Of a stretch of 64,000 nt of DNA, positions 1 through 64,000 are shown one piece after another. A program made the translations under genes and the position numbers. The stretch lies in the NCBI RefSeq assembly GCF_001890765.1, contig NZ_KV878783.1, positions 3,314,771 to 3,378,770 of the forward strand, in the 5' to 3' direction. The stretch is from Spirulina major PCC 6313 (lineage in GTDB: Bacteria; Cyanobacteriota; Cyanobacteriia; Cyanobacteriales; Spirulinaceae). Each line of letters opens with the position of its first letter. Positions within the stretch are counted from its first letter, which is position 1. Under the pieces are notes generated by a model that was not told the origin of the DNA, ran no database searches, and saw nothing but the letters and a program-made list of their open reading frames with translations.

Positions 1-397
1 TATCCGCCGTCACTGTCTTCTCCCCCACCATCAACGTATGGGAATCGACAAACTTCGCATAATGGGGCAACAATTCCACTTGGGAATTATCCAGCATCCG
101 TTGATAAATCCCGTTGAGGCGGCCCACCTCACCATTAACCGCATTCATTAACGTCGGCCAATCAAATTGACCATCCGACACGGTCCAACCATAGCCTCGG
201 CTATCTTCAATCAAGCCGGGAAAATGGGACGAATAGACCATTAACTTTTTCGGGACACAGCCTCGATTGACGCAGGTTCCGCCTAAGCGTCCCACTTCAG
301 CCACACCAACCTTCGCGCCATATTCGGCGGCCCGTCGTGCGGTGGCAATGCCTCCAGAACCGCCACCAATCACGAATAAATCATAGTCGTAGCTCAT
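1..397 (-). CDS. gor: Glutathione reductase, N-terminal part (runs off the window)
   Basis: This is the first ~132 codons of a FAD-dependent glutathione-disulfide reductase, which keeps cytosolic glutathione reduced using NADPH. I translated the minus strand from the ATG at 397-395. It begins MSYDYDLFVIGGGSGG, a GxGxxG FAD-binding Rossmann motif, and continues to GGTCVNRGCVPKK, where the two cysteines form the redox-active disulfide. The CVNRGCVPKKLM form is typical of glutathione reductase rather than of lipoamide dehydrogenase or mercuric reductase. The NADPH and dimerisation domains lie outside the window. The next gene, cobQ, is on the same strand but about 136 bases upstream and unrelated in function. 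Family assignment is firm; nothing can be said of the C-terminus. Confidence 0.9.
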   Translation of the reverse strand, partial: MSYDYDLFVIGGGSGGIATARRAAEYGAKVGVAEVGRLGGTCVNRGCVPKKLMVYSSHFPGLIEDSRGYGWTVSDGQFDWPTLMNAVNGEVGRLNGIYQRMLDNSQVELLPHYAKFVDSHTLMVGEKTVTAD

Positions 398-533
398 GCA
401 ACCTCCAGGTGTTCATTCAAAATCAAGCTTCTTCAGTGTGACATTTTGCTTGAGGTCAGGACTAGGGGGAGAGCCGTAAGTGGGGCGATCGCATCTAACC
501 ATAGCGTTTTTCTCCATCCGATTCCGGCCACAA

Positions 534-2015
534 TTAGGACAAAAGGGGCTGGAGGTTGAGATGATCTTCCACGAGGGTGGCGAGGCCGTTGAGCATGATT
601 TCCCGCTGTTCTCGGTAGTTGGACACCCCGGTGGGGAGTGAGAGCAGGCCCCGCCGTTGGCGCAGGTGGTTAATCCAGGTGCGCCGCCAGGGGCCATTAT
701 CAAAAATGCCGTGGAGATAGCACCCCCAGATCGATTGACTGGGATCGACGAGGCCGAGGCTGTCGTCATCAAAGAGGGCTTGGGGTTGATCGGCAGCATC
801 ACGGCGGCGGTGGAGCCGTTGGGTTTGGCCCTGGTGGATTTCGTAGCCTTCGATGGGAAGACCGGCGTGGGGATAATTGGAAAAGCAGGTGCGCTGCTGG
901 ACGATTTTGTCGCGGGTGATCGTGGTTTGGATCGGGAGGAGTTGGAGGCCGGTTTGTTCGCCGGCTTCGCCTTCAAGGCCGTGGGGATCGGCGATGCGAT
1001 CGCCCAACATTTGAAAGCCGCCACAAATCCCAAACACCGTCCCCCCGGCGGCCACATAGTCTTGAATTTTTTTCGCCATGCCGCTGCTGTGGAGGGCGTT
1101 GAGATCACTCAAGGTGGTTTTCGAGCCGGGCAGGATCACCGCATCAGGGTAGCCCAGTTCCCCGTCGAGATTGACATATTTCACCCCCACCGTTGGTTCG
1201 GCTTCGAGGGGGTCAAAGTCGGTGAAGTTGGCAATGTGGGGGAGGCGGATGATGCTGATCGTGGCTTCCTGTTGGGTTTTATGCGATCGCCGATCCAACA
1301 AACTCAAGGAATCCTCCGCCGGAAACAGTTGATTACTCCAGGGGATCACCCCCAGCACCGGAATCCCGGTGTAATTCTCCAGCCAGTCAATCCCCGGCTG
1401 CAAGATTGACAACTGCCCCCGAAATTTATTGATCACAATCCCTTTAATCAGCGATCGCTCATCCGGGTCAAGGAGGGCTAACGTCCCCACCACATGGGCA
1501 AAGGACCCGCCGCGATCGATATCCACAATCAAAACCGTAGCCGCGTTGAGGTATTTCGCCACCCGCATATTAGTGAGGTCGCGGTGTTTGAGGTTAATTT
1601 CCGCCGGACTGCCCGCCCCCTCGCACACGATCACATCAAATTCCGACGCTAGACTGTGCAGGGATTCCGTAATCGCCTGCCAGCCCCGATCAAAATACTG
1701 CTCGTAATAGTTGGCCGCCGTGGTCGTTCCCACCGCCTGGCCGCGAATAATCACCTGAGAGGTGCTGTCGCCTTGGGGCTTGAGCAGGATCGGGTTCATT
1801 TCGACCCAGGGTTTGACCCCCGCTGCCCAAGCTTGTACCGCTTGGGCATAGCCAATTTCGCCGCCGGAGGGGGTGACGTAGGCGTTCAGAGCCATGTTTT
1901 GGCCTTTGAAGGGGGTAACGCGACAATTCTGGCGGTTGAGAATCCGACAGAGGGCGGTGGCGAGCATCGATTTTCCGGCATGGGAGGTCGTGCCGACGAC
2001 CATAATCGCTTTCAT
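534..2015 (-). CDS. cobQ: Cobyric acid synthase CobQ
   Basis: The 493-residue product matches the usual length of CobQ, the amidotransferase that uses glutamine and ATP to amidate adenosylcobyrinic acid a,c-diamide at four side chains during cobalamin (in cyanobacteria usually pseudocobalamin) synthesis. The N-terminal dethiobiotin-synthetase-like ATPase domain opens with VGTTSHAGKS (residues 7-16). The C-terminal class I glutaminase-like domain has the nucleophile Cys331 in GICGGFQMLG and the catalytic His435 in GCYLHGIFDN. The start is only 8 bases from the stop of a small gene upstream on the same strand, so the two are probably co-transcribed. No other cobalamin gene and no cobalamin riboswitch is visible nearby. 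Confidence 0.96.
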   Translation of the reverse strand: MKAIMVVGTTSHAGKSMLATALCRILNRQNCRVTPFKGQNMALNAYVTPSGGEIGYAQAVQAWAAGVKPWVEMNPILLKPQGDSTSQVIIRGQAVGTTTAANYYEQYFDRGWQAITESLHSLASEFDVIVCEGAGSPAEINLKHRDLTNMRVAKYLNAATVLIVDIDRGGSFAHVVGTLALLDPDERSLIKGIVINKFRGQLSILQPGIDWLENYTGIPVLGVIPWSNQLFPAEDSLSLLDRRSHKTQQEATISIIRLPHIANFTDFDPLEAEPTVGVKYVNLDGELGYPDAVILPGSKTTLSDLNALHSSGMAKKIQDYVAAGGTVFGICGGFQMLGDRIADPHGLEGEAGEQTGLQLLPIQTTITRDKIVQQRTCFSNYPHAGLPIEGYEIHQGQTQRLHRRRDAADQPQALFDDDSLGLVDPSQSIWGCYLHGIFDNGPWRRTWINHLRQRRGLLSLPTGVSNYREQREIMLNGLATLVEDHLNLQPLLS

Positions 2016-2023
2016 GAATGGTT

Positions 2024-2419
2024 TTAGAGGGGGAGACGGAACCAGCGGTGTATCCAGTTGAGGAAGCGATCGCCCCAGGTGGCCGGGGGGATGCCTTGGG
2101 CGGAATCTGACCAGGCTTGGGTTAATTGCCAGCCCAACGGCGTGAGGCGAAAACTATCGGTGATGCCCTGGCCATCCACTTCACGACGCACCAGCCCCAC
2201 CTGAATCAACCACATCATCTGACTTTCGGCCTGCCATTCCGTCAGGGGGGTGCGGGTATAGGCCTGGGTAACGCCCGCTGTTCCCGCTAGGGCATCAAGG
2301 GCGACGCTCGTGGTGCGAATCGCGAGCAGCAGCGCGAGGGTAAAGGGGGAGCAACGCAGGGCGCGGGCGGCGCGATCGCAAATGCGGGCAGAATAGCGAA
2401 TGGAGGAAGAAGAGGTCAT
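2024..2419 (-). CDS. Small conserved cyanobacterial protein upstream of cobQ
   Basis: A 131-residue protein whose stop lies 8 bases before the cobQ start on the same strand, which argues for one transcript. It resembles a cyanobacterium-specific family annotated as Npun_F0494 (recalled, not searched). The middle is hydrophobic-helical; the segment around residues 65-105 (WLIQVGLVRREVDG followed by FRLTPLGWQLTQ) looks like a winged-helix-type fold, and the C-terminus carries a Trp/Arg-rich tail (WIHRWFRLPL). There is no signal peptide and no catalytic motif. No function can be assigned; linkage to cobQ may be only transcriptional. The ATG at 2419 is the only plausible start. Confidence 0.75.
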   Translation of the reverse strand: MTSSSSIRYSARICDRAARALRCSPFTLALLLAIRTTSVALDALAGTAGVTQAYTRTPLTEWQAESQMMWLIQVGLVRREVDGQGITDSFRLTPLGWQLTQAWSDSAQGIPPATWGDRFLNWIHRWFRLPL

Positions 2420-2551
2420 GGTGCTTGCAAACGGCTAGACGTTCAGGATAGATCATGAGGCCCTAGCAAAAGGGCGATGAAGCAATTCTATAAATATTGT
2501 AAAATCCAAACTAGAAGACAATCATGGCAACCTAACCACGACATCAACGTT

Positions 2552-2986
2552 ATGACTTTAACCGTAGGAACGAAAGCGCCCGCTTTCACCACCACCGATG
2601 ATCAAGGGAACACCGTTTCCCTCAGTGACTTTGCCGGCAAAATTGTCGTTCTTTACTTCTATCCTAAAGACGATACGCCCGGCTGCACCAAGCAAGCCCA
2701 AAGTTTTCGGGATAATTTTGCAGCGTATCAAGACAAAGACATGGTGGTCTTGGGGGTGAGTCGTGATGATCAAGCCTCCCATCAGCAGTTCAAAGAAAAA
2801 TATGGTCTGCCGTTTACCCTCCTCACGGATGTAGAGGGTGCGCTCACCACGGCGTACGATGTGGACGGCGGCGGCTACGCCAAGCGTGTCACCTATGTTA
2901 TTGATGCCGAAGGGACGATCGCCCAAGTGGATGCGGCGGTGAAAACCGAAACCCACGCCCAAGACGTGCTAGCCAGCCTGGGTTAA
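2552..2986 (+). CDS. bcp: Peroxiredoxin Q / bacterioferritin comigratory protein, 1-Cys form
   Basis: A 144-residue thioredoxin-fold peroxidase that reduces H2O2 and organic hydroperoxides. The family signature YPKDDTPGCTKQ holds the peroxidatic Cys45. In typical PrxQ/BCP proteins the resolving cysteine sits five residues on (CTxEAC). Here that position is Gln50, and no other cysteine exists in the chain, so it must work as a 1-Cys enzyme with an external reductant. I chose the ATG at 2552, which gives the normal family N-terminus (MTLTVGTKAPAF). An upstream in-frame ATG at 2477 would add 25 residues of non-family sequence. A strong terminator follows at 3012. Confidence 0.93.
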   Translation: MTLTVGTKAPAFTTTDDQGNTVSLSDFAGKIVVLYFYPKDDTPGCTKQAQSFRDNFAAYQDKDMVVLGVSRDDQASHQQFKEKYGLPFTLLTDVEGALTTAYDVDGGGYAKRVTYVIDAEGTIAQVDAAVKTETHAQDVLASLG

Positions 2987-3011
2987 GGCGCGATCGGGTC
3001 AACTGGCCACT

Positions 3012-3050
3012 AAAAAAGAGAGCGTGTTCATAGGACACGCTCTCTTTTTT
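3012..3050. terminator. Bidirectional intrinsic terminator between converging genes
   Basis: A perfect 16-bp inverted repeat, with arms 3012-3027 and 3035-3050 and a 7-base loop. It has A6 on one side and T6 on the other, so it can act as a Rho-independent terminator on both strands. It sits between the peroxiredoxin gene (plus strand, ends 2986) and the minus-strand gene ending at 3076. Confidence 0.9.
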
Positions 3051-3075
3051 GTCGGGATGAATCGCAATGCTCCCA

Positions 3076-3417
3076 TTATTCCGGTTGGACGGATTCGGGG
3101 GTTTCGGTTTCAGCGGCTTGGTTTTGCTGTTCCTGTTGGCGTTGGATGGCTTCGAGTTGGCGGCGGCGAAAGTCTTGGCTGGCTTCGTTGAGGCTTTCGT
3201 TTTGGAGTTCGGGGTCAAAGGTGTTGTTCATTTGCCGCGCCCGATGGATGAGGTCAAAGGGGTTGAGACCGCCTTCAAAGAGGGTGTCGCGTTCGTTGGT
3301 TTGGAATTCGCCGGTTTCGGGTTCAACTTGGCTGAGGGCGGGCAGAAGGCAGCCACTGCCCAGGGTGAGGAGGGCGGTGGACAGGAGCAGGGCGGAGCGG
3401 TGGAGGGGGTTAAGCAT
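3076..3417 (-). CDS. Secreted or periplasmic small protein of unknown function
   Basis: A protein of about 113 residues. From the ATG at 3417 it begins with a positively charged, then hydrophobic stretch (HRSALLLSTALLTLGSG) and an alanine-type cleavage site near ALSQ, so it is probably exported. There is a cysteine inside the hydrophobic end (GSGC), but the residues before it make a poor lipobox. The mature part contains a conserved-looking core (LFEGGLNPFDLIHRARQMNN) and a Gln/Glu-rich tail that may be coiled coil. A GTG at 3438 in the same frame is an alternative start. I do not recognise a named domain. Confidence 0.65.
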   Translation of the reverse strand: MLNPLHRSALLLSTALLTLGSGCLLPALSQVEPETGEFQTNERDTLFEGGLNPFDLIHRARQMNNTFDPELQNESLNEASQDFRRRQLEAIQRQQEQQNQAAETETPESVQPE

Positions 3418-3604
3418 CGGTTTTAAAGGTGCGATCACACTAGCGTCATCTCATTAACCATAACAAACACAGCCTCCTCGACGGAACAGGATCGGCAGTT
3501 CCCAACGGAGTTGTGATGCCTTATGGTAGCGTGGCCGTGCCGACATTAATCCCATCAAACCTGGAGGGTTGAGATTAAGGGGATCAAAAGGTTCGTGCCC
3601 CTCG

Positions 3605-3632
3605 TTGGCAAGGAGGTCTTTTTGGTTATAAA
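3605..3632 (+). promoter_or_regulatory. Sigma-70-type promoter of rpsU
   Basis: TTGGCA at 3605-3610 and TATAAA at 3627-3632 are 16 bases apart, a near-consensus -35/-10 pair. This would start transcription around 3639, leaving a leader of about 25 bases that contains the Shine-Dalgarno sequence GGAGG at 3651-3655, 7 bases before the rpsU ATG. Confidence 0.55.
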
Positions 3633-3662
3633 GTGGTAGTTAAACCCGTAGGAGGACAAAGG

Positions 3663-3842
3663 ATGACTCAGGTGACAGTTGGAGAAAATGAAGGCATTGA
3701 ATCTGCATTACGACGGTTTCGCAGAGAAGTATCCAAAGCTGGAATTTTTGCAGATATGAAACGTCTGCGCCATTTTGAAACGCCACAAGAAAAGAAAAAG
3801 CGCAAAGCGATCGCGCGTCGGCGCAAAAAGCGGTTTAGCTAA
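3663..3842 (+). CDS. rpsU: 30S ribosomal protein S21
   Basis: A 59-residue basic protein of the small ribosomal subunit. The S21 signature is clear: an N-terminal [20 protein letters not shown] segment followed by the highly basic tail [15 protein letters not shown]. The start is fixed by a strong ribosome binding site, GGAGG at 3651-3655, and the family N-terminus; the ten extra in-frame codons upstream are not part of the family. It is a single-gene unit, flanked by a promoter upstream and an intrinsic terminator at 3951. S21 is needed for efficient initiation on structured mRNAs. Confidence 0.96.
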
Positions 3843-3950
3843 CATCAACCGCTCTCAAGCGCTTCACCATCCAGAATTTCGGTATCAGGGGTATAGATAG
3901 ACATACCCCTTGCTGCTGTCTGTGAACATTGAGCGATCGCCCCCAAGCAA

Positions 3951-3984
3951 AAAAGCCACCGAAGTATTAACCTCGGTGGCTTTT
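3951..3984. terminator. Bidirectional intrinsic terminator after rpsU
   Basis: Inverted repeat with 12-bp arms at 3951-3962 and 3973-3984, flanked by A and T runs. It lies between rpsU on the plus strand and a minus-strand gene ending at 4004, so it can stop transcription from both sides. Confidence 0.85.
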
Positions 3985-4003
3985 CGCAACGAGAGTCATC
4001 ACC

Positions 4004-4585
4004 CTAGCGGGCGAGTTCCGTATTGAATTCGTTATAGGAACGACGCTCAAAATCTTTCTCGACTTGAACCGGCAAATCAAAGATTTCGCGGAACACCCGA
4101 TCCATCGCTTCGTAGGGAACCACACCGGTTGCATTGAACCGCACCGTTCCCTCCCCATCCAAAATCACCGTTTGGGGGACACCCTGTTGATCGTAGTAGT
4201 ATCCGGCATCTAAGGGGCCGAAGGATTCACTGGGGTTGATTTCATCGACGCTGATGGGTAAAAAGGAGGCGCGACGGCCATAAAACTCTTGCAAGCGGGA
4301 GACCACGATCGCAAACTGCTTACAGTCGCTGCTATCGTCCACGTAAAATGTCAGCATCGTCGGACGTTCCTGGCCCTGGGCTTGGGCGAGGGTTTCATGG
4401 ACGGGCACGAGGGAGCCATTGCCGGCATAGAGGACGAAAATATTCCCGTCGTAGCGATCATTATCAATACTCGCCGCTGCTGTGGCCGGCAGTCCGATAA
4501 AACAGAGAACCGTAAAGAGTACAATCAAGGCTGATCGTATGATGTCAATGAGCGATCGCCCTAGGGATTGGAAAAATATAGACAC
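4004..4585 (-). CDS. Thioredoxin-like thylakoid protein (probable photosystem I accumulation factor)
   Basis: A protein of about 193 residues with an N-terminal membrane segment (IIRSALIVLFTVLCFIGLPATAAAS) that could be a transmembrane anchor or a signal peptide. The rest is a thioredoxin-like fold: a hydrophobic strand before DDSSDCKQFA, a second helix-strand unit, then GVPQTVILDGEGTVRF, which holds the cis-proline site. The canonical WCxxC is replaced by SSDC with a single cysteine, so ordinary disulfide reductase activity is unlikely. It resembles the cyanobacterial family annotated as thylakoid membrane photosystem I accumulation factor (recalled by motif, not searched). I favour the GTG at 4585, which has GAGG a few bases upstream; ATGs at 4624 and 4645 are alternatives. 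Confidence 0.68.
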   Translation of the reverse strand: MSIFFQSLGRSLIDIIRSALIVLFTVLCFIGLPATAAASIDNDRYDGNIFVLYAGNGSLVPVHETLAQAQGQERPTMLTFYVDDSSDCKQFAIVVSRLQEFYGRRASFLPISVDEINPSESFGPLDAGYYYDQQGVPQTVILDGEGTVRFNATGVVPYEAMDRVFREIFDLPVQVEKDFERRSYNEFNTELAR

Positions 4586-4771
4586 GTTGAGATATCCTCG
4601 ATGCTTGAAGTTCTGCTCTATCATGGGGTACGTTGCCGCTCGCACCGCTCTTTCCCCAAGTTTGGGGCAGTTTGTTCAATCTTAGAGCGATCGACAACGC
4701 AGTAAGATAACTTAATATCATCAAGGGTGGACTAAACTCAATGCCCTGCCTATATTGCATGAGGAGTAGTG

Positions 4772-5416
4772 ATGGCTGAAATGAATCAACAGGATATGCG
4801 CGATCGCCTAGGAAATGTTGACCAAATTAGAGATATTCTGTTTGGGACCCAACTGCGAAATTACGAACAACGCATTGAAAAACTCGAAGCAGAATCAGCC
4901 GAAATGCGCCAAGAAATGCACAATCGGTTTGATCAGATGCAAAACTCGTTAACCGGTGAACTAAAAAGTATCGCAGATTCCCTGGAAAAGAAGCTGAAAT
5001 ACTTAAGTTTGACCACCCATGATGAAACCACAAAATTATGGCAAAAGCTCGAACAATCGAACCAAAAAAACTATACAATCCTCGAAACTCTCAATAAAAC
5101 CTTCAGCACCAAAACATCGAGTCTGCGAGAAGAACTCAACCAAACTCAAGAACAGTTCCAGCTTGAAACCCAAACCCTGAAAGCGAAGATTTTCGAGGAA
5201 CTCGAAAAATGCTTCTCGACCCTCCGGGATGCCAAGGTCTCCCGCGTTGATCTCGCTGAAGTGTTGTTTGAACTCTGTATTAAGGTCAAAGGCACTGAAT
5301 TTGTCCCGGATCTTAAAGAAGCGATGGAAAATCATCTCCAAACTGATTTTCTCTTGCCGGAAGAGGAACAATCACCATCACAAACATCCCAGTCTTCTGG
5401 GATGACCCAAGGATAA
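4772..5416 (+). CDS. Coiled-coil protein next to the GTPase/OmpA cluster
   Basis: A 214-residue, mostly alpha-helical, charged and soluble protein. Residues ~25-135 are heptad-like, with repeated Leu/Ile at a/d positions (YEQRIEKLEAESAEMRQEM onward), predicting a long coiled coil. A compact conserved part at ~140-190 (AKVSRVDLAEVLFELCIKVKG) follows, and the tail is Ser/Gln/Pro-rich. Start: ATG at 4772 after GAGGAG; the GTG directly before it is an unlikely start. It is on the same strand as the OmpA-like, GTPase and histidine kinase genes that follow after a 375-base gap, so it may be part of that module. Function unknown; a scaffold or adaptor role is inference only. Confidence 0.72.
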   Translation: MAEMNQQDMRDRLGNVDQIRDILFGTQLRNYEQRIEKLEAESAEMRQEMHNRFDQMQNSLTGELKSIADSLEKKLKYLSLTTHDETTKLWQKLEQSNQKNYTILETLNKTFSTKTSSLREELNQTQEQFQLETQTLKAKIFEELEKCFSTLRDAKVSRVDLAEVLFELCIKVKGTEFVPDLKEAMENHLQTDFLLPEEEQSPSQTSQSSGMTQG

Positions 5417-5791
5417 GAGCGAAGACGGTGAGTGTGACATCATGCGAGGGGGTTACGACTCAGCTATTTACAGGTTTTGCTGTCTTGCGAAACTAGGTCT
5501 TTTGTTGAAGACTATTGGAGAATCGTAGTGCAGAATAACCCAATGATCATGACCGGGGCGAAGGGTTAAAATGCGGCTGGGGTGGGTGCAGGCTCCTCAA
5601 GCATGGGAGGATCGCGTTAGTGTGGTGCGATCGCTGTTCAGCATTGACTGAATCCGAGACCGTTGTGATTCTGTCCTGAACAGACTGTGTCAGTCAGAAT
5701 AGTTACCCTGAATTTGGCACAATGGTTCAGTATAGATAGTACGATCACGAACCGTGCATGATTACACCCCTGTCGTTGAGTAAGGGCAGCT
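5417..5791. other. Intergenic region without a gene
   Basis: 375 bases between the coiled-coil gene and the OmpA-like gene. I see no convincing reading frame on either strand and no strong terminator. Some A/T-rich segments near 5685-5740 could hold the promoter of the OmpA-GTPase-kinase genes, but no clean -35/-10 pair stands out. Confidence 0.5.
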
Positions 5792-7900
5792 ATGCCTTTT
5801 CCCTCAGAAGATCCGATTTCTCGTCCCAACCCTGATTCCCAAACACCCTCAATGCCATCCCCTCTTCCCCAAGCTGATGCTTCACTTGGGGAATTATTCC
5901 AGTTTTTAACAGAACATGATCTGCCCCAGCATCCAGATCGCGATCGCCCCCTTGCGGATGCTGGGGCACTCTTTCACTCGTCCCAACCCAACAGACAGGG
6001 CCCCATCTCCGATGAGACCAGTGAGCGGCTCCGGTTGCTCCTGCTGGATCTCCTGGCCATTGATCAACAGAATGCCACCGATACCCCAGCAGAGACCCAA
6101 GACGAACTCTCGCGCCAACTGCGTCGCCTCGAACATCGGTGTCGCGATCCGCGCGTCATGGGGCAGGTTATCTATCCAATTTTTGCGACCCTCCTGCAAC
6201 AGAAAATCGCCCAATCCCCGGACGAAATTGTACCCGCCCTGGCCACCATCATCGATCAGGTCTTAGCGACCCAAAGCCAGCGCGATCGCACCGCCCTCAG
6301 TAAAGCCCTCGCCGCCGCCATTCCCGGCGCGATTTCCAAACAAATGGGGGATGCCCCTCATGAAGTGGTGCAAGCGATCGCCCCCGCCATGGGTAAAGCG
6401 ATCACCGCCCAAATCCGCCTTGATCGGGACTCAATGGTTGATGCACTCTACCCCGTCATTGGCAACACGATTTCCAAATACATGGGGGAAGTGGTCAGCC
6501 AAATCAATCACCGGGTTGAACAAACGTTCAGCCTCACCGGCTTGATGAATCATCTGTCCCTGCGCCTCCGGGGGATTTCCGACGCTGAACAAATCCTCCG
6601 GGATGCGATGCCCTTTAATGTCCAAGCGGTGTTTCTGATTCACAAAGACTCCGGACTCGTGATCGCCGAAGTGCAGCAATCGGGAACAGCAGCCCTCGAA
6701 GCCGATATGCTAGCGGGGATGCTCACGGCAATTCGTAGCTTTGCCGGGGAATGTTCCACCGATCCCCGCCATCAATCGGAACTGACGCAAATCGACTACG
6801 AAGATTTTCAAATCATTATGGAAGTGGCGGGCTACTGTTACCTGGCGGCGGTGACCCAAGGCGACCCACCGGCGATCTTTTCGATCAAACTACGCCAAAC
6901 CATGAGCGCGATTATTCTCAATCATGGCTACGGGGATGCGATCGAACAGTTTGACGGCAATCCCAACAGCGTACCGGAGTCGATCCCAGAACTCCTCCAT
7001 GACCTCCTTAATGCTCCCCAGCAGATCGAACGCTCACCGGTCGAGCGTCGCCCTCTGCCGTGGGGGTTGGTGCTGACATTGGGGTTTGTCTTGGTGGCGG
7101 TGGGGATTCCCTTGGGGGTGATGAAATATCAATGGTGGCAGGCGCACCAGTTGACGGCACAACTGCGCGACACCTTTGTATCAACCCCTAGCTTGGCGCT
7201 GTACCGGATTCAGCCGGTTGTTGAGAATCAGACCATCACGTTAACAGGACAGGTTCCCAGTCTGGTGTTACAACAACAGGCTGCTGACATTACCCGTCAA
7301 CTAGCTCCGGATTTCACCGTCGATAATCAGGTGAGCGCCGTGGATGCTCCCCCGGAGCCAGAGGCGATCGCAGCCGAAGCCCAACGCCTCACCCAAGGCC
7401 TCGCCCAAGTCCTCGCCACCCCCATTACCAGCACCTACGACCCCGATCTCCAGCAACTCCTCGTCCAAGGCAGCGCCCTCAGTGCCGACCAAACCGCTCA
7501 ACTCACCGAAAGTTTACGCCGGATTCCGGGGGTGCAGTCTGTGGTGTTGTCCCTCGATAATCAAGGATCACCCCTAGCCCAACGGGTCTATTTCACCCCC
7601 AACGGTGTCGATATTAGCCCCCAAGAATATAGCCAAAAACTCACGCCCCTGATTCGCTACCTGCGCGACAATCCGACGGTGAAACTCCGCATCATTGGCC
7701 ATACCGATCGCAGCGGAACCGAGCAAATTAATCAACAACTCGCACCCCAGCGAGCGGCTGCGGTGCAAGCGGTGTTGAGTCAAGAAGGGATTCCGCTATC
7801 CCAGCTAGAGACGGTGGGGATGATCGATCCCCCTCCCCAAGTGAGCAATGCCGATGCACTATGGTTAAGTCGGTGCGTGCGCTTTGAAGTGGTTAACTAA
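5792..7900 (+). CDS. OmpA-family envelope protein with internal Roadblock-like domain and BON-like repeats
   Basis: A 702-residue protein with, in order: a low-complexity N-terminus; helical repeats at ~120-245 in which a DALYPVIGNTISK-like unit recurs; a domain at ~262-375 (ISDAEQILRDAMPF, then VFLIHKDSGLVIAEV, then MLAGMLTAIRSFA) resembling Roadblock/LC7-type folds; one transmembrane helix at ~422-445; two BON-like segments at ~455-515 and ~525-590; and a C-terminal OmpA domain (~600-702) with the peptidoglycan-binding pattern IIGHTDRSGTEQINQQLAPQRA. Most likely the N-terminal half is cytoplasmic and the OmpA domain holds the cell wall. Its stop is 20 bases before a Rab-like GTPase. Roadblock proteins such as MglB regulate small GTPases, so a regulator-GTPase pair is a reasonable inference. 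Confidence 0.82.
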   Translation: MPFPSEDPISRPNPDSQTPSMPSPLPQADASLGELFQFLTEHDLPQHPDRDRPLADAGALFHSSQPNRQGPISDETSERLRLLLLDLLAIDQQNATDTPAETQDELSRQLRRLEHRCRDPRVMGQVIYPIFATLLQQKIAQSPDEIVPALATIIDQVLATQSQRDRTALSKALAAAIPGAISKQMGDAPHEVVQAIAPAMGKAITAQIRLDRDSMVDALYPVIGNTISKYMGEVVSQINHRVEQTFSLTGLMNHLSLRLRGISDAEQILRDAMPFNVQAVFLIHKDSGLVIAEVQQSGTAALEADMLAGMLTAIRSFAGECSTDPRHQSELTQIDYEDFQIIMEVAGYCYLAAVTQGDPPAIFSIKLRQTMSAIILNHGYGDAIEQFDGNPNSVPESIPELLHDLLNAPQQIERSPVERRPLPWGLVLTLGFVLVAVGIPLGVMKYQWWQAHQLTAQLRDTFVSTPSLALYRIQPVVENQTITLTGQVPSLVLQQQAADITRQLAPDFTVDNQVSAVDAPPEPEAIAAEAQRLTQGLAQVLATPITSTYDPDLQQLLVQGSALSADQTAQLTESLRRIPGVQSVVLSLDNQGSPLAQRVYFTPNGVDISPQEYSQKLTPLIRYLRDNPTVKLRIIGHTDRSGTEQINQQLAPQRAAAVQAVLSQEGIPLSQLETVGMIDPPPQVSNADALWLSRCVRFEVVN

Positions 7901-7920
7901 ACTAAAGTCTGAACAGTGTC

Positions 7921-8445
7921 ATGGGTACTATTTCTAAGAAAATTTGTATGGTGGGTGACTTTGGGGTGGGGAAAACGAGCTTGATTCGGCGGTTTGTCGA
8001 GCGGGAATTTAGCGATCGCTACCTCTCGACGGTGGGCGTGAAAATTTCCCGCAAAGTCATTCCCCTCACTCCTGATCTAGATCGTAATCTTGATACCCTC
8101 AAACTCCTGATCTGGGATCTTGAAGGACAGACCAAATTCAAAGCTATTACCCCCTCCTACCTCCACGGCTCCGAAAGTATCTTGGTGGTTGCCGATGTAA
8201 CCCGCCAAGAAACCATTGATAACATCCAAAACCATATTCAACTGTTTCTCGGTATTAATCCCCAGGGATCGATTGCGATCGCCCTCAATAAAATTGATCT
8301 CCTCGACAGTGACGAACAGTCATACCTCAAAGAATCGATTCACTCAACCTTTACAACCACAGTGGGAGCGTATTTCACGTCAGCAAAAACAGGCGAAAAT
8401 GTAGACACAATCTTTAATGCGATCGCTCAAAAAATGGTGCCTTAA
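7921..8445 (+). CDS. Rab/Ras-like small GTPase
   Basis: A 174-residue single-domain P-loop GTPase with all G motifs: G1 GDFGVGKTS (12-20), a switch I threonine near 37, G3 WDLEGQ (65-70) in place of the WDTAGQ usual in Rab proteins, G4 NKID (123-126) and G5 TSAKTGEN (153-160). There is no C-terminal cysteine for lipidation and no membrane segment, so it should be cytosolic and recruited by partners. It starts 20 bases after the OmpA/Roadblock-like gene and is followed 32 bases later by a histidine kinase, all on one strand. Bacterial GTPases of this type (for example MglA) act in polarity and motility. The role here is unknown. Confidence 0.9.
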   Translation: MGTISKKICMVGDFGVGKTSLIRRFVEREFSDRYLSTVGVKISRKVIPLTPDLDRNLDTLKLLIWDLEGQTKFKAITPSYLHGSESILVVADVTRQETIDNIQNHIQLFLGINPQGSIAIALNKIDLLDSDEQSYLKESIHSTFTTTVGAYFTSAKTGENVDTIFNAIAQKMVP

Positions 8446-8477
8446 TGTCCTAGAGTTTTAGTTCAATATTTAATGGT

Positions 8478-9977
8478 ATGACTCCTCCGCTACAGACTCT
8501 GAATCTTCCGAGTTTTATTGAATACATTATTATTGACGCGAACTTTAGGCTCACTCACCTTGCATCTCATACCGTGAGCCATTGTCACGCAAACCTCAAC
8601 ATCAACGATGATGTGCGCAATGCTTTTCAAGAACTAGTGGGCATCGAACAGATTACCCAACGTATTTTAGCCAATCAACAACCCGGCTTCACCCTTCAAG
8701 AGGTCATTCACTATTCCTCCCAGCAACCCGATTCCGGCATTTATCTCACCTTGAATCTGCAACGATTAGATGAGCAACATCTAATTATTTTCATCGAAGA
8801 TGTCACGGAAACGGCTCTGTTACGCCAAGCCTTAGTGCAGCGGGTGAATGAAACAGAACTACTGTTAAATGCGCTGCAATTGTCCGAAAATTATAATCGT
8901 CGCATTATTTCATCAATGGGCGATGCACTGTTTACCATCAATGCTTCAGGGGATTTGAAAACCATTAATGCCGCCGCTCTCACCCTCTTCGGCTATGGTG
9001 AAGCAGAGTTAAAAAATCAACCGTTAGCCACCTTATTTCAAAACCAAATCCCCGCCTCAATTTCCCCTGAATCAATCCTCAAAAATCCCACCTTAGAGAA
9101 TTACGAAGTGACGTGCCATACCAAACAGGAAAACAGTATTATTGTGTCGTTCTCCTGTTCATTTGTCCATTCAAAAGAGAATGATTTACCCATTTTTATC
9201 TATATTGGTCGTGACATCACGGCTCGCAAAAAAACAGAGCAAAAAATCAATCAAGCTCTAGCCCAGGAAAAAGAATTAAATGATCTCAAGTCTCGCTTTA
9301 TTGCGATGACATCCCACGAGTTCAAAAATCCCCTATCCAGTATTTTGATGTCGGTGGAATTGCTCGAAGAATTTGCGGATAATTGGACTCTGGAAAAGCG
9401 GATGACGCATCTCAAGCGGATTCGGCAATGTACAACACAGATGAATGATCTGCTCGAAGATATTTTAGTGCTGGGGAAAGCCGATACGGGGAAACTGGAG
9501 TTTCAGCCGCGGCCGTTGGATTTGGGGAATTTTTGTCAGGAGTTGACGGAAGAATTGCAGTTTTTAGCCGGCGATCGCCACGCCATCACCCTCCACCTTC
9601 AATCCCCCCTTGCGCCTACCTATGCCCTGGATGAAAAACTATTGCGCCAGATGTTGGTGAACTTAATTACCAATGCGGTGAAATATTCACCTCAGGGGGG
9701 TGTGGTGGATTTTCGGGTCGCGGTGGAGGGGGAGAGCCTGTGGTTTGGGGTGCAGGATCAAGGGATTGGGATTCCAGAATCGGATCAGCCACGTTTGTTT
9801 GAATGTTTCCACCGATCGCACAATGTTAGGGATATTAAAGGGACGGGGTTGGGCCTTTCAATTGTGAAGCAAGCGGTGGAATTACACGGCGGCACGATCG
9901 CATTTCAAAGTGCGATCGACCAAGGCACGACCTTTGAAGTGCGCTTACCCCTGCATCTAACTCCATGGAACAGTTAA
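8478..9977 (+). CDS. PAS-domain sensor histidine kinase (soluble)
   Basis: A 499-residue kinase without transmembrane helices. The N-terminal ~120 residues look like a divergent PAS-type sensor. A clear PAS domain follows at ~140-250 and ends with IYIGRDITARKKTEQK. The HisKA domain carries the phospho-acceptor His280 in TSHEFKNP, and the HATPase domain has the N box (NLITNAVKYSPQGG), G1 (DQGIGIPES) and G2 (GTGLGLSIVKQAV). No response regulator is adjacent, so its partner is elsewhere. It follows the GTPase by 32 bases and overlaps the next gene by 13 bases, so it is probably in the same operon. Confidence 0.93.
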   Translation: MTPPLQTLNLPSFIEYIIIDANFRLTHLASHTVSHCHANLNINDDVRNAFQELVGIEQITQRILANQQPGFTLQEVIHYSSQQPDSGIYLTLNLQRLDEQHLIIFIEDVTETALLRQALVQRVNETELLLNALQLSENYNRRIISSMGDALFTINASGDLKTINAAALTLFGYGEAELKNQPLATLFQNQIPASISPESILKNPTLENYEVTCHTKQENSIIVSFSCSFVHSKENDLPIFIYIGRDITARKKTEQKINQALAQEKELNDLKSRFIAMTSHEFKNPLSSILMSVELLEEFADNWTLEKRMTHLKRIRQCTTQMNDLLEDILVLGKADTGKLEFQPRPLDLGNFCQELTEELQFLAGDRHAITLHLQSPLAPTYALDEKLLRQMLVNLITNAVKYSPQGGVVDFRVAVEGESLWFGVQDQGIGIPESDQPRLFECFHRSHNVRDIKGTGLGLSIVKQAVELHGGTIAFQSAIDQGTTFEVRLPLHLTPWNS

Positions 9978-10576
9978 TTATTTTCAGTCGCTATCCAGAA
10001 CCCGGACGCACGAAAACCCGCCTCATTTCGCGCCTTGGTGCGGCTGGGGCGGCTGAACTTCAGCGCCGGATGACGGAACACACGCTCCGGCAGGTGCGGG
10101 CTTTGCAGCGGGTGCGATCGGTGGATGGGGTGGTGGCGTTTACGGGGGCAACCACTGACCAGATGCGGGCGTGGTTGGGGGATCATTGGCAGTATTCGCC
10201 CCAAACGGCGGGGGATTTGGGGCAGCGGATGGTGGCGGCGATCGCCCACAGTTGCCAAGCAGGAAGCGATCGCACGGTGATCATCGGTATTGATTGCCCA
10301 GATCTCACCTCGGCAATTTTGACGGCGGCCTTTGAACAGCTTCAGACCCATCCGGTGGTGTTGGGGCCCGCCCAGGATGGGGGCTATTATTTGGTGGGGT
10401 TAACGGAGCCGCTGCCGGCTCTGTTTACGGGGATTGATTGGGGGACGGATCGGGTGTTGGCCCAGTCACAGCAGGCGATCGCTGCCCAGGGAAAAACCTG
10501 CGCCATCCTGCCCACCTTAGCGGATGTGGACTATCCCGAAGACTTACCGATCTGGGAAAAATACGCCCCATCCTAA
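9965..10576 (+). CDS. DUF2064 / TIGR04282-type glycosyltransferase-like protein
   Basis: A 203-residue nucleotide-sugar-transferase-like protein. It matches the TIGR04282 family, annotated as arsenosugar-biosynthesis glycosyltransferase (DUF2064): N-terminal FSRYPEPGRTKTRL, middle VIIGIDCPDLT, and GPAQDGGYYLVGL, where an aspartate-containing motif would bind metal and nucleotide. Length is normal. It overlaps the upstream histidine kinase by 13 bases, implying translational coupling, though the two jobs look unrelated. It converges on bvdR, with only 17 bases between the stops. The exact substrate is not certain from sequence. Confidence 0.85.
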   Translation: MEQLIIFSRYPEPGRTKTRLISRLGAAGAAELQRRMTEHTLRQVRALQRVRSVDGVVAFTGATTDQMRAWLGDHWQYSPQTAGDLGQRMVAAIAHSCQAGSDRTVIIGIDCPDLTSAILTAAFEQLQTHPVVLGPAQDGGYYLVGLTEPLPALFTGIDWGTDRVLAQSQQAIAAQGKTCAILPTLADVDYPEDLPIWEKYAPS

Positions 10577-10593
10577 ACCCGATCTCGCCCCCC

Positions 10594-11583
10594 TTAGACG
10601 GTCTCCACTGCCACCGTTTTCCCTAGACGGGCGGCCTGTTGCGCTGCCGCCGCCACCCGCAGGGCATAGAGGCTTGCACTGGGCTGGACGTAGAGGGGGC
10701 GACCGTCACAGAGGGAGTCCACCACGGCGCGGGTGTCCTGTTGAAATAACCCCCGCCGACTGCCTAAATCAAGGGAGGTCTGGGCCGCGCCCTGAATCAA
10801 GGTGCCGCGATCATGATCGAACAAGAGTGTGCCGCGATCGCCATGGAGTTCAAAGACGCGCATCGGGTAGGTGAACGCATCGCCTTTGCCATAGGTGACG
10901 GTGGCAAGTAAGCCACTGTGAAAGGTTAACTGGGCCATACAAAGACAAGCGGTGTATTCCGAGGGCGAATCGCTAGCCCAATAGCGCGTCTGACAACTGA
11001 CCGTTGCCACCGTGCCAAAGAGATCCGTGAGGCGATGAATCCGCGAGAGGGCAGCCACTAACGGAAACCCAAACTGGTCGTGGTTGTAGCTCCAGCGTCC
11101 GGCGTGGGGCGTTTGGGGGTTGAGGGTGACGTAGCGGGCGTAGTGGGTTGTGCCGAGGGCGGGGCAATGGTCACGCATGGCGAGGTGTAGACCGCCCAAG
11201 AGTTCAATATGTTCGATATGCAGCAGTCGATCCTGTTGGGCGGCGATCGCCAACAACTCCGCCGCCACTGCCGGATGAAAACTCAGGGGATATTCACAGA
11301 CCACATGTTTTCCCGCTGCGAGTGCCCTGCGGGTGATGGTGTCGTGATCTTGATTGCGCGTCGCTACAATGACCACGTGAAGACCGGGATGGGTGATCAG
11401 ATCCTGCCAATCGGTGTAATGGGTGGCTTGGCAGTCTGGATCGATGGCCCGCATCCGTTCGGGGGAGGCGCTGGCGATCGCAGCGAAGGTGGCGCGATCA
11501 TCCGATGCGATCGCCTCAACCCGCCGCTTCGCCACATAGCCCGTCCCCACAATACCCATCAAAATGGGGGGAGTTAGACCCAT
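10594..11583 (-). CDS. bvdR: Biliverdin reductase BvdR (Gfo/Idh/MocA family)
   Basis: A 329-residue NAD(P)H-dependent oxidoreductase. The N-terminal Rossmann fold has GIVGTGYVAKRR. Stretches typical of cyanobacterial BvdR rather than of generic sugar dehydrogenases are LLHIEHIELLGG, FGFPLVAALSRIHRLTDLFGT and GSRRGLFQQDTRAVVDSL, matching what I recall of Synechocystis Slr1784. BvdR reduces biliverdin to bilirubin and is linked to phycobilisome assembly in Synechocystis. The gene stands alone: an unrelated gene converges on its 3' end and more than 800 bases free of convincing genes lie upstream. Assignment rests on remembered sequence similarity and is fairly strong. Confidence 0.88.
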   Translation of the reverse strand: MGLTPPILMGIVGTGYVAKRRVEAIASDDRATFAAIASASPERMRAIDPDCQATHYTDWQDLITHPGLHVVIVATRNQDHDTITRRALAAGKHVVCEYPLSFHPAVAAELLAIAAQQDRLLHIEHIELLGGLHLAMRDHCPALGTTHYARYVTLNPQTPHAGRWSYNHDQFGFPLVAALSRIHRLTDLFGTVATVSCQTRYWASDSPSEYTACLCMAQLTFHSGLLATVTYGKGDAFTYPMRVFELHGDRGTLLFDHDRGTLIQGAAQTSLDLGSRRGLFQQDTRAVVDSLCDGRPLYVQPSASLYALRVAAAAQQAARLGKTVAVETV

Positions 11584-12042
11584 GAGAAATTTAAACTGTC
11601 AATAACAAACATGAGGAATTTAAATTATTCATCACAAAATCAAAGTGATCGTGATTGAGACAGCCATCGCACCAGACCAACCTCCCCAAGACAAAACAGG
11701 ATGGTTTTTTCCGGCCCAACCCTCAGCGTGATTGATTAAAATGCCACGCAAAATCATCAAGATCAAGGCTGAAACGAGCGGATTCAGTGGTGATGCTGTC
11801 CCTGTTGAGCACAGTCCTTTTGCCAACATCGTTCCAACGTTTGCAGTCGATAAATATACAGAAAACGACTGATACCAAAGGCAGTCCGCGCCGAAGAATC
11901 AAACAAGGGTTGATTGAGGTAGTGCCACACAAGGAGGCTAAGTTGCTTGAGCTTAAAGACCATGGTACTAACTGAATTTACATCAGTAGGAATCAGTAAA
12001 GTTAAATAAAGTAGTTCCAATGTTCATCCGGGTGGACGCTGA
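11584..12042. other. Intergenic region upstream of bvdR; no supported gene
   Basis: Just upstream of bvdR an imperfect ~28-base direct repeat (11581-11636, each copy containing AATTTAAA) may lie in its promoter. Three overlapping minus-strand frames of 65-78 codons in 11632-12020 have no recognisable motif, no ribosome binding site and clash with one another. They could be the eroded remains of a gene but I cannot support any of them. Confidence 0.4.
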
Positions 12043-12162
12043 AGATTGGAGCGGAGTCTAGACGAGGACGGGAAGTCCGTCAGCATGACTCCAGTGAGTG
12101 GAGGGGGTCACAGGTCAGAATAGACCCGATTGACTCCAGTAATCTGGCCAGTTTTGATGGCC
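12043..12162 (+). ncRNA. Candidate structured RNA upstream of argJ
   Basis: About 120 bases fold into a closed multi-branch structure by eye. The outer stem is 12043-12051 with 12134-12145 (5 + 4 pairs, 3-base bulge). Inside are arm 12053-12058/12087-12092 capped by the GGAC/GTCC hairpin (12066-12069/12075-12078), and arm 12105-12109/12123-12127. The bases 12089-12092 can instead pair in a competing hairpin, 12089-12093/12099-12103. A 5-bp hairpin (12146-12150/12158-12162) follows directly. Strand is uncertain because stems fold on both; plus is chosen because argJ lies downstream. It matches no family I can name. I compared it with the glutamine riboswitch and RNase P RNA and rejected both. 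Confidence 0.4.
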
Positions 12163-12292
12163 CTTAACTACTAATGTGCCTCAATTATTTCGAGTTTTGC
12201 TCAACTCAATCGTAGAGAATTATGAAGGATCATGGGAAATCCTTGTAATTGTTCTTTGCAAATCGTCGAACGGTGCGAGATTGTCCGAAATG

Positions 12293-12371
12293 CTCAGGGG
12301 CTTCCCCTGAGTTGATCCGTGCGGAATCAGGTCAACCGAGATCATGATTCGGGATCATCCTGACCTATAAT
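12293..12371 (+). promoter_or_regulatory. argJ upstream region: hairpin, inverted repeat and -10 box
   Basis: A perfect 8-bp hairpin with a 3-base loop (12293-12300/12304-12311) is followed by an inverted repeat, AGGTCA at 12329-12334 and TGACCT at 12361-12366. The repeat's right arm abuts TATAAT at 12366-12371, a consensus -10 box with no good -35. A repressor or activator site overlapping the promoter is a reasonable reading. argJ starts 35 bases further on with GAAGGAGA before its ATG. Confidence 0.4.
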
Positions 12372-12406
12372 TTTGTCTTATCTGACATCACTGAAGGAGA
12401 TCACCA

Positions 12407-13675
12407 ATGTCCGATTGGCAACGGGTTGACGGGAGTGTTACCGCCCCACGGGGTTTTCAAGCGGCCGGGATTACCGCTGGCTTAAAGCCGTCGGGTTCAC
12501 CGGATTTATCCCTCATTTATTCGGAAACAGAAGCGATCGCCGCCGGTGTCTTCACCACCTCCACCGTGCGGGCGGCCTGCGTCGATTACTGTCGCCAACG
12601 TCTCCAAGCGAAAGCCAGTGCTCGCGCCATTTTGTGCAATGCGGGTCAAGCCAATGCTGCGACCGGTGAACAAGGCTGGCAAGATGCCCTCGAAACGGCT
12701 CAATTACTCGGTCAGCAGTTGAAAATTTCCCCCGACACCATCCTCCTCGCCTCCACGGGAGTGATCGGTCAACGCATGAAAATGGATGAGTTTCGGGCTG
12801 GGATTCCAACCCTCGTCAATGCCCTCAGTCCAACAGGGGGCGAGGCGGCAGCGGGCGCGATTATCACCACGGATCTCGTCCCCAAATCCATTGCCCTTGA
12901 AACCATGATCGAAGGGCGGCCCGTGCGCATTGGCGGGATCGCCAAGGGGTCTGGAATGATTCATCCCAATATGGCGACGATGCTGTCCTTTGTTACCTGT
13001 GATGCGGCGGTGTCTACGTCCCTGTGGCAAGAGATGCTGCGGCGGGCGGCGGATAAGAGTTTCAATCAAATCACCGTCGATGGGGATACGAGCACCAATG
13101 ACAGTCTGATCGCCTTGGCTAATGGTCAATCGCGGACGACGGCGATCACAGAGCCGGGGCCGGAGGCGGATAAGCTCGAAGCGATGTTAACGGAGGTGTG
13201 CCAATATTTAGCGAAGGCGATCGCCCGCGATGGTGAAGGGGCTACCTGCCTCGTTGAAGTCACCGTCACGGGAGCGCCCAGTGATGCGGCGGCCCGTAAA
13301 GTGGCGAAAACCATCGTCGGCTCATCATTGTTTAAAGCTGCGATTTTCGGGCGTGATCCCAATTGGGGACGGATTGCGGCGGCAGCAGGTCGAGCCGATG
13401 TGCCCTTTGATCAAGACCAGTTGCGGATTACCCTCGGTGATTTTCGGTTGATGGATGCGGGGCAACCGTTGCCGTTCGATCGCGCCGCTGCGAGCCAATA
13501 TATTAAAGACATTGCTGCCCAATCAGGGGGCGAAGTGGCGGGCAAAATCTACCAATCCCTTGATCATCCGTTACTCATTACGGTGGACTTGGGGAGTGGT
13601 TCCGGTGCTGGGGTGGCGTGGGGTTGTGATCTCAGCTATGACTACGTCAAGATCAACGCTGAGTACACCACCTAA
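12407..13675 (+). CDS. argJ: Bifunctional ornithine acetyltransferase / N-acetylglutamate synthase ArgJ
   Basis: A 422-residue enzyme of the cyclic arginine pathway. It moves the acetyl group from N-acetylornithine to glutamate and in the bifunctional form also makes N-acetylglutamate from acetyl-CoA. The ArgJ signature is complete: the autocleavage site in KGSGMIHPNMATMLSF, where Thr191 becomes the N-terminal nucleophile of the beta chain, plus STGVIGQ and the C-terminal GRDPNWGRI segment. The start is supported by GAAGGAGATCACC immediately before the ATG. No other arg gene is adjacent, as is usual in cyanobacteria. Flux through this pathway is under PII and nitrogen control at NAGK, not visible here. 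Confidence 0.97.
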   Translation: MSDWQRVDGSVTAPRGFQAAGITAGLKPSGSPDLSLIYSETEAIAAGVFTTSTVRAACVDYCRQRLQAKASARAILCNAGQANAATGEQGWQDALETAQLLGQQLKISPDTILLASTGVIGQRMKMDEFRAGIPTLVNALSPTGGEAAAGAIITTDLVPKSIALETMIEGRPVRIGGIAKGSGMIHPNMATMLSFVTCDAAVSTSLWQEMLRRAADKSFNQITVDGDTSTNDSLIALANGQSRTTAITEPGPEADKLEAMLTEVCQYLAKAIARDGEGATCLVEVTVTGAPSDAAARKVAKTIVGSSLFKAAIFGRDPNWGRIAAAAGRADVPFDQDQLRITLGDFRLMDAGQPLPFDRAAASQYIKDIAAQSGGEVAGKIYQSLDHPLLITVDLGSGSGAGVAWGCDLSYDYVKINAEYTT

Positions 13676-13798
13676 GCCCGCGCTCTTCGCTGTTGACGCT
13701 TCTACGCTGAACCTGGGGCGATCGCACCCTGATTCGTTCACACCTTGATCTAATGAACCGCCTGCGATCGCCCCTCCCCCGCATCCTTTACGAGCGTG

Positions 13799-14022
13799 AT
13801 GCGTAAAGCCCCCTGAATTTTATTCGGGGGATATAAGCGAATAACCGAATTGATTCGGTGGTGATACAATAAAAGCGTTCGCTAGCGCGAAGTAAAATTC
13901 CGGGGTGAGCACCTTATGGGCAGGGCGTTGTCCATTGGGCGAGGCAAGATAAGACGGGCTACGCCTGCAATTGCTGTCTGAACCCAGAATCCCCCGTCAT
14001 TTATGCGGGGGAGTACGTCAAC
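13799..14022 (+). mobile_element. IS200/IS605-derived short element, likely orphan guide RNA (omega/reRNA) remnant
   Basis: A 224-base element with the end structures of IS200/IS605 elements. The left-end hairpin is CCCCC...GGGGG at 13809-13813/13826-13830; the right-end hairpin is CCCCC...GGGGG at 13991-13995/14007-14011, followed by a TCAA end. In between is a second perfect hairpin (13844-13850/13853-13859) and GC-rich sequence with no coding capacity, so neither TnpA nor TnpB is present. In tnpB-bearing elements the DNA just inside the right end encodes the guide RNA used by TnpB, and the guide is read from the flank beyond the right end. The element ends 13 bases before the creatininase-family gene and supplies most of its leader. 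Confidence 0.65.
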
Positions 14023-14035
14023 CCTCACCCTTCCC

Positions 14036-14848
14036 ATGCTGCACGGCTTCATCCCCCCCCATCGCTTTTTCCCCTATCTCACCTGGACGGAGATCGAAGC
14101 ATTACCGGATAAAGAAAATATCGTGATTGTGCAGCCCGTGGGCGCGATCGAGCAGCACGGGCCCCACTTACCGATCGCGGTGGATTCCGTGATTGCGGCC
14201 GGTGTCCTGGGCCGGGCCCTAGGGGAACTCGATCCAACCATTCCCGCCTATGCCTTGCCGCCCCTGTACTACGGCAAATCTAACGAGCATTGGCATTTTC
14301 CCGGCACAATCACCCTATCCGCCACGACCCTCTTGGCGGTCATTCGTGAAATGGCGGCGAGTCTATACCGGGCTGGGTTTCGGAAATTAGTGCTCTGTAA
14401 TGCCCACGGTGGCCAGCCCCAAGTGATGGAAATTGCGGCGCGGGACTTGCATCAGGAATACGGCGATTTTGCGGTGTTTCCCCTGTTTGTCTGGCGTGTA
14501 CCCCATAATGCCGGGCAATTTTTGAGCGATCGCGAACGCGCCCAGGGTATCCATGCCGGGGATGCTGAAACGAGCATCCTCCTGGCGTTATTACCCGATC
14601 AAGTCCACATGGATCGGGCAGTGTGTGAATATCCCCAGGGTTTACCCGCCGGGGGACTCTTGAGCCTCGAAGGTCAGCTACCCTTTGCTTGGGTGACACA
14701 GGAACTGAGCCGCAGCGGTGTGATTGGGGATGCTACAGCCGCCACTCGTGACAAGGGTGAAGCGATCTTAGCCTCGGTGGCGGCGGGCTGGGTGCAAGTG
14801 CTCACGGAAATTCATCACTTTCAGCAGCCCAAGATCCCACAGCATTAA
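14036..14848 (+). CDS. Creatininase-family amidohydrolase
   Basis: A 270-residue metal-dependent amidohydrolase of the creatininase family (also including MftE and ArfB-type enzymes). Metal ligands are visible in QPVGAIEQHGPHLPIAVD (Glu, His, Asp) and later CNAHGGQPQ, and GDAETS supplies a further acidic ligand. The family covers several small cyclic or formyl amides, and the substrate here cannot be told; true creatinine use is unlikely in a cyanobacterium. I chose the ATG at 14036, since the open frame further upstream runs back into the mobile element's right end. No obvious ribosome binding site precedes it, which may reflect the insertion. Confidence 0.88.
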   Translation: MLHGFIPPHRFFPYLTWTEIEALPDKENIVIVQPVGAIEQHGPHLPIAVDSVIAAGVLGRALGELDPTIPAYALPPLYYGKSNEHWHFPGTITLSATTLLAVIREMAASLYRAGFRKLVLCNAHGGQPQVMEIAARDLHQEYGDFAVFPLFVWRVPHNAGQFLSDRERAQGIHAGDAETSILLALLPDQVHMDRAVCEYPQGLPAGGLLSLEGQLPFAWVTQELSRSGVIGDATAATRDKGEAILASVAAGWVQVLTEIHHFQQPKIPQH

Positions 14849-14988
14849 GGGCCAAGTCCCGGCAGCGACGGGGTGGCGCAGGATTCAAAATCTAGGCTAC
14901 GGGCGCACAAAAGGTTGAGGCAATGAGAATCACGCCGAGGCGATGGAGTTCCGTTGCAGGGCGGGATTGAACGGGGCGATCGCTGCAA

Positions 14989-15180
14989 CTAAGCCGTTTC
15001 TAACCAATCAAACATCCGGTCAATTTGTTCGAGGGTCACCAGCCCATATTGCCAGAGAATCATCGGCAAAACGTTGGGGGTGGGGTCGTGGCGGCGGGTG
15101 GCGATCGCTAAGGATTCAGCAGGAATCGCGAGTTCATCTTGGAGAAATTGAATAAAGCGGTGAGCGAGGAGAGTTTGCAT
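14989..15180 (-). CDS. DUF2949 small protein
   Basis: A 63-residue protein matching the cyanobacterial DUF2949 family: RFIQFLQDELAIPAESL, then LPMILWQYGLVTLEQID and the C-terminal aromatic end FDWLE. No function is known to me for the family. It is all helical, soluble, and has no cysteine or metal motif. Another small minus-strand gene of unrelated sequence lies 67 bases upstream. The start has no strong Shine-Dalgarno. Confidence 0.85.
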   Translation of the reverse strand: MQTLLAHRFIQFLQDELAIPAESLAIATRRHDPTPNVLPMILWQYGLVTLEQIDRMFDWLETA

Positions 15181-15247
15181 TGTTCTAAAACCACAGATTT
15201 AAAAAAAGTTAAAAAGAGAATGAAGCAGAAATGCAGGGGAGAATTCT

Positions 15248-15454
15248 TTAGGATTCGTCGGTGATTTTCACTTTGCCCCGTTGCACTGAACGCAGCAGGC
15301 GATTCACTGCCCGCACTTCCTCATCACTGAGGGCCTCTTCTAAGACAGCGGCCATCAATCCATATTGATCTGTTTTTTGCAATCGTCCTGTCTGACGAGC
15401 GGTAGCAAGCATCTCAGCGACAGAACCCGGAATAAGCTTAACGGCAGGAAGCAT
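15248..15454 (-). CDS. Small conserved cyanobacterial protein (paralogue of 16991-17197)
   Basis: A 68-residue protein with the C-terminal pattern ALSDEEVRAVNRLLRSVQRGKVKI. The same pattern occurs in the small protein at 16991-17197 (SQERQGINQILDHVQTGHITFI): an acidic start, ER/EVR, INxxL, VQxG and a short basic or hydrophobic strand. Both N-terminal halves end in a tyrosine-containing helix. I know such tiny proteins occur widely in cyanobacteria but have no function for them. No signal peptide or membrane segment. A sequence like LMAAVLEEALSDEE is helical and could form a dimer. Confidence 0.72.
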   Translation of the reverse strand: MLPAVKLIPGSVAEMLATARQTGRLQKTDQYGLMAAVLEEALSDEEVRAVNRLLRSVQRGKVKITDES

Positions 15455-15700
15455 GATAAGTCATAGAGCGCGGTGAGGTTATCCTTACTATCCTTGATCT
15501 TTCCCGGTTGGGGGGTGATAGCTCCCCCCCTAAGGATGTGAATTTGATCGGGGTGGGCTGTGACAATGCTCGCGAGGCACGTGTGATGGATTACAAGGAA
15601 ATACTGTGATTAAAATCACCAACTCTTGACACAGCATCGGCGGGAAACATTGACAAAATTAAAGCGTCCATTGTATCAATAGTTTAGACACGTAAAAGAT

Positions 15701-15819
15701 CGTTCATTTCCCCACTGTCGTCTGACGTTACAATCCTGAAACATTCCCATTCCGAGGGGATTCAATAAGGCAGCGCCAGGTGTGGAGAGACGGAAGTAGG
15801 TTTGATGCCGAAGGAACGC
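15701..15819 (+). promoter_or_regulatory. Glutamine riboswitch (glnA RNA) with long P2 extension
   Basis: The conserved glnA-RNA core is present: ACGGAAGTAGG (15790-15800), then a short loop and CCGAAGGAACGC (15808-15819). The 3' GAACG (15814-15818) pairs with CGTTC at 15701-15705 as P1. TTTCCCCAC (15707-15715) pairs with GTGTGGAGA (15780-15788) as P2 with one mismatch. The 64 bases between the P2 arms are a long extension. glnA RNAs bind L-glutamine and in cyanobacteria control genes of nitrogen metabolism, best known for gifB. The downstream gene at 15881 encodes a small membrane protein. Confidence 0.85.
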
Positions 15820-15880
15820 ACCGCATCTTTAAAATTTACGTCTTTAAACAATCTACAGCTTACGAGATTAAAGGACTATG

Positions 15881-16096
15881 ATGCTTGCGCCTCTATTCAT
15901 CAGTTTGTCGGTGGCTTCCGCTGCGTTGCTACTCAAAGTCAAAACCCAAGAAGAGATCGTTCGGGTTGCTGCGGGTGGCGTGGCTATTCTCTGCTTGTTC
16001 CTCAGTTTATATTTTGCACCGTTGTGGATTAAAGCTCTGCTCTTGACCATTCCGCTGTTGGGAGGGCGTTTGAATTTCACGGGCATTGCAGAGTAG
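15881..16096 (+). CDS. Small membrane protein under the glutamine riboswitch
   Basis: A 71-residue protein with two hydrophobic segments (LAPLFISLSVASAALLLKV and VAAGGVAILCLFLSLYFAPLWI) and a third, weaker one near the C-terminus (ALLLTIPLLGG), so an integral membrane protein. Two ATGs occur in tandem at 15878 and 15881; the AAGGA at 15871-15875 fits the second better. The gene begins 62 bases after the glutamine aptamer and ends before an intrinsic terminator, so it forms a single-gene riboswitch unit. That makes a role in nitrogen or glutamine homeostasis likely, but the protein itself matches nothing I can name. Confidence 0.78.
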   Translation: MLAPLFISLSVASAALLLKVKTQEEIVRVAAGGVAILCLFLSLYFAPLWIKALLLTIPLLGGRLNFTGIAE

Positions 16097-16125
16097 CGAT
16101 CGAACGTTTGCCTGCTAAAGAATTG

Positions 16126-16154
16126 AAAGACCCGCTGTGACGGGTCTTTTTTTT
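16126..16154 (+). terminator. Intrinsic terminator of the riboswitch-controlled gene
   Basis: A perfect 9-bp stem (16126-16134/16141-16149) with a 6-base loop and a run of eight T. It also faces the minus-strand gloB gene, whose stop is at 16183. Confidence 0.88.
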
Positions 16155-16182
16155 GCGGGCAGGATAGAGGCGGCCTTGCCAT

Positions 16183-16956
16183 TTAAAAGTGGTCTTTTTG
16201 GCTCCGGAGGCGGCTGAATGTTTCCCTGGGGTTTGGGGTGTTCATGGCCTGTTGGAGGCGGGGGTCATGGCAACGGAGAAAGAGGTTGGTTTGTTTTTCG
16301 AGACCAAGCTGGGTGGGAATGGTGGCTTGGTGACGCTGACGGAGGGCGATCGCCTCACGATAGCGGCTCTGACTGGGGGAATCTTCCGGCAAAACCGAGA
16401 GGGCAAAGGTCAAGTTACTGACGGTGTATTCATGGGCACACCAAATCCGGGTGGAGTCGGGGAGTTGGCATAGCTGTTGTAGTGACGTGAATAATTGCGT
16501 GGCAGTGCCATCAAAAATGCGACCGCAGCCCCCCGCAAAGAGGGTATCGCCACAAAAGAGATCGCCGGGTTCGTCTGGGGTCAGGGGCGGAAAGTAGTAG
16601 GCAATATGGGCGCGGGTGTGGCCGGGGGTAAAGAAGACCTCAGCGGTGCGATCGCACACCGTGACGCGATCGCCCCCCTGCAAAAACACCTGCTGCTGAG
16701 GGATACGCCCCCGATCGTTCGCCCCCCCGTACACCACCAGATCGGGAAACTGTTGAACGAGGGCAGGATTGCCCCCCACATGATCCCCATGGTGATGGGT
16801 GTTTAAAATTGCCACCAAGGTAGCATCGTGCTCCCTCAACCAGCGCAACACCGACTGAGCCTCAGCCGGATCAACCACGGCGGCGGTGCGATCAATGGGA
16901 TTGTGCAGGATAAAAACGTAATTGTCAGACAATACGGAAATTCGTACAATGTCCAT
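16183..16956 (-). CDS. gloB: Hydroxyacylglutathione hydrolase (glyoxalase II)
   Basis: A 257-residue metallo-beta-lactamase-fold thioesterase that hydrolyses S-lactoylglutathione, the second step of methylglyoxal detoxification. The metal motif THHHGDH (residues 53-59) is intact, followed by FFTPGHTRAH, DTLFAGGCGRIF and WCAHEYTVSN, all typical of glyoxalase II. The C-terminus (TNLFLRCHDP) has the glutathione-binding region. I chose the ATG at 16956, which gives the family N-terminus; in-frame ATGs at 16977 and further upstream are possible. A small gene on the plus strand starts 34 bases away in divergent orientation. Confidence 0.92.
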   Translation of the reverse strand: MDIVRISVLSDNYVFILHNPIDRTAAVVDPAEAQSVLRWLREHDATLVAILNTHHHGDHVGGNPALVQQFPDLVVYGGANDRGRIPQQQVFLQGGDRVTVCDRTAEVFFTPGHTRAHIAYYFPPLTPDEPGDLFCGDTLFAGGCGRIFDGTATQLFTSLQQLCQLPDSTRIWCAHEYTVSNLTFALSVLPEDSPSQSRYREAIALRQRHQATIPTQLGLEKQTNLFLRCHDPRLQQAMNTPNPRETFSRLRSQKDHF

Positions 16957-16990
16957 CACAAGCTCATACAGCGACATTGCCCCCATTGTA

Positions 16991-17197
16991 ATGACATCTC
17001 CTGTCAATCCTGATGATTTACCCCTTGAGCATCGCATTGCCTATTGCTTGGAAACGGGTCAAATTTCTCGCAAAACCTATTTCCAGTTTGTGACGTATTT
17101 TCTCTCTGAGACATCGGCCACCAGCCAAGAACGCCAAGGGATCAACCAAATCTTGGATCATGTGCAGACCGGGCACATTACCTTCATCGTGTCCTGA
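16991..17197 (+). CDS. Small conserved cyanobacterial protein (paralogue of 15248-15454)
   Basis: A 68-residue protein beginning MTSPVNPDDLPLEHRIAYCL. The C-terminal part SQERQGINQILDHVQTGHI shares the pattern described for the small gene at 15248, so the two look like members of one family lying 1.5 kb apart. A longer frame starting at 16922 would overlap the gloB start, so I prefer the ATG at 16991. It is divergent from gloB and may share its promoter region. No function known to me. No membrane segment. Confidence 0.7.
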   Translation: MTSPVNPDDLPLEHRIAYCLETGQISRKTYFQFVTYFLSETSATSQERQGINQILDHVQTGHITFIVS

Positions 17198-17300
17198 TCT
17201 GAAGACCGCCTCTAGATTGGGGGGAGTCACCTTGCTAAGATGGCGTGATGCTTGATGAGATTCTGGTCTGTGCATTTATTCTTTTTTTGACCCCCATTTT

Positions 17301-18137
17301 ATGACTCCCATCCTCTCTTCGCCCCCCCAACAGTATGATGTGCCGCTGCGATCGCTGATCGTCCCCCCCCTCACCCAACCGCGCTATCGTCTGTCCCTAA
17401 TCATTCCCACCTATCAGGAATGCCAAACGATTCAGCCCCTCCTGCACAGCCTCACAGGGCTTTTAGATGCGGCCTGCCCTGGGCAATATGAATTAATTGT
17501 CGTCGATGACAATAGCCCCGATGGAACCGCTGCTGTGGTGGAATCCCGGTTAGAAGACTATCCAGCGGTGCGGCTCATCTGTCGGACGCAGGAGCGGGGC
17601 CTATCCACCGCAGTGATTCGGGGTTGGCAACAGGCCCAAGGGGAATATCTTGGGGTCATCGATGCCGATTTACAACATCCCCCCGAAATTCTGCTCAAAC
17701 TCTACCAAGCCCTAGAGTCTGGGGCCGATTTAGCCGTGGCGAGTCGCCATGTGCCGGGCGGGGGGGTGAGTGATTGGAATCTGGGGCGGCGGGTGCTGTC
17801 GCGGGGGGCGCAGGCTTTAGGGTGGTTAATTTTGCCGAGGGTGTTGGGGGCGGTGTCTGACCCGTTGAGTGGGTATTTTATGGTGCGACGGGAAGCGATC
17901 GCCTCCCAACGGATGAACCCAGTGGGGTACAAAATTTTGATCGAAGTCTTGGCACGGGGTCAGTGCGATCGGATTCAAGAAGTCAGCTATGTTTTCCAAG
18001 AACGCCAAGACGGAGAAAGCAAAGTCACCTATCGCCAATACCTCGAATACCTCCAACACCTAGCCCGACTCCGCTGGGAACGCTGGTTTTGTCAGCACCC
18101 AACCCCGTCGGCAAAACGTCCGATCAAATCCAGCTAA
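17301..18137 (+). CDS. GT2 glycosyltransferase, polyprenol-phosphate-mannose-synthase type
   Basis: A 278-residue GT-A enzyme. It opens after a ~30-residue leader with LSLIIPTYQECQTI, then VVDDNSPDGT (nucleotide and metal binding), VIDADLQHPPE (the DxD-like catalytic motif) and VSDPLSGYFMVRREAI, which together are diagnostic of dolichol/polyprenol-phosphate mannose synthases. It lacks the C-terminal transmembrane GtrA-like domain seen in longer relatives, so it is probably a peripheral enzyme at the cytoplasmic membrane. Sugar donor and lipid acceptor cannot be told. It stands alone, with a repeat-rich intergenic region downstream. Confidence 0.86.
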   Translation: MTPILSSPPQQYDVPLRSLIVPPLTQPRYRLSLIIPTYQECQTIQPLLHSLTGLLDAACPGQYELIVVDDNSPDGTAAVVESRLEDYPAVRLICRTQERGLSTAVIRGWQQAQGEYLGVIDADLQHPPEILLKLYQALESGADLAVASRHVPGGGVSDWNLGRRVLSRGAQALGWLILPRVLGAVSDPLSGYFMVRREAIASQRMNPVGYKILIEVLARGQCDRIQEVSYVFQERQDGESKVTYRQYLEYLQHLARLRWERWFCQHPTPSAKRPIKSS

Positions 18138-18142
18138 CCCGT

Positions 18143-18390
18143 CACAGCTAAAATCGTGCTTTATCGTAGGGCTACTGCTTATACACAACGTTCTAAGGTG
18201 GATCTCGCCTGCGTTTAAACCCCCTCTGTCGTCAAGGCAGCGAGCTAGAAGCTCGCACTCCAGAGGATGCCAGGCAAGGTAGTGTGATCCTCTAGCTCAC
18301 TCATATTCCCTCCAGATTCGTAACGTGGGTTATGTATAAGCAGTAGCTCGTCGTGCTGAGACACAGCTAAAATAGTGCTTTATTGCAGGG
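18143..18390. repeat. Inverted-repeat element between 29-base direct repeats
   Basis: A 29-base sequence (18143-18171) returns at 18362-18390 with three differences. Between them, CTACTGCTTATACA (from 18172) and its inverted copy TGTATAAGCAGTAG (ending 18346) form the ends of a ~175-base non-coding segment that contains an inner palindrome (GCGAGCTAGAAGCTCGC, about 18240-18256). The structure looks like a MITE or a duplication around a palindromic repeat. The inner palindrome belongs to the same dispersed repeat family seen near 33412, 49606 and 57847. No gene lies in 18138-18470. Confidence 0.6.
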
Positions 18391-18470
18391 TAGATTAGGC
18401 GGCTAAAATTTAGGCTATAACTGCAATCTGGCAATCCGACTCAACCCACTTTTTAAGACGTACCACGACA

Positions 18471-19538
18471 CTAGGATTGCAAATCGCGGGGATCGAGGGC
18501 ATCGCGAAGACCATCACCGAGAACGTTAAAGGCCAAGACCGTCAGGATGATCAGTAGGGCGGGCGACCAGATTAGCCAGGGTTGCAAGACCAAAATGGAG
18601 GCATTGGTGGCCAGAGAGAGGAGATTTCCCCAGGAGGGATCGGGCTGCTGAATGCCCAGGCCGATCAGACTTAGCACCGACTCCGCCACAATGAAGCTGG
18701 GAATGGACAGGGTTGCCGAGATCACCACATAGGTGGCGGTTTGGGGTAGTACATGGCGCAGGATAATCGTGAAGGAATTGGCCCCGATCGCTCGCGCCGC
18801 ATTGACAAAATCCTGCTCCTTCAACGACAGCACTTGCCCCCGAATCACCCGCGCTAGCCCCGACCAACTCACAAAGGACGTAATCACGACAATGAGCAGA
18901 AACCGTTGGGAGCTACTCAGTCCCGGCGGCAGGATGGCCGCTAGGGCAACGAGGAGGTAAATGGTCGGCACGCTCATCAGGACTTCTACGATGCGCATCA
19001 GGACGGCATCGAGCCAACCACCGAAGTAGCCGGAAATGCCCCCAATTAGTAGGCCTAGGGGAAAGGAGATCGCAATCCCCACGAGGCCAATGCTGAGGCT
19101 GATTCGCCCGCCGAAGAGCAGGCGGCTGAATTGATCGCGCCCCTGTTCGTCGGTGCCCAGGAGGTTGATGCGGCCGGGGCCGGTGGTGCCGAAGAGGTGG
19201 CGATCGCTCGTCATCCCCGGTAACAGGCTGTAGGGTTCCCCTTTCACGAATAAACGCAGGGGTGAGGGTTGACTGCGGTCAATGTCTAAAAGGCGATCGC
19301 CCGTTTCGAGATCCGTCGGCCCTTGAGTCGTGGGGTACACATGGGGCCCAAACCATTGCCCCGCTTCCGTCTGCCAGTAGATTTGCGTCGGCGGCAGGAG
19401 CGATCCCCCCACTTGGGAACTGTAGGGATCATAGGGCGCGATGAAGCCCGCCAAAAGCGCACTCAGATAAAAAACGCCCAGAATAATCGCTCCAAAACGA
19501 GCCAACTGATTATGCTTGAGTTTGCGCCACCAATCCAT
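18471..19538 (-). CDS. Peptide/nickel-type ABC transporter permease (DppC/OppC family)
   Basis: A 355-residue inner-membrane permease. It has the OppC N-terminal segment (LARFGAIILGVFYLSALLAGFIAPYDPY), a periplasmic loop longer than usual (~residues 35-140), and the GTDEQGRDQFSRLLFGGRISLSIGL block typical of DppC-like permeases. The EAA loop that contacts the ATPase is present (VNAARAIGANSFTIILRHVLPQ). The start is ATG at 19538; the open frame continues upstream into non-family sequence. No matching DppB permease, ATPases or binding protein are nearby, so the rest of the transporter is elsewhere. Substrate class (oligopeptide or nickel) is not decidable. Confidence 0.9.
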   Translation of the reverse strand: MDWWRKLKHNQLARFGAIILGVFYLSALLAGFIAPYDPYSSQVGGSLLPPTQIYWQTEAGQWFGPHVYPTTQGPTDLETGDRLLDIDRSQPSPLRLFVKGEPYSLLPGMTSDRHLFGTTGPGRINLLGTDEQGRDQFSRLLFGGRISLSIGLVGIAISFPLGLLIGGISGYFGGWLDAVLMRIVEVLMSVPTIYLLVALAAILPPGLSSSQRFLLIVVITSFVSWSGLARVIRGQVLSLKEQDFVNAARAIGANSFTIILRHVLPQTATYVVISATLSIPSFIVAESVLSLIGLGIQQPDPSWGNLLSLATNASILVLQPWLIWSPALLIILTVLAFNVLGDGLRDALDPRDLQS

Positions 19539-19689
19539 AGTCTGTATTACGTCAAGAAAGTGAATGTGAAATTGGGTCGATGCGGGACAATGCCATGGGC
19601 TATCCTGTCCTTTAGGGTAACCTTTGGGCCGCCTTTCCCATGATCTGCCGCTATAAAAAGAGTGGCATCCTACAGCCGATCCCATCCCG

Positions 19690-22600
19690 TTAGGCCATGA
19701 CCCAGCGGTTGCGGCCTTGGTGCTTAGCACTGTAGAGGGCGCGATCGGCGGCAAGTAAAAACGCATGGGGCGGCTCCTGGCTCGACGGCAGCCAACAGAC
19801 CACCCCCAAACTCACCGACACCCATTCCGACACTTCCGACATGGTGTGGGGAATTTGCAAGCGGGCCACCTCCTCACCAATGCGCCGCGCCACGGTAATC
19901 GCCCCGGATGCGGGGGTATCCGGCAAAATCACCGCAAACTCTTCCCCCCCATACCGCGCCACCAGATCCGCCGGTCGTTTTACCGCCCGTTCTAAGGCTC
20001 GCGAGATTTCAATCAGACAATCATCCCCCTGTTGATGACCATAGCAGTCGTTATATTGCTTGAAATAGTCCACATCGCAGAGGATTAAACTCAGCATGAC
20101 TTCTTCCTTGGCGGAGCGCTGCCACATTTGGTCAAGATATTCATCAAAGTGGCGACGATTGGCGAGGTGGGTGAGGCCGTCGGAGCTAGCCAGGCGTTGG
20201 AGTTCTGCATTCACTTGGGCGAGTTCGGTGGTACGTTCGGCGACCCGTTGCTCAAGGGTGTAGGTGTAGTTTTCTTGGGCGGCGTAGAGGCGGGCGTTTT
20301 CGAGGGAGATAGCGGCTTGGGAGCAGAGAAGTTGCACGAGTTCGAGGCGGGCGGCACTGAAGGCTCCGGTGGCGAGATTATTTTCGAGGTAGATGATGTT
20401 GAGGAGTTTGCCTTGGTGGATCAGGGGGGCGCAGAGAATGGAGCGGGGTTTGTGCTGCATCAAATAGGGATCATGGCGTTGGTAAAAGGGGGATTGGGGG
20501 TCGTGGGGGGCTTGGCTGGCGTTGTCGAGCACGATGCTTTTGAGGGTGCGAACGACGTAGACGAGGATCGAGAGGGGGAGGCGGCCGTCGGGGGCAATAT
20601 GTTGTAGGAGTTGGACGTTGGGGGGGTCGGCTTGGCCTTCCATTTCGATGCGCCATTGGCCTTTGTCTTCGCTGAGGAGGTAGGCCCGTTGAGCGCCGGT
20701 ATTTTCGAGGAGGGTTTGCATGAGGCGGGTGAGGAGGCGATCGAGGCGGATTTCGCTGGAGAGGGTTTGGGAGGATTTGATTACGGTGGCGAGATCAATT
20801 TCGCTGCTGATGTGGTTGCTGGTGATGGTGGAAGGGAGGTGTTTGGTTTGGGGGGCGTAGGTGGTGAGGAGGGTGGGATAGGTGCGATCGAGGTGGTGGA
20901 CTTTGGCGATCGCACCCCATTGCTGATAGGTGTAGCGGGCTTCTTGGAGATAGGTTTTGGCGATTAAGGGTTTGTGGGTGCTGAGATAGAACCGGGCGGC
21001 GCGTTCGTAGATGAGGGCGATTTCGCTGCGGTAGTTTTGGGGAGTGGCGAGGGTAATGGCGCGATCGTACTGCTCGATGGCTTCGGCCACATTGCCGAGG
21101 TGGCGCGATCGCTCCGCCTGCACGAGGGCGAGCCGATGGCCATAGACCGCCGGGCCAGTCTTGGCCCACTGCCGCAGTTGGGCTTCATGCTGTTGGGCCC
21201 GCTGCCAGAGGGATTGCAAATGAGGGGCCATCCCCGCTTTCAGGGTTGCCAAGGCAATCAACGCATCATAGAAACACCATAGGCCCTGCCCGATTGTGCC
21301 GCGAACCACCTGTTGATATTGCTCCGCCCGTTGGGCATGGAGTCGCGCCGTTTTCAGGTCATCAAACCAATAGCACAACACCATCTTGTTAAAGGCATAC
21401 CAAAATTGACCTGTTTGATCCGGTAGCCTCAGTTTTGCCGAGGGGAGTTGGGTGGCATGGGGGACAAGCGCATCATACAGTTGGGTGTCGTGGACTAGGG
21501 TGGTGGGTTCGTTGCGATCGGCGGCGTTGGTTAAGGTGTTGATGCTGGCAAGGTTGAGGCGGAGGTGAGCGATCGCGCTATCGGTCAAGGTTTGACGGCT
21601 GTACTCGATCACCTGTTGGAGTTCTGCGGCTAAGGGGGGGAGTTCTTCGAGACCCAAATAATAGCGGTGGCGATAGCGGGTCAGCAACGCGGCCGCCGCT
21701 GCGGTGAGATCTCCCACATCTAAGGCCGTCTGATAGGCGGTTTTCAGGCCATTAACCAGGGCAACACTGGGCAGATGCCAATGGCGCAAATAGGCACAAT
21801 CGAGCCAGAGGAGATGTCCTTGCACCGCTGGATAGGCAAGCCGATCAACAATGGTCATCGCCAATTGACTCAGGGACTGAGCCAGTTTAGGTTGGCGCAG
21901 CCCAGTGCCTAACCACACCGCAAAATGGGCATAGCCGACGGCTGAATCTGGGCTGTAGCCGTGGCGTAGGGAGGCTCGCACCTGTTGTAGGCTGAGGAGA
22001 TGATACAAATTGTGATTGGTGATCGCCAGGGCTGGCAGGGCTGTGGTGATCAAGGCTAACGCGGCGGCGATGCGAGGGTTGGCCAGGGCGGGGCGTGTTT
22101 TTAAGGCCGTGGTGGAATAGCGACGTAATTGCGCCACCGTCAACCCCAAGGCCAAGCACAATTGGAAGCGGTGGGGCGATCGCGAATAATGAATATCCAA
22201 GCGCCGCAACACGGTCAAGAGGGTATCAATGGCCTCGCTGAGGTGGCCCTGGGTAATATGGGCCCGGATTTGAATATCGTAGGCGGGGACTTGATCTAAG
22301 ACATGGTGACTGTGGAGTAACAGGGTTTGTACATAGTCTTGCATGATCTCATATTGTCCCAAGCTATAGGCATTGGCGGCCCCGTGGGTATACAAATGGC
22401 GGGTGAGGTCGTATTGACTCAACCAACGATTGGGGGCGAGGAGCTTGATACCCATTTGGCAATAGCTGAGGGCGGCGGCGTAGGCGGTGGAGGCTTGGGC
22501 CTGTTGGGCGGCCTGGAGGTTGAGTTCAGCGCCTTGTTGCCGAATGGAGGTGGTGCTGAGGATGGGATAGCCTAGGTTGCAATGGTCTGCCACGATGAAC

Positions 22601-24768
22601 ACCTCTCGCTGGAGTTCTTGGGGGGTGAGGGTTTTGATGAGCAGCCGGGCGATTTTGTAGTGGGCTTTGACGCGCTCATGGGTGGCGAGGAGTTCATAGG
22701 CGGCTTGCTGAATGCGATCGTGGCGGAAGCGGCAATGGTCGCTGGGGGGGTGGATGCTTTCGGGGGTGTGGGGTAGGAGAAGGGTGTGGGTGATGGCGGG
22801 GGCGAGGGTTGCTTGGAGTTTCGGTAGCGGCTGTTCGAGGACTTGGGCGAGGCGACGGATATCGACGGTGTTGCCGAAGCAGGCGGCATAGCGGAGGGCG
22901 CGTTGGGTGGGGGGGGGCAGGGTTTGTATGGTGGCGATCATCAGTTCTACCACGTTGGTGGTGCTGGCTTGGCTGGCGATCGCTTCGAGATCCCACGTCC
23001 ATTCTTGTTGGTCGTGATCAAAGGCGATCGCCCCTTGACGCACCACAGTCATTAAAAATTCACGGGTAAAAAACGGATTCCCCCCGGTCTTGGTCTGAAT
23101 CACCTCTGCCAGGAGAGCGACATGGCTGGCATCCTGGGCGAGGGTGGTGGCAATCCAGTCGGTAATTGCCAGGGGAGGTAAGGGGTCGAGGGAGAGGGCA
23201 TCAATGAGGATACCCTGCTCTTGGAATTCGCTGAGGGTGCTGATCAGGGGATGGGTGGGGCTGAGGTCATGATCGCGATAGGCTCCGATGACAAGGAGCG
23301 ATCGCTGTTGTGGATCGTTCAGGAGCACCCTCAGCAGTTGGAGAGTGGCACTATCCGCCCAATGGAGATCATCGAGAAACATCACCAAGGGACGCTCCGG
23401 AGCACAAAACACCGCGAGAAATTGCCGCACGAGGCGATGAAACCGGTGTTGGGCTTCGGCCAAACCAAGGGGGACAACATCGGGCTGCGGCCCCAGGATC
23501 AAGGCTAAGTCCGGGATCAGGTCAATTAAAACCTGGCCATTTTGACCGAGGGCGGCCTGGAGGTGCGATCGCCACTGTTGCAGATGGGTCTCGGACTCCG
23601 TTAACAGTTTGTGCACCAGTTGCTGAAGGGCTTGCACAATCACATCGTAGGGGCGGGTGCGTTGGAGTTGATCACATTTCCCCGTCACCAAGATCCCCCG
23701 CGCCAGGGTAATCGGGCCATACAACTCCTGAACGAGGGCCGTTTTTCCCACCCCCGCCCCGCCGCTGATCGTCACGAGGGCCACCGGCAAGGTTTGACGC
23801 ACCACCGCATCAAAGGCTTGCTCTAGGGTGGCGATCGCCGTCTCCCGCCCAAACAACGTCGCCGGCAATTGAAACTGATCAAACCGATCCCGCTCCCCCA
23901 GGGGAAAGGCGGCAATGGTTTGATCCCGCTGCCAATCCGCTGCACAATGCTCCAGATCCCGAAGCAACCCCCTTGCGGTTTGATAGCGGTCATTCACCGA
24001 CTTCGCCATCAGCTTCATCACGATCGCGGAGAGCGGCTCCGGAATGCGGCCATCGAGATGGTGGGGCGGGGGCGGCGTACGGGCAATATGGCAATGGAGC
24101 AACTCCAGCACATCCTTGGTGGGGAAGGGCAACTGTCGGGTCAAGAGATGGTACAGCGTTGCGCCGAGGGAATACAGATCCGTCCGTGAATCCAAATTAC
24201 AATTGAGCCGCCCTGTTTGTTCCGGGGAAATATACGCGAGGGTTCCGGTGATCGTCGTTTGGGAATCGAGGGACGGCAACCCCACGTGCCACCGCGTTGC
24301 TAGGCCAAAGTCAATGATTTTGACTTGGCCTGTTTTGCCGTTGTAGATGATATTGCTGGGGTTAATATCTCGGTGAATAATCCCGGCGCTGTGGATGTCG
24401 TGGAGGGTGGCGGTGACGGCAATGGCGAGGGTTAAGACCTCATCAAGGGGAATCGGGTGCTGGGCGAGATGTTCGGTTAAGGACTGGCCGCCAATATCTT
24501 CAAAGCAGATAAAGAGGCGATGTTGATAGGGCTGAATATTGTAGGTGCGAATCACACCGGCACTGGTGAGGCTGCGGGTGATTTCGTATTCTTGGCGGTA
24601 GTGATGGAGTTGTTGAGGGGTGGGGTATTCCTGTTTGAGGAGCTTGAGTACCATGGGGACTCGCTGCGAGCTTGGGGCAGAATTGTCTTCCCACAGGACT
24701 CGATAGATGAGGGATTGCTGACTTTCATAAATAAGCTGACGCAGCAAAAAACCAGGGTGATCAAACAT
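19690..24768 (-). CDS. Giant Ser/Thr kinase - AAA ATPase - GAF - diguanylate cyclase protein
   Basis: A 1692-residue signalling protein. An N-terminal Ser/Thr kinase (~10-270) has MVLKLL, the catalytic loop HRDINPSNI and DFGLA. An AAA/STAND-type ATPase follows, with Walker A GGAGVGKTAL and Walker B VMFLDDLHWAD. A long helical-repeat region makes up the middle. Then come a GAF domain (AQRAYLLSEDKGQW to AAISLENARLYAAQ) and a C-terminal GGDEF domain with an active YGGEEFAVILPDTP motif. An RPAD inhibitory site lies five residues before GGEEF. So the protein can in principle phosphorylate proteins and make c-di-GMP with product inhibition. Kinase-AAA-GAF proteins with a C-terminal output domain are common in filamentous cyanobacteria. 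The start is ATG at 24768. Confidence 0.92.
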   Translation of the reverse strand: MFDHPGFLLRQLIYESQQSLIYRVLWEDNSAPSSQRVPMVLKLLKQEYPTPQQLHHYRQEYEITRSLTSAGVIRTYNIQPYQHRLFICFEDIGGQSLTEHLAQHPIPLDEVLTLAIAVTATLHDIHSAGIIHRDINPSNIIYNGKTGQVKIIDFGLATRWHVGLPSLDSQTTITGTLAYISPEQTGRLNCNLDSRTDLYSLGATLYHLLTRQLPFPTKDVLELLHCHIARTPPPPHHLDGRIPEPLSAIVMKLMAKSVNDRYQTARGLLRDLEHCAADWQRDQTIAAFPLGERDRFDQFQLPATLFGRETAIATLEQAFDAVVRQTLPVALVTISGGAGVGKTALVQELYGPITLARGILVTGKCDQLQRTRPYDVIVQALQQLVHKLLTESETHLQQWRSHLQAALGQNGQVLIDLIPDLALILGPQPDVVPLGLAEAQHRFHRLVRQFLAVFCAPERPLVMFLDDLHWADSATLQLLRVLLNDPQQRSLLVIGAYRDHDLSPTHPLISTLSEFQEQGILIDALSLDPLPPLAITDWIATTLAQDASHVALLAEVIQTKTGGNPFFTREFLMTVVRQGAIAFDHDQQEWTWDLEAIASQASTTNVVELMIATIQTLPPPTQRALRYAACFGNTVDIRRLAQVLEQPLPKLQATLAPAITHTLLLPHTPESIHPPSDHCRFRHDRIQQAAYELLATHERVKAHYKIARLLIKTLTPQELQREVFIVADHCNLGYPILSTTSIRQQGAELNLQAAQQAQASTAYAAALSYCQMGIKLLAPNRWLSQYDLTRHLYTHGAANAYSLGQYEIMQDYVQTLLLHSHHVLDQVPAYDIQIRAHITQGHLSEAIDTLLTVLRRLDIHYSRSPHRFQLCLALGLTVAQLRRYSTTALKTRPALANPRIAAALALITTALPALAITNHNLYHLLSLQQVRASLRHGYSPDSAVGYAHFAVWLGTGLRQPKLAQSLSQLAMTIVDRLAYPAVQGHLLWLDCAYLRHWHLPSVALVNGLKTAYQTALDVGDLTAAAAALLTRYRHRYYLGLEELPPLAAELQQVIEYSRQTLTDSAIAHLRLNLASINTLTNAADRNEPTTLVHDTQLYDALVPHATQLPSAKLRLPDQTGQFWYAFNKMVLCYWFDDLKTARLHAQRAEQYQQVVRGTIGQGLWCFYDALIALATLKAGMAPHLQSLWQRAQQHEAQLRQWAKTGPAVYGHRLALVQAERSRHLGNVAEAIEQYDRAITLATPQNYRSEIALIYERAARFYLSTHKPLIAKTYLQEARYTYQQWGAIAKVHHLDRTYPTLLTTYAPQTKHLPSTITSNHISSEIDLATVIKSSQTLSSEIRLDRLLTRLMQTLLENTGAQRAYLLSEDKGQWRIEMEGQADPPNVQLLQHIAPDGRLPLSILVYVVRTLKSIVLDNASQAPHDPQSPFYQRHDPYLMQHKPRSILCAPLIHQGKLLNIIYLENNLATGAFSAARLELVQLLCSQAAISLENARLYAAQENYTYTLEQRVAERTTELAQVNAELQRLASSDGLTHLANRRHFDEYLDQMWQRSAKEEVMLSLILCDVDYFKQYNDCYGHQQGDDCLIEISRALERAVKRPADLVARYGGEEFAVILPDTPASGAITVARRIGEEVARLQIPHTMSEVSEWVSVSLGVVCWLPSSQEPPHAFLLAADRALYSAKHQGRNRWVMA

Positions 24769-24861
24769 GAGCGTGGTGACGGGGAAACGCCTCAGCAGGT
24801 GAGCTTTTGGGTGGCCAAACCGGACACCGAATCGGCCCACCGTGCTGAATGCGATCGCATC

Positions 24862-27615
24862 TTACAATGTCAAGACGGCAAGCACCGTATCCGGAGATAA
24901 ATGTTGCAACCGGAAACCGACAGTTTGGCAGACTCGTTGCATGCCCGTGTTTTCCGGCAGGATGTTGGCCATCAGTTGGGTAAAGTTGCGATCGCGCCCA
25001 ATGGCGACTAATCGTTTCAGAAGCTCGGTGCCGAGGCCCTGATTTTGACAGCGATCGCTAATGATCATGGCAAATTCCGCTTCATTCACCCCATGCAATT
25101 GGCTAATACGGGCAACCCCTAGAAATTGATGTTCGCCGGTTTCAGGGTCTTTATAGTCTGCCACAAGGGCGATTTCGCGATCGTAGTCAATAAAACAGAT
25201 TCGGGAGAGGCGATCGTGGGCCACCCGACTTTTAAGGGACATCAAATGGAAATAGCGCAGGTAGATGCTTTCCTCCGACAGGGGCTCGTGGAACTTGACC
25301 ACAAGGGGTTCATCTTCAGGGCGAATGGGCCGAATCACCACATTCGTCCCATCTTTGAGCGTCCACGGCGCAACATAATTGAGGGGATAGGGGCAAATGG
25401 CCGGTTTGGGTAAGTCGGCTTCCGGGGTTTCCGGGTCATGCAACACCACCCGCGCATCCAGGGCCACCAGGCGATCGCTGCCCACCAGCAGCGGATTAAT
25501 ATCCAGTTCCTTAATCCACGCCTGTTCCACCACCAACTGGCTAAAGCGCACCAGCAACTGTTCCAACATATCGAGATCCACCGCCGCTTGACCCCGCACC
25601 CCCTTGAGGGCGGTGTAGATTTTGGTTTGCTCGATCATCCGACGAGCCAAGGTGGTATTGAGGGGCGGCAGGCCCAAGGCGCGATCCTTAAATACTTCCA
25701 CCAGTGATCCGCCTGTGCCAAATAACAGCACCGGCCCAAATTGAGCGTCCAGGCTGCTGCCAATGATGAGTTCATAATCCCCTTGGGTCATTTGCAACAT
25801 CGGCTGCACCGTCACCCCTTGGAAATGTTCCGCGCCCACTTTTTCGGTGACGGATTCTTGAATGCCGTTGTAGGCTCCCCGTACGGTTTCGGCATCTTGC
25901 AACAAGAGGCGCACACCGCCCACATCGGTTTTGTGGGTGATGGTGGTGGAGTTGAGTTTGAGGACAACGGGATAGCCGATCGCTTCGGCTTGGGCGACGG
26001 CTGCGTCGGCGGAGGTAGCGATCGCCGTCGCCACCGTCGGAATCCCGTAGGCATCGAGCAACTGTTTCGACTCGTATTCCGTCAGTAAGTTACGCCCTTC
26101 AGCCCGCACCGCTGCAATCATCGCCGTGACGCGATCGCGCTCCGGAGCCTGCTCCTCATCCATCGTAATCATCGGCGTTTCATACAACCCCTGCAAATTG
26201 TAGGAATACCGCCACATATAGTTAAAAACATGGGCCGCCGTATCCGGAAACGGCAACGTAAAAATCCGTGCATGGTTCAGCAACTGCTCACCCGGCGTAA
26301 TCCCATCCCCCCCCATCCAACTGGCCAAAATCGGCTTCGCCGGTCGGCTCGGATCTTGGAGAATCTCCACAAACTGCTTCGCCGTCTGGGTCGGGTCGGT
26401 CATCGCTTGGGGCGTGAGAATCGCCAAGAGTCCATCACTATTCGGGTCATCGAGGGTAATTCGGATCGCTTCTGCATAGCGATGGGGATCAGCATCGCCC
26501 AAAATATCCACCGGATTCCCATGACTCCAATGGGGCGGCAACAATTCATTCAGTTTCGCCGTTGTTTCCGGCGACAACTTCGCCAACTTTCCCCCTTCTG
26601 AGATCAGCGCATCCGTGGTCAGCACCCCCGGCCCTCCGGCATTAGTCAAGATCGTGAGGCGATTGCCCTGTGGACGGGGCTGCTTCGCCAACACCTCCGC
26701 CATATTAAACAGGTCGTCAATCGTATCCACCCGCAACACCCCACACCGCCGGAATGCTGCGTTGAGCACCTCATCACTGCCCGCTAGGGCCCCCGTATGG
26801 GAGGCCGCCGCCGCCGCCGCTGCCTCGGTTCGTCCTGCCTTGATCACAATAATCGGCTTGGTGCGGGCCACTTCCCGCGCCGCCGACAAAAACGATCGCG
26901 CATTGCCGATGCTTTCCATATAGATCACAATGCTATGGGTATCGGGATCATCGCCGAGATAATCAATCAGATCCCCCCAATCCACATCCAACATCGACCC
27001 AATGGAAATAAAGGCACTAAAGCCCACATTTTCCCGGAAACTCCAGTCCAAAATCGAAGTACAGAGGGCCCCGCTTTGGCTGATGAACCCCACATTGCCA
27101 GGACGAGCGATCGCACTCGCAAACGTCGCATTCAACCCCGACACCGGACACATCACCCCCAAACAGTTCGGCCCCACAATCCGTAAATTTCCCGCCCGCG
27201 CCTTCGCCAAAATCTGCCGCTCCAGCTCGACCCCCTCGGCCCCGATTTCCTTAAAGCCCGCCGAGATAATAATCGCCGCCTTCACCCCCGCTGCCACACA
27301 TTCATCAATCACCTGGGGCACTGCCAACGACGGAATCGCAATCACCACCAAATCCACCGACTCCGGAATCGCCGCCAAATTCGGATACGCCTTAATACCT
27401 AAAACACTCGCCCGCTTCGGATTAATCGGAAACACCGTCCCACCAAAGGGATGGCTAATCAAATTCCAGAGCAGAGTCCGCCCCACACTCCCCGGTTTTT
27501 CACTCGCTCCGATAATCGCAACAGACTGAGGTTGAAAGAATGCTTTCAATGGCTGTTGATCGTAGTGCAACACATTCTGAGCAGGATCTGCGGTTTGCAT
27601 AGAAGAACTCATCAT
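24862..27615 (-). CDS. Fused ADP-forming acyl-CoA synthetase / GNAT acetyltransferase
   Basis: A 917-residue protein with three parts. Residues ~30-480 are the CoA-binding and ligase domains of an ADP-forming acetyl-CoA synthetase ([35 protein letters not shown] with the phospho-histidine). Residues ~510-730 are an ATP-grasp subunit ([19 protein letters not shown]). The last ~170 residues are a GNAT acetyltransferase ([27 protein letters not shown]). This architecture matches Pat-type protein lysine acetyltransferases. Both halves look intact, so activity as either enzyme cannot be excluded. It lies upstream of the giant kinase on the same strand, with a 93-base gap. Confidence 0.92.
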
Positions 27616-28389
27616 AACGACTTAGGGATAGACAGACACGAACAGTCATCAAACTCAACAACATTTGTTGTGTTGGTTACCATTTGAATCAAAATGAATT
27701 GATCCTGACTGTGGCTAGGCTCATTCTACTGATTCCCCCAGATAATTCCCAAGATTCCCTATGATTCTTTTAACAAAGTCAAAACGAAGCTATCTCAATC
27801 ATCATCAGTGTTTAAGATTTATTTAATATTTTATTGCGATTTTATTGAAGCTCTGCTTTGACAATTTAACATCATCCTGTTCCCACAATCCCAACGGTAA
27901 TCCCCCAGCAGAGCCATACTGAAGTGCCAAACCACATCACTCAATCATCGATCCATCCCATGCCCTTCATCTCAACCATGAACTTTATCCGTCTGATCAG
28001 AGTAATTCAATGACGACAATACAACCAGGCAAACATACCAAAAAAAGATGCTAATCCTCTCTTGAATCAGCATCAATCTATGAGATTTAATCCATTTAAT
28101 CGGCTCCTAAAACGTTAGCAGTCTTGAGTTATTTCAACGAGAGTTAATATTGTGCGATATAATTACTAAACTTATCGGAATAATTTGATCAGAATGATTG
28201 TCACAGTCTATCGGGTGGATCTCTTGTGTCCAATCTGGCGATCCTCAATCATCCTCAGTCCAGCCATCTGCAACGATCCGATGATGGCAGTCCCTTGGAC
28301 AGGTATTCGCTGATGGTGCTTGAAGAGTATCACGAGAGCCTGAAATCAATCCAGTTTCATGACCTAACCCCTGCGACCCCAGCAAATCA
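27616..28389. other. AT-rich intergenic region between divergent genes
   Basis: 774 bases separating the acyl-CoA synthetase/GNAT gene (minus) from the hybrid kinase (plus). It is clearly more AT-rich than the flanking genes. I find no gene. There is one weak hairpin (GATGCT near 28048 with AGCATC near 28068). It presumably holds both promoters, but no clean -35/-10 pair stands out. Confidence 0.5.
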
Positions 28390-31300
28390 ATGTTGAAACG
28401 GCCTTTTTCACCTATTTCACTCCGTTTATTCTTGATTGTTCCTCTCCTATTGCAAATCATTGTAATTGTTGGTTTAACGGCTTATGTTTCCTTGCAGAAT
28501 GGTCGGCGCATGGTCAATCAACTCGCACGGCAATTAGCCACGACTATCGGCGATCGCACCAAAAGCGAAATCAATCAAAACCTCGTCGTGCCCCTCACCT
28601 TACAAAAAGCCTATTCCGCTAGCCATAAAAGTGGACAACTCGATGTGCAGAATCTGGCGAGCCTAGAGCGCTTTTTTACGCGACAACTCCAAAGCCAAAC
28701 CCTCGTCACCGGGTTATCTTTTACAACACCAGCCGGAGATTTTATCGGGGTCGAACAGATTCAAGGCAGAACCCGACTCCTCCGGGTGCGCAATGCCGAG
28801 ACCGCGCCCAATCAACATATCTACCGCCTCACCCCTAGCGGCGATCGCGCCGACTTCATCGCCGCCAATGTCTATGATCCCCGCAAAACCCCTTGGTACA
28901 ACCAAACCATTCAAGGTTATCGTCAGAAGTGGAACTCCGTTTATCTGGACAAAAGACAATTAAAAACCAGCCTTTCTCGGCCTGTGTATAACGACCAGAA
29001 TGATTTAGTAGGAGTTCTCAATATTGAAATATCATTAAATCAAGTTGATGATATTTTTAATGAACTATTTGCCGATGAAGACACTCATTTTTTTGTCATT
29101 GATCAAGATAACTATCTGATTGCCACCTCAACCCAAGAAGCACTCTATCAAAAAAATCATCGATTGCAGGCTGGACTCAGTCAATCATCCTTGATCAGGC
29201 AGGTTTCTCATCAGCTAAAAAACACAAGTCGCCGTCGCTTATTCCGACGCAACACATCAGACTTCATTCGCATTGAAAACCAAAAATATTATATCTATAC
29301 CACTCCCCTTGATAACCTCGATTTAAAGTGGGCTTTAGTGGTGATTTTACCAGAAACTCGATTAGGACATCATCTCGATGCAATCACAACCCACACCATC
29401 ATTCTCTGTATTGGTGCGCTCATTATTACAATAATTCTGGGCACGTTTACCACGCGAATCATTGCAGCCCCATTGCTCAATTTAGTGAGTGCTAGTCAGA
29501 AAATTGAGCAGTCTGATGGACAGGATGCCCTCAGCATTGAACCGAGTTGGATTCGAGAACTCGAAATTCTCAGAGCTGCATTTCTCAAAATGCACCTGAA
29601 GATTCGGGAAACATTGACAAAGCTCAATAGTCGTCAGGAAGATTTAGAATCTTATATTGAAGATCAAAGTAACCTCTTTAAGGCAATTTATGAAAATGCA
29701 GGGATTGGAATTGGGTTAACCAATCTAGAGGGTTATATTATTGATAGTAATCCCGCATTGCAAAAACTGTTGGGCTATGACGGTGATGAATTAAAAACAT
29801 TACATTTTTCTGAATATACCTATCCCGATGATTTGGGTGCTGACACCTCCCAAGTGGCTGAAATCTTTGCGGGAGAGCGGGATAACTTTACCATGGAAAA
29901 ACGCTATATTCGCAAGGACAAAAGTGTTGTTTGGGCCCGGATGACTTTATGTTCTATTCGTAAAAATGGTCAGCTTGAATATACATTCTGCATGACTGAA
30001 GATATTACGGACTGGAAGCAAAGTGAGGCGAAAAATAAAGCGATTTTGTCTGTCCTTCCTGATCTAATTTTACATGTGGATTATGAGGGAAGATATTTAA
30101 ACTATTATGCGATGCAAGATAAAAATATTATCGATCTAGCGACGACGGGTAAACAGCGAATTGGCCATTTTTTATATGAATTTTTGCCGGACGATGTGGC
30201 AAAACGGCATTTGTATTTTATTCAGCAGGCAATCCTGACCGATACGCTGCAATGCTACGAGCAGGAAATTAAAATTAATGGGCGATCGCAATACGAAGAG
30301 GTCCGCATTGCCCATAGTGGTAGCAATGATGCGGTGATGATTATTCGTGATATTAATGATCGCAAACGGACGGAATTATTTTTACAGCAGGCAATGGAGG
30401 CAGCCCAGGCAGCAAATACGGCAAAAAGTCAATTCTTGGCGAACATGAGCCATGAACTGCGGACACCGTTGAATGCCATTCTTGGGTTTACGCAAGTGAT
30501 GGCACGGGATAAAAGTTTGAGTCTAGAGCACCAAAATTATATTCACATTATTAATCGCAGTGGTGAACATCTTCTCAATTTAATCAATGACATTCTAGAT
30601 TTATCCAAAATTGAAGCAGGTCGGATTAAGCTGCAACCGGAAAGCTTTGATCTTCAAAATCTGTTCCAAAGTTTGACGGAATTGCTCAGTGCTAAAGCGC
30701 AGGCGAAGGGAGTTGTGTTGCGCTGTTGTCTTGATGAAGATGTTCCAGTGCTGCTCTCAGGTGATGTGAGTAAACTCCGTCAAGTGTTGATTAATTTGTT
30801 GGGTAATGCGATTAAGTTTACGAATCGGGGGAGTGTGGTGCTGCGGGTGCGCAATGAGACTCCTGACCAAACGCCTGCATCGCTACAATTTACGATTACG
30901 GATACGGGACAGGGAATTTCAGAATCTGAAATTTCGCTTTTGTTTCAAGCGTTTGAGCAAACGGGGGCGGGGGTTCAATCCAACAGCGGGACGGGGCTGG
31001 GTTTGGCGATTAGTCAGAAGTTTGTGATGTTGATGGGGGGAGAAATTGGCGTTAAAAGTACCTTGGGTCAGGGTTCAACGTTTTACTTTTCGCTGACGTT
31101 GCCGCCGGGTCAAGTGGAGGATGTGCGGGTGCAGGCTTCATCGTTGCCGGTGGTGGGGTTGGCTCCGGATCAGCCGATCTATCGCATTTTGGTGGTGGAC
31201 GATCGCTGGGAAAATAGCCATTTGGTGGATCAGTTGTTGACGAAGGTGGGGTTTGAGGTGCGGACGGCGGCGAATGGGGAGGAGGGGATTGCGGTGTGGG

Positions 31301-31833
31301 AGGAGTGGCAACCGCATCTGATTTGGATGGATATGCGGATGCCGGTGCTCGATGGCTATGAGGCGACGCGACGGATTAAGGGGACGGAGCTGGGACGCAA
31401 GACGGTGGTGATCGCGCTGACGGCGAGTGCGTTTGAGGAGCAGCGATCGCAGGTGTTGGCGGCGGGCTGCGATGACTTTGTGCGCAAGCCGTTTCAGGAG
31501 GCGGTGCTGTTTGAGAAGATGGCGCAGTATTTGGGGGTTGTCTATATTTATGGGGAAACGGGACTGATGGAGATGCCGCAAATTGGCATAGAGGAGGCGG
31601 AGGAAGTGGATCTTGTGGCGTTGCTCCAGGTTATGCCGGCGGCATGGCAGTCTGACCTCTTAGCGGCAACGATCGCAGCGAACTCGACCCAAATTTTAGA
31701 CCATTGTGAGGCGATCCCAGACGAGGCGATCGCGCTCCGTGACCAGATTCAGCATTGGCTCGATGAGTTTCGCTTTGACCTGCTCGAAGACTTGCTCGTT
31801 GCGTCCTCCGCTTCAACCTCGGAAACGGTCTAA
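28390..31833 (+). CDS. Membrane hybrid histidine kinase (dCache-HAMP-PAS-PAS-HisKA-HATPase-REC)
   Basis: A 1147-residue sensor kinase. A transmembrane helix lies at ~12-33, followed by an extracytoplasmic dCache-like sensor to ~310 (TPWYNQTIQGYRQKW, then LSRPVYNDQNDLVGVLNIEISL), a second transmembrane helix and a HAMP-like linker. Two PAS domains follow (one at ~430-545). The HisKA box is FLANMSHELRTPLNAILGF, and the HATPase has LINLLGNAIKFTNRG, DTGQGISESE and GTGLGLAISQKF. A C-terminal receiver follows (ILVVDD, phospho-acceptor in IWMDMRMPVLDGYEA, Lys in FVRKPF). The ~110 residues after it look like an eroded HPt domain. No partner regulator is adjacent. Confidence 0.93.
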   Translation: MLKRPFSPISLRLFLIVPLLLQIIVIVGLTAYVSLQNGRRMVNQLARQLATTIGDRTKSEINQNLVVPLTLQKAYSASHKSGQLDVQNLASLERFFTRQLQSQTLVTGLSFTTPAGDFIGVEQIQGRTRLLRVRNAETAPNQHIYRLTPSGDRADFIAANVYDPRKTPWYNQTIQGYRQKWNSVYLDKRQLKTSLSRPVYNDQNDLVGVLNIEISLNQVDDIFNELFADEDTHFFVIDQDNYLIATSTQEALYQKNHRLQAGLSQSSLIRQVSHQLKNTSRRRLFRRNTSDFIRIENQKYYIYTTPLDNLDLKWALVVILPETRLGHHLDAITTHTIILCIGALIITIILGTFTTRIIAAPLLNLVSASQKIEQSDGQDALSIEPSWIRELEILRAAFLKMHLKIRETLTKLNSRQEDLESYIEDQSNLFKAIYENAGIGIGLTNLEGYIIDSNPALQKLLGYDGDELKTLHFSEYTYPDDLGADTSQVAEIFAGERDNFTMEKRYIRKDKSVVWARMTLCSIRKNGQLEYTFCMTEDITDWKQSEAKNKAILSVLPDLILHVDYEGRYLNYYAMQDKNIIDLATTGKQRIGHFLYEFLPDDVAKRHLYFIQQAILTDTLQCYEQEIKINGRSQYEEVRIAHSGSNDAVMIIRDINDRKRTELFLQQAMEAAQAANTAKSQFLANMSHELRTPLNAILGFTQVMARDKSLSLEHQNYIHIINRSGEHLLNLINDILDLSKIEAGRIKLQPESFDLQNLFQSLTELLSAKAQAKGVVLRCCLDEDVPVLLSGDVSKLRQVLINLLGNAIKFTNRGSVVLRVRNETPDQTPASLQFTITDTGQGISESEISLLFQAFEQTGAGVQSNSGTGLGLAISQKFVMLMGGEIGVKSTLGQGSTFYFSLTLPPGQVEDVRVQASSLPVVGLAPDQPIYRILVVDDRWENSHLVDQLLTKVGFEVRTAANGEEGIAVWEEWQPHLIWMDMRMPVLDGYEATRRIKGTELGRKTVVIALTASAFEEQRSQVLAAGCDDFVRKPFQEAVLFEKMAQYLGVVYIYGETGLMEMPQIGIEEAEEVDLVALLQVMPAAWQSDLLAATIAANSTQILDHCEAIPDEAIALRDQIQHWLDEFRFDLLEDLLVASSASTSETV

Positions 31834-31896
31834 CGGCGGGTGGAGGGGCGATCGCGCCTCGATGCCCGTCCATCCCGATGCCTGAGCAATCGCCCA

Positions 31897-32802
31897 TTAG
31901 CTGCCGTAATTCCACCGGGCGCGATAGCCGCGATTATCCAGGTGGGTGAAGGTGCGACCGTAGCCCAAACCGCCGCGCCAGAAGGGGTCAAGTTGGCGTT
32001 GCACCTCCTGGGGCGATAACCCGGCGGCGACAAAATCAACCCCATGGCCTTGGATGTGGGTGGAACGGCTGGCCCCACCGATGGCACGATTGACCGCAGG
32101 CGGACGATACCAACTGGTGATCGTGATTGAGCGACCACCGAGGCGATCGCGCACCTCTTGCATCCGGGCAGCCATGTTGACAATGTTGTTAGTGATGCGT
32201 TCATTTTCCGGGAGGCGTGTCCCGTTTTTGGTAGCTTCACCCCAGGAGAAATTCCCCCCAGGGATGATCGGTGTATCTGTGGTGAGTTGGCCTTTCCCGG
32301 CGATCCGAATCAGTTTACCGCTGGGTTGTGGGGGGGCGGGGGGATCTTGGGGGGGCGCGTAGGCTTCGATGTGGAGGGTGTCCACATGGCCTTCAAACAC
32401 ATACCACTCGGTGCGATCGCCCAAGGGATTTTCCAGTTCCACCTTCAGATGTGACCCCAGATCCGTAAAGGTTTTCACCGCTAATTCTCGCTGGGACACC
32501 GCAAGTTTGTCCTCATCACCGAGTTGAGTAGAGCTAATCGGTTTTTGTTTGAAGATGGTGTCTTGGTTAATCACCAGCGTTCCGGACTGGGAAATGACCA
32601 CATGGCCTTCAAAGACATACCAGTCGTTTTGGTCAGCGATCGCCTTATCCAACGTGATTTTGTAATGCGCCCCTGATTTATCAGCACTGCTAATCCCGTA
32701 CTCTCCTTTCTCCACCGTAACTTTTTCCCGATCACTCAACTCCGTTGACTGCACCGGCTTCGCCTTAAAGATTGTCGTTTGATTAACAATTAGGGTAGAC
32801 AT
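31897..32802 (-). CDS. M15-family D-Ala-D-Ala peptidase with duplicated N-terminal domain
   Basis: A 301-residue protein. Residues 3-68 and 75-140 are two copies of one domain: each runs from TL(I/V)(V/I)NQ-TIFK to WYVFEGHV. A Pro-rich linker (148-160) leads to a C-terminal peptidase M15A-type domain with zinc ligands His249 and Asp256 in STHIQGHGVDF and His287 in FTHLDNRG. Such enzymes cut peptidoglycan stem peptides. There is no signal peptide, so it would need another export route or work after lysis, as phage endolysins do. No phage genes are near. The N-terminal repeats probably bind wall or glycan (inference). Confidence 0.86.
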   Translation of the reverse strand: MSTLIVNQTTIFKAKPVQSTELSDREKVTVEKGEYGISSADKSGAHYKITLDKAIADQNDWYVFEGHVVISQSGTLVINQDTIFKQKPISSTQLGDEDKLAVSQRELAVKTFTDLGSHLKVELENPLGDRTEWYVFEGHVDTLHIEAYAPPQDPPAPPQPSGKLIRIAGKGQLTTDTPIIPGGNFSWGEATKNGTRLPENERITNNIVNMAARMQEVRDRLGGRSITITSWYRPPAVNRAIGGASRSTHIQGHGVDFVAAGLSPQEVQRQLDPFWRGGLGYGRTFTHLDNRGYRARWNYGS

Positions 32803-33110
32803 CGTGAAAATTGTTGTCCAAAAATTACATCGTCTTTAACTCTAACGCTGTTCCCCAACGTCCCGGCTTCCCCCTTCAGCATTTAGACCGAATCTTCAAA
32901 TTTCTTGACATACTCTCCCCACGGCAACTTGGCCCAAGCTCAGCCACTTTTTATGCGTATTCTGATCAGCGGTTTCATTCGTGACTTCAAGCCAACCCTC
33001 GACAGATTCAGTGAGCATTACCATAAACTATTGATGGGTTCCACCCCAAGCATGGCAGCCAGGCAGTACCGACACAGAACCACACCACACCTTCCTGCCA
33101 AATAACTGCT
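32803..33110. other. Intergenic region without a supported gene
   Basis: About 310 bases upstream of the M15 peptidase. At 32905-32920 the sequence TTGACATACTCTCCCC resembles the right end of IS200/IS605 elements in inverted orientation, but the hairpin that should follow is missing. I see nothing else. Confidence 0.4.
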
Positions 33111-33323
33111 TCAATTTTCATCGTTATTTTTTTCTATTCTTAATCCATCACCTTCTAATTGCTTATCGAGATAATTCACCAAATCTTGCTGTGGATAAGG
33201 ATCGCCCCAATTTTTTGATTCTTCGATCAAGGCTAAGATTACGGTATTCACTGTCTTACTATCATCTTTGATAGATTCTAAAATATGACTTACATAGCCT
33301 GCTCCTGAGTACAGGACAAAAAA
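33111..33323 (-). pseudogene. 3' remnant of a gene lacking its start
   Basis: A minus-strand open frame of about 70 codons ends at 33111 and is preceded by a TAA at 33324-33326, with no ATG in the coding part. The translation has good codon texture and protein-like sequence, with segments such as VLYSGAGYVSHILESIKDD, VILALIEESKNWGD and LVNYLDKQLEGDGLRIE. It therefore looks like the C-terminal end of a once longer gene whose 5' part was lost. I do not recognise the family. Confidence 0.5.
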
Positions 33324-33411
33324 TTAGGCTTGGGCTAAAACCCTGATGATTTCCTAGGTTGGGTGGAACAATCGCAAAACTCAACACGCTCCATCAAAAT
33401 TCATAGTCTGT

Positions 33412-33434
33412 CGTGCGGGCATCTTGCCCGCAGG
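33412..33434. repeat. Dispersed palindromic repeat copy
   Basis: GCGGGCA (33415-33421) and TGCCCGC (33425-33431) form a perfect hairpin within TGTCGTGCGGGCATCTTGCC, matching the consensus of the palindromic repeat also found near 18235, 49606 and in the 57847 array. It is non-coding. Confidence 0.55.
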
Positions 33435-33652
33435 GACTCAGACAAAATAGGGAGCAGGATGCTCCCACCCCATCAAAATCAAGATGCCGCCGTACCTTTC
33501 AACGTTTGTCCTGCACTCAGATCTGTCTCACCAGAAATGATTTTGGTTAAAGTTCTAATCATGTGCTTTGAAAGCATACTTCAAAAACCCTCCTATGATG
33601 TTTGCAAACTAGTTTTTTGCCATAGCACATTAAAACCATGTCTCTGCGTTGC

Positions 33653-33853
33653 CTATGAAAGCTGGTTTTCTTTGGCATACTCCCGTAGGGCATGATTCAC
33701 CGCTTCAGCATTTGGAAAAATGCGATGTCGATCAGGTTCAATCATGACAATATTTGTCCCGGCTTGATAGCGATGGATGTATTTTCCCCGCTGACCGGAG
33801 CGAATTAAGTCTTCAGAATATTCAGGTCTGAGGGTATCTTTTTCATTATTCAT
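33653..33853 (-). CDS. Antitoxin partner of the BrnT-type toxin
   Basis: A 66-residue protein whose start overlaps the end of the toxin gene by 8 bases, so translation is coupled. It is short and charged (EYSEDLIRSGQRGKYIHRYQAG, then IEPDRHRIFPNAEAVNHALREY). In BrnT/BrnA systems the antitoxin follows the toxin and carries a ribbon-helix-helix DNA-binding part. I cannot see a classical BrnA sequence here, so the antitoxin call rests on position, size and overlap. The C-terminal helix (NAEAVNHALREYAKEN) could be the part that binds toxin. Confidence 0.7.
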   Translation of the reverse strand: MNNEKDTLRPEYSEDLIRSGQRGKYIHRYQAGTNIVMIEPDRHRIFPNAEAVNHALREYAKENQLS

Positions 33854-34112
33854 CGGCTTTGCGTTCTCTTCGGGTCATCGGTCGTGCTGAGATAATACGA
33901 ATGGAATCTGCCCGTTCAGTCAACGAGACAACGATATAACTTCCCTTCAAGGATAGGCCCAACAGTAGATATCGATCCTCATCCTGAGCATGATCCGGAT
34001 CATGAACACCAGCAGAATACGGATCAGCAAACACCTCAGTGGCTTCTAAAAATGAGACACCATGTTTGAGTTGGTTACTTTGTGCCTTTACCTTGTCCCA
34101 TTCAAACTCCAT
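33846..34112 (-). CDS. brnT: BrnT-family toxin (DUF497)
   Basis: An 88-residue RelE-fold ribonuclease toxin. The DUF497/BrnT signature is clear: MEFEWDKVKAQSNQLKHGVSFLEATEVFADP, then RYLLLGLSLKGSYIVVSLTERADSIRIISARPMTRRER. The conserved DxxKAxxNxxKHGVSF element has Ser and Leu in place of one or two usual residues (AQSNQLKHG), but the overall pattern is intact and the C-terminal ISAR-RER block carries the likely catalytic basic residues. It leads a two-gene minus-strand operon with the antitoxin. The module lies in a region with gene remnants, as mobile toxin-antitoxin pairs often do. Confidence 0.88.
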   Translation of the reverse strand: MEFEWDKVKAQSNQLKHGVSFLEATEVFADPYSAGVHDPDHAQDEDRYLLLGLSLKGSYIVVSLTERADSIRIISARPMTRRERKADE

Positions 34113-34215
34113 TACCGATTAATTAGTTGAGTGTGTCTCACCGCTATCAAAACCATAACGATCGCCTAATTACGATCGCATCTTGATTGTCGCATCATCA
34201 ATGTCAGGGCGATCG

Positions 34216-35208
34216 CTACCCGATGCCCAATTCACGTTTGAGGAGGTTGATCGATTTTTCGCCGATATAGTTTTCACTGCGGACGAGTTCGGGGTGGCGG
34301 ATCAGTTCGTCGCGGAGTTTGAGGATGGCTTGTTTGACGATTTCGTAGCTGGCTTTGTCGGACAGGATGGTTTGGGAACTGCGGATCAGGGCGTTGAGTT
34401 TGTAGGTGTCTTCCACTTGGGCGGAAATGACGAGGATGTCGTCACCGCGCAGGCTGTGGGCGAGGGTTTCGGCGATGTTGAGGATGCCGGTGCTGAGGCT
34501 GACGAGGCCTAGGGTGGTATTTTTGGGCAGGGTCTTCATCAGGGTGAGTTCTTTGGTGTAGTCGCAGATATCGACGGGGATGACGCGGACGGAGCGGGGG
34601 GCGGCGATGTCTTCGGCTTCTTTGATGAAGTAGCGACTGGTGACGACGGTGCCGGAATGGGTTTGAGTGAGGACGGTGGGGAGTTCTTCGAGGGGGACGA
34701 GTTGGACGGGCATTTGCAGGGAGGCTTCGAGTTCTTGTACCATCAGTTCTCCGGCTCCGAGGTCGCGGGCGGGGACGGTGACGAGGACGCGGGCACTACA
34801 GCGGAGCCGCCAGTCAATTTCGGAGAGGAAGAGTTCGCGGGCTTGGGAGAGGGTGCAGCCTTGGGTGAGGAGGTTGTCGAGGCTTTGTTGGATCAGTTTG
34901 TAGGCATCGGGGTATTTTTCGAGGATGGGCGATCGCAAACTCGTGCCGCCTTCGTGGCCTTGGGGTTTGACGTAAATTCCCGACCCGGCTTGGGATTCCA
35001 CGAGGCCGGTGTCTTCGAGTTGGCGATAGACTTTGCTGACGGTGTTGCGGTGCAGGCCGGTGATTTGGGCGAGTTGGCGGGTACTGGGGAGTCGATGTCC
35101 GGGGGGATATTGACGGGATGCGATCGCAAATTGGATTTGGTCGAACAATTGCCGCGAAGCCGGAATATCGCTATCCGTCTGAATGTGAAACTGCACCGTA
35201 TTAGCCAT
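34216..35208 (-). CDS. GntR-family regulator, Sll1961-like
   Basis: A 330-residue transcription factor. The N-terminal ~80 residues are a GntR winged helix-turn-helix (PPGHRLPSTRQLAQITGLHRNTVSKVYRQLEDTGLV, AGSGIYV). The long C-terminal region is not an FCD, UTRA or aminotransferase domain that I recognise; it looks like a cyanobacterial GntR family including Synechocystis Sll1961, a regulator of photosystem stoichiometry under high light (recalled similarity). It is divergent from the dienelactone hydrolase gene, and a palindrome lies between them. The start is the ATG at 35208. Confidence 0.8.
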   Translation of the reverse strand: MANTVQFHIQTDSDIPASRQLFDQIQFAIASRQYPPGHRLPSTRQLAQITGLHRNTVSKVYRQLEDTGLVESQAGSGIYVKPQGHEGGTSLRSPILEKYPDAYKLIQQSLDNLLTQGCTLSQARELFLSEIDWRLRCSARVLVTVPARDLGAGELMVQELEASLQMPVQLVPLEELPTVLTQTHSGTVVTSRYFIKEAEDIAAPRSVRVIPVDICDYTKELTLMKTLPKNTTLGLVSLSTGILNIAETLAHSLRGDDILVISAQVEDTYKLNALIRSSQTILSDKASYEIVKQAILKLRDELIRHPELVRSENYIGEKSINLLKRELGIG

Positions 35209-35242
35209 AGGACTGTGGAAAAATAACCAGTAGAACGCCAGG

Positions 35243-35277
35243 TTTCTCTATGTTCTAGTGTAGGCTGTACAGAGAAA
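35243..35277. promoter_or_regulatory. Candidate operator between divergent gntR-type and hydrolase genes
   Basis: TTTCTCT (35243-35249) and AGAGAAA (35271-35277) form an inverted repeat with a 21-base spacer, and the right part includes the perfect palindrome CTGTACAG (35265-35272). The site is 35 bases from one start and about 22 from the other, a good place for autoregulation by the GntR-type protein. Supported by position only. Confidence 0.4.
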
Positions 35278-35298
35278 TTTTCGGAGAATCCACGCCCC

Positions 35299-36051
35299 AT
35301 GTCTGCCCTTGCTGTCAAAACCGAGGCTGTCCAGGTGATGAACGGTACTCTTGCCATTGATGCCTATGTCGCTCAACCCACCACGGGCGGCCCCTATCCG
35401 GGCATTATTGTCATTCAAGAAATTTTCGGGGTCAACGCCCATATTCGCAGCCTTGCCGAGCGGTTGGCGGCCGAGGGGTATGTGGCGATCGCCCCCGCCC
35501 TCTACCAACGCACCGCCCCCGGCTACGAAACCGGCTACAGCCCCGACGAAGTCACCCAAGGTCGCCACTACAAAGACCAAACCCGCGCCGACGAACTCCG
35601 CAGCGACATCCAGAGCGCGATCCGCTACCTCTACCAATTGCCCACCGTCAGCCCCACCGGAGTGGGTGCGATCGGATTTTGCTTCGGTGGTCATGTAGCC
35701 TATCTCGTCGCCACATTGCCCAACGTAAAAGCCACCGCCTCATTTTACGGCGCGGGCATTCCCACCTTCACCCCCGGCGGCGGCGACCCCACCCTGAGCC
35801 ACACCCCCGACATCAGCGGCACGATCTACGCTTTCTTTGGCAACGATGATCCCCTCATTCCCCATGAGCACATCGACCAAATCGCCGCCGCCCTCCAAAC
35901 CCACCAGATCGACCATAAAGTATTCCGCTACGATGGCGCAGGCCACGGCTTTGTTTGTGATCAACGAGACGACTACAATAAAGAAGCAGCCAACGCCGCC
36001 TGGCAAAACGTATTAGAGTTATTTAAATCTCAGTTATCGCTACTGTCATGA
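35299..36051 (+). CDS. Dienelactone hydrolase family protein
   Basis: A 250-residue alpha/beta hydrolase of the DLH family. The nucleophile is Cys128 in GAIGFCFGGH, the acid is Asp183 or Asp184 in FFGNDDPLIP, and the histidine is His216 in GAGHGFVCD. An acidic residue at Glu41 (IVIQEIFGVN) completes the family pattern. These enzymes open lactone rings or cut esters; the substrate here is unknown. The last codons overlap the following S1-protein gene by 4 bases (ATGA), implying translational coupling. It is divergent from a GntR regulator that may control both. Confidence 0.92.
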   Translation: MSALAVKTEAVQVMNGTLAIDAYVAQPTTGGPYPGIIVIQEIFGVNAHIRSLAERLAAEGYVAIAPALYQRTAPGYETGYSPDEVTQGRHYKDQTRADELRSDIQSAIRYLYQLPTVSPTGVGAIGFCFGGHVAYLVATLPNVKATASFYGAGIPTFTPGGGDPTLSHTPDISGTIYAFFGNDDPLIPHEHIDQIAAALQTHQIDHKVFRYDGAGHGFVCDQRDDYNKEAANAAWQNVLELFKSQLSLLS

Positions 36052-37049
36052 CCTCTCCCTCATCTCAACCGTCCTTTTCCATGGATGACTTCGCCCAAGC
36101 CCTCGAAAAAGAGAGCTACACCTTTAATTTTGAACGGGGGAGTGTTGTCACTGGGAAAGTATTTGAATACACCTCCGACGGCGCGTTTGTGGATATTGGC
36201 GGCAAAGCGGCGGGGTTTATTCCCATTGATGAAATCGCGGTGACGCGGGTTTCCAATCTCGAAGCGGCTCTACCCCAAGACGAAGCCTTGGAATTTTTGA
36301 TCATTCGTGACCAGGATGCCGATGGCCAGGTGATTCTGTCGCGGCGACAATTGGCAATTCAGCAACTCTGGCAGGATTTAGAAGCACTTCAGGATGAGGG
36401 GAAAACCCTAGAAATGCAGGTGACGGGGAGTAATCGCGGTGGGCTGATGGGCCAGGTGTATGGGTTGCGGGCGTTTATTCCGCGATCGCACCTCCTCGAA
36501 CCCGAAAAACAACTGCTCAGCGACGGCAAAGCCGATGTCCTCACTGGCCAAACCCTCGTGGTCACCTGTCTCGAAGTCTCCCAAGAACGCCGTAAACTTG
36601 TCCTCTCCCAACGCAACGCCGCCCGCACCAGCGCCATGAAGACCATCGAAATCGGCGCACTCCTAGAGGGAACCGTGGTTAATTTGCAACCCTACGGCGC
36701 ATTTGTGGACGTGGGAGGGTTAACCGGCCTACTCCATGTCAAGCAAATTAGCCGTAACACCATCCAAGCCCCCAGCACCGTCCTCAGCATCGGTCAGGCG
36801 ATCAAAGTCGTGGTGCTCGATGTGGATGAGCAGAAAAATCGGCTGTCCTTCGCCACCAAGGTGCTCGAACGCTATCCGGGGGAATTGCTCGAAAAATTTG
36901 ACGCGGTGATGGCGGACGCAGAAGAACGACTCCAAGCCGCACAAACGCAAGAGGACACCCCGCCCGCACCCGCTGCAACCCCAGAACCCGCTACACCTGA
37001 ACCGGAAGCGACTGCAACGCCTGACCCCGCTGTCGCAGAGGAGGAATAG
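36048..37049 (+). CDS. S1-domain RNA-binding protein (cyanobacterial 30S S1, second type)
   Basis: A 333-residue protein with three S1 domains: ~30-100 (GSVVTGKVFEYTSDGAFVDIGGKAAGFIP), a divergent one at ~115-190, and ~200-275 (GALLEGTVVNLQPYGAFVDVGGLTGLLHV). The last ~60 residues are low-complexity Pro/Ala/Glu/Thr (TPEPATPEPEATATPDP) and probably disordered. Cyanobacteria carry two short S1 proteins; this looks like the Rps1B type rather than the main RpsA (judged from remembered N-termini). It binds mRNA, in the ribosome or free. Coupling to a dienelactone hydrolase is unusual in function but clear in sequence: the ATG lies inside the upstream stop region. Confidence 0.85.
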   Translation: MTSPSSQPSFSMDDFAQALEKESYTFNFERGSVVTGKVFEYTSDGAFVDIGGKAAGFIPIDEIAVTRVSNLEAALPQDEALEFLIIRDQDADGQVILSRRQLAIQQLWQDLEALQDEGKTLEMQVTGSNRGGLMGQVYGLRAFIPRSHLLEPEKQLLSDGKADVLTGQTLVVTCLEVSQERRKLVLSQRNAARTSAMKTIEIGALLEGTVVNLQPYGAFVDVGGLTGLLHVKQISRNTIQAPSTVLSIGQAIKVVVLDVDEQKNRLSFATKVLERYPGELLEKFDAVMADAEERLQAAQTQEDTPPAPAATPEPATPEPEATATPDPAVAEEE

Positions 37050-37138
37050 AGCCGCAGGCAATGGTTTGAGCGATCGCGCTGGCTCTGGTGTCGCGGCTTA
37101 GGTGTTGTGATGTCAGCGGGTAGACGATCGCACCCTCT

Positions 37139-38671
37139 TCATCGGGCCGATTGGATTTGGAAAAATGCGATCGCCGCCTGTAATTCGGTCGCCTGCTCCG
37201 CCAAATCCTGAGCCGTGCGAAACAACATACTCGCCACCTCTGAATTTTGTTGGGTCACTAAATCCAATTGACCGATGGCCTGATTAATCTGCGTCGATCC
37301 TTGTAACTGTTCACGACTTCCATTGCTAATTTTTTGCACAAAAGTAGCCGTGTTTTGAATACTCGGCATCAACTGATTGAGCATGGTTTCCGCTTGGCTG
37401 ACACTGCTCACACTCGATCCCGCCAGTTGATTAATATCCGCCGCCGCATTGCGCGTTCGTTCTGCCAACTTGCGAATCTCTAGCGCCACCACCTTAAAGC
37501 CATTCGTGCCATCCTGCGATCGCGCCGCCTCAATACTGGCATTCAACGCCAACATATTCGTCTGCACCGCAATCTCCTCCACCACCGAAATCTTTTGGAT
37601 AATCGTGTGCATCACCTCAATCACCGCTAAGATGGCGTGGCGCGTCGTCTCCGCATCCGTCGCCGCTTGACTGGCGATCGCCTGCGTCTCCTCCGCGTGG
37701 TTCGTATTCGCTTGGATCGTTTCAATCATATGTTCAATGGACTTTGATGCTTGCTGGGTCGCCGCCGCCTGTTCCGCTGCTCCCGATGACATTTGGGTCG
37801 CACTGGCACTCATCCCTTGACTCCGTGCAAATACTGCCTCCGATGACAACTTCACCCGCGACACAATGCCCTGCAATTGACGCACCATCCGATCCATCGA
37901 TGTCAACAATTGACCAATCTCGTCTTGGCGATTCGTGCCAATACTGACATTGAGATCACCCGACGCTAACCGATCATTGAGGGCGATCGCCTCCCGGAGC
38001 GATCGTGTAATTGAACGAGTCGTCACCACCGCCAAAGCAGCAGCCACCACCACCATCAACACCAGCCCCACAGTCCAGCGCAAACTTTGCAGCCGCTGCC
38101 GTTCTGCATCTTCCACAAACTCTTGCGCTTTATTGTTTGCAAAATCAGTAAACGCCTGAGTATCACGCAGGAGTTCATTCACATAGACCGCCCCTTCCCC
38201 CTTCGTAATCGCTGCCGCTTCTGCTATCTGACCCGCCTTCCGGAGTTGAATGACGCGATCGCGAATGGGTTTCCATCCCAAAAAATTGCGCTGGAGAGCC
38301 TCAATCTCACTGGCATCGCCCAAGAAGCGATCGAAAAGGATCGTAAACTCATCCAAAACCTCCGCCTCCAATCGATCCACCTGATCCGCCGCCGCATCAA
38401 TCTCCGCCTCGGAATTCGCCAGCGCCACATCCTTCATCGAACGGTGCATCTTAACAATAGTAGACTCCAACTTCAGAACCGTTGTGCTCACCGTAAACGG
38501 ATGATCGTACAATTGATTCGTCAATAGTGACAACCGATTCATACTCTGAACCGTATATCCACTTAGCCCCACCAAAACACAGGTAATCAAACCGTAACTC
38601 AACCCCAAACGGGTTCCAATATTCAAGTTGAAGCTCGAAAAGGAACGTGAGGCAAGAACTTTCATAATCAT
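37139..38671 (-). CDS. Methyl-accepting chemotaxis protein
   Basis: A 510-residue receptor: TM1 at ~20-45, a four-helix-bundle-type periplasmic domain (~45-195), TM2 at ~200-220, HAMP (~220-275), and a signalling coiled coil to the end. The tip that binds CheA/CheW is recognisable (QTNMLALNASIEAARSQDGTNGFKVVALEIRKLAERT) but differs from the near-invariant GFAVVA(D/E)EVRKLA: Lys replaces Ala and Leu-Glu-Ile replaces the usual acidic-Val run. No che genes are adjacent. In cyanobacteria such receptors mostly serve type IV pilus phototaxis. Confidence 0.93.
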   Translation of the reverse strand: MIMKVLASRSFSSFNLNIGTRLGLSYGLITCVLVGLSGYTVQSMNRLSLLTNQLYDHPFTVSTTVLKLESTIVKMHRSMKDVALANSEAEIDAAADQVDRLEAEVLDEFTILFDRFLGDASEIEALQRNFLGWKPIRDRVIQLRKAGQIAEAAAITKGEGAVYVNELLRDTQAFTDFANNKAQEFVEDAERQRLQSLRWTVGLVLMVVVAAALAVVTTRSITRSLREAIALNDRLASGDLNVSIGTNRQDEIGQLLTSMDRMVRQLQGIVSRVKLSSEAVFARSQGMSASATQMSSGAAEQAAATQQASKSIEHMIETIQANTNHAEETQAIASQAATDAETTRHAILAVIEVMHTIIQKISVVEEIAVQTNMLALNASIEAARSQDGTNGFKVVALEIRKLAERTRNAAADINQLAGSSVSSVSQAETMLNQLMPSIQNTATFVQKISNGSREQLQGSTQINQAIGQLDLVTQQNSEVASMLFRTAQDLAEQATELQAAIAFFQIQSAR

Positions 38672-39013
38672 AGCTATTCCTTTCGACTACACAAGAGTGA
38701 ATTATTTATAAAATCATTGAGATTTAGAAAATATCTATTCTTACAGACTTACGCCTTCCTTCAGTCTAAACATCACATTTTTTGCGTATCAGGACACTAA
38801 AATCTTAAAAATTCAATAACTATTTACACTGCGCCACCAACGGCTCACCTTCATTCGATTTTTAGCACACAGAGTATAGTGGAACCTCACCTCACCCCAC
38901 CCCCGCCCCGCTCCATTCGCGCTAACATCCCTCCGCACCACAACACGCCGCCCCACCCTGAAGCCCGTAGTGTATGGTATAGACTTAAATACCCTTTCAA
39001 CCTCAGTAGTCCT
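38672..39013. other. Intergenic region between divergent receptor and glycan-export genes
   Basis: About 340 bases without a convincing gene; the open frames crossing it are shadows. TATAGACTTAAATA-like sequence near 38981-38993 could be part of a promoter for the Wzt gene. Confidence 0.4.
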
Positions 39014-40270
39014 ATGACCGATTGGGCGATCCGCGTTGACAACCTTGGCAAAAAATACACCATTCGTCACCAACGTCAACATCAAACCCTCCGTCATGCC
39101 CTCACCGACAGCCTGCGAAACTTGAAACGAGGGCGATCGCACCATCCAGCCGCCCCCACCCAAGAAGAATTTTGGGCCCTGAATAACATTTCCTTCACGA
39201 TTCAGCAAGGCGATCGCGTCGGCATCATCGGCCGCAACGGAGCCGGCAAATCCACCCTCCTCAAACTCCTCAGCCGCATCACCGAACCCACCACCGGCAA
39301 AATTCACCTCCGGGGTCGCGTCGCCAGCCTCCTCGAAGTCGGCACCGGCTTTCACCCCGAACTCACCGGCCGCGAAAACATCTTTCTCAACGGCTCCATC
39401 CTCGGCATGGAACGCCAAGAAATCCTCAAGAAATTTGACGAAATCGTCGCCTTCGCCGAAGTCGAACGCTTCCTCGACACCCCCGTCAAACGCTACTCCT
39501 CCGGCATGTACGTCCGCCTCGCCTTCGCCGTCGCCGCCCACCTCGAAACCGAAATCCTGATCATCGACGAAGTCCTCGCCGTCGGCGATGCAAAATTTCA
39601 AGAAAAATGCCTAGGAAAAATGAAAAATGTCCAGCGAGAGGGACGCACTGTTATTTTTGTTAGTCACCAAATGGGAATGATCAATCAACTTTGCAATCAT
39701 GCCTTTTTTCTAGATAATGGTGTCTTAGTAGAAGAAAACATACCTAGTATTATTATTCAAAACTACCTAAATCATATCCATCAAGAACAAAACAATCGAT
39801 TCTTTAAGGCAAAAAAGAATAACCAAGATATTCAAATTATATCCGCAGAAACTGCAAGTCAGTCTGGACAGTCTAAAGTTCAGTTTAGTCATGATGAAGG
39901 TATTATTTTAAAAATCAATGTTTATGTCTTGCATCCTGTAGAGAATGCAACAATCGGTGTATTACTAAAAGATTATCAAGGGCGCAATGTTTTTACAACT
40001 CAATACAACTTAGAAAATTCCCAGAAACAGTCCACTGAACTACAAGCCAGCATGAAAATACCTGGAATGTTTTTAAGGCCCGGACGGTACTCATTCTTAG
40101 CAGCAGTCCATGTTCCAAACATTCGTGAAATTGATTGTGTTGAGGAAATCTGTAGTTTTATGATCTTCGATATTGGCTCAGAGTTCTCGATTTATAGTGA
40201 TCAATCAGACCAAGGATGTGTCTTTGCAAACTGTCAATGGAATATTCACGAAACCTCCGTGATTGTGTAA
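39014..40270 (+). CDS. Wzt-type ABC transporter ATPase for polysaccharide export
   Basis: A 418-residue protein. Residues 1-245 are an ABC ATPase of the polysaccharide export class: Walker [16 protein letters not shown], a family-typical [22 protein letters not shown] segment, signature [15 protein letters not shown] and Walker [13 protein letters not shown]. Residues ~280-418 match the Wzt C-terminal beta-sandwich that recognises the end of the glycan to be exported. Start: ATG at 39014. The base composition changes abruptly at about 39600, GC-rich before and AT-rich after, roughly where the domains join, suggesting a chimera. No Wzm permease is adjacent in this window. Confidence 0.9.
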
Positions 40271-40582
40271 CTTATTGATCAATTAAATTCAAAAAAATCA
40301 AAGATCATAAAAATTCAATATTTCGAGTATCATCAAGAATCTTATTGACTCAAAAAATATATTTGAAAAATCTAGATCATGAAAAAAGTAAACTATCTCA
40401 ATGTAGGATGTGGAGATAAATTTCATACGGCATGGACTAATATTGATATGTACTCTAACAGCCCCCATATCAAAGCATGTAACTTACTCAACGGAATACC
40501 CTTTTCTACTAAGTAGGCCAGGGTAGAAAAAGAGAGGTAGATTGAGAGATGTAAAGAGTGAGTATAAAGAACAGGTGTACTT

Positions 40583-40993
40583 ATGGGAGCAAGGATGAGA
40601 GTATTTCTAAGCCCAGAGGAAGAAAGAACCCTGTGGGAGCTAAGGAAAGCAACCACAGTAATACAGAGAGTCAAAGACCGTGCAGAAGCTCTGAGACTCA
40701 GCCATCAAGGATGGTACGTCGAAAAGATAGCCCAACACTTGCACTGGAATGTAGGGACAGTGAGGAAAACGTTCAAACGTTGGCAGGAAAAGGGCTTAGG
40801 CGGACTCTGGGATGCACCAGGAAGAGGAAAAAAGAGCACCTGGACAGAAGCCGACATGGTGTACCTAGAAACCTGTTTGCGTGAAGAAAAGCGAACCTAT
40901 AACAGCGTACAGTTAGCCAAGAAACTCAAACGATACAGAGGCATTAGCTTGAGCCCAGACCATCTGCGTCAGGTGCTCAAAAAAAGGGGGTGA
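40583..40993 (+). CDS. IS630-family transposase, N-terminal frame (DNA-binding)
   Basis: A 136-residue upstream frame with a helix-turn-helix of the type used by IS630 transposases (ERTLWELRKATTVIQRVKDR, then IAQHLHWNVGTVRKTFKRWQEKGLGGLWD) and a second HTH-like region (YNSVQLAKKLKRYRGISLSPDHLRQVLKKRG). It stops at TGA 40991-40993 directly after a run of seven A and five G (40979-40990), a good -1 slippage site. The catalytic frame lies one base back. The likely active product is the fusion, which reads LKKKGVIWKRTRQ across the shift, as single-frame relatives do. Confidence 0.9.
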   Translation: MGARMRVFLSPEEERTLWELRKATTVIQRVKDRAEALRLSHQGWYVEKIAQHLHWNVGTVRKTFKRWQEKGLGGLWDAPGRGKKSTWTEADMVYLETCLREEKRTYNSVQLAKKLKRYRGISLSPDHLRQVLKKRG

Positions 40994-41658
40994 TATGGAA
41001 GCGGACACGTCAGAGTCACCGAGAGCGCCAAGACCCAGCAACGCGGGCGATTAAGCAAGCAGACTTAGAGATGCTCGAACTCTCTGCGGCAGCAGGGGAG
41101 ATTGACTTGCTCTACGGCGACGAATCCGGCAGTTGTTTATGGAGTGCCGCCAGTTACAGCTATTACTTCCGAGGTGAGCAAAAACGACAGGAGCAGACTC
41201 GCAAGCGAGGCAAGAGGCTCAGCATCATCGGTTTGTGGCAGCCATTGGTCACCTTCATCTACTCTCTGGTTTTAGGCAGCTTTAAGAGCGATGACTTCAT
41301 CGCCTTGATGAACCAGCAAGCCCAGAGTGCCGCTGACATCCTCTCGAAAACCGGACGGATAAGGGTCATTGTGCTGGACAACGGCTCCATTCATACCAGC
41401 AAGCTTGTTCAAGCCCAGATTGCTACTTGGCAAGCTCAGGGGCTTTATCTTTTCTTCCTGCCCCCCTACTGTTCAGAGATGAATCCTATTGAGTTGGAGT
41501 GGCAGCATCTCAAGCGAGATGAGTTGGTTGGTCAGATGTTTGAGTCAGAGAAGGAGTTGGCTTGTGAGGTCATTTTTGGACTTGATGCTCGGGCACAACA
41601 AAACGCTCACTCCACTGAATATGTCAATCTGCGACAACCTCAATATTCTGTTACATAG
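40990..41658 (+). CDS. IS630-family transposase, catalytic frame (DDE)
   Basis: A 222-residue downstream frame carrying the DDE active site: first Asp in LLYGDESGSC, second in VIVLDNGSIH, and the Glu in YCSEMNPIELEW. The N-terminus (WKRTRQSHRERQDPATRAIKQADLEML) is the linker that in other IS630 proteins directly follows the DNA-binding part, so it needs the -1 frameshift from the preceding frame. It is full length with no internal stop, so the element may still be able to move. A GTG at 40990 could allow independent translation. Confidence 0.9.
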   Translation: MIWKRTRQSHRERQDPATRAIKQADLEMLELSAAAGEIDLLYGDESGSCLWSAASYSYYFRGEQKRQEQTRKRGKRLSIIGLWQPLVTFIYSLVLGSFKSDDFIALMNQQAQSAADILSKTGRIRVIVLDNGSIHTSKLVQAQIATWQAQGLYLFFLPPYCSEMNPIELEWQHLKRDELVGQMFESEKELACEVIFGLDARAQQNAHSTEYVNLRQPQYSVT

Positions 41659-42570
41659 TTCACTCTTTCTTGCCTGAGCTACTTAATTCTTTTGATGTCG
41701 TTTATCATTCTCAAGTGTTAGAGCATTTCCCCAAGGAAAAAGCATCCTTTTTCATGAGTGAATGTTTTCGTGTCCTTAAACCAGGAGGAATAATTAGAGT
41801 AGTGGTTCCTGATTTGGAAAATATTGTTAATGAGTATATAAAGTGCCTTAATGAAAATCTGAGTAATTCTAATAAATATTCAGAAGCAAACTATGATTGG
41901 ATTTTACTAGAACTATATGATCAGACTGTCAGAAATTATAGTGGAGGTCAGATGGTTGAGTTTTTACGACAACCTGAGCTTATTAATGAGGACTATATTG
42001 TAAATCGCATTGGGTATCTGGGTAAAAGTATTAGAGATTATTATGTAGCAACTGAAATTAATGAAATACAAACATCTTACTGGAAAAGAGTTGTAAAAAA
42101 AATAAAAAAAAATTCATTAGATGTATTTAGAAAATATTTAATTCCAAAAACAAAAAGTGAATTTTATTCAGAAGCTTACAAAGTTGGCTCATTCCGATTA
42201 GGAGGAGAAGTTCACATGTGGATGTATGATCGATTCTCTCTTTCACGACTATTAGATAAATGTGGATTTAAGTGTATTGAAATTCAAACTCCTCATAGCA
42301 GTAGCATTCCTGAATGGAGTGAATATGAATTAGATGTCAAAAATGACATCATATTTGATCCTACATCTCTATTTATGGAAGCTCAAAAACCGATGCACTC
42401 ATAATCACAATCTTGATTTTTCTGCTATGTATATGTTTTTATTTTTATGGTCACATCAAAATAATAAAATAGTAGATAAAATGAGAATCCAAAAAAATAC
42501 TCAAGCACAAAATTGAGTCATCTAACATGACTTTCAAGAAAACACTAAATTCAAGTACTTGGCATAAAAA

Positions 42571-43485
42571 ATGATAAAAAGTCCGCTCAATAACTATGGT
42601 CATGTCAAGAAAATTGCTTCTTTTGAAGTCAATGAGTTAATTGAAGCCTGGCAAAAAAAGTATGCAATAAATATTACACAAGAAATAAAATCTCAAGATG
42701 AATTAATACTCTATGAATGTCAAGATAGCAAGATCAGATTTTTTGAGCCATTGAACTTAACAGGATCAGGTGAGTTTTACGAACAACTTCAAAAATTTCA
42801 TTGGTATTATGTTCCTAAAAAGTGGGAATATGGTATTGCCATTAAAGATTTAACTAACTGTCAATCTATTTTAGAAGTCGGATGTGGAGAAGGTGCCTTC
42901 ATTGAACAACTTCAAAAATACCATAATGCTGATATTCAAGGGGTTGATCTCAATCCAAAGGCAGTAAAAATTGCACAGAAAAAGCAATTACCAGTGGTAC
43001 AGCAAGATATCAAGGAAATAGCTCAAGAAAAAGTAGAATATTTTGATGCGATTTGTGCATTTCAAGTACTTGAACATCTAGGCCAACCTCAAGAGTTTTT
43101 GAGTCTTACTATGAATTTATTGCGCCCTGGTGGATTACTTCTCATTTCAGTTCCTAACTGTGATTCATTTATGCGTGATGCTCAAGATGATCTTTTAAAC
43201 ATGCCTCCGCACCATTTAACTCACTGGAATACAGAGTCTTTATTTTATTTGACTAAGATTTTTCCGATTCAAATGAAACATGTTAATAAAGAACCTCTTG
43301 CTCTATATCATGTGGATTTTTACATTGATGTTTTACTCAAACGGTTACAGAGAAAAGGGTTCTCAAAAAGGTTAACGACTCAGATTTTGCATCGGCTCTT
43401 GAAACCTTTATTACAGACTTTTTCAAGTTTACGTCACTTGATTGTGGGACACACTCTCTATGTTTGTTACCAAAAGCATGAGTAG
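42571..43485 (+). CDS. Class I SAM-dependent methyltransferase of the glycan cluster
   Basis: A 304-residue methyltransferase with motif I ILEVGCGEGAFIEQL, an acidic end of strand 2 (IQGVDLNPKAV), QQDIKE, and the post motifs FDAICAFQVLEHL and LLRPGGLLLISVPN. The ~90-residue N-terminal extension and C-terminal tail are not standard. The gene is strongly AT-rich like the split methyltransferase before it, consistent with joint transfer. Together with a Wzt ATPase and a glycosyltransferase it probably modifies a surface glycan; methyl caps are known to end and mark glycan chains in Wzt-exported O antigens. Substrate unknown. The start is ATG at 42571. Confidence 0.88.
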   Translation: MIKSPLNNYGHVKKIASFEVNELIEAWQKKYAINITQEIKSQDELILYECQDSKIRFFEPLNLTGSGEFYEQLQKFHWYYVPKKWEYGIAIKDLTNCQSILEVGCGEGAFIEQLQKYHNADIQGVDLNPKAVKIAQKKQLPVVQQDIKEIAQEKVEYFDAICAFQVLEHLGQPQEFLSLTMNLLRPGGLLLISVPNCDSFMRDAQDDLLNMPPHHLTHWNTESLFYLTKIFPIQMKHVNKEPLALYHVDFYIDVLLKRLQRKGFSKRLTTQILHRLLKPLLQTFSSLRHLIVGHTLYVCYQKHE

Positions 43486-43492
43486 CTAAGTG

Positions 43493-44734
43493 ATGAGAGT
43501 TGTTCATTTGAATCAGTCTGATATTTCGGGGGGGGCGGCGATCGCAGCCTTTCAACTTCACGAGTCATTGCGGCGATCGCAGGTGGATTCTCACCTCTGG
43601 GTGGGGGCTGTGCAGAGTGGGCATCCTCACATCACCCCGGTGCAACGGTGGACGTGGCTTGAAAATCAATTATCGCGGTTGAATCGGCGGGTGAGTTTAA
43701 ATTATGTCAATTTAATTAGTAGTTTTACACTCGATCAACAGGCTTGTTATCAAAGAGCCGATGTGCTGAATTTACATAATTTACATACGGGATATTTTAA
43801 TTATTTGGCATTACCGAGGCTGACACAACAAAAACCAACAGTTTGGACGCTCCATGATATGTGGAGTTTAACGGGCCATTGTGCCTATAGCTATGATTGC
43901 GATCGCTGGAAAATTGGCTGTGGATCGTGTCCCTACCCCCAGGAATATCCAGAAATTGAATTTGATAGTAGTGCATGGGAATGGCAGTTAAAACGGTGGG
44001 TCTATCAGCGATCGCCCCTAGAAATTATCACGCCGAGTCAGTGGTTAGCCGATCAAGTGCGGCAGAGTATTTTGGCTCCTTGTCCGGTGACTGTGATTCC
44101 TAATAGTGTGGATTTAGAGCAGTATCAACCCCTTAGTGCGGAGTATTGTCGTGAACTTTTAGGGATTCCGAAAACGGCATCGGTGTTGCTGTTTGCGGTG
44201 GAGAATTTGGGTAATCGGCGTAAGGGGGGCGATCTATTATTAGCTGCCTTGCAACAACTCGATGAAGCGACCCGTTCTAATCTGGTGTTGCTGACATTTG
44301 GCCAGGGTGGGGAGGGATTGAACCCAGGATTAAAGCTGCCGATGGTGCATCTGGGGTATGTCCAAAATGCGCGGTTAAAAGCGATCGCCTACAGTGCAGC
44401 GGATCTCTATCTGCTGCCCACCCGTGCGGATAATTATCCCCTGGCGATTCAAGAAAGTTTTGCCTGTGGTACACCGGTTGTGTCCTTTGCGGTGGGGGGT
44501 GTGCCGGAATTGGTGCAGCCGGGCAAAACAGGCTATCTCGCCCCACCGGAAGAGGTGGCGGACTTTCGGCGGGGCATTACAACATTACTGGGGCAAGATC
44601 TCCAATCGTATCGACAATCCTGCCGCGAATTTGCTGAACAACACTTTCAACCCCAAGACCAAGCCCAACGCTATCTAGCGCGGTATCACCACGCGATCGC
44701 TCGCGCTCAAGCCTTTAAATCTCGTCGGGGATGA
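43493..44734 (+). CDS. GT4-family glycosyltransferase
   Basis: A 413-residue GT-B enzyme. The N-terminus MRVVHLNQSDISGGAAIAAF is the acceptor-side opening of family 4. HDMWSLTGHCAYSYDCDRW and GCGSCPYP are typical of a subfamily with a cysteine-rich loop. The donor-binding half has PLAIQESFACGTPVVSFAVGG with the conserved Glu. No membrane segment. Composition returns to the GC level of the chromosome, with GCGATCGC sites, so the horizontally acquired block seems to end before this gene. It begins 7 bases after the methyltransferase stop, so it is co-transcribed. The C-terminus overlaps the opposite-strand gene at 44715 by 20 bases. Confidence 0.9.
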   Translation: MRVVHLNQSDISGGAAIAAFQLHESLRRSQVDSHLWVGAVQSGHPHITPVQRWTWLENQLSRLNRRVSLNYVNLISSFTLDQQACYQRADVLNLHNLHTGYFNYLALPRLTQQKPTVWTLHDMWSLTGHCAYSYDCDRWKIGCGSCPYPQEYPEIEFDSSAWEWQLKRWVYQRSPLEIITPSQWLADQVRQSILAPCPVTVIPNSVDLEQYQPLSAEYCRELLGIPKTASVLLFAVENLGNRRKGGDLLLAALQQLDEATRSNLVLLTFGQGGEGLNPGLKLPMVHLGYVQNARLKAIAYSAADLYLLPTRADNYPLAIQESFACGTPVVSFAVGGVPELVQPGKTGYLAPPEEVADFRRGITTLLGQDLQSYRQSCREFAEQHFQPQDQAQRYLARYHHAIARAQAFKSRRG

Positions 44735-44975
44735 CCCATTGGGTGGGTTCGCTGAGTTTTTTGATCCGGGCGGCTTCGGCGATGTTGAGCATGTCGTCAA
44801 GGGAGGTTTCGGCCATGAATTTGGTGGCCTCTTGGACATAGGCGCGGTGGGGGCATTGATCCCCCAAAACGCACCCATTAACGCAGGCTACGGCACAGTT
44901 GATTTTGGGTTCCATTGTGATATTTGCGATCGCACCATTACAACGCTGAATATTGTACACGCTGGCTTTGGCCAT
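44715..44975 (-). CDS. Small cysteine-containing conserved cyanobacterial protein
   Basis: An 86-residue protein with a compact cysteine cluster, NCAVACVNGCVLGDQCPHR, i.e. spaced C-x3-C-x3-C-x5-C and ending in CPHR, which could bind a metal or an iron-sulfur cluster. The C-terminal half (FMAETSLDDMLNIAEAARIKKLSEP, then WVIPDEI) is helical. I recognise it as a type conserved in cyanobacteria but know no function. Start uncertain: ATG at 44975 or an internal ATG at 44915; neither has a good ribosome binding site. It follows the large helicase on the same strand after 14 bases, so it may be co-transcribed with it. Confidence 0.72.
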   Translation of the reverse strand: MAKASVYNIQRCNGAIANITMEPKINCAVACVNGCVLGDQCPHRAYVQEATKFMAETSLDDMLNIAEAARIKKLSEPTQWVIPDEI

Positions 44976-44989
44976 CGTCAGGCGCAACC

Positions 44990-47900
44990 CTAGAAGGTCG
45001 TGGGCCAATGGATGTAGATCGGGTCGGGGTGGGGTGCGATCGTCAGTTCTAAATGGGAGGGATGCAATACGCCCTGATAGCCGCAACTGGGATGCTGAAA
45101 CCGGAGGGGTAATTCGCCGCTGATTACCGCTTGGTTGAGGCTGATCTGTTGGGCGTGGCCATCGATGCGGAGGGTCTGTTGGCTGAGTTGGTCGCGGATT
45201 TGCACCTGGGCAAAGCGGGGGATGGCTTGGATGTGGAGGTGCTTCAGTTGGAAGCTGAAGCCGTCGGGGGGTTGGGGACTGACCTCCACATCGGGGGGGA
45301 GGCCGCTGATCAGGTGTTCGGGGGTGGTGTCAGCGGTGACGCTGATGCTCAGGGGTGGGGGGATGGTGAGGTCGAGAGCTTCGGCATCGCATTGCCATTG
45401 GGTGGCTTTTTTCTGGAGGTCGTTGCGGGCTTTGAGGGCGCGGCGGACGTTGCCTTGGCGGGTAAGGCTTTGGTCTTGTTTTTTCTTGGCGACGAGCCAG
45501 CGATCGCGGGCAAAGTCTCGCAGCAGAATGTTGGGGTCTTGGGTGAATTGGTCGTAAAAGCTGAGGCTTTCGGCGATCGCACCCACCCGTTCAAGGGCGA
45601 TGCCAATTTCGGGCATCGAGAGGGCGATCGCGTCACTGTCCGCCGGGGGTTGTCCCCAATCCGGCGCGAGGAGAACATGATCTTTTAAAAATTGCTCATA
45701 GCGGCGGCGCAGATCCCGATGCAGGTCGCTAGGTTCGAGGTTGGCATGGGCGAGAGCTTGGACGAGATGGGCCGTGATGCCGAGGCTTTGGGCTTTGGGG
45801 GTATGGAGGAGAGCGGGGTAGGCTTCTAGATGGGCGATCGCCTCTTCCCACTGCTCGGCTTGGGTGGCGTTTTGGACCAGGGTTAGCAGTACCGTTTCGC
45901 CTTCCCCTTGGTCTTGGGCGGCGGTGATCACCTGGGTGATCAACTCCCCATCCTCAAGCTGTTGCCCATAGTCGAGGGCTTCGAGCCAACGGGATTGAGC
46001 AATCAACGCCAGGGTAATTCCCGGTAGCCAGTTTTCGGTATTGGGACAATTAGCCGCCCCCCAGGCGTTGAGGGCTTCTTCATGTTGCCCCGCTTGCACG
46101 AGTTCCACAAGGCCCGCCGGCAGTCCTCGCACGTGGGCCTGGGCGAGGTGATAGGCGGGGGTGTCCTGCTGGCCACAGCGGTTCCAGGTGGCGATCGCAT
46201 CTTCATACCGAGCCGCGTAATAAAAACACTGGCCCGCCAGCGTATCCATCCCTTCATATTCCGCCCCTGCTAAATTGCGCAACACCTCCCCCCAGGCTTG
46301 CCACTGCTCAGCGGGCATCGTCGCGGTGGCCTGGACACAATGGGACGCGATCGCCTCCCGATAGCGATCGATCACCGCTTTCCACGGCCCCATAAACCGA
46401 TAGTCTTCGAGGCGTTGGGAGGCGATCAGCGTCGCTAAAAATGCGGTGAATTGATCCACCGTGGCCACCGTCGGCTCCACCGTCGCCATAAACTGCACCA
46501 AAGGGCGCACCTCCGCCGGTTGCACCGTGAAATCATGGTCGCGAATCTCGCCCCAATCGCAATGGTGATACCACGCTTTTAGTTGCATCCAGCATTCCCC
46601 CTGCCAAAAACAATTCCAGGCTTCCACATCATCCCCCTGAGCCACAAACTGTTTGCCCGCCGCTTCATACTGTTCAGCAAATTTATGGCTCCACGCCTCA
46701 CAGCGAGCCGCCTGCACCCTATCGCCTAGGCGTTCATAGGCTTCCTGGGCGCGGTACATCAGATCAGCATTTTCAGTGTGGAGGCCTTCATCAAAAAGGG
46801 TTTGGGCGATCGCCGGTAGATCATCGGCGCTAATCGTTGCCGTGCCGTCCCCGGTGCTGATCAGTTGAATATGGCTTTCCCACTGTTGGCGGTGCTTGGG
46901 ATGGGCAGCGAGGAAACGATCCAACTCCGCCACATCGCTACCATGCCGCCACAATTGGCGATCGCCCTCCGGACTATCCACAATCACCAGCCGTTCCGTC
47001 GCCCGACTCGCCGCCACATAGAGCTTATTGAAAAAATACCGCGCCTCTTCCGAATGCTCGCTGTGGGGATTCCACGCCCCCGTGGGGCAAGCCTCGCCAA
47101 ACTTGTAGATCACCACCTGTTTAAACTCCAACCCCTTAGCCGCGATCGCGCTCAACACATTCCACGGCGCTCCCCGTTTCCGGCCCGTCTGTAACACCCG
47201 CAACACCGGATCACGCCGCACAAAATCCGCCTCTCCCCCTTGGTCACAAGGCACAATCACGATCGTATCCTGGAACTGATGTTGCACCGTTTCATCCGTC
47301 ACTTCTCGACCGACGATCCATTTTTGGGGCAATTGATCCCCTCCCTTGCGGGCCTGCTGGGGTTGAATTTCTGGCAGATCAAACAACACACTGCGCCACA
47401 GTTGAATCAGATTATTCACCCGCACAATCGGCGCAGCAGATCGATAATTGGACTCCAATTCTTCAAAATTCATCTCTAGATCCAGCATCCCCGTTGGTGA
47501 CAGGGTGGTGATCACCTCGTTATAAAAGGCCGCCTTTAAACTTGACCAGCGGAACCCCGTCGGATTCAAGGTTTGCAACGGATCACCCGCAAAGGCAAAG
47601 GGCAAACTTTCCACATGTTGATGCTCTAGATCATATTGCGAAAACACCGATAAGCGCATGATCAATTGCAATTCTAAATGGGTAAAATCCTGGGCTTCAT
47701 CGCAGAAAATTGCCGTAAATTCACCCCGGTAACATTTCAATTGCAACACGCGCCGAATCAGGTCTTGATCATCCCATTTGCCTTCGTCTTTGAGGGTGCG
47801 ATCGTACCATTTCCACACCGTTTCATAGATTGCATCAAAATCCTCGACCGATACCGTGCGCTCTTTGCGGGGAATTTCCCGATAATCATCGACTTCTAAA

Positions 47901-49330
47901 TAGGTATCCCGTTCATCCAAGTGATACCCCTTAATAAATGTCCGAATCACCTGCCAACAGACTTCTGGCGAATAGACCCGCCGCCGGGTTTTCAGATACT
48001 GCTGGCGAAAATAGTGAAATGAAACATAATTCGCATCATTGAACCGATTCCGTTCCACGAGGGGTAAACGATTGCGCAAAAAGGTACGAAAGGATTGAAA
48101 AAACGGACTAATATCCGGCAGGGCTTCGGATTGGCCCCGCCGTTCTAAAAAGCGATGGTGCGATGCGAGGAGGGGAATCACCCGTTCTTTCGCGACTTTG
48201 AGGAGGCGATCGTTGTAGGCGAGGAAGAGGGGGCGGGGAAAGCTGAGGCAGGGGCGGCCGGCTTCGGTGCAGTAGCGAAGATGGCGGTGGCAATAGTCGG
48301 CAAAGAGGTGAAACAGCATCGTGGATTTGCCGCTGCCGGCTTGCCCGTTGAGAAAGAGGGGCAGGGAGGGTTTTTGAGTCGAAACGTTGTGTAAAATCGC
48401 TTCTTCTTCGGCGGAGAGGGCAAGGTTGGCGCGTTCGTCGGTTTCGATTTCGAGCCAGTTGGTTTCGTCGGCGAGGAGGTAGTCGGGGTAGGCGCGGCGG
48501 GCGATGGTGGTGAGTTCGTCGAGGGTGGTGGGGGTTTGGGAACTGAAGAGGTAGCGGTTTTGTTCGCCATTGGGGTGATGGTGGCTAATTTTCCAGAGGG
48601 GTTCGAGGATGGTTTGGAGGGTGTCGGGGTCGGGGCGATCGCGAAAGGGGGCAATTAAAAAGAGCACCTGACGGGTGGGGTGATCGGCGGTGGTGATGCG
48701 GCTGTAGAGGATGGTGTGTGCGGGTTCGCAATAGAGCCGGATGCCGTCCCAGGGGGTGAGTTCGCCGCGATCGCCGTCAGCATCCGCGAGTTCGGTGATG
48801 ATCCGGTTAAAGGTGCGCCATTCGCTACGGCAGTGGGGTTCAGCAAAGCGGGCCAGCCAGGCTTCGCTTTCGTAGATGACGACTCCGTTAAAGTCCATGC
48901 GGAGACTGGGGCGATCGAGCCAGCGGCGGAGGGATTCGCTTAAGGGGGGGGACGTGGGTTGGGGCTGGTTTGCGCTGTTGTTTTTTTGTTCATTTAACCA
49001 GTCCCACAGGAGACTATCGGGGATCTGGGTGTCTAAAATATTGTTGGCCCAGTCTTGGCGATCGCGCAAAAATTCCTCATAGTCGCGATCGCCCCGCCTG
49101 AACACACGCAACCAGCACAATATTGGTTCATTGCCAATTCGTCGTATGCGGGCAATGAGTCGTAGGTTGCTTTCCTTGCGTTTTAGGTAGGGATAAACAC
49201 GCTCAAACCGCGATAGTACCTGCTCAAGGGGCATGGTTTCCAATTCACGACAGAGGCGATCCACATGTTCGGCGAGGCCAGCTTTTTCGTGAACTTGGGC
49301 ATTGAAGGCGGAGGAGCGATAACAATACAT
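44990..49330 (-). CDS. Very large SF1 (UvrD-like) helicase
   Basis: A 1446-residue protein from the ATG at 49330. The N-terminal ~320 residues are of unknown fold. SF1A helicase motifs follow: Walker A GQAGSGKS at 329-336, DEAQDFT (motif II), GDPLQTLNP (III), NYRSAAPIV (IV), AAKGLEFKQVVIY (V) and VAASRATERLVIV (VI). The C-terminal ~600 residues are Trp- and Ala-rich helical repeats (TPR-like units such as YEDAIATWNRCGQQ), ending in a beta-rich ~100 residues. The length is far beyond UvrD or PcrA (~720). No nuclease motif is evident. Large stand-alone helicases of this kind occur among defence genes, but nothing adjacent proves that here. Confidence 0.85.
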   Translation of the reverse strand: MYCYRSSAFNAQVHEKAGLAEHVDRLCRELETMPLEQVLSRFERVYPYLKRKESNLRLIARIRRIGNEPILCWLRVFRRGDRDYEEFLRDRQDWANNILDTQIPDSLLWDWLNEQKNNSANQPQPTSPPLSESLRRWLDRPSLRMDFNGVVIYESEAWLARFAEPHCRSEWRTFNRIITELADADGDRGELTPWDGIRLYCEPAHTILYSRITTADHPTRQVLFLIAPFRDRPDPDTLQTILEPLWKISHHHPNGEQNRYLFSSQTPTTLDELTTIARRAYPDYLLADETNWLEIETDERANLALSAEEEAILHNVSTQKPSLPLFLNGQAGSGKSTMLFHLFADYCHRHLRYCTEAGRPCLSFPRPLFLAYNDRLLKVAKERVIPLLASHHRFLERRGQSEALPDISPFFQSFRTFLRNRLPLVERNRFNDANYVSFHYFRQQYLKTRRRVYSPEVCWQVIRTFIKGYHLDERDTYLEVDDYREIPRKERTVSVEDFDAIYETVWKWYDRTLKDEGKWDDQDLIRRVLQLKCYRGEFTAIFCDEAQDFTHLELQLIMRLSVFSQYDLEHQHVESLPFAFAGDPLQTLNPTGFRWSSLKAAFYNEVITTLSPTGMLDLEMNFEELESNYRSAAPIVRVNNLIQLWRSVLFDLPEIQPQQARKGGDQLPQKWIVGREVTDETVQHQFQDTIVIVPCDQGGEADFVRRDPVLRVLQTGRKRGAPWNVLSAIAAKGLEFKQVVIYKFGEACPTGAWNPHSEHSEEARYFFNKLYVAASRATERLVIVDSPEGDRQLWRHGSDVAELDRFLAAHPKHRQQWESHIQLISTGDGTATISADDLPAIAQTLFDEGLHTENADLMYRAQEAYERLGDRVQAARCEAWSHKFAEQYEAAGKQFVAQGDDVEAWNCFWQGECWMQLKAWYHHCDWGEIRDHDFTVQPAEVRPLVQFMATVEPTVATVDQFTAFLATLIASQRLEDYRFMGPWKAVIDRYREAIASHCVQATATMPAEQWQAWGEVLRNLAGAEYEGMDTLAGQCFYYAARYEDAIATWNRCGQQDTPAYHLAQAHVRGLPAGLVELVQAGQHEEALNAWGAANCPNTENWLPGITLALIAQSRWLEALDYGQQLEDGELITQVITAAQDQGEGETVLLTLVQNATQAEQWEEAIAHLEAYPALLHTPKAQSLGITAHLVQALAHANLEPSDLHRDLRRRYEQFLKDHVLLAPDWGQPPADSDAIALSMPEIGIALERVGAIAESLSFYDQFTQDPNILLRDFARDRWLVAKKKQDQSLTRQGNVRRALKARNDLQKKATQWQCDAEALDLTIPPPLSISVTADTTPEHLISGLPPDVEVSPQPPDGFSFQLKHLHIQAIPRFAQVQIRDQLSQQTLRIDGHAQQISLNQAVISGELPLRFQHPSCGYQGVLHPSHLELTIAPHPDPIYIHWPTTF

Positions 49331-49460
49331 CAGCAATTGTCCTGGTACAGATAGAAGGAATAGTCTAAGCGGAAAAGAGCGGGTCAGAAGTTTGGCCCGC
49401 AACACTCTATCTTAAGTGTTGCCAGAGGACTCCCGTTAGACCGACGACAGCAGCGATTCC

Positions 49461-49580
49461 GCCCCATCGGGGATTGCAATCCCCGCCTCAGAGCGAAAAC
49501 CCGTTCACACGGGTCCACAGTGGGCATCGGCCTGGGCATCGGCCCACTTTCGCTATGAGCCAAGAACTTCAGTTCTTGGC
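49461..49580. repeat. Cluster of palindromes in the intergenic region
   Basis: Within 120 bases: the perfect palindrome GGGGATTGCAATCCCC (49469-49484); a branched unit closed by AGCGAAA/TTTCGCT (49492-49498/49548-49554) that contains two hairpins (ACCCGT/ACGGGT at 49499-49504/49509-49514, and AGTGGGC/GCCCACT at 49519-49525/49542-49548); and GCCAAGAACT/AGTTCTTGGC (49559-49568/49571-49580). It is non-coding and may be a mobile repeat or a transcribed structured RNA. Confidence 0.55.
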
Positions 49581-50286
49581 GGATTGGGGTTCAGCACACT
49601 CATCCTCTGTCGTGCGAGCATCTCGATCGCTGCCCTGATCAGGGAGCTCTAAAGATAAGCTAGGTCAACGTTTGCACGTTATGTATCGTAGTCCCGTGGG
49701 AGAGGGGTTTGGGGCGAGGGTAATAAGTGCACAAGCAAGCTGTAAAGCCTTCTCATTTTAGCTGTGTCATGGCATTAGGGCTGAGCTTACCGAAGGAGCG
49801 GGGCTTGAGATCTATTGCTTGGGTAAATTCCGATCTACGAAAATTAGACAATCTGCGCTAGTATTACGCCTAATCGTCAGCCAATACGCTTAATGATCAC
49901 GCCTGCCATGACTTAGCATGGGAGGCAGTTCGGAGAGTAAACGCCAAGAGGCAGAATTGATCAAGGGGCGTTGCTTTACCTAACAGGTATTGTTGAGAGC
50001 AAGTCTTTCCTCATTTTCAGTCATAATAAAACTATGGCTTGTTGCGATCGACTCTGACCCCATGGCTTCCTATCGTGGGCCAACGCTGCCAGTCACAGAT
50101 GGGACGGAGACAGGTTTTTAGGTCTATTGTGAAGTTTTTCAAGACGGTAAAGGCAACGGTTTTGGCTCTACAATCCCATCAATTTCCTTCCCTACGGCAA
50201 TGTTTGCGGGCTGTGGGGTGAAAACGGTACGAGTGATCATACATAAACGATGAATTGTTGTTACAAGCGCTTGCTGTAGAGGAATT
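49581..50286. other. Long intergenic region before the sigma/DUF1822/CHAT genes
   Basis: About 700 bases with no supported gene. A copy of the dispersed palindromic repeat lies at ~49601-49645 (CATCCTCTGTCGTGCGAGCA). A small hairpin occurs near 49911-49926. Such a long leader before the sigma-factor gene may carry its regulation, but I see no clear promoter. Confidence 0.5.
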
Positions 50287-50922
50287 ATGACGACCCAGCC
50301 CCGCCGTCTTCTCCATGACTTATGCTGTCAGGCGTGCCATCATCCGAAAGGCAGTCGAGAACGTCGTGTGATCCTGTCGCGGTTGATTGAGGCCATCATT
50401 GAGTCTAATCTACTGTGGCGTGGGAATGAACCCTACTATGAAGATGCGCTGCAATTAACCTGGATCTATCTTAGTCGTAACCTGTGCGAATCGGAGACGG
50501 GCAAGCAGTACGATGCCAGGATTAGCAGTGTCACCACCTGGCTTAATGCCTATCTCAAGCGGCGCTTACAGGATTTTCGTGAGCGCGATCGCGATGAAAG
50601 CAACAGTCGCTATCACCCCACGGTCAATACCCCTGATCCAACGGCCTTGATTGTGGCGGAGGACGATATTCCACCCATTTTAGAAAATACTCGTCACTGG
50701 ATCGAAACAGATCCAGAGGGAATTTTAAAGAGCATTGTTCTCAAGCAATATCCCCACATTACCTGTCAATGTCTGTTGTTGCGCCGCCTGCCCCCCGAAA
50801 CCGCTTGGAAGGATCTAGCGGCTGAATTTGACTGTTCCATTTCAACGCTGGCTAGCTTCTATCAGCGCCATTGTTTTCCTCAGTTGCGAAAATTTGCTCA
50901 ATCTGAGGGATATCTAGAGTAG
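50287..50922 (+). CDS. Sigma-70-like factor (ECF-type size) of the DUF1822/CHAT cluster
   Basis: A 211-residue protein with two domains. Residues ~45-110 resemble sigma region 2 (YYEDALQLTWIYLSRNLCE, then VTTWLNAYLKRRLQDFRERDRD); residues ~150-205 resemble region 4 (CQCLLLRRLPPETAWKDLAAEFDCSISTLASFYQRH) with a helix-turn-helix. Match to ECF sigma factors is real but divergent, typical of cyanobacterial genes annotated as sigma-70 family. An AGAGGA precedes the ATG. It is followed at 39 bases by a DUF1822 gene and then by a CHAT protease gene, a gene order I recall from other cyanobacteria. Its promoters are unknown. Confidence 0.82.
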   Translation: MTTQPRRLLHDLCCQACHHPKGSRERRVILSRLIEAIIESNLLWRGNEPYYEDALQLTWIYLSRNLCESETGKQYDARISSVTTWLNAYLKRRLQDFRERDRDESNSRYHPTVNTPDPTALIVAEDDIPPILENTRHWIETDPEGILKSIVLKQYPHITCQCLLLRRLPPETAWKDLAAEFDCSISTLASFYQRHCFPQLRKFAQSEGYLE

Positions 50923-50961
50923 AACGACTAATCTGTTATTCATTGTCATAGTGTCACTGTC

Positions 50962-52050
50962 ATGGGAAATTTTTCCAGTCTAATTTTTCCAATTCCCTCT
51001 CGTCATTGGGCGATCGCCCAATTATTCACCTCGCAACAGGCCAACAGCTTGAAGGCGGCCCAAACCCAACTCAACACCTTAGCCGTCTTGGCGGTTCATG
51101 ACTATTTGCAGATGCTGGATATTGCCACGGATCTGACCCAAAGCGATAGTTGGAACCCAATCATGCGGCTGATGGCGGATGTCGCCGATCTGAAGATCGT
51201 CGGCCAAGGTGTGGTGGAATGTCGGCCGGTGCGATGGTCTGTCGATGCAGCGGCTCGCCCCTCACACTGTCTGGTGCCGCCGGAAGTGTGGAGTGATCGG
51301 GATGAGTCTGGGGTGTTGAACCGGCTTGGGTATATTGTGGTGGGGATTGACTATGCTCAACGTCAGGCGACGTTATTGGGGTTTTGCGCCACGGTGAAGC
51401 AAGAGCGCTTGCCCTTGAGTCGTTTGCAGTCGCTGGAAACCTTCTTGATCCTGCTGGATCGGTTGAGTCCGGTCTCACTCTCGGCTTGGCTGCGGGGAGA
51501 GGCTGACCCGGTTTGGCAAGATGCGATCGCCCTCTTGCAGCGTGATTTCCAGGTTCAGGCCCAAGCCACCCTATCCATGGCGGTGGCCATGCAGCAACAA
51601 TACCCCTGGTGGCAGCGGTGGCGCGATCGCCTCCTGACCCGCCGCCCCCCTGAGTTTGAACCGTCGTGGGCGCTCCGGAGTGCCTTGAGTCCCCCCGGAG
51701 AAACCGCCGCCCATCCCCTCGCCCCCGACAAGATTGCCAAGGCCAAGCACCTCCGCCTCGGGCCATCAGAGGACTCCCCCTGGGTTACCCTCGTCGTGGC
51801 AATCACCCCAGAAGCCCAGCAGCAGATTCAGGTGGTCGCTCAACTGCATCCGGTGGGGGGCGATCGCACCTTACCCCCAAACATCTCTCTGTCATTACAC
51901 GAAAGCAGCGACGTTCCACTCTCACAAACCAAAACCCGCAGTCACGATCAAGGCATTCAGCTTCACCCGTTCCGCGTCCAGAACGGCACAGACTTTCAAC
52001 TCCGGGTAACATTGGGAGAGTCTACCATTGTAGAAGCATTCACGATTTGA
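50962..52050 (+). CDS. DUF1822 family protein
   Basis: A 362-residue soluble protein of the cyanobacterial DUF1822 family: HWAIAQLFTSQQANSLKAAQTQLNTLAVLAVHDYLQML at the start, and a middle with LGYIVVGIDYAQRQATLLGF. The C-terminal part (~260-362) is beta-rich (WVTLVVAITPEAQQQIQVVAQLHPVG, FQLRVTLGE) and looks like an Ig-like or C2-like sandwich. No membrane segment or catalytic motif. It lies between a sigma factor and a CHAT protease with short gaps (39 and 24 bases). By position it could be the regulator or protease substrate that links the two; that is inference. Confidence 0.88.
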   Translation: MGNFSSLIFPIPSRHWAIAQLFTSQQANSLKAAQTQLNTLAVLAVHDYLQMLDIATDLTQSDSWNPIMRLMADVADLKIVGQGVVECRPVRWSVDAAARPSHCLVPPEVWSDRDESGVLNRLGYIVVGIDYAQRQATLLGFCATVKQERLPLSRLQSLETFLILLDRLSPVSLSAWLRGEADPVWQDAIALLQRDFQVQAQATLSMAVAMQQQYPWWQRWRDRLLTRRPPEFEPSWALRSALSPPGETAAHPLAPDKIAKAKHLRLGPSEDSPWVTLVVAITPEAQQQIQVVAQLHPVGGDRTLPPNISLSLHESSDVPLSQTKTRSHDQGIQLHPFRVQNGTDFQLRVTLGESTIVEAFTI

Positions 52051-52074
52051 AGCATTTACAGTTGAGGTAAGGAA

Positions 52075-53910
52075 ATGACACGAGTGGTGGTGCTCAATTT
52101 TGGCTTGGGAAGTCTAGAAACGGGCTTCCCATCCATCACAGCTCGTCTAGGACTATCGGGGCCCCTCCTCACCCAAAGCATCGCTTCCCTGCCCCCCGCT
52201 CCCCACATCGTTCAACTGTATCGAAGCTGGCGCGTCCTCTACGATGCCCTGGCCAGCTATCCCGTCCGGCAACTCTCCACCCCTGGCATCAGCATCGAAG
52301 CCACGGGAATTACCCATATTTCCACCACCGACTTTGAAAACCTCAACACCAAACTGATCCAAGCCCTCAACACCTGGCTCAACCACACAGCCTTTCGCCC
52401 CATTGAACGCCACCTGCGCACCCACATCAGCCCCACGGAAACCTTTCGGATTGTGATTGAAAGCGATCAGGAATTGTTGTGGCGTTTGCCGTGGCAAGCC
52501 TGGGAGTTACTCAAAACGGACTACCCCTACGGCGAGATTGCCCTCAGCCCCCCCAACTACTCCGCCCCGGTCTTATTTTCACCCCCCCCACGACGGCAGA
52601 AAGTACGTGTGCTCGTGATTCTCGGTGACAGTCGGGGCATCAATGTGATGCACGATGTTCGCGTCCTGAAACAATTACCAGGCATCCAATTAACAACCTT
52701 AGATGAACCGAGCCGAGCGGAAGTGATTCAGGCCCTGTGGGCCAAGCGTTGGGATATTTTGCTCTTTTCTGGCCATAGTTCCAGTCATCACGATGCGACC
52801 CATGGCACGCTGTTTATTAATCCCACCGCGCATCACAATAAAATCACGATTACCGAACTGCAAGAAGCCCTCAACCATGCGGTTCAGCAAGGGTTACAAC
52901 TGGCGATTTTTAACTCCTGTGATGGACTAGGCCTGGCCCGCGATCTGGCCGCTGCCCAGATTCCCTTGCCGCCCTTTGTGGTGATGCGGGAAGCCGTGCC
53001 CGACTGTGTCGCCCATACGTTTCTGAAGAGCTTTTTGCGGACATTTGCGGAGGGATATCCCTTTCATTTGGCGGTGCGCTATGCCCGTGAACAGTTACGC
53101 AGCCTAGAGGATAAATTACCGGGCGTGTCAGGCTTGCCGATTATTTGCCAACATCCGGCGGTGATCCCGCCTACATGGGCAGAATTACGCGGTCAGGAGA
53201 TCAAGACGGCTCAGACGCGGCCCCTCCCTTGGCGGCAGCGACGGTATGGCTGGGGTATAGCGTTGGTCAGTGCGTTGGCGGTCTATGGTTTTTGGGGTGG
53301 GATGCTAGCCCAGCAGTTGAACCAATGGGGGAAGGCGGCGGCCCAGGAGGATCACCTCGTCACCTCGCGCTGGTTTTATCAGGGAGCGATCGCCCTGGCT
53401 CCCCTCGGATCAGAAGCCTACTACAACCTAGGTCGTCTCTGCGAACAAAAGCAAGAGAATTTAGACTGTGCCTTCAATGCCTATCGCAATGCTGCGAACC
53501 GGGGATCGGGTGCTGCCATTGTTAAGAGTGCTCAACTCTCACTGCGCACTCAAGCCCACCGTGTTGAAGAGGTCATTGTGATGACCGAGCGGTGTTTAGA
53601 TAACCCTCAAATTCAGGTGAAAGCTGAATGTTTCAGCACTCGTGCTTGGGCGTTGTGGGAAGATAATCGTCCTCAAGAAGCGAAATTTTGGACACAAAAA
53701 TCCCTACGGTTATCTCTGACTAATCCCCATGCCCTCTGCCTCTACGCTCAAATTTTAGAATCTGAAAAGAATCCATCCCAAGCACGGGTTTACTGGGAGC
53801 AAGTGATCAAATATTCCCACTACCATACCGATGAACAAAACACCTGTTTAAAAAAAGCCTACCAACGACGTTCTAGTGTAAGCATTCAGGTCATGAGGAT
53901 TTGGCTGTAA
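52075..53910 (+). CDS. Membrane-anchored CHAT-domain protease with TPR-like repeats
   Basis: A 611-residue protein. The N-terminal ~150 residues are a helical/beta pre-domain. The CHAT caspase-like domain spans ~175-365 with the catalytic dyad His234 (LLFSGHSSSH) and Cys282 (IFNSCDGLGLA). A single transmembrane helix lies at ~391-412 after a basic stretch (RQRRYGW), so the protease faces the cytoplasm. The C-terminal ~195 residues are TPR-like repeats (SEAYYNLGRLCEQKQ; AECFSTRAWALWEDNRPQEAKFW), which would be on the other side of the membrane. It is the last gene of the sigma-DUF1822-CHAT set. CHAT proteases act in programmed proteolysis, including the Csx29 protease of type III-E CRISPR. Confidence 0.9.
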   Translation: MTRVVVLNFGLGSLETGFPSITARLGLSGPLLTQSIASLPPAPHIVQLYRSWRVLYDALASYPVRQLSTPGISIEATGITHISTTDFENLNTKLIQALNTWLNHTAFRPIERHLRTHISPTETFRIVIESDQELLWRLPWQAWELLKTDYPYGEIALSPPNYSAPVLFSPPPRRQKVRVLVILGDSRGINVMHDVRVLKQLPGIQLTTLDEPSRAEVIQALWAKRWDILLFSGHSSSHHDATHGTLFINPTAHHNKITITELQEALNHAVQQGLQLAIFNSCDGLGLARDLAAAQIPLPPFVVMREAVPDCVAHTFLKSFLRTFAEGYPFHLAVRYAREQLRSLEDKLPGVSGLPIICQHPAVIPPTWAELRGQEIKTAQTRPLPWRQRRYGWGIALVSALAVYGFWGGMLAQQLNQWGKAAAQEDHLVTSRWFYQGAIALAPLGSEAYYNLGRLCEQKQENLDCAFNAYRNAANRGSGAAIVKSAQLSLRTQAHRVEEVIVMTERCLDNPQIQVKAECFSTRAWALWEDNRPQEAKFWTQKSLRLSLTNPHALCLYAQILESEKNPSQARVYWEQVIKYSHYHTDEQNTCLKKAYQRRSSVSIQVMRIWL

Positions 53911-54114
53911 GCACTGCTCAGTATGGGTTTCAGCTATTTTGAGCTATTTTGTTATTCTCAATAAACAAGGCTGTAACCCCTAGTCTTGCGTAATTATTGA
54001 GAATGAACTGTTAGTTTAGAACTCACCTCGATTTTGAAAGCCTCGCTGTGACTGCGTTTCAAGTACCTGAATCCTTACGTTCTAGTTAACTGGTGCAGAG
54101 TCAAGACTTAATAT

Positions 54115-54915
54115 TTGGCTCATCTTGAATGTCCAAAACTTAAGGTGACGGTGCGTTACGCTTCGCTAACAGCACCCTACTGTCATGACATAGCTAATTA
54201 TTCTGAGTTGCGGGCTGCCCTCGCTCAGGCTTTGGCGACAGAGGTGGAATTTGTGCCGGTGGATGATCAGATTTCGGGGGCGGTGTTGTTGAAGGATGGT
54301 CAAATTGATTTAGCCTTGGTGGGGCCATCGGAATATGTGGTGATCCAGGCGCGAACCAATGCAGTGTCGGTGATTGGCATTACCCGCCCGAATTATCGCT
54401 CGGTGTTGGCCACAAGAGCCGAGAGTGAGGTTAAGGCGATCGCTGATCTCAAGTCCAAAACGCTGGCCCTGTCGGATGTGGGATCAACCAGCGGTCACTT
54501 GGGGCCGATCGCGATGCTGGTTGAAGCGGGTTTAGATCCGCAGCAAGATTTAACCGTGGAAATGCTCGGTGATGATGGCAGTACGGCGGCGCTGCGATCG
54601 GGGCAGGTGGAGGCGTGGGGAGGGTCGTTCACTGACTATGAGGACATGAGTCAGGCTGCACCGGAACAGTTTGTCATCTTGCAACGTGGGCCATTATTGC
54701 CCAGTGATGTTTTGATTGCGGGCAGCCATATTGCAGCGGATGTGGTAACCGCAATCCAAGCTAAAATGCTGGCCAATGAAGCGGCGTTAACGACGGCGAT
54801 CGCTACCCATGAGCGTAAATATGAAGGATCAACTCTCACAGTCATGCAAGACCAAGACTATGATTCGATCCGCGCTGCCTACAGTGCGATCGGCCAAGGG
54901 AACTTTCTCAATTAG
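54115..54915 (+). CDS. PhnD-like phosphate/phosphonate-binding protein, 5'-truncated
   Basis: An open frame of 266 codons that matches PhnD/SsuA-type periplasmic binding proteins: YSELRAALAQALATEVEFVPVDDQ, LALVGPSEYVVI, IADLKSKTLALSDVGSTSG and LPSDVLIAGSHI. But the usual signal peptide and first ~25 residues are missing. In their place the frame runs through a palindromic repeat (GGTGCGTTACGCTTCGCTAA, 54149-54168, pairing with the AGCACC that follows). The only upstream start is a TTG with no ribosome binding site. An unexported binding protein cannot do the family's job, so this is probably a pseudogene. No transporter genes adjoin. Confidence 0.7.
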   Translation: MAHLECPKLKVTVRYASLTAPYCHDIANYSELRAALAQALATEVEFVPVDDQISGAVLLKDGQIDLALVGPSEYVVIQARTNAVSVIGITRPNYRSVLATRAESEVKAIADLKSKTLALSDVGSTSGHLGPIAMLVEAGLDPQQDLTVEMLGDDGSTAALRSGQVEAWGGSFTDYEDMSQAAPEQFVILQRGPLLPSDVLIAGSHIAADVVTAIQAKMLANEAALTTAIATHERKYEGSTLTVMQDQDYDSIRAAYSAIGQGNFLN

Positions 54916-55110
54916 CAGGGTGAGCCTGTTACACCCTACGTGTCTGTGAATGGGGAATCTCCAGCTATACACGCAGTGTTAGCTGGATGAGCGTCAAAAT
55001 CCCTCTGGCCCGAACCCTGTTGGGATGATGAAATCTTTGAGCCGTTGGATCAATCCCTCTATGATTTCCTCAATGGCTACCTTTAACCCCCTATCGTGAC
55101 AACCCACCCT

Positions 55111-55305
55111 ATGGATATTCCCCAACCCCTCCTCCAAAACCTGACTCTCTATCTCAGCGGTCGCCGGGCTGCCCATGACGCAGAAGCAGAATCGTTGCTC
55201 AAACAACTGACCATGGCAATGGAAACCGCCGAACACAGTGGCAAGCACACCGAAACGCCAGCAAGCCTGTTTTCAGCCCCTGCCGGTGAAGAGATCGGCT
55301 GTTGA
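55111..55305 (+). CDS. Small hypothetical protein
   Basis: A 64-residue protein from the ATG at 55111 (or 69 from the GTG at 55096). The core PLLQNLTLYLSGRRAAHDAEAESLLKQLTMAMETAE reads as two amphipathic helices with regular leucines. It resembles small conserved cyanobacterial proteins, but I cannot name the family. No export signal. The tail is Ala/Pro-rich. It converges on the minus-strand gene ending at 55323. Confidence 0.5.
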   Translation: MDIPQPLLQNLTLYLSGRRAAHDAEAESLLKQLTMAMETAEHSGKHTETPASLFSAPAGEEIGC

Positions 55306-55322
55306 GAGGACGGGTGATCGTC

Positions 55323-55835
55323 CTAGTCAAATAACCGAAAGTAGGGGTAACGCACGGGTACACCCGGCTCTTTTTCTAATTTGAAGTTGATCACATCCCA
55401 ACAGGGATCATCACTACTGTCTGGGCTAAACACAACCGGTAACCCATACAGCCGGGGCACTTTTGCATCCGTGTCCGGACTACGCCAAGCACTACTCCGC
55501 TCTAGGTAAGAACTGACAAGGCTTTGATAACGGTGCGCGATCGTAACCTGTGTGGCTCGGTAGCCTTGGGTATAGAGGCGATCGAGGGCTTCATGAATTT
55601 CAAACCGAATTCCATCGGGATGGGTATGCTGGCGATACCATTCTTCGTTCCATTGCCGCCAATGTCGGCCCGATTGGAGATGGACTAATTCTGCTGTGTT
55701 GGGATCGGCTTCAAATGCGCCGTGGCGAGGACAAAGGTAGGTATCAGTGAGCATTAACGCCGGGATCGCTTGGCGACAGTGGGGACAATGAATCTCTGCC
55801 CCGAAGATCGGGTATTGCAAGGCCGGGTTAATCAT
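55323..55835 (-). CDS. TIGR02652-like conserved cyanobacterial protein
   Basis: A 170-residue protein that fits the cyanobacterium-specific TIGR02652 family (recalled by sequence). The N-terminal zinc-ribbon-like segment IHCPHCRQAIPALML followed by TYLCPRHGAFEA holds three to four metal-binding residues. The middle RHWRQWNEEWYRQHTHPDGIRFEIHEALDRLYTQGYRAT and the end WDVINFKLEKEPGVPVRYPYFRLF are strongly patterned, suggesting tight conservation. No function is known to me. The gene is monocistronic. Confidence 0.85.
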   Translation of the reverse strand: MINPALQYPIFGAEIHCPHCRQAIPALMLTDTYLCPRHGAFEADPNTAELVHLQSGRHWRQWNEEWYRQHTHPDGIRFEIHEALDRLYTQGYRATQVTIAHRYQSLVSSYLERSSAWRSPDTDAKVPRLYGLPVVFSPDSSDDPCWDVINFKLEKEPGVPVRYPYFRLFD

Positions 55836-56069
55836 AGAACCGTTGGAACCGTAGTCGTTTCTGTGCTGAGCAACCCTCTAACAGGAGCTAACGTGGTTTC
55901 ATTATAGAGCTTCAAACTCAGCCCTGGGCGTTTCCGAACCATTACCGCTGTCGGGCTTCAGAAATGGGGGGGAATCCTCAAAACCAACGTAACAAAGTAG
56001 AGACGATCGCTCTGTTCATGCGGTGGCGTGAGCCAAGATAGGTCTAAAACGGGTATGGAGTGAAAACCA

Positions 56070-56570
56070 ATGACCACAGAACACGATCGCGCTCTCCTCT
56101 TTCAAGAGGTGCAACAATTTCGCCAACGCTGGCTCTGGGCATTATTACTGGGGATTAATGGCGTTGTCATTGCCGTGACCCTCTATAGCGTGTTTGGCTC
56201 TAGCCCCGACCCTAGCCCAGTGTGGGTGTTGCTCTTGGTGGTGGGGGTAGCCTGCTTGAATACGGTGCTATTTGCGTTGATGAAGCTCAAAGCTGAGGTC
56301 AGCGAAGACGGGATTTTGATTCATTATTTTCCCCTGAAACGGCGTGAAATTGCTCGCGATCGCATTCGATCCTGCAAAGCTCTCACCTATCGCCCCCTCA
56401 GAGACTACGGCGGGTGGGGGATTCGGCGCGGCTGGTCGAGTGTGGCCTATACCGTGCAGGGCGATCGCGGTGTTTGGGTTGAACTCACCAGCGGCAGACC
56501 TGTGTTGATTGGTTCCCAGCGACCCGAAGCCTTGGCCGAGGCGATCGCCTCCCTACTTCCGCCGAGCTAA
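56070..56570 (+). CDS. Two-helix membrane protein with PH-like domain
   Basis: A 166-residue protein with two transmembrane helices at ~20-42 and ~50-70, then a cytosolic beta-rich domain (VSEDGILIHYFPLKRREIARDRIRSC through GVWVELTSGRPVLIGSQRPEALAEAI) that looks like a bacterial PH-type domain. It matches what I recall as the DUF6141 family, which I state with moderate confidence. No catalytic residues. The gene converges on a DUF2993 gene with only 2 bases between stops. Confidence 0.75.
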   Translation: MTTEHDRALLFQEVQQFRQRWLWALLLGINGVVIAVTLYSVFGSSPDPSPVWVLLLVVGVACLNTVLFALMKLKAEVSEDGILIHYFPLKRREIARDRIRSCKALTYRPLRDYGGWGIRRGWSSVAYTVQGDRGVWVELTSGRPVLIGSQRPEALAEAIASLLPPS

Positions 56571-56572
56571 CC

Positions 56573-57388
56573 TCAGCCTGTACGCGGCACTCGTTCAATT
56601 TGGGCATAGCCGCTAAAGTTCAAGGTCGCGCCTTTTGTTTCCAAGCGGTTGATCCGCAGCGTCACCCCATCCAGATTAAAGCGGTCAAGATCCACCATTT
56701 CATTGAGGATTTCCACCAAAATACCCATCAGAATTTTAGAGAGGCCCTGTTCTGCCGTGGGGATTTCATCAGCCATAAATTCAGCCGCTTCGTAGGTAAT
56801 CCGCCGCCGTTTCGCCAAGCCCAACTCACAACTGAAGCAGATCGGCACAATCTTATTCGTGAGATTCGCCTTGGCGAATAACTTAATCCGATTGTCGGGC
56901 AATAGCTTGAGGCTGATCTCGTTAAACGATACCGGCTGCCCCCCGGAGAGATTCGTCAGTCGTTCATCGGTGAGGCCTTCGAGGCGTTGCCGGACAAGGG
57001 GGGCTGAAAACGCGCTGTTAATATCTTCTTCGGTTAGTTTGACGAGGGCCACCGCTTGCGTGGGTTGTTTCAGGGCAATTTGTCCCTTGAGCAGCGAGCC
57101 AAAGTCAATGGCAACAGCGTCGGTTTCAAAGGACAATTCAGCGGTGCGAAAGTCCCGCCGGATGACCAAGCCGTGACCGTTCATCTTGAAGCTATCAATA
57201 CTTCCTTGGAGAAGCTTGCTAGAGGGGTTGCAGCGCACCTTGACATCGACCATGTCACTTTGAGTAAACAGATGCCGCAGGGTGTTGCTAGCAACGCTAT
57301 TGAGGAGATCCTCTCCCCAATCTGGTTTTTGGGAGGAGTTCGAGCCGATAAAGCCACCAAACATAAAACTAAGGTCCGCGCTGCTCAC
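56573..57388 (-). CDS. DUF2993 (LmeA-like) lipid-binding family protein
   Basis: A 271-residue protein of the DUF2993 family, seen in actinobacteria (LmeA) and cyanobacteria. Typical features: LFTQSDMVDVKVRCNPSSKLLQGSIDSFKMNGHGLVIRRDFRTAEL near the N-terminus, and alternating beta strands with an amphipathic pattern (AVAIDFGSLLKGQIALKQPTQAVALVKLTEEDIN). The fold is related to lipid-binding TULIP-like proteins. There is no obvious signal peptide at the N-terminus as called, so a cytoplasmic or membrane-peripheral place is likely here. Start: ATG at 57388, or the ATG eight codons on. The role is unknown. Confidence 0.85.
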   Translation of the reverse strand: MSSADLSFMFGGFIGSNSSQKPDWGEDLLNSVASNTLRHLFTQSDMVDVKVRCNPSSKLLQGSIDSFKMNGHGLVIRRDFRTAELSFETDAVAIDFGSLLKGQIALKQPTQAVALVKLTEEDINSAFSAPLVRQRLEGLTDERLTNLSGGQPVSFNEISLKLLPDNRIKLFAKANLTNKIVPICFSCELGLAKRRRITYEAAEFMADEIPTAEQGLSKILMGILVEILNEMVDLDRFNLDGVTLRINRLETKGATLNFSGYAQIERVPRTG

Positions 57389-57846
57389 AACGTTTGTTAC
57401 AAAAATTTACTTCCTACCTTCCTTGTAACAGAATCTTAAAGATTCAGCAAAGAGTATGGTCATCGCTTGATGGGGGTTTGGGACGCGGGAACGGCGATCG
57501 CAGGAATAGCGAAAACGGAGCAATCGACCGCCCGTTAAGGTGTTGGGTATTTATACTCATTGCCATCCGTGAGATTTTTCCCATGGGAAATTAGGGTAAA
57601 AATTTTTTTCAACGGGAGGGCAAGATCCCACGATGGATTCACATGGGGCGGGAGTTGCGATCGCAGCTTATCCCTGTCCCTAGCATCCCACATCCCACCC
57701 CGCCGTGCCGCGAAAACACCCTAAAAATCTCCAATCACGTTCATCAGCCTTGTTAATCCCGGCCCCTCTTGCTGCACAGGATTGCCGTCCGAATTTCTGC
57801 CGCAGGAGTAAGCCAGAGCCTCTGTCGCAAGAGTGAGCCAGAGGCG
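57389..57846. other. Intergenic region before the tandem repeats
   Basis: About 450 bases with no supported gene between the DUF2993 gene and the 91-base repeat array. I see no recognisable motif. Confidence 0.4.
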
Positions 57847-58190
57847 CACACTCCCAGGGCTGGCATCCTCCGTCGTGCAAGCTTCTGTAGTGCGAGCTTC
57901 TCGCTCGCTACGGCCCTAACGAGAGAGATCAACTACTCACACTCCCAGGGCTGGCATCCTCCGTCGTGCAAGCTTCTGTAGTGCGAGCTTCTAGCTCGCT
58001 ACGGCCCTAACGAGAGAGATCAACTACTCACACTCCCAGGGCTGGCATCCTCCGTCGTGCAAGCTTCTGTAGTGCGAGCTTCTAGCTCGCTACGGCCCTA
58101 ACGAGAGAGATCAACTACTCACACTCCCAGGGCTGGCATCCTCCGTCGTGCAAGCTTCTGTAGTGCGAGCTTCTCGCTCGCTGCGGCCCT
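57847..58190. repeat. 91-bp tandem repeat array, 3.8 copies
   Basis: Copies begin with CACACTCCCAGGGCTGGCAT at 57847, 57938, 58029 and 58120, exactly 91 bases apart; the last copy breaks off at about 58190. Differences between copies are few (for example CTCGCTCGC versus CTAGCTCGC in the palindrome). Each unit holds the palindrome GCGAGCTTCTAGCTCGC, the same family as the dispersed repeats near 18240, 33415 and 49606. The array ends 60 bases before the rpsB leader. It has no spacers, so it is not CRISPR. Confidence 0.9.
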
Positions 58191-58253
58191 AGGGTCTCAA
58201 GCGCATCACCACCGCCCCACCGTGCTACCCTAGTAAAGTTGTCAAAAATCGCA

Positions 58254-58326
58254 CATCTGAGATTTCGGGTGTTTCGCCCTGGTGGCGAAATGCAAGCTCA
58301 GATGGAGGATAAACCCGAAACAGGAG
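58254..58326 (+). promoter_or_regulatory. rpsB leader with pseudoknot-like fold next to the ribosome binding site
   Basis: CATCTGAG (58254-58261) pairs with CTCAGATG (58297-58304). TTTCGGGT (58263-58270), inside that loop, pairs with ACCCGAAA (58313-58320) outside it, giving an H-type pseudoknot. TTTCGCC/GGCGAAA (58272-58278/58284-58290) adds a hairpin in the loop. All three stems are perfect. The last stem ends exactly where the Shine-Dalgarno CAGGAG (58321-58326) begins. Ribosomal protein leaders of this kind serve autoregulation; S2 is the natural candidate ligand. Confidence 0.75.
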
Positions 58327-58336
58327 TACAAAAAAC

Positions 58337-59170
58337 ATGGCAGTCGTATCACTCGCGAGTCTCTTAGAGTCTGGCGTACATTTTGGGCATCAAACCCGCC
58401 GCTGGAATCCCAAAATGGACCCCTACATCTACACCGCCCGCAACGGGGTTCACATCATTGACTTGGTGCAAACGGCGCAACTCATGGGCGAAGCCTATGA
58501 ATATATGCGCACCGCCGCCGAGAAAGGCAAAAAAGTCTTGTTCGTCGGCACCAAACGCCAAGCCGCTGGCATCATTGCCCAAGAATCCGCCCGCTGTGGT
58601 GCTTACTTCATTAACCAACGGTGGTTAGGGGGCATGCTCACCAACTGGGAAACGATCCGCACCCGGATCGATCGCCTCAAAGAACTCGAACATCTCGAAG
58701 AAAGCGGCAACCTCGACAAACGCCCGAAAAAAGAAGCCTCTGTGCTGCGGCGCGAGTTGATGAAGTTGCAAAAATATCTCGGCGGCATTAAAAATATGCG
58801 TCGTCCGCCTGATATTGTCGTTATCGTCGATCAGCGCCGTGAATACAATGCCATCCTCGAATGTCAAAAACTGAATATTCCCATCGTCTCGATGCTGGAC
58901 ACCAACTGCGATCCGGACTTGGTGGATATTCCGGTTCCGGCTAATGATGACGCGATCCGCTCGATCAAATTGATTGTGGGTCGTTTAGCGGATGCCATCT
59001 ATGAAGGCCGCCACGGTCAACTCGATGTTGATGATGACTACGAAGAGTTTGACGATGAACTCGCCGAGGGTGAGTTTGACGACGAGGAAAGCGAGACCTT
59101 TGAGGCGAGTGGCGAAGAGGCGATCGCCGTGAACACCGAACCCGCCACCAGCGGCGACAGCGAAGAGTAA
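58337..59170 (+). CDS. rpsB: 30S ribosomal protein S2
   Basis: A 277-residue S2. Signature [24 protein letters not shown], then [22 protein letters not shown] and IPVVS-like region [30 protein letters not shown]. The C-terminus extends ~45 residues beyond the core with a very acidic stretch ([21 protein letters not shown]), as seen in many cyanobacterial S2 proteins. CAGGAG lies 10 bases before the ATG. It is followed after ~300 bases by tsf, the classic rpsB-tsf order. The leader has a probable autoregulatory fold. Confidence 0.97.
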
Positions 59171-59467
59171 CAGCAACTCTTCCCTTGTGTTCGCACCAAC
59201 GCATTGGGGGATGCCTTGGCTCTTGTGGTGATGCACAATGCACGGTTAATGACGGTGACATGTGCTCCGATGAGGGCTGAGGCCATCCCTGACCCCACTG
59301 CCAATCCAGCCGTAGGGTGATAAAGCGTTGAATTAGGATAACCTTGATTCGGATCGGAATCGAGGCAAGAGCATCGGAAACGCTCCTTCAGCCTGTTTCG
59401 ACAGGGCGGGAGTGGATGTCACAATAGTGAATGCATTCAGCAGGATATCCTTACCCTAAAAAACGTC

Positions 59468-60235
59468 ATGGCAAAGAAAAACAAATCAGACAAAAAAGCT
59501 CCAAAAGCAGCAGCACCCGCAGCAGCACCCGCAGCAAAAGCAGAACCCAAAGCAGAACCCAAAGCAGAACCCAAAGCCGGAACAATATCTGCGGCCCTGG
59601 TGAAAGAACTCCGGGACAAAACGGGCGCGGGGATGATGGATTGTAAAAAAGCCCTCAAAGAAGCCGGGGGCGATATGGAAAAGGCCAATGAATGGCTACG
59701 GCAGAAGGGGATTGCCTCAGCGGAGAAAAAAGCGGGCCGCGTCGCAGCCGAAGGATTGGTGGGTAGCTATATCCATACGGGGGGCCGTGTGGGTGTGCTT
59801 GTGGAAGTGAATTGTGAGACGGACTTTGTGGCCCGCCGCGATGAGTTTCAAGAACTTGTTCGCAACGTGGCGATGCAGGTGGCGGCTTGCCCGAATGTGG
59901 AATATGTCAGGGTTGAGGATATTCCGACGCAATTTGTCGAAAAAGAGAAGGCGATCGAAATGGGTCGTGATGATCTCGGCAATAAGCCCGACAATATTAA
60001 GGAAAAAATCATTGAAGGACGCATTTCTAAGCGTCTGAAGGAAGTTTCCTTGTTGGATCAACCCTATGTGAAGGATCAAGGCATCACGGTGGATGAAATG
60101 GTGAAGCAGGTAAGTGGTCAGATTGGTGAAAAAATTGAGATCCGCCGCTTTAGCCGTTTTGTCTTGGGTGAGGGGATTGAGAAGCAGGAGACTGATTTTG
60201 CGGCGGAAGTGGCTGCCCAAACGGGACAAGCGTAA
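59468..60235 (+). CDS. tsf: Elongation factor Ts with low-complexity N-terminal extension
   Basis: A 255-residue nucleotide-exchange factor for EF-Tu. The UBA-like N-domain is [19 protein letters not shown], the core has [16 protein letters not shown], and the end [18 protein letters not shown] is typical. The first ~37 residues are unusual: Lys/Ala/Pro/Glu low complexity with [15 protein letters not shown], encoded by three exact copies of a 12-base unit (GCAGAACCCAAA). EF-Ts normally begins almost directly at the UBA domain. The ATG at 59468 is the first good start, and no ribosome binding site helps choose; a later start would leave no extension but lacks an ATG. Confidence 0.95.
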
Positions 60236-60277
60236 GGATTCGTCAGGATTCACCGCTGGATTTTGATGAGATGACAG

Positions 60278-60310
60278 TTAGGTTATGGGTTGTTTTGACT
60301 CATAACCTAA
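60278..60310 (+). terminator. Stem-loop after tsf
   Basis: A perfect 10-bp stem (60278-60287/60301-60310) with a 13-base loop, followed by TTGTTG rather than a true T run. It lies between tsf and the next gene and could be an attenuator or weak terminator. Confidence 0.5.
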
Positions 60311-60344
60311 TTGTTGATCGGTAGTGAAGTATGGGAGTGTTTTC

Positions 60345-61385
60345 ATGAGTAAATCCCTCCAGAAAATTGAACGGGAGCTTGAGGCGATCGCAACTCAGTT
60401 TGCGGAGTTTGAGGGGCGATTTCGGGAGCAATATGGTCAATATCTGGTGAGTTTGGGCGCGTCTATTCAGCGTCAACTGATTTTAGTCACCTATCAGATT
60501 TGTACGAGTACTTATCCAACGGAGTTTTTGGCGTTGTCTGTGGGCGATCGCGAACAACTCCAACAGGCGATTCAAGTCCTAGGCCGGGAGGCTGCGACTC
60601 AGTTACCGGGCTTACTCGATCGCCCCTTGCGCTCCCCTCAACCCTCGTCCTCCTCCGGCAGCCCTATTTTTAATAAGTTGCCCATCAGCCCCGAACAACT
60701 CCAACTGCTCAAAGAAAAGTTACTGGAGCAGCGGGAGCAGTTTGAACAAAAGGCGAATAACGAGGATGAGGATGGGTCGATTGAGTTTATTACGATCGAG
60801 GCGGACTTGGATTTGTTGGCGGCGGATGACGAGGATGAGGACGATGACGATGACGACGACGACGATGATGATGACGATGATGAGACCGTAGATGGGGAGG
60901 ATGAGGCGACGGAGGAGGAGACTGATGTGGGGCTTCCCCCCACGAATCCGGTGGAGTTTGCCCAGTGGCTGAAGCAGTTGGATGGCGCGATCGCTACTCA
61001 ACTGAAAACCCTTTCGACCCAAGCCAATCGCCTCCTCCAATCGCAAGGGATTATGGCTCACAAATTGCCCCCGAAGGTGATTGAAGCGGCGATGCAGTCC
61101 GATGAAGGGAGTGTGGGTCAAATGCCCAACTTGCTGAATGTGTTGGTGGAAACGGAACAGGTTAAAGGCGATCGCGCCGCTGGGATGGTGCAGGTGACGG
61201 CAGTGCGGCTGCGGTTGGCGGAAATTGAATTTGCAGAACCTCAGGTGGCGGCCTACCAGAGTAAATTGCGGGAGTTGCGGGCCCAGTCCCATCGTCTGGC
61301 CAAGCAATACCACACCCTGAAGCGAGAAGAATCTGTCGCCACGGCTGAGGCGGCCTGGCGAGCCAGTTGGTATGAGCCATCTTAG
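60345..61385 (+). CDS. Conserved cyanobacterial protein with poly-Asp tract
   Basis: A 346-residue protein from the ATG at 60345. The N-terminal ~105 residues are helical (KIERELEAIATQFAEFEGRFREQYGQYLVSLG). In the middle is an uninterrupted run of 14 Asp, embedded in a longer Asp/Glu stretch and encoded at ~60837-60882 by a GAY microsatellite. The C-terminal ~150 residues are helical again (EFAQWLKQLDGAIATQLKTLS; AYQSKLRELRAQSHRLAKQYHTLKREES) and probably coiled coil. It is 109 bases after tsf. No family with known function is recognised. The Asp run may bind calcium or be a flexible linker (inference). Confidence 0.75.
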   Translation: MSKSLQKIERELEAIATQFAEFEGRFREQYGQYLVSLGASIQRQLILVTYQICTSTYPTEFLALSVGDREQLQQAIQVLGREAATQLPGLLDRPLRSPQPSSSSGSPIFNKLPISPEQLQLLKEKLLEQREQFEQKANNEDEDGSIEFITIEADLDLLAADDEDEDDDDDDDDDDDDDDETVDGEDEATEEETDVGLPPTNPVEFAQWLKQLDGAIATQLKTLSTQANRLLQSQGIMAHKLPPKVIEAAMQSDEGSVGQMPNLLNVLVETEQVKGDRAAGMVQVTAVRLRLAEIEFAEPQVAAYQSKLRELRAQSHRLAKQYHTLKREESVATAEAAWRASWYEPS

Positions 61386-61499
61386 GGTCACTGCGATCTG
61401 ATGGTGGATCTGGGGGTGCGATCGCATAGATACAGACAGCAACGGCAAAAGTTCAATATCATATCAAAATGATCTCTGTCGTCGTTCCTGCTGTGCTGA

Positions 61500-61901
61500 G
61501 TGTCCCCTCCATCCCGCCCCATTGATCTGACCTGTGATTATCCCTGTCCCTGTCGGCGAGGTCGGTTGCAGCGAATTACGCTCACCGATGCCTTTGGGTG
61601 CGATCGCTGTCAACACCTCTTTGAAGTGACCGAGCAAGGGACGTATCTTGAGCAGATTGTCACCACCCGCCCCCAGCGACCCCGTTGGCGTTGGACTGGC
61701 AAAACCTGGAAGTCAGTGCCCCGCCGCGATCCTCTGCATAAATTCACCACATTAGAGTTATTTGGTCTATTGTTAGGGACGATTGTTTGTGTTTTGATCC
61801 TGAATCAAGCGATCGCAAACAACCTGATTTATGGTTTGTGCCTCTTAATTCTCCTAATCGTCATACCTGGGTTGATGTTCTGGTTATCTTACCGCCAATA
61901 A
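61500..61901 (+). CDS. Small membrane protein with zinc-ribbon-like N-terminus
   Basis: A 133-residue protein. The N-terminus has a cysteine pattern that looks like a zinc ribbon (CDYPCPCRRGRLQRITL, then FGCDRCQHLFEV). Two transmembrane helices follow at ~87-105 and ~107-130 (ELFGLLLGTIVCVLILNQAIA; LIYGLCLLILLIVIPGLMFWL). Start: GTG at 61500, the only start that keeps the first cysteines. It ends 8 bases before proA on the same strand and is likely co-transcribed. The function is unknown to me. Confidence 0.72.
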   Translation: MSPPSRPIDLTCDYPCPCRRGRLQRITLTDAFGCDRCQHLFEVTEQGTYLEQIVTTRPQRPRWRWTGKTWKSVPRRDPLHKFTTLELFGLLLGTIVCVLILNQAIANNLIYGLCLLILLIVIPGLMFWLSYRQ

Positions 61902-61909
61902 TATAGACA

Positions 61910-63166
61910 ATGTCTTCTAAACTTCCCCTCGCCACCGCCATTGCCCAACGGGTTGATGAGGCCTCCCTCCAGTTAGCTGTTAAGACAGGGTTAGAGCGTA
62001 GTCGTGGGATTCAAGCCATGGCCGAGGGCCTAGACGCAGCCCAGGCAGAAATTTTAGAAGCGAACACCTTGGATCTGGAAATTAGCCGCGAAATGGCGGT
62101 GTCTGACGTGTTGCAAGACTGGCTCAAGCTCACCCCAGAACGGCTGCAACAAGCGATCCAACTGCTCTATCGACTGGGGGAAAGTGCTGATCCGCTGCTG
62201 CGGGTGATGGGCGCACCCTATCCGATCGCCTCATCCCAAACCTATTGCCAACTGGTTCCCCTTGGGGTGATCACGCTGGTGTATGAAGCCTTTCCGGAAT
62301 TGGCGGCGATCGCGGCGGGGCTGTGTCTGCGCACGGGAAATGCGTTGATTTTGCGAGGCACGAGCGAGGCGAGCCATACCAACGCCGTCATTGCCCAGGT
62401 GTTACAGCGAGCGATCGCCACGGCCCAACTGCCCCCCGGCACAATTGAATGGATTTCGAGCGAAGAAGGCATTTCCATGGCAGAGTTGATCACCCAAGAC
62501 CCCTATGTCAACTTAATTATTCCCTACGGTCGTGCCAGTTTTGTCCAACACATTAGCCAACAGTCCACCGTCCCCGTCCTCCGCACCGCGATGGGCAATT
62601 GCTACCTGTATTGCTCGCCTTCCGGGGATTTAGACCTGGCGCGATCGATGATTCTCGATAGCCATGCCAGCGAACCCGATCCGGTGAATGCGATCGAAAA
62701 AGTGCTCCTCAATCAATCGCAATCACGCTCCTCTTTGATGCGGTTTTTTGTCACCCTCCAAGAGCAAGGGTTTAGCCTGCGGGCAGAACCGGAACTGGTT
62801 GAGCAGTTTTCTGAGTTATTAACACCCATGCAGCCCCAAGAGTGGAAGCTGGCATATTTGAAAAAAATCATCAGTTTTAAGCTCGTGGAGGATCTAGATG
62901 CGGCGATCGCTTGGATGAACCAACACAGCAGCAACCACGCCGATTGTCTCGTCACGGAATCCTACGCCGAAAGTCGCCATTTTGCCCAAAACGTCAATAG
63001 TGCGCTGGTGTATATCAACGCATCGCCGCGCTTTTCTCGCAACCCGAAACAGAGCGATTCGATTTTTCTGGGCATTTCCAACCAAAAAGGCCGACGACGG
63101 GGCCTGATTGGGGTTGAAAGCTTGATGACCATTAAGCAAGTTGTCCAAGGCCGCGGAGAGCTTTAG
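61910..63166 (+). CDS. proA: Glutamate-5-semialdehyde dehydrogenase (gamma-glutamyl phosphate reductase)
   Basis: A 418-residue NADPH-dependent enzyme that reduces gamma-glutamyl phosphate in proline synthesis. The aldehyde-dehydrogenase fold shows PLGVITLVYEAFPELAAIAAGLCLRTGNALILRGTSEA, and the region with the presumed catalytic cysteine is VPVLRTAMGNCYLY. The usual TQRPGVCNAMETLLV block is changed to ASEPDPVNAIEKVLLN, so it looks like the divergent second ProA that several cyanobacteria carry. Function as a true ProA is likely but not certain. The stop is directly followed by the GTG of the next gene. Confidence 0.87.
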   Translation: MSSKLPLATAIAQRVDEASLQLAVKTGLERSRGIQAMAEGLDAAQAEILEANTLDLEISREMAVSDVLQDWLKLTPERLQQAIQLLYRLGESADPLLRVMGAPYPIASSQTYCQLVPLGVITLVYEAFPELAAIAAGLCLRTGNALILRGTSEASHTNAVIAQVLQRAIATAQLPPGTIEWISSEEGISMAELITQDPYVNLIIPYGRASFVQHISQQSTVPVLRTAMGNCYLYCSPSGDLDLARSMILDSHASEPDPVNAIEKVLLNQSQSRSSLMRFFVTLQEQGFSLRAEPELVEQFSELLTPMQPQEWKLAYLKKIISFKLVEDLDAAIAWMNQHSSNHADCLVTESYAESRHFAQNVNSALVYINASPRFSRNPKQSDSIFLGISNQKGRRRGLIGVESLMTIKQVVQGRGEL

Positions 63167-64000
63167 GTGGAACAGACTCAATCCTTAGCCCAAGATCACG
63201 CCCGTACCGTGATTGACGAGACGATCCAAATGCTCCGCGATCGCGCCCACCTCGATGTGCAATCCCAATGGCTCTGGCACGATGTGGATGTTGCCACAGT
63301 GCCTTCGTCCTTCAACCCAGCCACCTGGAACCCCGCTACCGTCAATGCCAAGGGCTATATTGTCTGGGAAAAAGGGCGACGAGTGCGCTGGCTGTGGCAA
63401 TCCTTCACGCTGCCGGCAACCCTGAAGGGCTACCCCGTCGCCGGGATGGCGCTGCGGCTCTGTTTGACCTGGTGGGCTGAGGATGCGCAAATTTTCTGTA
63501 ATGGCGAACAGGTCCAGGCGGGAGACTTGTTCGACTCCTCGGCGCGGGTTTTGCTCACGCCTAACGCTCAACCGGGAGCGGCGATCGCCGTCGCGATCCG
63601 TCTCGTTAGCCCCAACCATGACATCGGTGCTTTGATGCGATCGCACCTCCGTTACGAAGCCCCCCACCTCAGCCCCGATCACCCCCATCTCAGCACTGCC
63701 CTCGATCCCGGCTTCGTCGCCGATGAACTCGCCGTCCTCAGTCACTACCTCCTCACCTTCAATCCGGAGCAATTACCCCACCTTGAACAAACCTTAACCC
63801 CCATCCAATGGCCCCACGACCCCGATCCGGCCCAATGGCAGCAGCACCTCCAGCACCTCCACACCGCCCTCATCCCCTTCGCCGCCGACCTCAAAACCCG
63901 CACTTTCCACATCCTCGGCCATGCTCACCTTGATATGGCGTGGCTCTGGGAATTGGCAGAAACCTACGATGTTGCCGAGCGCACCTTTCAATCCGTCCTC
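63167..64000 (+). CDS. GH38 alpha-mannosidase, N-terminal part (runs off the window)
   Basis: The first ~278 codons of an alpha-mannosidase. The GTG start at 63167 follows the proA stop with no gap, with CGGAGAG about 10 bases upstream. The opening (RDRAHLDVQSQWLW) and a beta-sandwich-like region with VRWLWQSFTLPATL and LRLCLTWWAEDAQIFCNGE are the N-terminal domain of bacterial GH38 enzymes. The catalytic-domain start FHILGHAHLDMAWLWEL carries the zinc ligand motif GHAHLDMAW. Substrate linkage cannot be told. The C-terminal part is outside the window. Confidence 0.88.
   Translation, partial: MEQTQSLAQDHARTVIDETIQMLRDRAHLDVQSQWLWHDVDVATVPSSFNPATWNPATVNAKGYIVWEKGRRVRWLWQSFTLPATLKGYPVAGMALRLCLTWWAEDAQIFCNGEQVQAGDLFDSSARVLLTPNAQPGAAIAVAIRLVSPNHDIGALMRSHLRYEAPHLSPDHPHLSTALDPGFVADELAVLSHYLLTFNPEQLPHLEQTLTPIQWPHDPDPAQWQQHLQHLHTALIPFAADLKTRTFHILGHAHLDMAWLWELAETYDVAERTFQSVL

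Follow-up and report, generated by a model that had tools for sequence, protein, structure and literature searches.

Which signal might a small Rab-like GTPase relay when its gene directly follows that of a peptidoglycan-binding membrane protein, and through which domain would the two proteins meet? This question is raised by a locus of Spirulina major PCC 6313, the genome of which comprises 5.05 Mb in two contigs; the window, i.e., the whole stretch of DNA analysed, has a length of 64,000 nucleotides. Four genes located on the + strand between window positions 4769 and 9977 encode a coiled-coil protein, an OmpA protein, a GTPase, and a histidine kinase in this order, separated by intergenic gaps of 375, 20, and 32 bases. 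The features of the locus are as follows:

4769..5416, + strand: coiled-coil cytosolic protein of 215 aa, opening the conserved neighbourhood (ORF; a coiled-coil gene in this place is also part of the neighbourhood outlined in PMC4316618)
5792..7900, + strand: OmpA-type transmembrane protein of 702 aa (ORF, Pfam, hydropathy)
6575..6976, + strand: cytosolic domain of the OmpA protein, about residues 262-395, putatively strand-strand-helix-(strands)-helix and longin-type by profile (hhalign, chunk test, Fuz_longin_1 match of a paralogue)
6695..6754, + strand: most conserved helix of this domain, LEADMLAGMLTAIRSFAGEC, residues 302-321, aligning with the first helix of TRAPPC1, KLMYGMLFSIRSF (family alignment, hhalign)
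7046..7129, + strand: RR and transmembrane helix, residues about 419-446 (hydropathy)
7148..7336, + strand: BON domain, residues 453-515 (PF04972, 3.4e-8)
7589..7849, + strand: OmpA peptidoglycan-binding domain, residues 600-686, with HTD and LAPQR (PF00691, 3e-13)
7921..8445, + strand: small Rab-like GTPase of 174 aa, Group 1 Rup type (Ras 1.5e-28, Roc 2.4e-26)
8478..9977, + strand: output histidine kinase with the common N-terminal region of the output family (about residues 11-125), PAS, HisKA, and HATPase (Pfam and output-family alignment)

The preliminary description of this DNA, made from the sequence alone, had placed a 702-aa OmpA gene 20 bases in front of the GTPase gene, a coiled-coil gene upstream, and a PAS kinase downstream; all four were recovered, the two central ones with exactly these borders. 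The gene set as such is already known as a neighbourhood. In the sections of Wuichet and Søgaard-Andersen (2014, PMC4316618) considered here, Group 1 Rup GTPases were defined by tree, taxonomy, and neighbourhood, with the absence of the G3 Gln as a described trait, and were reported for Bacteroidetes, Chloroflexi, Cyanobacteria, and gamma-proteobacteria. Their neighbours were given as a coiled-coil protein, a protein whose unknown domain often precedes a transmembrane helix plus OmpA, and either a histidine kinase or a c-di-GMP enzyme. In the same sections, the cytosolic domain of the OmpA protein was left unassigned, and no member of the Rup family had been experimentally characterised as of 2014. 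A literature search by the name of the Rup GTPases found no further paper beyond PMC4316618, and searches on bacterial longins and cyanobacterial Ras-like GTPases, judged largely from titles and abstracts, found none on the domain. New in this study are the superfamily assignment of the domain by profile, its closer tie to RabGEF longins, and a rhizobial cyclase version of the neighbourhood.

The association of the two central genes was evaluated in 244 cyanobacterial genomes. The OmpA sample comprised 38 places in 31 genomes at which the match covered the cytosolic domain, places matching only in the BON/OmpA part or the N-terminus being left out. The GTPase sample comprised 37 places (E < 1e-20) with open frames of 166-228 aa, excluding 15 weaker places with frames of 528-1174 aa. 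A GTPase gene was detected within 3 kb of 33 out of the 38 OmpA genes (within 500 bases for 28), and an OmpA gene was found near 33 out of the 37 GTPases; since the genomes are related, these cases do not represent independent events. Both genes were present in 30 genomes, the OmpA gene alone in one, and the GTPase alone in one. The link between the OmpA and GTPase genes is not due to chance. Five of the 38 OmpA genes and four of the 37 GTPases were unpaired, so there is no strict dependence in either direction. Four of the five unpaired OmpA genes represent the approximately 1200-aa paralogue present in four genomes of a single genus, and the exceptions also include genome G105 as well as G078, in which the OmpA gene and the GTPase reside on separate contigs. 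A relative of the coiled-coil gene was detected in 26 out of 32 loci (L001-L032), most of which were available with a flank of just 1.5 kb. Among named relatives, those closest to the OmpA gene were Spirulina MAGs.

In plasmids, GTPase matches at E 1e-5 were obtained for four out of 72,556 records, and the cytosolic domain was present in those same four. The OmpA protein matched 88 plasmid records, and among the best 30 of these 88, 26 matched in the C-terminal part only. GTPase and OmpA gene were adjacent in all three records examined out of the four. The plasmid of Mesorhizobium sp. WSM1497 shows the order hypothetical protein, OmpA family protein, Rab family GTPase, and adenylate/guanylate cyclase, and the plasmids of Rhizobium sp. 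007 and Nostoc sp. UHCC 0926 share the order coiled coil, OmpA gene, GTPase, and next ORF. Two Rhizobium records have identical scores, and the Nostoc plasmid, equal in length to contig C7 of G167, is not independent of the 244-genome sample. Co-occurrence of the two genes outside the studied genome is strong, and the cyanobacterial and rhizobial cases bear out the earlier proposal that the pair is widespread; the four-gene set itself was published in 2014 (PMC4316618).

The OmpA protein consists of a helical N-terminus, a domain assigned by profile to the Roadblock/longin superfamily, one transmembrane helix, a BON domain, and an OmpA domain. The top Kyte-Doolittle hydropathy window (2.5) begins at residue 426, with RR at 419-420 just before it, and, by the positive-inside rule, the N-terminus would be cytosolic. 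PF00691 was detected above its cut-off (50.4 bits vs 27.2), and HTD and LAPQR are presumably the peptidoglycan-contact residues. Hydropathy and PF00691 are in agreement with the single transmembrane helix and C-terminal peptidoglycan-binding domain recognised earlier, the BON domain having gone unmentioned. The helical N-terminal region (window 6092-6574, residues about 101-261), with repeated segments, e.g., xIAPEMGxAI, differs greatly in length among relatives, in which the hairpin of the cytosolic domain starts between residues 172 and 674.

Along residues 262-395, a helix is followed by the hairpin VQAVFLIHKDSGLVIAEVQ, the long conserved helix LEADMLAGMLTAIRSF, a putative three-strand region with the core FQIIMEVAGYCYLAAVTQG, and a further helix. 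In a simple propensity plot, strands were predicted for VQAVFLIHK and CYLAAVT, with a weak strand signal between them. For this region, a Roadblock-like fold had been proposed in the preliminary description. Profile comparisons suggest that the superfamily part of this proposal was right and that the domain is closer to RabGEF-type longins than to Roadblock. Alignment of a 41-sequence domain alignment with TRAPPC1/Bet5 by hhalign resulted in Prob 71.5, P 3.6e-5, and a score of 35.3 over 84 columns in order. The same alignment gave P 0.0031 and a score of 22.2 against Roadblock, compared to a shuffle maximum of 20.2. The TRAPP score of 35.3 contrasts with 18.9 for the best of 300 column shuffles, 12.1 for the reversed alignment, 19.9 for the best of 107 chunks from other window ORFs, and 19.1 for the best of 13 multi-sequence decoys. 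The longins of AP sigma (P 0.34) and Sec22 (P 0.091) gave no hhalign signal and were discarded as nearest relatives.

When 202 chunks of the window ORFs were ranked, two chunks of the OmpA protein came out on top with the TRAPP profile (P 2.2e-4 and 3.2e-4, compared to 0.017 for the best chunk of another protein), as did residues 226-375 with the Roadblock profile (P 6.8e-4, compared to 0.016). One helix accounts for most of the TRAPP signal. In single-sequence hhalign runs, the signal shrank to this helix (26 columns of TRAPPC1, P 4.7e-4), and the domain was not matched by the TRAPPC4 piece; a forced global alignment against TRAPP was weaker (P 0.0012). Searching the PDB with a 32-member domain profile (E up to 10) yielded only the TRAPP subunit BET5 (E 0.63 and 0.86), and a 39-member profile yielded BET5 (E 0.24 and 0.38) followed by ribosomal L11 at 1.2. 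These weak matches are not significant alone, though the first ones belong to a Rab-GEF longin.

At the level of families, Pfam did not match the window copy of the domain. PF03259 (Roadblock) had no match in the studied genome, among 32 domain members, or at the domain in 32 genomes, and membership in the Roadblock/MglB family was rejected on these results, while the superfamily level was retained. Canonical Roadblock proteins were detected at E 1e-3 in two out of the 31 domain-bearing genomes (G174 and G091); a 413-aa frame of G129 passed the cut-off only via summed weak repeats. Their absence from 29 of the 31 genomes indicates that no MglB-type partner is competing there. The Sybindin HMM obtained chance-level matches in the 244 cyanobacterial genomes, none of them at the domain. 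The sole longin Pfam family reached by domain members was Fuz_longin_1 (FUZ/MON1/HPS1), with values between 4.4e-5 and 0.1. The best of these matches, all below the cut-off (4.4e-5, 0.0014, 0.0015, and 0.012), were obtained for the long paralogues of approximately 1200 aa (L097, L098, L105, and L106), which originate from one genus and carry the domain without a nearby GTPase. For the G195 copy, a match over a shorter stretch (0.0012) was likewise sub-cut-off, as was that of L026 (0.1).

In a six-frame search of the 244 genomes with Fuz_longin_1, the top match was the domain of the G099 paralogue with 24.4 bits, compared to a cut-off of 26.1 bits and 17.4 bits for the next match; other copies of the domain, including that of the window, were not reported. 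Evidence for the window copy itself accordingly comes from the chunk test and from the position of this copy in the alignment. DUF6831 was matched below threshold by three out of 32 members (best 8.5e-4), covering most of the domain in L019 and L017 (8.5e-4 to 0.0014); it was set aside, as were Peptidase_M16_C, DUF716, and other scattered sub-threshold Pfam matches. The 16 pattern matches of the domain profile in viral contigs included no relative.

Two AlphaFold models, each computed from three sequences at least 82% identical to the window, reached pLDDT values of 42.5 and 57.9. Compared to the longin reference fold (b-b-a-b-b-b-a-a), the latter model drew the hairpin and the long helix, and placed helices instead of the expected strands 3-5. 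Models of such low confidence are uninformative on the fold, leaning slightly against a longin/Roadblock arrangement.

The GTPase of the window encodes all five G motifs (GDFGVGKT, STVGV, DLEGQ, NKID, and SAK). Its nearest PDB chains were Rab22A (2.2e-23), Rab31, and Rab1A (2e-23 to 6e-21), and all 14 PDB matches at E up to 1e-20 bear Rab names, which corroborates its earlier reading as a Rab-like GTPase with intact motifs. The C-terminus (AIAQKMVP) shows no cysteine lipidation motif. The G3 Gln, described as absent in Group 1 Rup, is present here (DLEGQ). Across 38 distinct GTPases, the residue following DxxG was Q in 12, H in 10, S in eight, E in five, and N, R, and C in one each; given this variability, the claim of 2014 that the Gln is missing from Group 1 should be toned down.

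The outputs of the examined loci featured histidine kinase or GGDEF motifs wherever they were labelled (simple motif labels). A common N-terminal region was found in 36 output ORFs, with E, G, and Y invariant in 36/36; some of these ORFs stem from one locus sampled twice, and the rhizobial cyclases were left out. The region is read as PAS-like followed by a linker helix. Two near-invariant Gln (35/36 each) are located in the stretch after it. According to an idea put forward in 2014 (PMC4316618), the output enzyme contributes its invariant Gln to complete the GTPase site. We give this little weight, because the Gln pair resides in a stretch read as linker and a third of the GTPases bring their own Gln. 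The output of one rhizobial plasmid locus (L063:9330-10400) is an adenylate/guanylate cyclase, the N-terminus of which was missed by the shared-region profile.

Taken together, we consider it slightly better than an even chance (about 55%) that the four genes encode an envelope-to-cytosol signalling module, in which a wall-anchored, longin-type regulator of the Rab-like GTPase controls an output enzyme. The OmpA protein would span the inner membrane and extend into the periplasm, where BON and OmpA would lie on peptidoglycan. Its cytosolic longin-type domain, probably dimeric, would bind the adjacent GTPase and set its nucleotide state by promoting GDP/GTP exchange or by serving as a platform for it. 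The GTP-loaded GTPase would then engage the common N-terminal region of the output enzyme and alter the activity of the latter, a histidine kinase here and GGDEF proteins or an adenylate/guanylate cyclase elsewhere. GEF-type exchange is favoured because the nearest relatives of the domain by profile are Rab-GEF longins and not MglB, which makes a GEF-type regulator more likely than an MglB-type GAP. The narrower proposal of a bacterial transmembrane RabGEF-type module, i.e., a longin of the TRAPPC1/Mon1 kind joined to a peptidoglycan-binding domain and acting on the Rab-like GTPase of the neighbouring gene, is put forward only tentatively.

The direction of the regulation may also be the opposite. 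As a GAP, or as an MglB-like dual GAP/GEF, the domain would switch the GTPase off at a wall-anchored site by supplying or aligning catalytic groups. The Roadblock profile, too, ranked the domain first in the window, MglB acts as both GAP and GEF according to the part of PMC11016934 cited here, and outside help is plausible, because family members vary at the G3 Gln. We nevertheless regard this as unlikely, as the domain is nearer to RabGEF longins than to Roadblock and the window GTPase brings its own Gln. Rather improbable as well is an unrelated alpha/beta sensor that still serves as the partner of the GTPase, its resemblance to longin/Roadblock being due to convergence on one hairpin and one helix. 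Such a sensor would fit family scores that are all sub-threshold and models devoid of strands 3-5, whereas two independent profiles placed the region first with a gap to the next protein, and the TRAPP alignment follows the order of the columns over its whole length.

The OmpA protein may finally be a fixed landmark in the envelope that places the GTPase, which in turn places motility or growth machinery. Its architecture could anchor any bound partner, and positioning of this kind by MglA/MglB in Myxococcus is mentioned in PMC4316618. However, the conserved set includes no known motility or cytoskeletal gene, and the place of the fourth partner is taken by a kinase, GGDEF protein, or cyclase, so that we consider this landmark role quite improbable. 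Polarity, or a fixed position of the GTPase in the envelope as raised in the preliminary description, gains no specific support from the present results. The signalling module outlined above remains the preferred reading.

Among known systems, the Group 1 Rup neighbourhood as outlined in PMC4316618 features the same four genes, with a histidine kinase or GGDEF/EAL output, and the G1-G5 motifs of the window GTPase are close to eukaryotic ones. The locus differs in its G3 Gln, and our analysis adds a superfamily for the domain and the cyclase output of the Mesorhizobium plasmid. The TRAPP core, in which the TRAPPC1/Bet5 longin acts with Rab1/Ypt1, provides the best profile match and a Rab-like partner; in contrast to it, the domain forms one polypeptide with a transmembrane, wall-binding part, the similarity is below family thresholds, and no TRAPPC3-type subunit was seen within the operon. 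The tri-longin RabGEFs Mon1-Ccz1, FUZ-INTU, and HPS1-HPS4 are linked to the domain by the sub-cut-off Fuz_longin_1 matches, and have three such domains compared to one here. As in MglA-MglB, a small GTPase gene lies beside that of a putative Roadblock/longin-superfamily protein, but PF03259 is not matched, the GTPase is Rab-like instead of MglA-like, and the partner is predicted to be membrane- and wall-anchored. The Streptomyces conservon (CvnA-D) likewise unites a histidine kinase, a Roadblock-type protein, and a GTPase in one operon; it has no OmpA part as described, and its GTPase belongs to another clade according to the section of PMC4316618 cited.

Longin-like domains in bacteria are not new as such, given that 'Longin/Roadblock' is listed as present in bacteria in a review table (PMC4917890). 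In the part of a 2012 paper considered here (PMC3521125), eukaryotic longins were derived from prokaryotic Roadblock GAPs, and, in the relevant section of a 2024 Asgard study (PMC10933270), such genes were reported as generally not residing in common operons in the MK-D1 archaeon. If the longin reading holds, it bears on the origin of the eukaryotic Rab-longin partnership. Should the RabGEF-type module be true, the Rab-longin pairing would exist in bacteria as an operon, and the state of the wall would be relayed to kinase, c-di-GMP, or cyclic-nucleotide outputs. With a superfamily for the conserved domain, what had been a list of neighbours becomes a testable mechanism, namely, a wall-anchored GTPase regulator.

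Variants of the gene run were also observed. Two loci (L101, G033:C11; L102, G045:C24) consist of a GTPase followed by an output without an OmpA gene, and the same genomes also have a full pair. The studied genome itself harbours a second copy of the system (L096, G000:C2:3867426-3869689), in which a GTPase is accompanied by an OmpA paralogue of 1247 aa and by two output ORFs. In L104 (G229:C75), the OmpA gene and the GTPase are separated by an additional output-type gene (851 aa) and a further two outputs follow, amounting to three outputs in one run.

What the first reader, a model, noticed from the sequence alone, without database searches (positions are those of the whole stretch)
50287..53910. 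Sigma factor + DUF1822 + membrane CHAT protease: a CRISPR-free counterpart of the Craspase signalling arm
Three same-strand genes with short gaps (39 and 24 bases) encode a sigma-70-like factor, a DUF1822 protein and a CHAT protease with an intact His234/Cys282 dyad, one transmembrane helix and TPR-like repeats on the far side. In type III-E CRISPR, a TPR-CHAT protease (Csx29) cleaves Csx30, and this frees a sigma factor. Here the same kinds of parts occur without CRISPR genes. A testable model: the repeats sense an envelope or stress signal, the protease cuts DUF1822, and the sigma factor is released to start a response. I recall this gene order in other cyanobacteria but no experimental work on it. 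Gene content and motifs are seen; the mechanism is inference.
Basis: partly seen in the sequence, partly recalled or inferred. Interest (0 to 1): 0.85.

Follow-up and report, generated by a model that had tools for sequence, protein, structure and literature searches.

The report
Membrane caspase-like receptor gating sigma factor
Three neighbouring genes of a cyanobacterium appear to form a signalling relay in which a membrane receptor with a caspase-like protease controls a gene-switching protein (sigma factor) through a go-between of unknown function (DUF1822), which new evidence marks as the sigma factor's likely inhibitor; the gene trio was noted in print in 2021, but no experimental work on it was found.

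Summary
The three genes are present as described. They are a recurrent cyanobacterial module: this genome holds four copies, and 100 of 107 DUF1822 genes sampled across the phylum have a sigma-like gene directly upstream; 62 have this CHAT type downstream. The association is not new: Kaur et al. 2021 (PMC8195603) reported ECF sigma + DUF1822 beside "EACC2-caspase" proteins with variable sensors. New here: (1) the first protein is ECF-like by predicted fold and family profile; (2) in early-branching relatives DUF1822's N domain is followed by a zinc-finger anti-sigma domain, so DUF1822 is probably an anti-sigma; (3) co-variation puts DUF1822 between sigma and CHAT; (4) catalytic His/Cys are intact in 157 of 157 CHAT proteins, with swappable, mostly periplasmic sensors; (5) one sigma clade (not the window's) carries an ECF-type promoter element, also found before genes for exported proteins, a CHAT receptor and another sigma. 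The Craspase comparison holds as analogy of wiring, not as homology. Cleavage of DUF1822 by CHAT is untested. Verdict: real, probably a protease-gated sigma/anti-sigma receptor; a new variant of a known kind.

The parts
50287..50922 (+). ECF-like sigma factor, 211 aa; region 2 about residues 6-108, region 4 about residues 130-206
50962..52050 (+). DUF1822 protein, 362 aa, proposed anti-sigma
50962..51432 (+). DUF1822 N domain (residues 1-157), alpha/beta; the part that co-varies most with sigma and that precedes a zinc-finger anti-sigma domain in distant relatives
51637..51732 (+). DUF1822 low-confidence linker (residues 226-257), inferred candidate for cleavage
   Evidence: pLDDT 56-75, variable in length and sequence
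51733..52047 (+). DUF1822 C domain (residues 258-362), Ig-like beta-sandwich
52075..53910 (+). CHAT receptor protease, 611 aa: constant N module (1-97), CHAT (98-346), TM (about 394-412), TPR-like (434-580)
52774..52776 (+). catalytic His234
   Evidence: invariant in 157 of 157 aligned proteins
52918..52920 (+). catalytic Cys282
   Evidence: invariant in 157 of 157 aligned proteins
53254..53310 (+). single predicted transmembrane segment (residues 394-412), CHAT side cytoplasmic
   Evidence: hydropathy and positive-inside rule over the family
53374..53814 (+). TPR-like sensor part (residues 434-580), predicted periplasmic

Best explanation
The trio is a transmembrane signalling relay. The CHAT protein is a receptor: its TPR-like part faces the periplasm and senses an envelope or extracellular cue, and its cysteine-protease domain faces the cytoplasm. 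DUF1822 is an anti-sigma factor whose N domain holds the ECF-like sigma factor. On stimulation the protease cuts DUF1822, probably in the flexible linker between its N part and its Ig-like C domain. The sigma factor is then freed to transcribe its own operon (at least in one clade) and a set of genes for exported and surface proteins. Shown: genes, predicted folds and topology, conservation, the DUF1822/zinc-finger anti-sigma association in distant relatives, the co-variation pattern, a promoter element in one clade. Inferred: binding, cleavage, the signal, and the targets of this particular sigma.
For: Sigma identity. Sigma-like gene directly upstream of 100 of 107 DUF1822 genes and CHAT directly downstream of 62; 62 of 83 loci found by CHAT have DUF1822 upstream. 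In 11 of 27 proteins of non-photosynthetic relatives the DUF1822 N domain is followed by a zinc finger that matches zf-HC2 (8 of 11, best E 8e-7) and anti-sigma RsiW (E 4e-4); the N domain is homologous to that of the window family (E 1.7e-16). Distance correlations: sigma-DUF 0.56, DUF-CHAT 0.62, sigma-CHAT 0.33, falling to -0.03 given DUF. Catalytic dyad 157 of 157; TM segment with CHAT inside 93 against 6. Sensors CHASE2, periplasmic-binding, TPR and others. Bipartite element before 8 of 29 sigmas of one clade and 0 of 516 other genes, with genes for exported proteins behind further sites.
Against: No cleavage or binding data. 45 of 107 DUF1822 genes have no CHAT directly downstream, so CHAT is not the only partner or acts in trans. 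The window's DUF1822 has no zinc finger. DUF1822 is the middle gene, which alone could favour the correlation pattern. The promoter element is absent from the window's sigma clade.
Confidence: 0.5

Rival explanations
1. Sigma and DUF1822 are a sigma/anti-sigma pair, but CHAT does not cut DUF1822: it cuts itself or another protein, as Kaur et al. 2021 proposed (autopeptidase activation by the sensor module), or it relieves DUF1822 by binding through its C domain.
For: The published proposal is autopeptidase activation. DUF1822 loci without CHAT show that the pair can work without it. CHAT co-varies about equally with both ends of DUF1822.
Against: The dyad is invariant in 157 proteins, and no other protein is as constantly linked to this CHAT type as DUF1822. 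These points do not exclude it.
Confidence: 0.27
2. DUF1822 is not an inhibitor but a positive partner (adaptor or chaperone) that brings the sigma to the membrane receptor or stabilises it, and proteolysis ends the response.
For: The same linkage and co-variation data. The window copy lacks the zinc finger, and its fold is not that of a known anti-sigma domain.
Against: Distant members carry an RsiW-like zinc finger directly behind the DUF1822 N domain.
Confidence: 0.12
3. The module is a defence or programmed-death system: CHAT is an effector that cuts many proteins on infection, and the sigma is a side branch.
For: Kaur et al. place the family among conflict systems; nSTAND and WD40 variants exist; one paralogue lies beside a CRISPR array.
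Against: No PADLOC match for any of the three. Several co-existing copies per genome, exchangeable periplasmic sensors and an inferred set of exported-protein targets fit signalling better.
Confidence: 0.1

Closest known systems
EACC2-caspase neighbourhoods with ECF sigma and DUF1822 (Kaur et al. 2021, eLife, PMC8195603)
   Same: Same three gene kinds; constant N-terminal protease module with variable C-terminus (CHASE2, repeats, TM).
   Different: The paper gives the association and an autopeptidase proposal. It calls DUF1822 a TPR protein, which the model of this copy does not show, and does not identify it as an anti-sigma.
Type III-E Craspase signalling arm: Csx29 (TPR-CHAT), Csx30, CASP-sigma (PMC10028731)
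   Same: CHAT protease, middle protein, ECF sigma; in Csx30 the N domain binds sigma and the C-terminal part is cut.
   Different: No Cas7-11 or guide RNA here; CHAT comes first, then a membrane helix and a periplasmic, exchangeable sensor; no detectable sequence relation of DUF1822 or this CHAT to any solved chain.
Protease-regulated membrane anti-sigma factors (RseA with DegS; RsiW)
   Same: An envelope cue is turned into sigma release by proteolysis; distant DUF1822 relatives carry an RsiW-like zinc finger.
   Different: Here the middle protein has no membrane helix, and the membrane-spanning sensor and the protease are one protein with the protease inside.

Membership tests
EACC2-caspase / ECF sigma / DUF1822 neighbourhood (Kaur 2021) | caspase-like (CHAT) domain near the N-terminus with intact dyad | tested here: met
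EACC2-caspase / ECF sigma / DUF1822 neighbourhood (Kaur 2021) | EACC2 alpha+beta domain before the protease | not testable with these tools
   The published alignment is in a supplement that could not be read; the 97 residues before CHAT hold conserved positions (P40, W52)
EACC2-caspase / ECF sigma / DUF1822 neighbourhood (Kaur 2021) | highly variable C-terminus including CHASE2 and TM modules | tested here: met
EACC2-caspase / ECF sigma / DUF1822 neighbourhood (Kaur 2021) | adjacent ECF sigma and DUF1822 genes | tested here: met
ECF sigma factor (gene 50287-50922) | regions 2 and 4 with ECF fold | tested here: met
   predicted structure and family profile; the single protein has no Pfam sigma match
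Type III-E Craspase arm | CRISPR effector Cas7-11 and CRISPR genes at the locus | tested here: not met
   the flanking genes are a UvrD/AAA-like protein and a phosphonate-binding-like protein; the rest of the genome was not searched for Cas7-11
Type III-E Craspase arm | middle protein homologous to Csx30 | tested here: inconclusive
   no sequence match; fold lists cover only the Ig-like C domain
Zinc-finger (ZAS) anti-sigma factors, applied to DUF1822 | H-x3-C-x2-C zinc finger in the protein itself | tested here: not met
   window DUF1822 has none; only distant relatives carry it. Claimed: works like an anti-sigma; not claimed: a ZAS member
Anti-sigma factor by function (DUF1822) | co-encoded with its sigma factor | tested here: met
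   100 of 107 loci
Anti-sigma factor by function (DUF1822) | binds and inhibits the cognate sigma | not testable with these tools
   needs complex prediction or experiment

The most novel reading that the evidence does not exclude
DUF1822 is a large family of anti-sigma factors, and in cyanobacteria it is gated by transmembrane caspase-like receptors with exchangeable sensors: a general CRISPR-free protease-sigma switch, several copies per genome, to which the type III-E Craspase arm is a parallel or a derived wiring.
Probability: 0.4. Interest if true: 0.78.

Novelty: new variant of a known kind. Interest (0 to 1): 0.62.

Why it matters
DUF1822 has no assigned function, yet 188 of 292 genomes sampled across the phylum have a match, many with several copies. 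If it is an anti-sigma released by a caspase-like receptor, cyanobacteria have a signalling class beside two-component systems in which one membrane protein is both sensor and protease, and the role of this CHAT subtype becomes testable. It would also show that the protease/anti-sigma/sigma wiring of Craspase exists without CRISPR.

Tried and rejected
Pfam, NCBIfam and PADLOC on the single sigma protein gave nothing useful. DUF1822 against solved structures by sequence: no hit; by fold only the generic Ig-like domain; Csx30 did not appear in these lists, which proves nothing. CHAT profile against the PDB: no hit up to E 0.1. The window's sigma clade has no enriched promoter element; a single AAC-N16-CATAAA match upstream of 50287 is at background level (9 of 516 other genes) and was dropped. 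Terminator- and promoter-like sites near the trio are no more frequent than in shuffles. Profile comparison of the short and long sigma classes gave only a weak overlap; they are treated as separate classes, and the long class matches sigma regions by itself. A sigma gene beside the zinc-finger DUF1822 of genome G016 (L334) looked possible, but the comparison was inconclusive. TRADD-N association was not tested.

Full report
Observation. The three ORFs lie where stated, on the + strand, with gaps of 39 and 24 bases. DUF1822 and CHAT are clear by Pfam. The first gene has no Pfam or NCBIfam sigma match, so 'sigma-70-like' was the weakest point. It holds at family level: of 42 relatives 12 match Sigma70_r4_2 and 3 match r2; the family profile finds M. 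tuberculosis ECF SigE and SigK in the PDB at E 0.0016-0.0019; the AF2 model (pLDDT 92) matches mostly sigma factors, region 2 with Z 9.1-9.5 and rmsd 1.9-2.8, region 4 with Z 6.3 and rmsd 2.5. The public annotation also calls the corresponding gene sigma-70 family in three of four plasmid records viewed ('hypothetical protein' in the fourth).

Recurrence. The same genome has four DUF1822 genes, each followed by a CHAT gene of the same subtype and preceded by a sigma-like gene, short in three and long (422 aa) in one. The genome has 36 CHAT matches, and only these four belong to the trio. In loci taken from the top-scoring phylum-wide matches, 107 DUF1822 genes were classified: 100 have a same-strand sigma-like gene directly upstream (47 short, 53 long class) and 62 have CHAT directly downstream; median gaps are 24.5 and 30 nt. 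These loci were chosen by score and are not a random sample. In the reverse direction, of 83 named or plasmid loci with the CHAT type 62 have DUF1822 directly upstream, and 56 of these a sigma-like gene before it; in some of the others sigma and DUF1822 are divergently oriented. The 80 best genome matches all bear cyanobacterial names. The module also sits on plasmids, some conjugative.

Prior knowledge. Kaur et al. 2021 (PMC8195603) described proteins with a constant EACC2 plus caspase module and a highly variable C-terminus, next to ECF sigma and DUF1822 genes in the majority of the neighbourhoods that lack TRADD-N. That is this trio. They proposed autopeptidase activation and a transcriptional output. 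Only two papers in the held library mention DUF1822; no experimental work was found.

Receptor. The CHAT dyad is intact in 157 of 157 aligned proteins. 111 of 157 have a TM segment between residues 300 and 520, with more positive charge on the CHAT side in 93 and on the far side in 6, so CHAT is predicted inside and the C-terminus outside. C-terminal modules include CHASE2 (36 of 62), Peripla_BP_6 (7), TPR (about 7), nSTAND1 (4) and WD40 (2). In this genome three are TPR and one is CHASE2. Exchangeable, mostly extracytoplasmic modules on a conserved protease are the picture of a receptor. The nSTAND/WD40 forms are presumably intracellular.

DUF1822. The AF2 model (pLDDT 88.7) has an alpha/beta N domain, a helical segment, a low-confidence linker (226-257) and an Ig-like C domain; the window copy is not a TPR solenoid, though a paralogue has HEAT repeats inserted. 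The key clue comes from small-genome relatives outside the photosynthetic classes (family f31, plus one f30 genome; probably Gastranaerophilales and allies, identity inferred). There the DUF1822 N domain (hhalign E 1.7e-16 to the cyanobacterial family) is followed in 11 of 27 proteins by an H-x3-C-x2-C zinc finger. Pfam zf-HC2 matches 8 of these 11, best E 8e-7, and the profile hits anti-sigma RsiW (E 4e-4), DdvA (0.07) and RslA (0.08) exactly there. At least two of them continue into a hydrophobic, TM-like segment. This is the architecture of known anti-sigma factors. Together with the near-constant upstream sigma gene it makes anti-sigma the best reading of DUF1822. For the window's copy, which lacks the zinc finger, it remains an inference.

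Who touches whom. On 50 short-sigma trios, distance-matrix correlations are sigma-DUF 0.56, DUF-CHAT(N) 0.62, sigma-CHAT(N) 0.33 and sensor-sigma 0.14. The sigma-CHAT correlation falls to -0.03 when DUF1822 is controlled for. The DUF1822 N domain goes with sigma (0.57) more than the C domain does (0.35; 5-95% bootstrap intervals 0.47-0.67 and 0.24-0.45), while both go about equally with CHAT (0.52, 0.55). This fits DUF1822 as the link between sigma and CHAT, with the N domain on the sigma side. Caveats: DUF1822 is also the middle gene, and no species-tree control was made.

Output. In one clade of the short sigmas (not the window's) the upstream regions share TTTTGTAACAA - about 15 nt - TGC[GA]TAAAA. 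The core TTGTAA-N15-19-C[GA]TAA occurs before 8 of 29 clade members and 0 of 516 other genes; it was found and counted on the same loci. Form and spacing are those of an ECF promoter (established knowledge), so autoregulation is likely. A genome-wide scan of twelve genomes found 77 sites against 30 for the reversed control pattern. Genes directly behind selected sites include a TPS adhesin, an RTX/CAP protein, a PPC-domain protein, LprI, a secreted trypsin with PEP-CTERM, a subtilase/CHAP protein, a CHAT-STAND-WD40 receptor and another sigma of the family; the sites were chosen for similarity to the element, so this is a list, not an enrichment test. CHAT-linked loci lie near TPS, ShlB, DUF928 or CHAT-TPR genes in 32 of 62 cases against 10 of 45 without CHAT (p 0.003), and the closest relative of the window trio, in Limnofasciculus baicalensis, is followed on the same strand by DUF928 and TPS genes. 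The window trio has no such neighbours, so its own targets are unknown.

Judgement. What it works like: a protease-gated sigma/anti-sigma receptor, similar in wiring to DegS-RseA and to Csx29-Csx30-CASP-sigma. What it is a member of: most likely the published EACC2-caspase/ECF/DUF1822 neighbourhoods. It is not shown to be a relative of Craspase. Stepwise confidence (my estimate): sigma factor 0.93; DUF1822 is the sigma's inhibitor 0.75; the CHAT protein controls it 0.7; by cutting it 0.5.

Noticed in passing
L308, L312, L314, L316, L320, L324, L327, L328, L332, L334, L339: Proteins of small-genome, probably non-photosynthetic relatives in which the DUF1822 N domain is followed by a zinc-finger anti-sigma domain; in most f31 proteins an acidic low-complexity tail follows. 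What they regulate is unknown, and no sigma gene was found within 1.5 kb by these profiles.
   Followed up: partly
L007:2-2065 and L007:2313-5500 (same genome as the window): A CRISPR array of 43 repeats and a Cas3-like gene lie directly beside the paralogous trio at L007:6469-9976, with a DUF928-like gene (5546-6463) between.
   Followed up: partly
L288:405-704 and L292:475-768: A conserved small zinc-ribbon-like protein (about 100 aa) lies behind the clade-A promoter element in two genomes; unknown function.
   Followed up: no
L050, L097: A CHAT-TPR gene of the type often found near the trio is inserted between the sigma gene and DUF1822 on the same strand.
   Followed up: no
L005:7991-9472 (also L081, L082): HEAT-like repeats are inserted into the linker region of DUF1822 in some copies (Pfam-confirmed for L005), perhaps the reason why the family was called a TPR protein.
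   Followed up: partly
window 54115-54915: Phosphonate-type periplasmic binding protein ORF with a TTG start and no evident signal peptide, 205 bases behind the CHAT gene; possibly truncated.
   Followed up: no
window 44990-49405 (-): 1471-aa protein with UvrD/AAA-like helicase pieces and only weak PADLOC (GajB) matches.
   Followed up: no
L334:1915-3057 (-): A 380-aa gene 9 bases upstream of a zinc-finger DUF1822 gene has an HTH-like C-terminus and might be a divergent sigma; the comparison was inconclusive.
   Followed up: partly
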